IMG/VR virus record: IMGVR_UViG_3300027733_000236
Coordinates: 1 to 21,460 of that record
DNA: 21,460 bases
Source: a virus
Direction: 5' to 3' (one strand)
The notes under the pieces are model-generated. The model was not told where the DNA came from and did no database searches. It saw only the letters and a list, made by a program, of their open reading frames with translations. Position 1 is the stretch's first letter. Each line of letters begins with the position of its first letter. Position numbers and translations under genes: made by a program. Shown in pieces: positions 1 to 21,460 of this stretch.

Positions 1-20
1 ATAATATGGGAATTGTTTAA
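1..20 (+). CDS. 3' end of an upstream gene (partial)
   Basis: The frame that ends in TAA at 18-20 reads ...N-M-G-I-V-stop and shares its last base with the portal ATG (TAATG). The same overlap style recurs throughout this window, so this is probably the tail of the preceding late gene. In podoviruses the large terminase often lies just upstream of the portal, but five codons cannot show that. The identity is a guess from gene order only. Confidence 0.35.
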
Positions 21-2014
21 TGAAATTATCAGACAGCGAAATAGTAGCTAGAATAGAAGCTGAAGAAAGTAAGTCTTATGGTGTCAATGACTCACAATTG
101 TCATTTGAACGATCAGAGGCTATTAACTTTTATCTAGGCTTACCTTTTGGCAACGAAGTAGAAGGTCGTAGCCAAGTGGTATCTTATGACGTGCAAGATA
201 CTATTGAGTCTGCACTTCCACAATTACTTAAAGTCTTTGTAGCTGGTGATAAAGTTGTTACCTTTGACCCTAAAGGTCCTGAAGACCAAGATGCAGCAGA
301 TCAAGAAACTGATTATGTAAACCATGTAGTCATGGAAAAGAACGCAGGCTTTAACATATTCTATGTATGGTTTAAAGATGCCCTATTAAGTAAGAACGGA
401 TACGTCAAGGTTTATACTGAAACTGAAGACGAGATGGAAGAAGTAGAGTATAGCGGTTTAACAGACGCACAACTCCAGATGCTTGCTTCAGATGATAAGA
501 CAGAAGTATTAGAACATACCGCTTATCCTGACCCAAGTGTAGACATAGCTATGCTTCAACAACAAGCTATGATGAATAACCAAGACCCTATGTCTATCAT
601 GCAACCTATGTTACATGACGTTAAGCTCAAGGTTACAGAGAGCAAAGACAGTATTAAGATAAAGAACGTAGCACCTGAAAACATGATGGTGTCTGTAGAC
701 ACTACAGGTCCTTCACTTAATGATGCTCGTTTTGTGCAACATAGAGAACTCATGGCAGTTGCAGAAATAGCAGAAGCATTTAACCTTTCAGAGTCTAAAG
801 TGGAAGGTATCATGTCTGACATTAGAAGCGTATTTGAGCAAGAGTCTAATGCAAGAGATATTTATAGTGAGGAATTTGACAGAGCTGTAGATGAAGATGA
901 TGCACTAGTCAAAGATACTTATATTAAGATCAATGGTGAAAGATGGCGTTACGTTGTATTAGGTAACGAAATTATTTATAAAGAAAAATGCGAGTATGTA
1001 CCATTCGCTTGTATTACTCCTATGATAATGCCACATAGACACATAGGTCGTAGCTATTCAGACTTAACACAAGATATACAAATGATTAAGTCTACGCTAT
1101 TGCGTGGACAACTAGATAATATGTATCTAGCTAACAATGGTCGCTATGCCATATCAGACAGAGTAAACCTAGATGATATGCTTACATCACGCCCTGGTGG
1201 TATTGTGCGTGTTAGTGGTGAGCCTGGTTCAGCTATCATGCCATTACAGCATCCACCATTACCTGCATCTACCTTCTCAATGGTAGAGTATATGGACTCT
1301 ATGAAAGAAAAGAGAACAGGTATTACAGCATATAACCAAGGACTAGACTCTAACTCACTAAACAAGACAGCTTCAGGTGTTGCTCAAATTATGAGTGCAG
1401 CACAACAACGTATAGAGTTAGTTGCAAGAACATTCGCAGAAACAGGTGTCAAAGACTTATTCCAATTAGTCCATAGGTTAGTGAGAACAACACTTACTAA
1501 ACCTGACATTATCCGTCTACGCAATAGATGGGTAGAAGTAGACCCTAGAGAATGGAAAGCTCGTAAAGATATGTCTATCTCTGTAGGCTTGGGTGCAGGT
1601 AACAAAGACCAACAACTTATGCACTTAACCACTATCTTACAGATGCAAAAAGAAGCTATCCAAATAGGTATCACTAGCCCTGAAAAGATATACAACGCAC
1701 TTGCTAAACTGACACAGAATGCAGGCTTTAAGAACCCAGAGGAATTTTGGACTAACCCTGCTAATACACCTGAACAAGAAGGTCAGCAACAAAAGCCTAC
1801 AGAAGCAGAGATCATGGTGCAAGGTCAGCTACAGATAGAACAACAAAAAGCTCAAGCTCAAATGATGCAAGAGCAAGAACGTAGTAAGAATGATATTATT
1901 ATTGAACGTGAGAAGATTATTGCACAGGCAGAGTTAGAAAAGTTTAAAGCTCAACTGAAAGCTGAAACAGACCTAGCCATTGCACAACTTAAAGCTCAAG
2001 CAGGCATACTATGA
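20..2014 (+). CDS. Portal protein, P22-like
   Basis: This 664-residue protein should form the dodecameric ring at the capsid vertex through which DNA is packaged and ejected. Its length is close to P22-type portals (about 700 residues). The N-terminal region, with FYLGLPFGNEVEGRSQVV near residues 37-54 followed by a segment on VQDTIESALPQLLKVF, is the conserved start of portals in aquatic podoviruses. The centre holds the stretch TPMIMPHRHIGRSYSDLTQD and a stem-like region with EKRTGITAYNQGLDSNSLNK, both typical of this family. The last 65 or so residues are a Gln/Glu/Lys-rich coiled coil, consistent with the helical barrel of P22-type portals. The ATG at 20 has GGGAA at 8-12 as a likely ribosome site. 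It overlaps the preceding stop by one base and the next start by four. The call rests on family recognition and on the adjoining scaffold and capsid genes. Confidence 0.9.
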   Translation: MKLSDSEIVARIEAEESKSYGVNDSQLSFERSEAINFYLGLPFGNEVEGRSQVVSYDVQDTIESALPQLLKVFVAGDKVVTFDPKGPEDQDAADQETDYVNHVVMEKNAGFNIFYVWFKDALLSKNGYVKVYTETEDEMEEVEYSGLTDAQLQMLASDDKTEVLEHTAYPDPSVDIAMLQQQAMMNNQDPMSIMQPMLHDVKLKVTESKDSIKIKNVAPENMMVSVDTTGPSLNDARFVQHRELMAVAEIAEAFNLSESKVEGIMSDIRSVFEQESNARDIYSEEFDRAVDEDDALVKDTYIKINGERWRYVVLGNEIIYKEKCEYVPFACITPMIMPHRHIGRSYSDLTQDIQMIKSTLLRGQLDNMYLANNGRYAISDRVNLDDMLTSRPGGIVRVSGEPGSAIMPLQHPPLPASTFSMVEYMDSMKEKRTGITAYNQGLDSNSLNKTASGVAQIMSAAQQRIELVARTFAETGVKDLFQLVHRLVRTTLTKPDIIRLRNRWVEVDPREWKARKDMSISVGLGAGNKDQQLMHLTTILQMQKEAIQIGITSPEKIYNALAKLTQNAGFKNPEEFWTNPANTPEQEGQQQKPTEAEIMVQGQLQIEQQKAQAQMMQEQERSKNDIIIEREKIIAQAELEKFKAQLKAETDLAIAQLKAQAGIL

Positions 2015-2280
2015 AAGATAAAAGTTTAGAAGAAATTAAGTTAGGTGAACAAGCAGGTGTCGTATTAGAGAACCCAGCATTCATTAACGCTATGCAAGCT
2101 GTTAAAGATAACATCATCAAAGCTATGGGAACTAGCGGATTAGGTGATGAACAAACACATAACAGACTAGTGATCGCATTACAATTATTAAACCAAATAG
2201 AAAAGCAGCTTACTGATGTCATGCAGACAGGTAAGATGGCATCTATCCAAACAAGTAGTAAGTTAAAGATATTTAGGTAA
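2011..2280 (+). CDS. Small portal-adjacent phage protein, function unknown
   Basis: This 89-residue, mostly helical protein starts inside the portal stop codon (ATGA), so it is probably translationally coupled to the portal. It has no membrane segment and no catalytic motif. The pattern of an N-terminal helix around ENPAFINAMQAVKDNIIKAM, then a helix with LLNQIEKQLTDVMQTGKMAS, resembles short proteins that often sit next to podovirus portals. I know of no assigned function for them. A role in portal assembly or DNA packaging is only an inference from position. A terminator-like hairpin follows directly. Confidence 0.75.
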   Translation: MKDKSLEEIKLGEQAGVVLENPAFINAMQAVKDNIIKAMGTSGLGDEQTHNRLVIALQLLNQIEKQLTDVMQTGKMASIQTSSKLKIFR

Positions 2281-2294
2281 GGACAAGCCTACTT

Positions 2295-2319
2295 AAAGCT
2301 CACTTTAGTGAGTTTTTTT
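2295..2319 (+). terminator. Probable intrinsic terminator between portal block and scaffold
   Basis: CTCAC (2299-2303) pairs with GTGAG (2308-2312) across the loop TTTA. The pairing can be extended outward by G-T and three A-T pairs using part of the run of seven T at 2313-2319. A stem followed by a T run is the form of a rho-independent terminator. It lies in one of the two longest non-coding gaps of the window (2281-2343). Partial read-through would let scaffold and capsid be expressed from a separate or stronger transcript, but no clear promoter is visible between it and 2344. Confidence 0.65.
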
Positions 2320-2343
2320 ATTGTCTATTTTTAAGGAAATATT

Positions 2344-3324
2344 ATGAGTGACCAAGCTAATGAGCAGTCACCACAAAGTCGTTTAGAGGCTATGTTGGAT
2401 ACTGTTGAAGACCAAGACGTAATAGTTGAGGAAAAACAACCACCGGTGGAAGCTGATGAAACTGAAGTAGAAGCGGAAGCAGAAACTACAGATGAAGAAG
2501 CAACAGAAGATGCACCAGATGACCAAGCAGAAGAAGAAGGTGACTCGAAAGAGGAAACGCCTGCCTTACTAAAGCTAAAGGTAAATGGTGAGGAAATTGA
2601 AAAACCACTTGATGAAGTAGTAGCACTAGCACAACAAGGACTTGATTACACCAAGAAGACACAGGAAGTAGCAGAACAACGTAAGGAACTTGAAGCATAC
2701 TCACAGAACATAAAGGTTCAAGAGGAAAACTTTAGGCAACAAGTTGAGCTACAAAATATGTTAATTGGTGAAATAGCACAAATTACAGCACTAGACCAAC
2801 AACTGAACCAATATGCTAACGTGAATTGGAATCAGTTATCTGATAGTGACTTTGTAGAAGCGCAAAAACTTTTCTTTACATATAACCAGCTACAGCAAGA
2901 ACGTAGCACATTAGTTTCACAGTTTGAAGCCAAAAAGCAGGAAGTCGTTAGTAAGCAGACGCAATTGATGCAAGAGAAGATCGCAAAAGGAAAAGAGTCT
3001 TTAGCCAAAGAGATACCAGGATGGAGTCAACAGACTACCCAAGACCTATTATCTACCGGTAAGGATTATGGCTTTTCAGATGCAGAACTCAATTCAATTG
3101 TTGACCCTCGTCACGTGAAGGTACTGCATGACGCTATGCAATGGCGCAAACTACAACAGAACTCTAGTGTAAAGAAAAAAGTATCTAGCGCAAAGCCGGT
3201 AGTGAAACCTGGTTCAAAAGATACACAAACGCAGGCAAGTTCTAATGCGAAGAAGATGCGTGATTCGTTACGCTCAACTGGCAAACAAGAATTTGCTCAA
3301 CAACTTATCGAACAGATGATCTAG
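2344..3324 (+). CDS. Capsid scaffold protein
   Basis: This 326-residue protein should direct procapsid assembly from inside the shell and then leave. Residues from about 20 to 75 are extremely acidic (runs of Glu, Asp and Ala), with no globular look. They are followed by the segment LKLKVNGEEIEKPLDEVVAL, a module common at this point in phage scaffold proteins, then a long Gln/Glu-rich coiled coil to about residue 225. The C-terminus turns basic (KKKVSSAKPVVKPGSK), as expected for the capsid-binding end of scaffolds. It lies directly before the capsid gene, separated by 10 bases. The ATG at 2344 is preceded by AAGGA at 2333-2337. The family is poorly conserved, so the assignment rests on composition, architecture and position. 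Confidence 0.85.
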   Translation: MSDQANEQSPQSRLEAMLDTVEDQDVIVEEKQPPVEADETEVEAEAETTDEEATEDAPDDQAEEEGDSKEETPALLKLKVNGEEIEKPLDEVVALAQQGLDYTKKTQEVAEQRKELEAYSQNIKVQEENFRQQVELQNMLIGEIAQITALDQQLNQYANVNWNQLSDSDFVEAQKLFFTYNQLQQERSTLVSQFEAKKQEVVSKQTQLMQEKIAKGKESLAKEIPGWSQQTTQDLLSTGKDYGFSDAELNSIVDPRHVKVLHDAMQWRKLQQNSSVKKKVSSAKPVVKPGSKDTQTQASSNAKKMRDSLRSTGKQEFAQQLIEQMI

Positions 3325-3334
3325 GAGAAATATT

Positions 3335-4288
3335 ATGGCAGTAGCCTTAACCAATAGTTATAACGGAAAGGGAATTGCAGAGTCTTTTGAAGATGTTATT
3401 TTTGACATCTCACCAGAAGATACTCCGCTACTTTCAACAGCAAAAAGAACGACAGCAGGACAAACTTACCATCAATGGCAAACAGACTCATTAGCAGCAG
3501 CCGCAGCTAACGCACAGCTTGAAGGTCTTGATAGTACATACGCAACATTAAATGCAACAACTGTGTTAGGAAACTATACACAAATTTCAGCAAAAACTGT
3601 TAAAATTTCTGGCACTTATGACGTAGTTAAAAAATATGGTCGTAAGTCAGAAGTAGCTTATCAACTTATGAAAGCTGGTAAAGAACTTAAACGTGACATG
3701 GAATATGCGTTAGTTCGTAACCAAGCATCATCAGCAGGTGGCGCAGGTACAGCTAGAACTTCAGCAGGTATTGAGTCATGGATTGTCAACAGAGTATTAG
3801 CAACAGGCTCTACAGCAGGTTCAACACCTGGCTTTTCAGGTGGAACAGTTGCAGCTCCAACAGATGGTACAGCTTCAACATTTGTAGAAGCAGACTTAAA
3901 GTCAGCATTACAATTAGCATGGGTAGATGGTGGCGAACCAACACTCGTTCTTATGAGTGCAACTAACAAAGCACGTTTTAGTGCTTTTTCTGGTATCACA
4001 ACGAAGTTTAATAATGTAAGAGATAGTTCACAAGCTACTATTACTGGAGCTGCTGATATGTACACTAGCGACTTTGGTAATCATACTGTGAAACTTGATC
4101 GCTTCATGCGTGATTCTGCTGTATTAGCAGTTGACCCTAACTATGTTAGTGTTGCTACTTTACGCCCTATGGCTAAAGAAGAACTTGCTAAAACAGGTGA
4201 CTCACAAAACTGGCTTTTAACAACAGAATATGCTTTAGTTGTTAATAACCCAGATGCACACGCAAAAGTGCAAAACACAGGTGCATAG
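3335..4288 (+). CDS. Major capsid protein, SU10-like (DUF5309-type)
   Basis: This 317-residue protein is the likely shell subunit (HK97 fold). The N-terminus, with the stretch FDISPEDTPLLSTAKRTTAG and then YHQWQTDSL, is the hallmark of the capsid family typified by phage SU10 (DUF5309). The segment KISGTYDVVKKYGRKSEVAY followed by KAGKELKRDMEYALV fits the spine helix region. The C-terminal part with VLAVDPNYVSVATLRPMAKE is also typical. It follows the scaffold, and a strong AGGAGA site lies just before the ATG, in keeping with very high expression. A stable hairpin follows the stop codon. No cleavage site or protease gene is evident in the window. Confidence 0.92.
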   Translation: MAVALTNSYNGKGIAESFEDVIFDISPEDTPLLSTAKRTTAGQTYHQWQTDSLAAAAANAQLEGLDSTYATLNATTVLGNYTQISAKTVKISGTYDVVKKYGRKSEVAYQLMKAGKELKRDMEYALVRNQASSAGGAGTARTSAGIESWIVNRVLATGSTAGSTPGFSGGTVAAPTDGTASTFVEADLKSALQLAWVDGGEPTLVLMSATNKARFSAFSGITTKFNNVRDSSQATITGAADMYTSDFGNHTVKLDRFMRDSAVLAVDPNYVSVATLRPMAKEELAKTGDSQNWLLTTEYALVVNNPDAHAKVQNTGA

Positions 4289-4303
4289 TAATTAAGATGT
4301 GAT

Positions 4304-4335
4304 ATAGTAGGGGGAGTTAATCCTCCCTCTATTAT
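4304..4335 (+). terminator. Stable hairpin after the capsid gene, possible leaky terminator
   Basis: ATAGTAGGGGGAG (4304-4316) can pair with CTCCCTCTATTAT (4323-4335) as a 13-bp stem with two G-T wobbles, leaving the loop TTAATC. The downstream side is T/A-rich (TTATATT) but is not a clean T run. Position and strength suggest attenuation after the highly expressed capsid gene. An mRNA-stabilising 3' end or control of the next gene's translation are alternatives. The right arm ends seven bases before the next ATG. Confidence 0.6.
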
Positions 4336-4342
4336 TTATATT

Positions 4343-4669
4343 ATGCCAATACTATTTGATTATGACAAAGTGACAGGTATTACACAGCACTTTGACTATG
4401 ACCCAATTACAGATATGATACATCTCACAAGCACTCAAGATGTAAGTGCTATATTAGATGACATACAACGGAAAAGAAATAACCCTGAAGCATGGGCTAA
4501 AGGTGTTAAGGAATCATGGGCGCATTACGCTACTATTCCTACTATAGTGGAAATGGAACTAAAGAAAAAGGGTATAGATATATATAACCCACACCAAACA
4601 AAAGAACTTATAAAAGAAATAAATACTAACTATCCATATCTAAAAACTACAACAGCAAAGCATGGATAA
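4343..4669 (+). CDS. Small conserved phage protein, function unknown
   Basis: This 108-residue soluble protein starts with FDYDKVTGITQHFDYDPITD, continues with a segment reading STQDVSAILDDIQRKRN, then has the stretch YATIPTIVEMELKKKGIDIY. I recognise this pattern from small proteins encoded between capsid and tail genes in several podoviruses. They have no assigned role that I know of, though the position suggests head completion. No Shine-Dalgarno sequence lies in the usual window before the ATG. The only purine-rich run (GGGGGAG) is about 27 bases upstream, inside the hairpin. The stop overlaps the next gene's start by eight bases. Confidence 0.75.
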   Translation: MPILFDYDKVTGITQHFDYDPITDMIHLTSTQDVSAILDDIQRKRNNPEAWAKGVKESWAHYATIPTIVEMELKKKGIDIYNPHQTKELIKEINTNYPYLKTTTAKHG

Positions 4670-5984
4670 AAAAGAATTACAACAGATACAACTTGCTATA
4701 CATGATCTCATACAAAAAGAAGACTATGAGAACGCATACCCACTTATCAATACCATATTAGAAATATATCCTAATGATGCAGCAACCTTAAATTTTTTAG
4801 GTTACATTTGGCTCATGGGTGATAAGCCAGCATTTGCTTATCAGTTATTTCGTAGAGCATTACAAGAGCAACCAGGCAACAAAGCATTATGGACTTCACT
4901 AGGTCGTGCTTGCCATGAACTAGATATGTTTGATGATGCTATTAAATACTTCTTAAAGTCAGCAGAATTAGACCCTACTTATGCACTAGCTTATGCTAAT
5001 GGTGCAGCTTCATTGGTGCAGTTATCAAGATGGGAAGATGCAGAGAAGTCAGCAAAGATGGCTTTGGAATGCGACCCTAACGAACTACACGCACAGTTAA
5101 ACCTAGCTCATAGTTACCTAGCTACAGGTGCATGGGATAAGGGATGGAATGAATGGAACAAGTCATTAGGTGGTAAGTTTAGAAAAGAACTCACCTATGG
5201 TGATGAACCTAGATGGGATGGTTCTAGTGGTAAAGACTTAATTATCTATGGTGAACAAGGTTTAGGTGATGAGATATTCTACGCATCATGTATCCCAGAC
5301 GCTATTAAGATCAGTAAGAAAGTCTATATAGACTGTGATGAAAGACTAGAAACATTATTTAGACGTAGCTTTCCTACAGCAGAAGTGCATGGCACTCGTA
5401 AAGAACAAAGTGTTGAATGGTTAGACGGAGTTGTTTTTGATGCAAGAGTGGCTATCGGTGGATTACCACAATTCTTTAGACATACTAATAAAGACTTCCC
5501 AGGCTCACCTTATCTAGTGGCAGATAAAGATAAAAGAATTATGTGGCGAGCATTGTTTGACTCATGGGGTAAAACAGTTATAGGTATCACCACTAAAGGT
5601 GGAACATTTAGAACTAATGCTAAAGGTCGTAACCTAACGCAAGACGATATAGCACCACTATTAAAACTTAAAGATACAGTATTAGTAAGCCTAGACTACA
5701 ACGTAGATACACCATTAGAAGGTGTTAAATACTTCCCTTCTGTTGCAGACTCTAAAGACTATGATGATATAGCAGCTCTGATAGCAGAATGTAATATGGT
5801 CATAGGGGTTAATACTACAGCTTTACATTGTAGTGCCGCTATGGGCGTTAAAACATGGTGTCTAGTGCCTAAATATCACCAATGGCGTTATGCTCAAGTA
5901 AGTATGCCTTGGTATAGACACATGAGGCTTATCTACCAAGACGATAGAACATGGAAAGAAGTTATTGAACAACTTAATATCTGA
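4662..5984 (+). CDS. TPR protein with GT9/GT41-like glycosyltransferase domain
   Basis: This 440-residue protein has two parts. Residues of about 19-165 contain three to four TPR units, with helix pairs around NPRY-like spacing such as ALWTSLGRACHELDMFDDAI and LAYANGAASLVQLSRWEDAE. From about residue 190 a glycosyltransferase-like domain begins: IIYGEQGLGDEIFYAS at about 194-209 matches the conserved EQGLGD motif of heptosyltransferase/O-GlcNAc-transferase-like proteins. VIGVNTTALHCSAAMGVKTW near 380-399 matches the usual donor-binding (D/N)TxxxHxxxAxG segment, and MPWYRHMRLIYQ near 415 is the standard end motif. The usual Asp of DTxxxH is Asn here. The likely role is sugar transfer to a virion protein or host surface glycan, but donor and acceptor are unknown. 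It is soluble, and its start lies within the previous gene. It sits in the head-to-tail operon beside a methyltransferase, suggesting a paired role. Confidence 0.8.
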   Translation: MDKKELQQIQLAIHDLIQKEDYENAYPLINTILEIYPNDAATLNFLGYIWLMGDKPAFAYQLFRRALQEQPGNKALWTSLGRACHELDMFDDAIKYFLKSAELDPTYALAYANGAASLVQLSRWEDAEKSAKMALECDPNELHAQLNLAHSYLATGAWDKGWNEWNKSLGGKFRKELTYGDEPRWDGSSGKDLIIYGEQGLGDEIFYASCIPDAIKISKKVYIDCDERLETLFRRSFPTAEVHGTRKEQSVEWLDGVVFDARVAIGGLPQFFRHTNKDFPGSPYLVADKDKRIMWRALFDSWGKTVIGITTKGGTFRTNAKGRNLTQDDIAPLLKLKDTVLVSLDYNVDTPLEGVKYFPSVADSKDYDDIAALIAECNMVIGVNTTALHCSAAMGVKTWCLVPKYHQWRYAQVSMPWYRHMRLIYQDDRTWKEVIEQLNI

Positions 5985-6477
5985 CGAATATAGGGAAATG
6001 CAGGCAAAACTGCATGAAAACCCTGGCTATGGTGTAGCAAGTTTAGCTTATGCACCACTTGTAGACCTAGTGATAAAGGAAAACAAAGTAAGATACCTAT
6101 TAGACTATGGCGCAGGCAAATGTAGGCTAAAAGATGCAATTAAAGAAGAAGTCAAATACACAGCTTATGAGCCTAGTAATGAATTATGGGCATCTATTCC
6201 TGAACCTACAGAGTTTGTGGCTTGTATAGACGTGCTAGAGCATATAGAGCCTGAATTATTAGATAATGTATTAGATGATCTACAACGAGTCACTATGAAA
6301 TATGGCTTATTTACTATACATACTGGACCTGCTGTTAAAGTTTTACCAGATGGGCGTAATGCACACCTTATTCAAGAACCACTATCATGGTGGGAAAACA
6401 AAATTAAATTAAGATTCACAATAATTAAACAAGTAGGTATGCCTGATGGTTGTATCTTCTTTGTTAAAAAAGGATAA
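5965..6477 (+). CDS. Class I SAM-dependent methyltransferase
   Basis: The 170-residue product has a Rossmann-type motif I, LLDYGAGKCRLKDAI, near residues 45-59, an acidic strand end with AYEPS, and ACIDVLEHIEPELLDNVLDD near 87-106, the standard post-II/motif IV region of class I methyltransferases. The stretch VLPDGRNAHLIQEPLSWWEN is characteristic of a phage-associated subgroup of unknown substrate. The start is uncertain. TTG at 5965 overlaps the upstream stop by 20 bases and keeps the N-terminal SDEYREMQAKLHE segment, which resembles related proteins. ATG at 5998 would give 159 residues, but AGGGA lies only two bases from it. The target could be a sugar made or transferred by the upstream gene's product, a protein or DNA. 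There is no DPPY or similar DNA-methylase signature. Confidence 0.82.
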   Translation: MNNLISDEYREMQAKLHENPGYGVASLAYAPLVDLVIKENKVRYLLDYGAGKCRLKDAIKEEVKYTAYEPSNELWASIPEPTEFVACIDVLEHIEPELLDNVLDDLQRVTMKYGLFTIHTGPAVKVLPDGRNAHLIQEPLSWWENKIKLRFTIIKQVGMPDGCIFFVKKG

Positions 6478-6479
6478 AC

Positions 6480-7094
6480 ATGGCATTCACTTCATATACG
6501 ACTTTTATAGCGGTAGTCGCAGACTATTTAGCTAGGACAGACCTTACCAGTCAAATACCTGACTTCGTAAACCTAGCACAAAATAGAATGAGTCGTGACT
6601 TACGAGTAAGACAAATGCTAAAGGTAGCCACAGCAGCTACTACAGGTGGTGATAGCACAGTCGCTTTACCTTCTGACTATTTAGAGCTTAAAGAAATACA
6701 TATTACAGGTAACCCACCTAAAAATTTAGAGTTTCAATCACCTGACTTATTCTTTCGTAATGGTCAAATAGCAAACTCTGGTTTACCTACTAAATTTACA
6801 ATACTCGCAGAAGAATTCCAATTCTCACCTGCACCGGATGGCACATATACAGTACAAATGCTTTATTACGCTAAACCAACCTTTATCTCTAGCTCTACAG
6901 CAAGCAATTTATTTCTAGCTTATTTCCAAGATGCTTTACTGTATGCAACATTAGGTGAAGCTGAACCTTATCTACTTAATGATGCAAGAACACAAACGTG
7001 GTCTGCCTTGTATGACAGAGCAATTAGTAACATTATTAGTAGTGATCTTGGTGGAACATATCCTAGTACTTCATTAAACGTAACAACACAATAA
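6480..7094 (+). CDS. Head-tail adaptor protein, SU10-like
   Basis: The product (204 residues) should bind below the portal ring and connect it to the tail nozzle. The N-terminal helices, with TSQIPDFVNLAQNRMSRDLR at about residues 23-42, then a central beta segment VALPSDYLELKEIHI and a C-terminal helical region with LAYFQDALLYATLGEAEPYL, form the pattern of the common podovirus adaptor family (as in SU10). An AAAGGA site precedes the ATG, which lies two bases after the upstream stop. Together with the DUF5309-type capsid protein and the P22-like portal, this indicates a short-tailed virion. Confidence 0.85.
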   Translation: MAFTSYTTFIAVVADYLARTDLTSQIPDFVNLAQNRMSRDLRVRQMLKVATAATTGGDSTVALPSDYLELKEIHITGNPPKNLEFQSPDLFFRNGQIANSGLPTKFTILAEEFQFSPAPDGTYTVQMLYYAKPTFISSSTASNLFLAYFQDALLYATLGEAEPYLLNDARTQTWSALYDRAISNIISSDLGGTYPSTSLNVTTQ

Positions 7095-7103
7095 GGAATT
7101 ATC

Positions 7104-7490
7104 ATGGCTGAAATGTCGAATTTTTTGGAAAATGCGTTAGTAAATGCAACTCTACGAAACACAACCTATACATCACCCGCTACAGTATATGTAGCATTAT
7201 TTACTACAGACCCAACAGATGCAGCATCAGGCACAGAAGTTACTGGCGGTTCTTATGCTAGAACATCCGTTGCTTTTGCTGCACCTTCTAATGGAGCTGC
7301 TGCAAGTAGTGCTGACTGCACTTTCCCAACTTGCACATCTACATGGGGAACAGTAAGTCATATAGGTATATTTGACGCATCTACATCAGGAAACCTTTTA
7401 TATCACACGCCTTTAGATACATCTAAAACAATTGAAACTGGTGATATATTCAAGATAGCTTCAGGTAGTTTAACAGTTACATTGGCTTAA
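7104..7490 (+). CDS. Small beta-rich virion protein, widespread tail/fibre-associated family
   Basis: This 128-residue protein is almost all predicted beta-strand. The sequence TVYVALFTTDPTDAASGTEV, then GGSYARTSVAFAAPSNG, then TSTWGTVSHIGIFDASTSGN, ending TGDIFKIASGSLTVTLA, matches a family found in many phages and often labelled tail-fibre or minor structural protein. I know of no proven role. Its position, just after the adaptor and before the fibre genes, fits a virion decoration or fibre-attachment protein. An AAGGA site lies at 7092-7096. The next gene starts one base after the stop. Confidence 0.75.
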   Translation: MAEMSNFLENALVNATLRNTTYTSPATVYVALFTTDPTDAASGTEVTGGSYARTSVAFAAPSNGAAASSADCTFPTCTSTWGTVSHIGIFDASTSGNLLYHTPLDTSKTIETGDIFKIASGSLTVTLA

Positions 7491-7491
7491 T

Positions 7492-8463
7492 ATGCCTACG
7501 CCATTAACGCTAGAACAACTAGACGTCTATGGTAGTTTAGAAAGTGTCCCATATAGTTTAGACCATAACTTCTATACTGGTAAAGTATGTGGACCTTGGA
7601 CATTAGACGAGTTAGATGCCTTTGGTAGTTTAGATAGTTTAGTCTTATCATTAGACGATACTCTATGGACTACTGGTGCTTGTATTAATTTATCAGCAGG
7701 TATCGTAACCGCTAGTGCAACCGCTAGTACTTCTGCTAATAGAGTAAGAACAGGTATAGGAAGTGTAACAGCTACAGGCACAGTTATTTCTAGTGGAAAT
7801 AGAATTGCTGCTGGTGTAGGTTCTGTTACTGCTAACGCATTTTTAGAGTCAAATGGTAGTAAAATTACAGGTGGCATAGGTTCAATAACTGCTACTGCTA
7901 CTGCAACATCTAACGCCAATAGGGTTAGAGCAGGGCTAGGAAGCATCACAGGCAACGCTACAATAGTAGCTAATGGTAATGCTATTTTTAAGAGTAATGG
8001 TACTATAAATGGCACAGCAACAACCACAGGAAGTTGTAATAGAATTAGGTCAGGCGTTGGAGTTATCGCTTCTACAGGAACAGTAACTTCTAATAGTGTT
8101 AGGACAAGAACTACATCAGGTTCTATATCAGCAACAGCAACAACAACTGCATTAGGTGGCTTTACTGCATCAGGAGCAGGTAGTATTAGTGCAACAGCAT
8201 TAGCTTCATGTAGTGCAAAAGCAATATTTGCAGGTGTAGGTCGTATTTCAAGTCTAGCATCTCTAACCGCTATAGGTTATAGACTAGGTGAGGAATGGTC
8301 TACTTCTACCGCAGGCACAGAAACATGGTCTACAGTTTCAGCAGGTGTAGAAACTTGGACAAATGTAACAGCAGGAACAGAAACATGGAGTGATATAGCA
8401 GTAGGCTCTAACACTTGGACAGACACTTCTTCTAGTAGTAACACATGGCTTCAACAAGGATAA
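7492..8463 (+). CDS. Three-tier repeat protein, putative fibre or virion surface protein
   Basis: This 323-residue protein is nearly all repeats. Residues 5-30 and 36-62 are two copies of a motif of the form LxxLDxxGSLxSxxxSLDxxxxTG, 31 residues apart. Residues 66-266 hold about ten copies of a 20-residue unit, G(I/V/L)GS(V/I)TATAT.....NR(V/I).., nearly all without gaps. Residues 267-323 hold six copies of a 10-residue unit centred on TW, with Trp at 269, 279, 289, 299, 309 and 319. The 20-residue period rich in Gly, Thr, Ser, Ala and Val suggests a beta-solenoid or trimeric beta-fibre shaft, but this is inference. There are no enzyme motifs. No clear Shine-Dalgarno precedes the ATG, so it may be translated by re-initiation from the gene one base upstream. 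The first motif recurs in the nozzle protein at 13759-13833. Confidence 0.75.
   Translation: MPTPLTLEQLDVYGSLESVPYSLDHNFYTGKVCGPWTLDELDAFGSLDSLVLSLDDTLWTTGACINLSAGIVTASATASTSANRVRTGIGSVTATGTVISSGNRIAAGVGSVTANAFLESNGSKITGGIGSITATATATSNANRVRAGLGSITGNATIVANGNAIFKSNGTINGTATTTGSCNRIRSGVGVIASTGTVTSNSVRTRTTSGSISATATTTALGGFTASGAGSISATALASCSAKAIFAGVGRISSLASLTAIGYRLGEEWSTSTAGTETWSTVSAGVETWTNVTAGTETWSDIAVGSNTWTDTSSSSNTWLQQG
7504..7677 (+). repeat. Two copies of an LDxxGSLxS motif (31-residue spacing)
   Basis: The translated copies are at 7504-7581 (LTLEQLDVYGSLESVPYSLD onward) and 7597-7677 (WTLDELDAFGSLDSLVLSLD onward). Each ends in aromatic-x-x-G. The spacing is 93 bases. A third, diverged copy is found in another gene at 13759-13833. 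Confidence 0.8.
7687..8289 (+). repeat. About ten tandem 60-bp units coding 20-residue repeats
   Basis: After a first partial unit, copies starting GIGSVTATG, GVGSVTANA, GIGSITATA, GLGSITGNA, SNGTINGTA, GVGVIASTG, TSGSISATA (one residue short), SGAGSISATA and AGVGRISSLA follow at 20-residue steps. The DNA copies are diverged, so this is an old amplification kept by selection on the protein, not recent slippage. Confidence 0.8.
8290..8460 (+). repeat. Six tandem 30-bp units coding 10-residue Trp repeats
   Basis: Units of the form (E/N)TW(S/T)xxxAGx repeat with a Trp exactly every ten residues to the C-terminus. The core ACATGG / ACTTGG is seen in most copies. This looks like a separate C-terminal module, perhaps a tip or multimerisation segment. 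Confidence 0.8.
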
Positions 8464-8477
8464 ATTAAGGACTCAAC

Positions 8478-9341
8478 ATGGCAAAGACAAAAATTTCAGA
8501 ATACTCAACAACCGCTGCAAGTAATACGGATATTGATAGCACCGATATTAATGAGGGATGTGCGCCTTCAGGGATAAACAACGCTATACGTTCCCTAATG
8601 GCTCACCTAGCTGTAGACTATAACGCTACACAAGCCTATACCACTACAGCAACTGCGGCAGGTACAACTACACTTACTGCATCTAGCACACTATTACAAT
8701 TCTTTACAGGCTCTACCACACAAACAGTCGTATTACCTGTAGTAAGTACATTAGCAACAGGACAACGCTACGAGATACATAATAACTCGTCAGGTGCTAT
8801 TACAGTAAACTCATCAGGCTCAAACCTAGTGGCTACTGTCCCAGCAGGCGTTACCACAGTTTGCACTTGTATCTTAATCACAGGCACAACTGCTGCTTCT
8901 TGGGATGCTGACATACAAGGCTTCACGACTACACTTCCAGTAGCTCAAGGTGGTACAGGATCAACAACTTTAGCAGGTGCTAACATAGCGGTTCTTAATT
9001 CTGCACAAACATTTACAGCAGCACAACGAGGCACAATTACTGTCTTAACAGATGGTGCTACTATTACACCTGACTTTGCTGTGACTAATAATTATTCAGT
9101 TACACTCGGTGGCAATAGAACTTTAGCAAACCCTACTAACATTACTGCTGGACAAAGTGGTTCTATCTTTGTATCACAAGATGGCACAGGTTCACGCACA
9201 CTAGCTTATGGCACTTACTGGGACTTTGCTGGTGGCACAGCACCTACATTATCAACTGCTGCTTCTTCTGTAGACCGAATAGACTATGTAGTCAGAACTG
9301 CGACTTCTATCCATGCAGTATTTACCGCTAATTATAGTTAA
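8478..9341 (+). CDS. Tail fibre protein
   Basis: The 287-residue product starts with KISEYSTTAASNTDIDSTDI and GCAPSGINNAIRSLMAHLA, the standard N-terminal module of many phage fibres, probably for attachment to the virion. A beta-rich middle part ends in AQGGTGSTT (about residues 155-163), a repeat motif common in fibre shafts. The C-terminal domain with LGGNRTLANPTNITAGQSGS then IFVSQDGTGSRTLAYGTYWD is a widespread fibre head domain. It should take part in host recognition. An AAGGA site precedes the ATG. There is no enzymatic or endosialidase-type chaperone domain, so trimerisation would be intrinsic or helped by another protein. Confidence 0.85.
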   Translation: MAKTKISEYSTTAASNTDIDSTDINEGCAPSGINNAIRSLMAHLAVDYNATQAYTTTATAAGTTTLTASSTLLQFFTGSTTQTVVLPVVSTLATGQRYEIHNNSSGAITVNSSGSNLVATVPAGVTTVCTCILITGTTAASWDADIQGFTTTLPVAQGGTGSTTLAGANIAVLNSAQTFTAAQRGTITVLTDGATITPDFAVTNNYSVTLGGNRTLANPTNITAGQSGSIFVSQDGTGSRTLAYGTYWDFAGGTAPTLSTAASSVDRIDYVVRTATSIHAVFTANYS

Positions 9342-9350
9342 GGATTACGA

Positions 9351-11825
9351 ATGTCAATTATTGGCTCAAATATATTAGCAGGTGCTAGTGGACAAGCAGG
9401 ATATAACCTAAACAACTCACTTCGCTTTAGAAGTAGTGCATCTGCTTACCTATCAAGAACATTTACAACCCCAACAGATAGCAAAAAATTTACATTAAAT
9501 ATGTGGGTTAAACTTGGGTATATTAGTCCTGGCGGTGGTTCAACAGGTTGGAAGTCTTTATTTGGAAATTCAACACTTATTGGATTTGGAACATCTGACC
9601 TAGACAACTATCCTTTAGTTCAAGCAAAAGCAACACAATTAATATTTAGTGACTCAACATCTTCTATAGCATGGACTCCTTTACTTCGTGATCCATCTGC
9701 ATGGTATATGATGACACTTGTATATGACTCAACACAGGCAACTGCCGCAAATAGAATAGTTTGTTATTTAAATGGCACGCAACTTTCTGTTCAAAATGGC
9801 TCATATCCAACATTGAATCTTGCATCACAATTTAATATTGCTAGTTCAATTAATAGTTTTGGTAGGTCAGCAAATACTACTTCTTTCTTTGACGGTTACA
9901 TGGCTGAAATAAACTTTGTAGACGGACAAGCCTTAACACCATCATCATTCGGCGAAACCGATACAACCACAGGTTCATGGAAACCTAAAGCCTACACAGG
10001 CACTTATGGCACTAATGGGTTCTACCTTAAATTCTCTGACATAGCTACTACATCAGGTTCTAATGCAGGTTTAGGTAAAGACTTTAGTGGTAATGCAAAC
10101 TACTGGACTACTAATAACATATCTGTTACATCAGGCACAACATATGATGCTATGCTAGATGTGCCTACTAATACAAGTGCGACTGTGGCTAATTATGCTG
10201 TTATTAACCCATTAACAAATAGTTCTTATTCAACATTATCAAGTGGAAATTTACAAACATACGGTAATACTGCAACAGATAGTTCAAATTCAAGAAGTTC
10301 TATAGCATTTACTTCAGGTAAATATTATATGGAATTTACAGTAACTGGGTCATCTGCTTTAGGAAATACATATCCTCAGTATGGTATTGTAGCTGCAGTA
10401 GATGGAAGTTCCCCTAACAATGGACTTCCTCAAGTTGGTGCGACATCAGGAATGCTTTATCCAAATAATTCTGTTGCTTATGTTTCAAGTGGTAACAAAA
10501 AAACAAACAATACTGTAACTTCTTATGGCAGTTCATTTACAACAGGGGATGTTATTGGATTAGCAATTGATGCTGATAATGGAGCAATTTATTTTAGTAA
10601 AAACAATACTTGGCAAAACAGTGGAGTTCCTACAAGTGGCTCATCTAAAACAGGTGCTGCTTTAAGCTGGACAGGTGCAAGCATAGAACTTCTTATAGCT
10701 AATTCTGAATACAATGGCTCTGGCTCACATGCTAACTTTGGTCAAAGACCATTCTCTTACACACCACCTACAGGCTTTGTAGCACTAAACACATATAACC
10801 TACCTACCCCTACTATATTACAGGGTAATAAGTATATGGATGCTGTTACTTATAATGGTAGCAATTCAAACCTTACTGTAACAAATGCTGGTAGTTTTCA
10901 ACCAGACTTGGTATGGGCAAAGTCAAGAAGTGGTGCATATAATAATATTTTAGTAGATGCAATTAGAGGTGGTAATTTATATTTATCTTCAAATACAACA
11001 ACAGCTGACACAACATCAACTGGACTAGCTACATTTACAAGTACTGGTATAACATGGATAGGTGGAGCTTCTGGTGTTAATGCTAGTGGCGATACTTATG
11101 TAGATTGGATGTGGAAAGGTGGTAATGGAACATCATCTAACACTTCAGGCTCTATTACATCTACTGTATCTGTAAACACAACTGCTGGGTTTAGTGTGGT
11201 GACTTATACAGGTAATAACACAAATGGTGCAACAGTAGGTCATGGGCTTGGCGTTGCTCCAGCAATGATTATTACAAAAGTAAGAAGCACTACAAGTAGT
11301 TGGTGGGTATATCAAAAGGCTATGGGTGACAATACTATGGCACTCAATACAACTGCTGCACAAATAGCATCTACAGGAAATGGTGTTTACAACACAGCAA
11401 GCTTTACTTCTAATGTATTTGCACTTGGAGCTGGGGTTATTAACGGAAGCGGTGCAACTCATGTTTCATATTGCTGGGCAGAAATAGCAGGGTTTAGTAA
11501 GTTTACGAGCTATACTGGTAATGGTAGTACTGACGGACCATTTATTTTTCTTGGCTTCCGCCCTAAATTTGTAATGATTAAACGCACAGACTCTACTAAT
11601 GATTGGAATATGTATGACAGTAGAATTGGTGCATATAATGTCATTGATGAATTATTAAAAGCTAACACATCTGCCGCTGAAACAACTTATTACACTTATG
11701 GAATTGACTTTTTAAGTAATGGCTTTAAATTAAGAGAAACTGATACAGGTCAAAACGCTTCAGGCGGCACATATATAGTAGCTGCATTTGCAGAGAACCC
11801 ATTTAAGAATAGTAATGCACGTTGA
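9351..11825 (+). CDS. Large adhesin: LamG-like, SPRY-like and triplicated C-terminal domain
   Basis: At 824 residues this is the largest product here. Residues of about 15-210 form a concanavalin A/LamG-like sandwich (FTLNMWVKLGY, then a DGYMAEINFVDGQALTPSSF ending), a domain common in phages of aquatic bacteria. Residues of about 267-485 look like a SPRY domain (SGKYYMEFTVTG; TTGDVIGLAIDADNGAIYFS followed by KNNTW). Residues of about 488-823 contain three units, each built as YTGN...GxxP..(V/I)..K.RS...W...T..A...TYV...W.E. Their P-K cores are PDLVWAKSRS, PAMIITKVRS and PKFVMIKRTD. The likely role is receptor or glycan binding on the virion surface. Related phage proteins carry this C-terminal part as a domain of unknown function (I believe DUF7483). 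A TAAGGA site precedes the ATG. The stop overlaps the start of the next gene (TGATG). Confidence 0.82.
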   Translation: MSIIGSNILAGASGQAGYNLNNSLRFRSSASAYLSRTFTTPTDSKKFTLNMWVKLGYISPGGGSTGWKSLFGNSTLIGFGTSDLDNYPLVQAKATQLIFSDSTSSIAWTPLLRDPSAWYMMTLVYDSTQATAANRIVCYLNGTQLSVQNGSYPTLNLASQFNIASSINSFGRSANTTSFFDGYMAEINFVDGQALTPSSFGETDTTTGSWKPKAYTGTYGTNGFYLKFSDIATTSGSNAGLGKDFSGNANYWTTNNISVTSGTTYDAMLDVPTNTSATVANYAVINPLTNSSYSTLSSGNLQTYGNTATDSSNSRSSIAFTSGKYYMEFTVTGSSALGNTYPQYGIVAAVDGSSPNNGLPQVGATSGMLYPNNSVAYVSSGNKKTNNTVTSYGSSFTTGDVIGLAIDADNGAIYFSKNNTWQNSGVPTSGSSKTGAALSWTGASIELLIANSEYNGSGSHANFGQRPFSYTPPTGFVALNTYNLPTPTILQGNKYMDAVTYNGSNSNLTVTNAGSFQPDLVWAKSRSGAYNNILVDAIRGGNLYLSSNTTTADTTSTGLATFTSTGITWIGGASGVNASGDTYVDWMWKGGNGTSSNTSGSITSTVSVNTTAGFSVVTYTGNNTNGATVGHGLGVAPAMIITKVRSTTSSWWVYQKAMGDNTMALNTTAAQIASTGNGVYNTASFTSNVFALGAGVINGSGATHVSYCWAEIAGFSKFTSYTGNGSTDGPFIFLGFRPKFVMIKRTDSTNDWNMYDSRIGAYNVIDELLKANTSAAETTYYTYGIDFLSNGFKLRETDTGQNASGGTYIVAAFAENPFKNSNAR
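10813..11820 (+). repeat. Three diverged tandem domain copies in the adhesin
   Basis: Copies lie at about 10813-11127, 11181-11475 and 11487-11820. Shared landmarks are YTGN or YNGS near the start, a Gly-aromatic-x-Pro then xxxKxR core, and an end with YVDWMWKGG, HVSYCWAEIAG or YIVAAFAENPF. The copies are clear in protein but not obvious in DNA. Confidence 0.65.
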
Positions 11826-12289
11826 TGCCTAAAAAAATAAACATTATTGGTAAAAAGTTTAATAGATTAACTGTATTAGAAAAAGTTGATGCAGGTAAAT
11901 ATCAATATAAATATTTATGTCAATGTGAGTGTGGTAATAAAAAGATAATTCAAAGCACTTGTATTATTCAAGGCACAACAAAGTCATGTGGTTGTATCAA
12001 GACTGAAATGCTTGTTAAAAAGAATTATAAGCATGGTAAAAGCCATACTTCTGCATATAAATGTGCTTGGTCAAGAGTAATGCACATGAAGCGTAAGTTT
12101 AGATTACCTCAATGGGCAGATGTTGAAGCTATTAGACAGTTTTATATGAACAAACCACAAGGATGTGAAGTAGACCATATAATACCTTTAAGTGGTAAAA
12201 CAGTATCAGGACTTCATGTATTAGAAAATTTACAGTATCTAACCATTGCAGAAAATAGAAGTAAAAATAACAAATTTATAGGAGTGTAA
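11825..12289 (+). CDS. HNH endonuclease with N-terminal Cys-rich module, homing type
   Basis: The ATG at 11825 forms TGATG with the upstream stop and gives 154 residues; a TTG one codon earlier is possible. The N-terminal part carries IIGKKFNRLTVLEK, then Cys32, Cys34, Cys36-Gly and Ser-Cys55-Gly-Cys57, a probable zinc-binding module that recurs in phage homing endonucleases of the HNH and AP2 types. The C-terminal part is an HNH fold: VDHIIPL with Asp117-His118, then SGLHVLENLQYL with Asn135, and Asn144 with the KNN end. It should nick or cut a specific DNA site. It is the only clearly non-virion gene inside the fibre block and probably a mobile passenger spreading to phages that lack it. 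It is intact, with all core residues present. DNA-packaging HNH proteins lie next to terminase instead, so that role is unlikely. Confidence 0.85.
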   Translation: MPKKINIIGKKFNRLTVLEKVDAGKYQYKYLCQCECGNKKIIQSTCIIQGTTKSCGCIKTEMLVKKNYKHGKSHTSAYKCAWSRVMHMKRKFRLPQWADVEAIRQFYMNKPQGCEVDHIIPLSGKTVSGLHVLENLQYLTIAENRSKNNKFIGV

Positions 12290-12292
12290 CAA

Positions 12293-12754
12293 ATGTTTTT
12301 ATTAAACGGTAACAGACTTTCAGAAGGCACAGCGTTTAAAGATGCTGAAGGCAATCAATACCCTCAAAACTGGCTTAACCTTTCTACAGAAGAAGAAAAG
12401 AACGCTGTAGGGATTACATGGGTAGTTGACCCAGCACCTGTAGATACTCGTTTCTACTGGGACACAAACCTACCTAAAGCTCTTGAAGATAAACTTGAAG
12501 AAGATGGTTCTACAACTAAAGGCTTAAAGTCTCAATATGTAACTCAAGTTAAAGACACAGCAGGTAAACTACTTAACACGACTGACTGGTATGTTATTCG
12601 TAAAGCTGAACGCAATGTAGAAGTCCCTTCAGAAGTAGCTCTAAAACGCACACAAGTGGTTGCAGAGGCTAATAGATTAGAAGTTGGTATCAAAGCATCA
12701 ACTACTGTAGAAGCTCTTATAGAGGTATTAAACGCACAAAACTGGGGTGAGTAA
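12293..12754 (+). CDS. Tail fibre assembly (chaperone)-like protein
   Basis: This 153-residue protein has an N-terminal part with GTAFKDAEGNQYPQNWLNLS, and a C-terminal part in which LLNTTDWYVIRKAERNVEVP then ALKRTQVVAEANRLE resembles the end of phage tail-fibre assembly proteins. In that family the T-D-W-x-x-x-R segment is followed by V-P and an Arg-rich helix. Such proteins help fold or attach fibres and are usually encoded just after their fibre gene. Here the HNH gene separates it from the large adhesin, its probable client. A good AGGAG site precedes the ATG at 12293. The stop forms TAATG with the next gene. The family call is moderately firm; the client is inferred. Confidence 0.65.
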   Translation: MFLLNGNRLSEGTAFKDAEGNQYPQNWLNLSTEEEKNAVGITWVVDPAPVDTRFYWDTNLPKALEDKLEEDGSTTKGLKSQYVTQVKDTAGKLLNTTDWYVIRKAERNVEVPSEVALKRTQVVAEANRLEVGIKASTTVEALIEVLNAQNWGE

Positions 12755-14175
12755 TGGCTACACAAAGAGTAGCATTTACAGAATGGTTACCAGACCAACC
12801 TTCTACGACTGGTGCTTTATTAGAGGCTAATAACGTCTATCCACTCACAGTTGGATACGCACCATTTCCTGCATCAGCAGACTTATCTAATGCTGCTAGT
12901 GAGGCTCTTAATAACGTAGTAGCCGCTAAATATCAATTATCTACAGAACTCTTTGCAGGTGGTGCTACTAAATTATTCAAATATAATGGCACAACACTAG
13001 CTCTTTCTAACGTAAGTAAGAGTGGTGGTTATACTGGCTCTGATAGATGGGCTTTCACACAATTTGGTGATACTTTACTTGCCACTAATAATAACCAAGT
13101 CATACAAGCATGGACTATAGGTACATCTACAGCTTTTGCAGATGTATCAGCATCAGCACCTAAAGCCAAATACATAACTGTAGTGCGTGACTTTGTAGTC
13201 GCAGCATACATAGATACAGAAGCTAATAAGGTTCAATGGTCAGACATCAATGATGAAACTGATTGGACTGCTGGTGGTGCAAGTCAGTCAGACTATCAAA
13301 TTATTCCTGAAGGTGGCAACATAGTTGGCATCACAGGTGGGGAGTCAGGTCTAGTATTTTTAGAACGCTCAATTGTAAGAATGTCCTACATTGGTTCACC
13401 ATTATTCTTTCAGTTTGATGCAATTAGTAGAAATTTAGGATGTAACTCACCCAACTCAATTACACAATATGGCAATATGACATACTTCCTAGCGGATGAT
13501 GGTTTCTATTCTTGTGACGGACAACAACTCTATAATATTGGTAATGATAAGATAGATGAATACTTTTACAGCAATTTAAGCACTTCTTTATCAGATACTA
13601 TTAGCTCTGCTGTAGACCCTGTAAACAATATTGTAATATGGAATTACCCTAATACTTCAGGTGGTCGTTCACTTCTTATTTATAATTGGCTAGTTAAAAA
13701 ATGGTCAAGTGCTGATACCACTACAGAATATGTAGCTTCTCTAGCAAGTGCTACTATTACCCTAGAAGGTTTAGATGCTTATGGTACAGTAGACTCTATT
13801 GCTACATCATTTGATAATAGGTTTTGGTCAGGTGGTAAGTTTATTTTTGGTGGCATAGATAACACTAAAATAGTCACCTTTACAGGTGCTAGTACCACAG
13901 CTTCTCTTATCGTAGGTGAATTAGAATTTGGTTATAACTCTGTTGTTACATTAGCAAGACCACAAATAGATAATGGCTCTGCAACAGTTTCTGTAGCTTC
14001 CAGACGTGAATTAGATGACACTATTACATTCTCAACAGGTGTTGCAGCTTCAGCAGAAGGCAGAGTACCTTTAAGGTCTTATGGTCGTTATCATAGACTT
14101 AAAGTCGTGCCTACAGGCACATGGACACATTGTATAGGGGTAGATGTAGACTCTACTACTAATGGGAGCAGATAA
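12754..14175 (+). CDS. Tail nozzle / packaged-DNA stabilisation protein, P22 gp10-like
   Basis: This 473-residue protein should form the tail tube-like nozzle below the adaptor and keep packaged DNA in place. It begins FTEWLPDQPSTTGALLEANN followed by VYPLTVGYAPFPA, the standard start of this family, and has repeated beta blades with KLFKYNGTTL, RWAFTQFGDTLLATNN and IVGITGGESGLVFLERSIVR. It then carries FQFDAISRNLGCNSPNSITQ followed by YFLADDGFYSCDGQ, a strongly conserved core. Residues 336-360 (TITLEGLDAYGTVDSIATSF and on to FWSG) are an extra segment related to the N-terminal repeats of the 7492 gene product. The start shares one base with the previous stop, and so does its end with the next gene. 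Its presence argues for a podovirus tail. Confidence 0.88.
   Translation: MATQRVAFTEWLPDQPSTTGALLEANNVYPLTVGYAPFPASADLSNAASEALNNVVAAKYQLSTELFAGGATKLFKYNGTTLALSNVSKSGGYTGSDRWAFTQFGDTLLATNNNQVIQAWTIGTSTAFADVSASAPKAKYITVVRDFVVAAYIDTEANKVQWSDINDETDWTAGGASQSDYQIIPEGGNIVGITGGESGLVFLERSIVRMSYIGSPLFFQFDAISRNLGCNSPNSITQYGNMTYFLADDGFYSCDGQQLYNIGNDKIDEYFYSNLSTSLSDTISSAVDPVNNIVIWNYPNTSGGRSLLIYNWLVKKWSSADTTTEYVASLASATITLEGLDAYGTVDSIATSFDNRFWSGGKFIFGGIDNTKIVTFTGASTTASLIVGELEFGYNSVVTLARPQIDNGSATVSVASRRELDDTITFSTGVAASAEGRVPLRSYGRYHRLKVVPTGTWTHCIGVDVDSTTNGSR
13759..13833 (+). repeat. Third copy of the LDxxGSLxS motif, inside the nozzle gene
   Basis: The translation TLEGLDAYGTVDSIATSFDN then RFWSG lines up with residues 36-62 of the repeat protein at 7492 (TLDELDAFGSLDSLVLSLDD then TLWTTG). 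At least twelve of the 25 positions are identical and most others are similar. This is a dispersed protein-level repeat; the DNA is diverged. Confidence 0.75.
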
Positions 14176-14993
14176 TGGCTCGTGATATGTACCGCAAGCT
14201 AAACCCTACAGGTTCAGAGCCTAGAGATATTAGCACAGTTGTAAATGGATTAATAGAAGGCAAGTCTAACAACACAGGTGAAATTACTTTAGCTGCTAGT
14301 GGTGCTACAACTACAACCATTAGTGATGAACGTATAGGTTTTAATTCTGTAGTATTACTAATGCCAACTACAGCTACTGCTGCTAGTACAACGTATGCTG
14401 AATTTCCTTATGGTGCATGGCAAGATAGCACAACACAGTCAGCAGCAAGTACGACTACAGCATATCCTATTACATTTAATACTGTAGACTATGAAAATGG
14501 TATTGTATTACAAAGCACATCACAATTAAGAGCTACTTATGCTGGATTATATAACCTTCAGTTTAGCTTTCAATTATCTAACCTAGCCAACTCTACAGAA
14601 GATGTAGATGTATGGTTTAGAGTAAATGGTACAGATGTTCCAAAGTCTAATAGCATATTTGGTTTAGCACCTAGAAAAAATCCTAGTGACCCATATCATA
14701 TAATTGCATCTATGAACTTTTTTGTTTCATTAGCTGCTACAGACTATGTGCAGATTATGTGGAGAGCATCTAGTACAGACGTTACTATTAAAGCTCAAGC
14801 AGCACAAACATCACCTACTAGACCAACAACACCTAGTGTTATTGCTACTATGCAATATGTATCAGATGGTGGTTATTCTAGTGGTTTATTTGGTGGAGTA
14901 TATGTAAGTTCTACATCTAGTGGAAGTGCTGTTATTACACATCCAGCTAATACATTAACAGACAAGATATACAAGTATATAATAGTAGGATGA
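14175..14993 (+). CDS. Fibre/receptor-binding protein with C1q/TNF-like jelly roll
   Basis: The 272-residue product starts with RKLNPTGSEPRDISTVVNGL then IEGKSNNTGEITL, an attachment module seen at the start of several phage fibres and spikes. Residues of about 100-235 look like a C1q/TNF-type jelly roll. Strands around LRATYAGLYNLQFSFQLSN lead into DVDVWFRVNGTDVPKSNS, then SMNFFVSLAATDYVQIMWRA and a closing ATMQYVS. Such domains form trimers in bacterial and phage surface proteins. The last part, rich in Ser, Gly and Thr, is short. It probably contributes to host binding. The start overlaps the nozzle stop (TAATG) and its stop overlaps the next ATG (ATGA). Confidence 0.75.
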   Translation: MARDMYRKLNPTGSEPRDISTVVNGLIEGKSNNTGEITLAASGATTTTISDERIGFNSVVLLMPTTATAASTTYAEFPYGAWQDSTTQSAASTTTAYPITFNTVDYENGIVLQSTSQLRATYAGLYNLQFSFQLSNLANSTEDVDVWFRVNGTDVPKSNSIFGLAPRKNPSDPYHIIASMNFFVSLAATDYVQIMWRASSTDVTIKAQAAQTSPTRPTTPSVIATMQYVSDGGYSSGLFGGVYVSSTSSGSAVITHPANTLTDKIYKYIIVG

Positions 14994-15388
14994 TATTACA
15001 CTACATACCTAAAGATAAGTTACGAGAACATTGGGACTATGTTAAACATGGTCTTGAATTAGTAAGGCAACATGGTCATACACAATGGATAGTAGAAGAT
15101 GTCTATTGTGACTGTTATGAAAACAGGTCTATGTTATTTGTAGGTCTAGTGGATAACAAAGCAGTAGGTTTTGTAGTATTACAACCTATAGGTGACACAC
15201 TTCATGTCTGGGCTACATGGTCTACACTTAATGACCAAACATTATTTTATCAAGCATGGCAAGAAATACAACAAATAGCAAAACAAGGTGGTAAGTCTAG
15301 GGTTACATTTTCATCTCAACGTAAGGGATGGGAACGTAAAGCTAGATCATTAGGTTTTAAACCTCAAACATGGGAATTTACACTTTAA
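14990..15388 (+). CDS. GNAT-fold-like protein, probably non-catalytic virion protein
   Basis: This 132-residue protein shows the strand order of a GNAT acetyltransferase: SMLFVGLVDNKAVGFVVLQP as the beta2-beta3 hairpin, DTLHVWATWS as beta4, a helix, then RVTFSSQRKGWERKARSLGF and a terminal strand TWEFTL. The acetyl-CoA-binding (Q/R)xxGx(G/A) loop is not seen after beta4, so catalysis is doubtful. T7 gp13, encoded just before the ejection proteins gp14-16, has a comparable GNAT-like look. The same position here suggests a virion-assembly role, but this is analogy. It starts within the previous gene's stop codon (ATGA). Confidence 0.6.
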   Translation: MILHYIPKDKLREHWDYVKHGLELVRQHGHTQWIVEDVYCDCYENRSMLFVGLVDNKAVGFVVLQPIGDTLHVWATWSTLNDQTLFYQAWQEIQQIAKQGGKSRVTFSSQRKGWERKARSLGFKPQTWEFTL

Positions 15389-15398
15389 GGAAAGCAAT

Positions 15399-16526
15399 AT
15401 GATAAGTTTACACAATTGGCTAAATAATTTAGTAGAGTCATTTACATTTTATGGTGGTGGTTCAGGCGGTGGCGGTGGAGGCACGACTACATCTAAAACA
15501 TCTAGCGAACTAGACCCTACTGTTAGACCTTATGTAGAATATGGACTTGGCGAAGCTAAAAATTTATATCAACAACCAGGACCTAACTACTTTGCTGGTC
15601 AAACTTATGTCAGTCCTTCACAACAAACAACAACTGCATTACAAGCAGCTCAAAATAGAGCTATGGCAGGTAGTCCATTATCCACAGCAGGACAACAACA
15701 ACAATTAGGTACTATTAGTGGTAATTATTTATCTGCTGGTAATCCATATTTAACACAAGCTCTTGCTGGTCCTACTCAACAAGCTACACAAGCATACAAT
15801 GATGCTATTGCTAAAGCACAAGGTACTGCATCTATGGCAGGTCGTTATGGTTCAGGTGTATCTGCTGATATTCAAAATAGAGCAGCACAAACTTTAGGCT
15901 CAACACTCGCTAATAAATATGGTGAACTTGCTTACAGCAATTATGCAGGTGAACGTGCTTTACAAAACCAAGCTGCTGTCAATGCACCTCAAATGGCTGC
16001 TAGTGATTACGCAGACATTCAACAATTAGCTAACGTAGGTAAAACTGCGGAAGGTTATCAACAAACTGCATTACAAAGTGATATTGATAGATATAATTAT
16101 CAACAAAACTTACCATATCAAAAACTTGCTTCATACTTGGGTGCAGCTTATGGATCACCTCAAGGTCAAGTATCTACATCACAACAACAGTCTAGTGGTG
16201 GTGGAAAACTGGTATGCACCGCTATGAATAAGGCTTATGGCTTTGGTTCATTCCGTCAAGCTATCTGGTTACAACATTCAGCTACAATGCCTAACGCTAA
16301 AACTATTGAGAAGGGTTATCACAGACTATTCTTACCGGTAGTAAACTTTGCGTTTAGTGCAAAACCAACATGGACTCGCAAATTAGTACGCAAAATTGCA
16401 GAGCATATTGCTAGACACAGAACAGCAGACTTATGGAAAGAAATGCGTGGTAAACGTAGAGATACTCTAGGTCGTATATATAGAGCAATTATAGAACCAT
16501 TATGTTATTTAGTGGGAAAGGTTTAA
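15399..16526 (+). CDS. Internal virion / DNA-ejection-type protein
   Basis: The 375-residue product begins with a Gly-rich stretch (YGGGSGGGGGG), then ELDPTVRPYVEYGLGEAKNL and GPNYFAGQTYVSPS, a combination typical of small ejection proteins in marine podoviruses. The middle is Gln/Ala/Tyr-rich and helical (SMAGRYGSGVSADIQNRAAQ and similar). From about residue 270 a separate domain starts with LVCTAMNKAYGFGSFRQAIW, a module I recognise from other phage virion proteins. It ends in a strongly basic amphipathic part (RKLVRKIAEHIARHRTADLW and onward, net charge high). The basic end could bind DNA or membrane. It should be packed in the head and injected early. An AAGGAAAG site precedes the ATG. 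Confidence 0.7.
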   Translation: MISLHNWLNNLVESFTFYGGGSGGGGGGTTTSKTSSELDPTVRPYVEYGLGEAKNLYQQPGPNYFAGQTYVSPSQQTTTALQAAQNRAMAGSPLSTAGQQQQLGTISGNYLSAGNPYLTQALAGPTQQATQAYNDAIAKAQGTASMAGRYGSGVSADIQNRAAQTLGSTLANKYGELAYSNYAGERALQNQAAVNAPQMAASDYADIQQLANVGKTAEGYQQTALQSDIDRYNYQQNLPYQKLASYLGAAYGSPQGQVSTSQQQSSGGGKLVCTAMNKAYGFGSFRQAIWLQHSATMPNAKTIEKGYHRLFLPVVNFAFSAKPTWTRKLVRKIAEHIARHRTADLWKEMRGKRRDTLGRIYRAIIEPLCYLVGKV

Positions 16527-16527
16527 T

Positions 16528-17253
16528 ATGGGACAAATGTTAATTCCTGCTGCTATAGGCGCAGGTATCGGAGCAGTAGGTGGTGCAGCTATGGGTAAGA
16601 ACCCACTAAAGACTGCATTACTAGGAGCAGGTATTGGTGCAGGTGGCGCAGGTCTATTTGGTGGAAGTGCTGCCGCAGGTGCTGGAGCTGGAGCTGCTGA
16701 AGCTGGAGCAGGCACAGGTATGTTTGGTAGTTTAGAAGCTATTAGCCCATTTACTCCTACAGGTGTATTAGGCACACAAACTGCTACGTCTGCTTTATCA
16801 GGTATGCAACCTGCATTAGGTATGGCAGGTGAACAATTTGCAGCACAAAACGCACCTATGTTTGCAGGTCAAGGTGGTATGTTTGACACAGTAGCAAGCC
16901 AAAACCAAATACTAGGTGGCATAGGTCAACAAACAGCTATGGGTGGTGGTGGCTATGACCCTTCTATGTTAGGTAGTATTCAACGTGGTGCAGAAAGCGG
17001 ATATAACACACTAGCGGACTGGACTAAAGCTAACCCTATGCAAGCATTAAGCACAACAGGACAACTAGCATCTGCTATGACTCCACAACCTATGCCACAA
17101 CCACAAATGCCAGCACCAGCACAAATAAGACCTGGCTCATATAATACTGCACCTACACTCGGTCAAGGTCCTAATGAAAAGGTCGCATCAAGAATACAAT
17201 TAACTCCACAACAATTACAATTGTATCCATCTTATTTTAGAGGAGGCTATTAA
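16528..17253 (+). CDS. Gly/Ala-rich ejection-type protein with glycine-zipper N-terminus
   Basis: This 241-residue protein opens with MLIPAAIGAGIGAVGGAAMG and a second run ALLGAGIGAGGAGLFGGSAA, giving glycine-zipper helices likely to insert in membranes. The rest is rich in Gln, Met, Pro and Gly (AMTPQPMPQPQMPAPAQ near residue 185), with a short ordered end LTPQQLQLYPSYFRGGY. Similar composition is usual for small podovirus core proteins that help DNA cross the envelope. It starts one base after the previous stop with GGGAAAGG upstream. The role is inferred from composition and from its place among three similar genes. Confidence 0.68.
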   Translation: MGQMLIPAAIGAGIGAVGGAAMGKNPLKTALLGAGIGAGGAGLFGGSAAAGAGAGAAEAGAGTGMFGSLEAISPFTPTGVLGTQTATSALSGMQPALGMAGEQFAAQNAPMFAGQGGMFDTVASQNQILGGIGQQTAMGGGGYDPSMLGSIQRGAESGYNTLADWTKANPMQALSTTGQLASAMTPQPMPQPQMPAPAQIRPGSYNTAPTLGQGPNEKVASRIQLTPQQLQLYPSYFRGGY

Positions 17254-17254
17254 C

Positions 17255-18520
17255 ATGGCTTTTTTCCCAACAGATACCGGTGGTTTTTTTGATGGTATGA
17301 ATATATTTGGCGCAAAGATGCCTACATATTTAGGTGGTGCAGATGGCTTACTATCAACCACAGAACAAGAAAAACTTAAAAACCAAGCATTAATCTCTGG
17401 CATATTAGGTGCAGGTGCAACATATTTAGCACAACCTAAAAACCAAGGCTATGGTTCTGCTTTACCTTACCTAGCGAAGTCTTATCTAGGTGGTATGACA
17501 CAATCACAAGGTGCTTATGACCAAGGTACACAAAACTTATTAACACAAGGTAAATTAGCTGAATTTAAACGTGAAGCAGAAACTGCTAAACTTACTAAAG
17601 AAGCTCAACAAGAATTATTAAATGATTCAAGAGTTCAAAATAATGCAACACTAAAAGCATTAGTAGCTAAAGGTGAATTTGGTAAAGTTGCAGATATTAT
17701 TAGTCCTAAACCTGCTGAAAATGATTACGATAGATATTCTTTTGCATATAAAGAAAAAGCATTTAAAGACTTAACTGCACCTGAAAAACAAGACATTATT
17801 AAACAAGTGCAACAAGATAAAAAAGATCAAGCTACACAAATTTCTTTTGGCACACCAACAACTGCTATTAACCCAAAAACAGGAAAAGAAGAATTAGTAC
17901 AATTTCCAAATAAACCAGGTGAAAAACCAATTTTTACTGGACTTGAAAAACCAACACCAGAACTTAAACTTAAACCTATTCCTGCTGGTCCTGCAACTGC
18001 TTATGCTGAAAATAATGCTGCAATGAAAGCGGTTGATGATGCTATTGCTAAAGTTGAAAAAGCTGGTGAAAATACATTTGGAGTAAAAAACTATTTACCA
18101 GGAGCAATTACACAACGTATAGACCCTAGTGGTATTGATGCACGTTCTGCTGTATCAGCTATTGGTAGTAAAAAATACCATGACATTTCAGGTGCTGCTG
18201 TAACAATATCTGAAGCTCCAAGAATGGCACCATTTATTCCTTCATCATCAGATACTAAAGAAAAAATATTACAAAATTTAAGAAATATTAAAGCTCAATA
18301 TGCAGATACTAATAACTCTTTATCTTCTGTATATAATGAAGATCAAGGATATAGACCATTAAATGTATCTCCAGAAGTTTTAACTAAACCTACAGGGAAA
18401 AACCAACCACAAAATATGCCTGCTAACGCACAACAAAATAGAGCTTATATTGGTAATAGAGCAATTGTTGTTAAAGGTAATAAATGGGTGTATGAAGATA
18501 CTGGAGAGGAAGCAAAATAA
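17255..18520 (+). CDS. Internal virion protein, ejection group
   Basis: This 421-residue protein has a Phe/Gly-rich start, a short hydrophobic helix (ALISGILGAGATYLA at about residues 46-60), a Lys/Glu/Gln-rich coiled-coil region and a C-terminal domain. The C-terminal domain contains IGSKKYHDISGAAVTISEAP then RMAPFIPSSSDTKEKILQNL and a Y-N-E-D-Q-G-Y end, a pattern that recurs in phage internal virion and injection proteins. No transglycosylase or protease motif is seen. A very strong AGAGGAGG site precedes the ATG, which fits abundant synthesis. Its stop forms TAATG with the next gene. Confidence 0.7.
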   Translation: MAFFPTDTGGFFDGMNIFGAKMPTYLGGADGLLSTTEQEKLKNQALISGILGAGATYLAQPKNQGYGSALPYLAKSYLGGMTQSQGAYDQGTQNLLTQGKLAEFKREAETAKLTKEAQQELLNDSRVQNNATLKALVAKGEFGKVADIISPKPAENDYDRYSFAYKEKAFKDLTAPEKQDIIKQVQQDKKDQATQISFGTPTTAINPKTGKEELVQFPNKPGEKPIFTGLEKPTPELKLKPIPAGPATAYAENNAAMKAVDDAIAKVEKAGENTFGVKNYLPGAITQRIDPSGIDARSAVSAIGSKKYHDISGAAVTISEAPRMAPFIPSSSDTKEKILQNLRNIKAQYADTNNSLSSVYNEDQGYRPLNVSPEVLTKPTGKNQPQNMPANAQQNRAYIGNRAIVVKGNKWVYEDTGEEAK

Positions 18521-20145
18521 TGGCATTACCACCACTACCACAAGGTGCAACATTATTACCACCATTGCCACAAGGTGCTAGTTATGATGCTCCAATAGAC
18601 TTTAGTATTCCTACAGAAAAAGCATTACGCACAAGTTCTGTTAAAGAACAACCTATCACAAGAAGTTATGCAGATGAATTAAAAAGACAACTAGGTCTGA
18701 CTGCTCGCTATTTAACTGAAGGAACTGTTGGTACTGCTGACTTTTTAGCAACCCCTGTTCGTGCATTAGGAAATGCTATTCTTCCAGAAAATTTACAAGC
18801 TAGACCATTAGCACCAGCTTTAACTAGAAATTTACCACAACCAGAAACTACTACTGAAAAAATGGTAGCAGGTCCATCAAGAGCTTTAGCAAGCACACTA
18901 GGCACAGCAGGTCTTGGCACATTAGTTAAGCCTGTATCACAATTAGGTCAATCTATTCAACAAGCATTGACTGCAAATGCACCTACACAAGCAGCAGCAG
19001 CTACCGGTGGTGGTTTAGGACAAGCAACTACACAAGAATTAGGTGGCGGTCAAATTGCTCAAACTTTAGCTGGGTTAGGTAGTAGTTTAGTAGGTGCTGG
19101 ACTTGTTAGACCAAAGGCTATTGGTCTCTCTACTCAACAACTACAAAATGCTAATAGAGATGAAACATTAAAACTAGGTAGAAATGCTGGTTATGTTGCA
19201 CTACCTACAGATGTAGGTGGAAGTAAAATAGGTCGTTTCCTAGAAGGTGTTTCTGGTAAATTTAAAACAGAAGAATTAGCTAGTGCTAGAAACCAACAAG
19301 TGACAAATAATTTAACTAAAAAATATTTAGGTTTGCCTGAAGATACACCATTAACAATTGAAGTTTTAGATAATGCTAGAACATCTGTATATCCTGCTTA
19401 TCAAGCAATTGCTGAAACAGGTACTATTAATTTAGGTAATAATAATCCATTCTCTAATATTGTAACTGGAGTTAATAAAATAGCAGGTGGTAAAAATGCA
19501 CTTATGCAAGATATACCTGATAATTATACTATGGATGCTGCAGCAGCTATTCAAAAGTTAAAAGAGTTACGTAGTGATGGTAGTGCTTATTTAAGATCAG
19601 GCACTAATATTATGAAACCTAACCCTAAAGAAGTAGTACGTGGCAATAGATATTTAGCTGAAGCCAATAAACTAGAAAAAGCAATTGAGAACCATGTTGT
19701 TAAATTAGGTCAACCAGAATTAATTGACCAATTTAGAAATGCAAGAAAATACATTGCTAAAACATTTACAGTAGAAAAAGCATTAAACCCACAAACAGGA
19801 GTTGTAGATGCTAGAAAAATAGCTAAACAATTAGATCAAGGCGTTCCTATCACTGATGAATTAGCTTTAGTGGGTAAGTATGCTAAAGCATTTCCTAAAA
19901 CAACTAAAGTAGTTGCTCAAGCACCTGCACCATTTTCTGCTTTAGATTTGTATGGCGCTGGTGCAGGTACTGGATTTGATTTAATGACTGGCGTTCCTGC
20001 ATTATCACTTTTAGCTCCTGCAAGAATTGCATCAAGATATGGGTTAATGACGCAACCAGTACAAAGGATGCTTGCTACACCACAATATACACCTAAAACA
20101 GCACCTTTTGTGCCATATCAAGGCTTGCTTAATAATCAAGAATAA
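18520..20145 (+). CDS. Large internal virion protein with N-terminal PLPQGA repeats
   Basis: The 541-residue product begins with two copies of LPPLPQGA (residues of about 3-10 and 14-21), a short tandem motif like the Pro-rich N-termini of several podovirus injection proteins. A helical, Ala/Gln/Gly-rich body follows, then a more ordered domain. That domain includes NAGYVALPTDVGGSKIGRFL, AAIQKLKELRSDGSAYLRSG and FRNARKYIAKTFTVEKALNP. The C-terminus again carries a hydrophobic part (LYGAGAGTGFDLMTGVPALS). No lysozyme-like catalytic motif was seen. As the last and largest of the group it corresponds in position to the large core protein of other podoviruses. The start overlaps the previous stop. 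Confidence 0.7.
   Translation: MALPPLPQGATLLPPLPQGASYDAPIDFSIPTEKALRTSSVKEQPITRSYADELKRQLGLTARYLTEGTVGTADFLATPVRALGNAILPENLQARPLAPALTRNLPQPETTTEKMVAGPSRALASTLGTAGLGTLVKPVSQLGQSIQQALTANAPTQAAAATGGGLGQATTQELGGGQIAQTLAGLGSSLVGAGLVRPKAIGLSTQQLQNANRDETLKLGRNAGYVALPTDVGGSKIGRFLEGVSGKFKTEELASARNQQVTNNLTKKYLGLPEDTPLTIEVLDNARTSVYPAYQAIAETGTINLGNNNPFSNIVTGVNKIAGGKNALMQDIPDNYTMDAAAAIQKLKELRSDGSAYLRSGTNIMKPNPKEVVRGNRYLAEANKLEKAIENHVVKLGQPELIDQFRNARKYIAKTFTVEKALNPQTGVVDARKIAKQLDQGVPITDELALVGKYAKAFPKTTKVVAQAPAPFSALDLYGAGAGTGFDLMTGVPALSLLAPARIASRYGLMTQPVQRMLATPQYTPKTAPFVPYQGLLNNQE
18529..18585 (+). repeat. Tandem repeat coding LPPLPQGA twice
   Basis: CCACCACTACCACAAGGTGC and CCACCATTGCCACAAGGTGC repeat 33 bases apart. 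They give two Pro-rich peptides at the extreme N-terminus of the large internal virion protein. They are nearly identical in DNA, so this duplication is younger than the other repeats in the window. Confidence 0.8.
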
Positions 20146-20153
20146 GGACAACA

Positions 20154-20360
20154 ATGAGTGATATAGACCCATTTGAATACGGTAAATTAACCGCACAAGT
20201 TACAGCACTTCAAGATAAAGTAGATAGTATGGAAACAGATATAAAGTCGCTCCTAGAACTTGCAAACAAGTCTAAAGGTGGCTTCTGGGCAGGTATGGCA
20301 ATTGCTTCTGCTATTGGTGGCTTTATTACCTTTGTAACTAATCATTGGCTAGGAAAGTAA
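20154..20360 (+). CDS. Small coiled-coil plus one-TM protein, possible holin or lysis accessory
   Basis: This 68-residue protein has a heptad-like helix (KLTAQVTALQDKVDSMETDI) followed by a Lys/Gly hinge and one hydrophobic segment (FWAGMAIASAIGGFITFV). This design matches XhlA-like and other small phage membrane proteins placed in lysis modules. It opens the block that also contains a secreted protein, a metallopeptidase and a second holin-like protein. A TAAGGA site precedes the ATG. It may be a holin, an anchor or an antiholin; the sequence alone does not decide. Confidence 0.65.
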   Translation: MSDIDPFEYGKLTAQVTALQDKVDSMETDIKSLLELANKSKGGFWAGMAIASAIGGFITFVTNHWLGK

Positions 20361-20361
20361 A

Positions 20362-20691
20362 ATGAAACAATTACTCATGGCAATAACTTTATTGTTGCTG
20401 TGGGTGTTTCTTTATGACTACGCAGAAGCTAAAGAACTTCCAAAAGAAATGAGCATGGCTACAGAAGCAGGTGAAATAGTATTAACTTCTGAAGAATGTG
20501 TATTTAAAAAAATGGGCTTACAAGGTTATGACTACGCTGCTTATGCAACTGACAAAGGGCATCCTAACCATGAAGGTTGTTGGAAGTCTGACAGCTATGA
20601 AGGTAAACACGCAGTCTATATCTATTTCCCAGAGATAAATCAAACAGCAGTATTTGACGCTAAACTATTTCAACCTAAAGCTAATATATGA
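20362..20691 (+). CDS. Secreted or periplasmic two-Cys phage protein, function unknown
   Basis: The 109-residue product has a clear signal peptide (MKQLLMAITLLLLWVFLYDY, then AEA and a likely cut before Lys24). The mature part has two Cys (46 and 73), enough for one disulfide. It shows EIVLTSEECVF, then ATDKGHPNHEGCWKSD and VYIYFPEINQTAVFDAKLF. I have seen similar short proteins of unknown role beside lysis genes in other podoviruses. Periplasmic export and the neighbours suggest a part in lysis, superinfection exclusion or envelope modification, with no way to choose from sequence. AGGAAAG lies upstream. The stop overlaps the next start (ATGA). Confidence 0.7.
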   Translation: MKQLLMAITLLLLWVFLYDYAEAKELPKEMSMATEAGEIVLTSEECVFKKMGLQGYDYAAYATDKGHPNHEGCWKSDSYEGKHAVYIYFPEINQTAVFDAKLFQPKANI

Positions 20692-21047
20692 GTTTTATTA
20701 CAGAGAACAACATAGCTAATTTATATAGTGCGCTAATAGAGTTCCCTGTTTTTGACGAATATAAACTTCCGCCTGCATCTAAAGTAGACTTTGTTATTGT
20801 GCATGATAACAATATATGTGGACAATATGAACCACCAGAACAAGGTGAGCCTCATGTCATTACCATTAGCACAGCACGTCATTCTCATTTGTATCCAGTC
20901 CTTATGACACTTGCACATGAGATCATTCATATGTGTGTATATTTAGAATCACCTAAAACTGATAGATATACTAGCCATAAAGGCTTATTCTTAAAACTAC
21001 AAAAGCGTGTAGCCAATCATCTTGGCTTTGACCCGAAGGAGCTTTAA
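20688..21047 (+). CDS. SprT-like zinc metallopeptidase
   Basis: The 119-residue product has LMTLAHEIIHMCVYLE with the zinc site His77-Glu78-x-x-His81 and a probable third ligand His97 in SHKGLFLKLQKRVANHLGFD. This spacing and the H-x-x-x-F pattern are those of SprT/SprT-like minigluzincins. There is no signal peptide or membrane segment, so it should act in the cytoplasm or be released through the holin. It has no C-terminal zinc ribbon, unlike full SprT. The substrate is unknown: protein cleavage is the family's usual chemistry, and peptide cross-links of the cell wall are a speculative alternative given the lysis-block setting. It starts in the previous stop codon and ends in TAATG with the holin gene. 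Confidence 0.75.
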   Translation: MSFITENNIANLYSALIEFPVFDEYKLPPASKVDFVIVHDNNICGQYEPPEQGEPHVITISTARHSHLYPVLMTLAHEIIHMCVYLESPKTDRYTSHKGLFLKLQKRVANHLGFDPKEL

Positions 21048-21433
21048 TGTTTAATTTAATTAGTTTAATCTTACCTGCTTTAGTGCCAGCATTTGCTGAT
21101 GGTGCTAGAGGTCTTATAGCAAAGTTTACAGGTGGTGCAGGTGGACAACCACAAAACATGACAGAACGTATAGAGCTTATGAAAGCAGAAGCAGAGAAGC
21201 TACAGGCTTTAGCTTCACTAGATAACCCTACTGGTGAACCTTCTAAATGGATTATAGACCTTCGTGCTTCATTCAGATACATCATCATTAGTGCTATTAT
21301 GATATTTACCGCTATAGTGGTATTCAACCCTGATGTTGTAGGTGCTGCTGTAGTTGCAGTATTCCTAGACATGACTGGAGCTTGTATGTCATTCGTCATT
21401 GGCGAAAGAATGTACCTGACACTTAAAAAATGA
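21047..21433 (+). CDS. Three-TM holin-like protein (GTA holin type)
   Basis: This 128-residue protein has a hydrophobic N-terminal helix (LISLILPALVPAFADGA) and a soluble helical middle part with ERIELMKAEAEKLQAL and a polar linker. Two further membrane helices follow, YIIISAIMIFTAIVVF at about residues 77-92 and VVGAAVVAVFLDMTGACMSF at about 97-116. This order, with a short basic tail LTLKK, is that of the three-TM holin family found in gene-transfer agents and podoviruses. It should form inner-membrane lesions that time lysis. An AAGGAG site precedes the ATG. Confidence 0.75.
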   Translation: MFNLISLILPALVPAFADGARGLIAKFTGGAGGQPQNMTERIELMKAEAEKLQALASLDNPTGEPSKWIIDLRASFRYIIISAIMIFTAIVVFNPDVVGAAVVAVFLDMTGACMSFVIGERMYLTLKK

Positions 21434-21460
21434 TAGTTTTAAATATAATGAATTGGATAG
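21430..21460 (+). CDS. Start of the next gene (partial)
   Basis: ATG at 21430 overlaps the holin stop as ATGA and stays open to the window end (M-I-V-L-N-I-M-N-W-I...). The same coupling is used at least three times in this window. No strong ribosome site is seen and ten codons do not identify a product. An endolysin or spanin gene would fit here. Confidence 0.4.
   Translation, partial: MIVLNIMNWI

Follow-up and report, generated by a model that had tools for sequence, protein, structure and literature searches.

In SU10-type phages related to IMG/VR record IMGVR_UViG_3300027733_000236, a fixed TPR-glycosyltransferase gene (TPR-GT) is followed by an exchangeable cassette that extends up to the adaptor gene. 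We think it reasonably probable that this locus encodes the central part of a cytosolic pathway, supplied by the phage, for the stepwise O-glycosylation of at least one virion protein. The window, by which we mean the whole 21,460-nt stretch of that record that was analysed, belongs to an SU10-type phage, a virus of bacteria. On its + strand the genes run portal, scaffold, major capsid protein (MCP), p108 (a 108-aa gene), TPR-GT, methyltransferase (MT), adaptor and further virion-type genes. The order MCP-p108-TPR-GT-MT-adaptor was found again in tens of contigs, so the arrangement is not due to chance. The slot, its borders and its parts are as follows.

3335 to 4288, + strand: SU10-type MCP (PF17236, E 3.7e-90, and context)
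4343 to 4669, + strand: p108, the conserved 108-aa upstream neighbour and left border of the slot (phrog_3982)
4662 to 5984, + strand: TPR-GT gene, fixed first gene of the slot, 440 aa, an intact ORF with ATG at 4662 and stop at 5984
4668 to 5171, + strand: TPR array, residues 3-170, putative acceptor-binding part (Pfam TPR models and AlphaFold helices)
5184 to 5981, + strand: glycosyltransferase (GT) domain, GT9/heptosyltransferase-like, residues 175-440 (NCBIfam heptosyltransferase III and BFVD matches)
5259 to 5276, + strand: GLGDEI motif, residues 200-205
5960 to 6480, no strand assigned: exchanged segment, with 96% nucleotide identity to contig L004 on both sides and a type II cassette between them in L004
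5965 to 6477, + strand: class I SAM methyltransferase gene (MT), 170 aa, TTG start, cassette type I
6097 to 6120, + strand: LLDYGAGK, which we take to be SAM-binding motif I
6343 to 6366, + strand: LPDGRNAH, an MT family signature
6480 to 7094, + strand: SU10-type adaptor, right border of the slot (PF24175, E 7e-33)

A sequence-only reading of this DNA had placed a glycosyltransferase and a methyltransferase gene, overlapping or nearly so, in a head-to-tail operon between the capsid-side genes and the adaptor. Both ORFs are indeed present and intact there, they overlap by 20 nt, and SU10-type capsid and adaptor genes flank them. The TPR-GT gene also overlaps the upstream p108 gene, by 8 nt. 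Judging from the neighbouring genes, the slot is probably expressed late.

The TPR repeats of the TPR-GT are recognised by Pfam (PF13431, E 5.2e-13), and its AlphaFold model (mean pLDDT 87, pTM 0.79) has ten helices across residues 3-168, after which strands and helices alternate. The array may bind the acceptor protein. When the whole chain was compared with solved structures by Foldseek, SPINDLY (SPY) and OGT came out on top (E 1e-10), in agreement with the TPR plus glycosyltransferase architecture that had been claimed. These matches have a TMq of 0.31-0.43, an rmsd above 10 A and 9-15% identity among those listed, and the low-rmsd alignments from VIA-align cover mainly the TPR half. Glyco_transf_41, presumably the GT41 profile, is absent from the 16 Pfam families matched by the window TPR-GT at E up to 1, and from the 25 listed of the 39 families matched by 23 members of its clade. 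GT41 membership was thus rejected on sequence, and the likeness to OGT and SPINDLY is one of architecture.

For the GT domain itself, the proposed GT9-GT41 likeness leans to its GT9 half, through weak heptosyltransferase profile matches and BFVD, and its GT41 half finds no support in sequence. The NCBIfam heptosyltransferase III model matches 15 of 16 TPR-GT members, with a best E of 2.5e-4 that is below the curated cut-off, and the window protein scores 20.2 bits with heptsyl_trn_III against a cut-off of 170.2. With PF01075 (GT9) it scores 11.5 bits against a cut-off of 22; at a threshold of E 1, ten of the 23 clade members have a match, the best of them at E 0.0048. No curated GT-family cut-off of Pfam or NCBIfam is reached by the domain, zero PDB sequences match it at E up to 10, and hhalign gave 22% probability against the profile of the GT9-like proteins encoded in some cassettes. 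Fold comparison in BFVD found A0A6J5PAN8 (GT9, TMt 0.65) and A0A6J7WHE7 (RfaF, TMt 0.58), and the GT part also resembles phage proteins named Aah/TibC. Among predicted viral proteins, the best named matches of the TPR-GT include one with TPR repeats from cyanophage S-SRM01 (TMq 0.74). On these profile and model comparisons, we lean towards a TPR array fused to a glycosyltransferase domain that resembles GT9/heptosyltransferases more than GT41. The fused array and the scores below curated cut-offs set the protein apart from GT9 heptosyltransferases and Aah/TibC.

Positions that are invariant across nine divergent phage TPR-GTs include G200, G202, D203, E204 and I205 of the GLGDEI motif, S236-P238, R323, T385 and R409-Y410, which speaks for a working enzyme. 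D203 is, we assume, the counterpart of the GT9 catalytic Asp. The Asn-for-Asp change that had been mentioned in connection with the donor site corresponds to N384, which is not a conserved position: at least 90% of the 23 clade members have N there, and other relatives have P, C or Q. Cellular relatives were sought in a scan of genome contigs, from which a single weak Planctomycetota match was kept. None of nine proteins checked has a segment resembling a membrane helix (highest KD19 1.52).

The MT is assigned to class I SAM methyltransferases by profile (phrog_24759 methyltransferase, E 1.9e-16), fold and motif I. Pfam Methyltransf_23 matches it weakly (E 2.9e-4, under the cut-off). Its predicted model has a pLDDT of 93.5 and its Foldseek matches are class I methyltransferases, with EvdMO1, solved with SAH and D-fucose, at rank 2. 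Across 19 sequences, L46, D47 and G49 of LLDYGAGK and L127, D129, G130, N132, A133 and H134 of LPDGRNAH are invariant, and P128 and R131 nearly so. From its gene context, the MT may methylate a sugar of a glycan. A TTG stands at the start codon in 106 of 107 matched loci (some contigs being counted more than once), and homology begins upstream of the first in-frame ATG. The bases of this TTG are also constrained by the overlapping GT frame.

To survey the slot, IMG/VR was scanned with three queries, and 80 of 200 relatives were taken for the GT, 80 of 570 for the MT, and the best 80 of 277 matches to the window adaptor. The adaptor-seeded contigs were chosen by neither GT nor MT. The TPR-GT lies upstream in 58 of these 80. 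The remaining 22 stop no more than 1,567 nt from the adaptor, and a cassette gene is visible in 20 of them. Since these 22 end too near the adaptor, given their cassettes, no contig that reaches far enough lacks the TPR-GT (58 of 58). The window-type MT is present in 33 of the 58.

Once the near-identical L002, any locus sharing its contig with a longer locus, and L141-L145 had been removed, the set of distinct contigs comprised 151 loci including the window; 120 of these loci have both GT and adaptor. Many of the 120 were recruited by the MT query, and the cassette frequencies are accordingly biased toward the MT. With that bias, the interval between GT and adaptor holds the window-type MT in 83 contigs, a GT9-like protein with a 237-aa protein in 17, an FkbM methyltransferase with a 206-aa protein in 11, a roughly 40%-identical MT with a GT9-like and a 237-aa protein in 8, and the 206-aa protein alone in one. 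The expectation that GT and MT would always be found together is thus contradicted: the window-type MT is replaced in 37 of the 120 while the GT is retained, and an obligate two-gene pair is ruled out.

A methyltransferase or GT9 was recognised in 36 of the 37 replacement cassettes, and in 119 of the 120 slots overall. In the representatives scanned, cut-offs are exceeded by FkbM with PF05050 and fkbM_fam and by the cassette GT9 with PF01075, and the second, roughly 40%-identical MT also belongs to phrog_24759. The 237-aa and 206-aa proteins have zero Pfam matches. We call the latter GT32-like from a DTDM stretch seen by eye, and its function as a putative glycosyltransferase is a guess. When 20 contigs carrying other cassettes were searched for MT relatives, five proved to have one, each time the divergent MT of that cassette type. 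Conversely, no cassette GT9 was found in 20 type I contigs, in a search run without a positive control.

A further enzyme appears to belong to the set. In the long contig L004, a GT8-like gene (PF01501, E 1.3e-4, slightly under the cut-off) immediately precedes the terminase genes and is read in the same direction, a position known from this contig alone. The gene is present in 14 of 18 longer contigs, spanning three of the four main cassette classes. Of the four contigs in which it was missed, three start with the scaffold or capsid gene, while the fourth (L023) is without a portal match in its stretch; both of the sampled FkbM-class contigs start with the scaffold gene. In the window the GT8 was not seen because the window is a 21-kb fragment. 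Given the replacement methyltransferase and GT9 genes and the GT8-like gene that goes with the set, the stepwise building of a glycan fits better than a two-gene unit.

The same long contig encodes thymidylate-synthase-like and weakly kinase-like proteins and a dCMP deaminase, possible members of a base-modification pathway, so that the enzymes could instead hypermodify phage DNA with glycosylated and methylated bases. We regard this as very improbable: the thymidylate-synthase-like gene is present in only three of the 18 longer contigs, whereas the TPR-GT is in all 18, and the head-operon position, the TPR array and the swappable finishing genes all argue against it.

Cassettes have been exchanged between close relatives. 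The window and L004 are 96% identical over positions 1-5960 and again over 6480-8983, and their cassettes differ between these stretches. Breakpoints near the end of the GT and the start of the adaptor are found in other contig pairs too. For instance, L066 and L174 carry different cassettes; they share 99.4% identity across the 1,460 nt that precede the GT, 90.9% within the GT itself and 97.4% beyond the slot on its downstream side. When the four cassette states are mapped onto an MCP-plus-adaptor tree of the 64 contigs in which both are long enough, 11 or more changes are required (minimum possible, 3). Shuffling the labels 200 times gave a mean of 16.3 and never a count as small as 11; cassettes thus seem to be inherited for some time and then replaced. 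On the question whether the GT is inherited together with the cassette, GT divergence is slightly higher in pairs with different cassettes (median excess over MCP, p108 and adaptor of 0.018 versus 0.009; 73 and 166 pairs of 52 contigs, uncorrected for relatedness).

These exchanges bear on the main rival reading, in which the enzymes alter the host surface (LPS or capsule) against superinfection or against re-adsorption of progeny to debris. Such a role is the published interpretation of GT8-rich clusters in an island of the structural region of pelagimyophages, at least in the text available to us (PMC7029224), and the GT domain resembles LPS heptosyltransferases. In L004, with its other cassette, the window's 9351-11825 product is also replaced by another large protein, and surface and recognition genes may co-vary. 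Nevertheless, the flanks stay 96% identical across the cassette swap and the proteins at 7104-8460 are 97.7-97.8% identical between the two phages. The TPR array suggests a protein partner, the nine proteins checked are free of membrane-like segments, and the genes overlap within the head operon. We therefore judge a host-surface role to be unlikely, though deserving of serious attention, and favour a virion protein as the substrate.

Related heads can do without the TPR-GT. In Venkman, the top-ranked isolate by adaptor (56.5%), the gene at the p108 position, also phrog_3982, has the adaptor as its next gene; in MJing1 one 321-nt gene separates that position from the adaptor. The TPR-GT is thus dispensable for such particles. 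Two spring-water phages have one annotated glycosyltransferase gene at the slot, weakly Anp1/GT21-like, and among 15 named phage records searched whole, the TPR-GT profile matched MW202512 only. It could be supposed that the TPR-GT is itself a virion component, structural or adhesin, that has lost its activity, and that the slot is a tolerant insertion site. phiM5 has a GDSL/SGNH hydrolase gene in the MCP-adaptor interval, whose product is annotated as detected in particles, and a second insertion site lies directly before the GT in the phages studied here. The motifs kept invariant across nine divergent TPR-GTs tell against this, as do the slot partners, which are mostly recognisable carbohydrate-type genes and no random cargo, and we give the idea hardly any credence.

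The association of the TPR-GT with the other enzymes reaches far beyond close relatives. MT and GT8 both occur in all seven contigs with a divergent TPR-GT (MW202512, L222, L224 and L234-L237), of which L222 and L224 were found through the MT query and so are not independent of the MT. The association is therefore old. An adaptor match follows in six of the seven, and in L236 the contig ends.

This adjacency helps in weighing another possibility, that the enzymes glycosylate and methylate a non-virion protein of host or phage during infection, such as flagellin, pilin or RNA polymerase. The partner of a TPR array is not readable from sequence, and the closest working analogue, FlmG of Caulobacter crescentus, is described in the accessible text as a cytosolic TPR and GT-B flagellin O-glycosyltransferase whose N-terminal domain binds the acceptor (PMC7591256). 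We consider such a target improbable, because the adaptor also adjoins the slot in the very divergent L222, L224, L234, L235 and L237, which favours a virion partner. Like FlmG, the TPR-GT is predicted to be soluble, with an N-terminal TPR array, a C-terminal GT part (by likeness) and no membrane segment. FlmG modifies subunits of a large assembly, which is also what we propose for the TPR-GT; it differs in having 596 residues and in acting on flagellin with pseudaminic acid, as far as that text goes (PMC7591256), whereas the TPR-GT has 440 aa and is encoded in a phage head operon.

Several virion proteins are candidate acceptors, namely those at 7104-11825, the MCP and the adaptor. Ser/Thr-rich proteins had been noted downstream, and four proteins at 7104-11825 do have 26-31% Ser+Thr, compared with 20% in the MCP or adaptor. 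Variation of the MCP did not single it out. The MCP of the window is 91-97% identical to those of the closest contigs (84% for a short piece in L006, 100% in L002), whose scaffold proteins, where available, are 99-100% identical, and in the L004 group the changes cluster at residues 209-262, but contigs with the same cassette differ in the MCP too. By eye, no MCP insertion is specific to phages with the TPR-GT. MW202512 has the enzymes, but its MCP aligns poorly.

In the pathway that we envisage, the TPR array would hold a virion protein during its synthesis while the GT9-like domain transfers a first sugar to it out of a nucleotide-sugar donor. The GT8-like enzyme, encoded elsewhere in the genome, would add a further sugar, and the cassette would finish the glycan, by methylation here and by other methyltransferases and/or glycosyltransferases in relatives. 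Swappable finishing genes would let closely related phages show different glycans on nearly the same particle. The sequences themselves show which genes are present, their domain architecture and conservation, the predicted folds and the swapping of cassettes; what the enzymes do, which donor and acceptor they use, in what order and when they act, and what the phage gains are as we infer them. Stated more generally, and with less assurance than we would attach to a probable claim, SU10-type phages may glycosylate their own virions via an FlmG/OGT-like pathway with a conserved TPR-GT and GT8 core and recombination-swapped finishing cassettes, as a particle counterpart of O-serotype switching. 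If so, a nearly constant capsid would circulate under several different glycan coats, and selection among these would come from anything that recognises virions, be it host surface factors, grazers or adsorbing matrices.

To our knowledge, virion glycosylation has been documented for few phages. From this locus we would expect it in a lineage that IMG/VR contains many times over, with the TPR-GT as the enzyme that likely chooses the acceptor, and natural cassette swaps on a near-constant background would make phage glycan function directly testable. That phages glycosylate virions is already known: in mycobacteriophages, glycans carried by subunits of the capsid and tail tube have been connected with phage-encoded GTs (Freeman et al. 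2023, as reported in PMC12619734 and PMC11256854). The accessible parts of those two reports place the Maravista GT genes near the 3' end of the genome, whereas the window TPR-GT sits in a head-operon slot, and they mention neither such a fixed slot nor cassette exchange. In Chlorovirus PBCV-1, viral GTs and a methyltransferase that caps the capsid glycan (A064R) offer a likeness in gene functions, but the available text concerns an algal virus, the Vp54 N-glycan and one three-domain protein (PMC7019647). The pelagimyophage host recognition cluster, an island with a mean of 44.6 kb that is read in the available text as modifying host LPS, similarly has variable GT genes inside the structural region, with GT8 as the most represented GT family (PMC7029224); in contrast, the slot here is compact, with one fixed TPR-GT and discrete alternative cassettes. 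Among the titles and abstract openings listed in searches of open-licence literature, there was no description of a phage head-operon TPR-glycosyltransferase with exchangeable cassettes.

The combination of GT9-like, GT8-like and MT genes recurs in divergent podoviruses and in Caulobacter jumbo phages. In CcrColossus and other Caulobacter phages, GT8 relatives adjoin MT relatives and a GT9 comes after. In Stenotrophomonas phage DLP_6, too, a GT8 relative lies beside an MT, and another gene is annotated there as a glycosyltransferase; in the DLP_6 and Mosig stretches the GT clusters are without head genes. This set of three could help to spot such pathways, including those of cultured Caulobacter phages. 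Among 21 distant MT loci found with the Caulobacter phage MT, the fetched stretch holds a recognised carbohydrate gene in 13 (several of them near-copies) and none in eight. Ccr_b, a frequent neighbour of the distant MTs that has no Pfam match, would bring the count to 15 of 21 if included.

When the window is compared with L004, L005, L007, L008, L070 and L074, the SU10-type major capsid protein (MCP; window 3335-4288) shows 91-97% identity between contigs that share 98-100% identity in their scaffold and portal proteins. In the group of the close relative L004, which carries a different cassette, the MCP changes are concentrated in residues 209-262.

The overlap between the stop of p108, the 108-aa gene upstream of the TPR-glycosyltransferase (GT) gene, and the GT start (window 4660-4669) is a second insertion point, and at least 13 loci among those listed carry an extra 134-723 nt there, for instance:

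L005:3544-3678, insert at the p108/GT overlap
L055:2344-2953, insert at the p108/GT overlap
L196:3191-3914, insert at the p108/GT overlap

By eye, these inserts consist of small variable ORFs linked via short repeated TGG-type stop/start junctions.

In the type I contig L026, an additional 199-aa ORF (3505-4104) separates the methyltransferase (MT) from the adaptor and, as judged by eye only, may be GIY-YIG homing-endonuclease-like. A relative of the MT lies close to a different capsid type (PF19821) in L220:3280-6123, preceded by an unknown 199-aa gene and followed by a 204-aa gene; a different lineage of phages may thus have a slot of this kind. The MCP-adaptor interval of Sinorhizobium phage phiM5 (L207:2373-3683) holds a GDSL/SGNH hydrolase gene; according to the annotation, its product has been detected in the phage particle.

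Proteins encoded downstream of the adaptor in the window include:

9351-11825, 824-aa protein
11822-12289, 155-aa protein, weakly HNH-like
14990-15388, 132-aa protein, weakly GNAT acetyltransferase-like (E 0.086, under the cut-off)

In place of the first two, L004's contig (L238:8185-11228) encodes a glycine-rich protein of 808 aa and a 2OG-Fe(II) oxygenase of 205 aa. The 132-aa protein is encoded after the virion genes; its L004 copy (99% identical) gave no match, and the named phage MW202512, which carries a divergent TPR-GT, has an annotated acyltransferase at a similar place.

A row of genes in L004's long contig (L239:9165-12483) may make up a base-modification set: its products are a methyltransferase, a PRA-PH-like protein, a protein that is weakly kinase-like and weakly matches UDG, a thymidylate-synthase-like protein and a dCMP deaminase. 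The thymidylate-synthase-like gene is present in three of 18 contigs.
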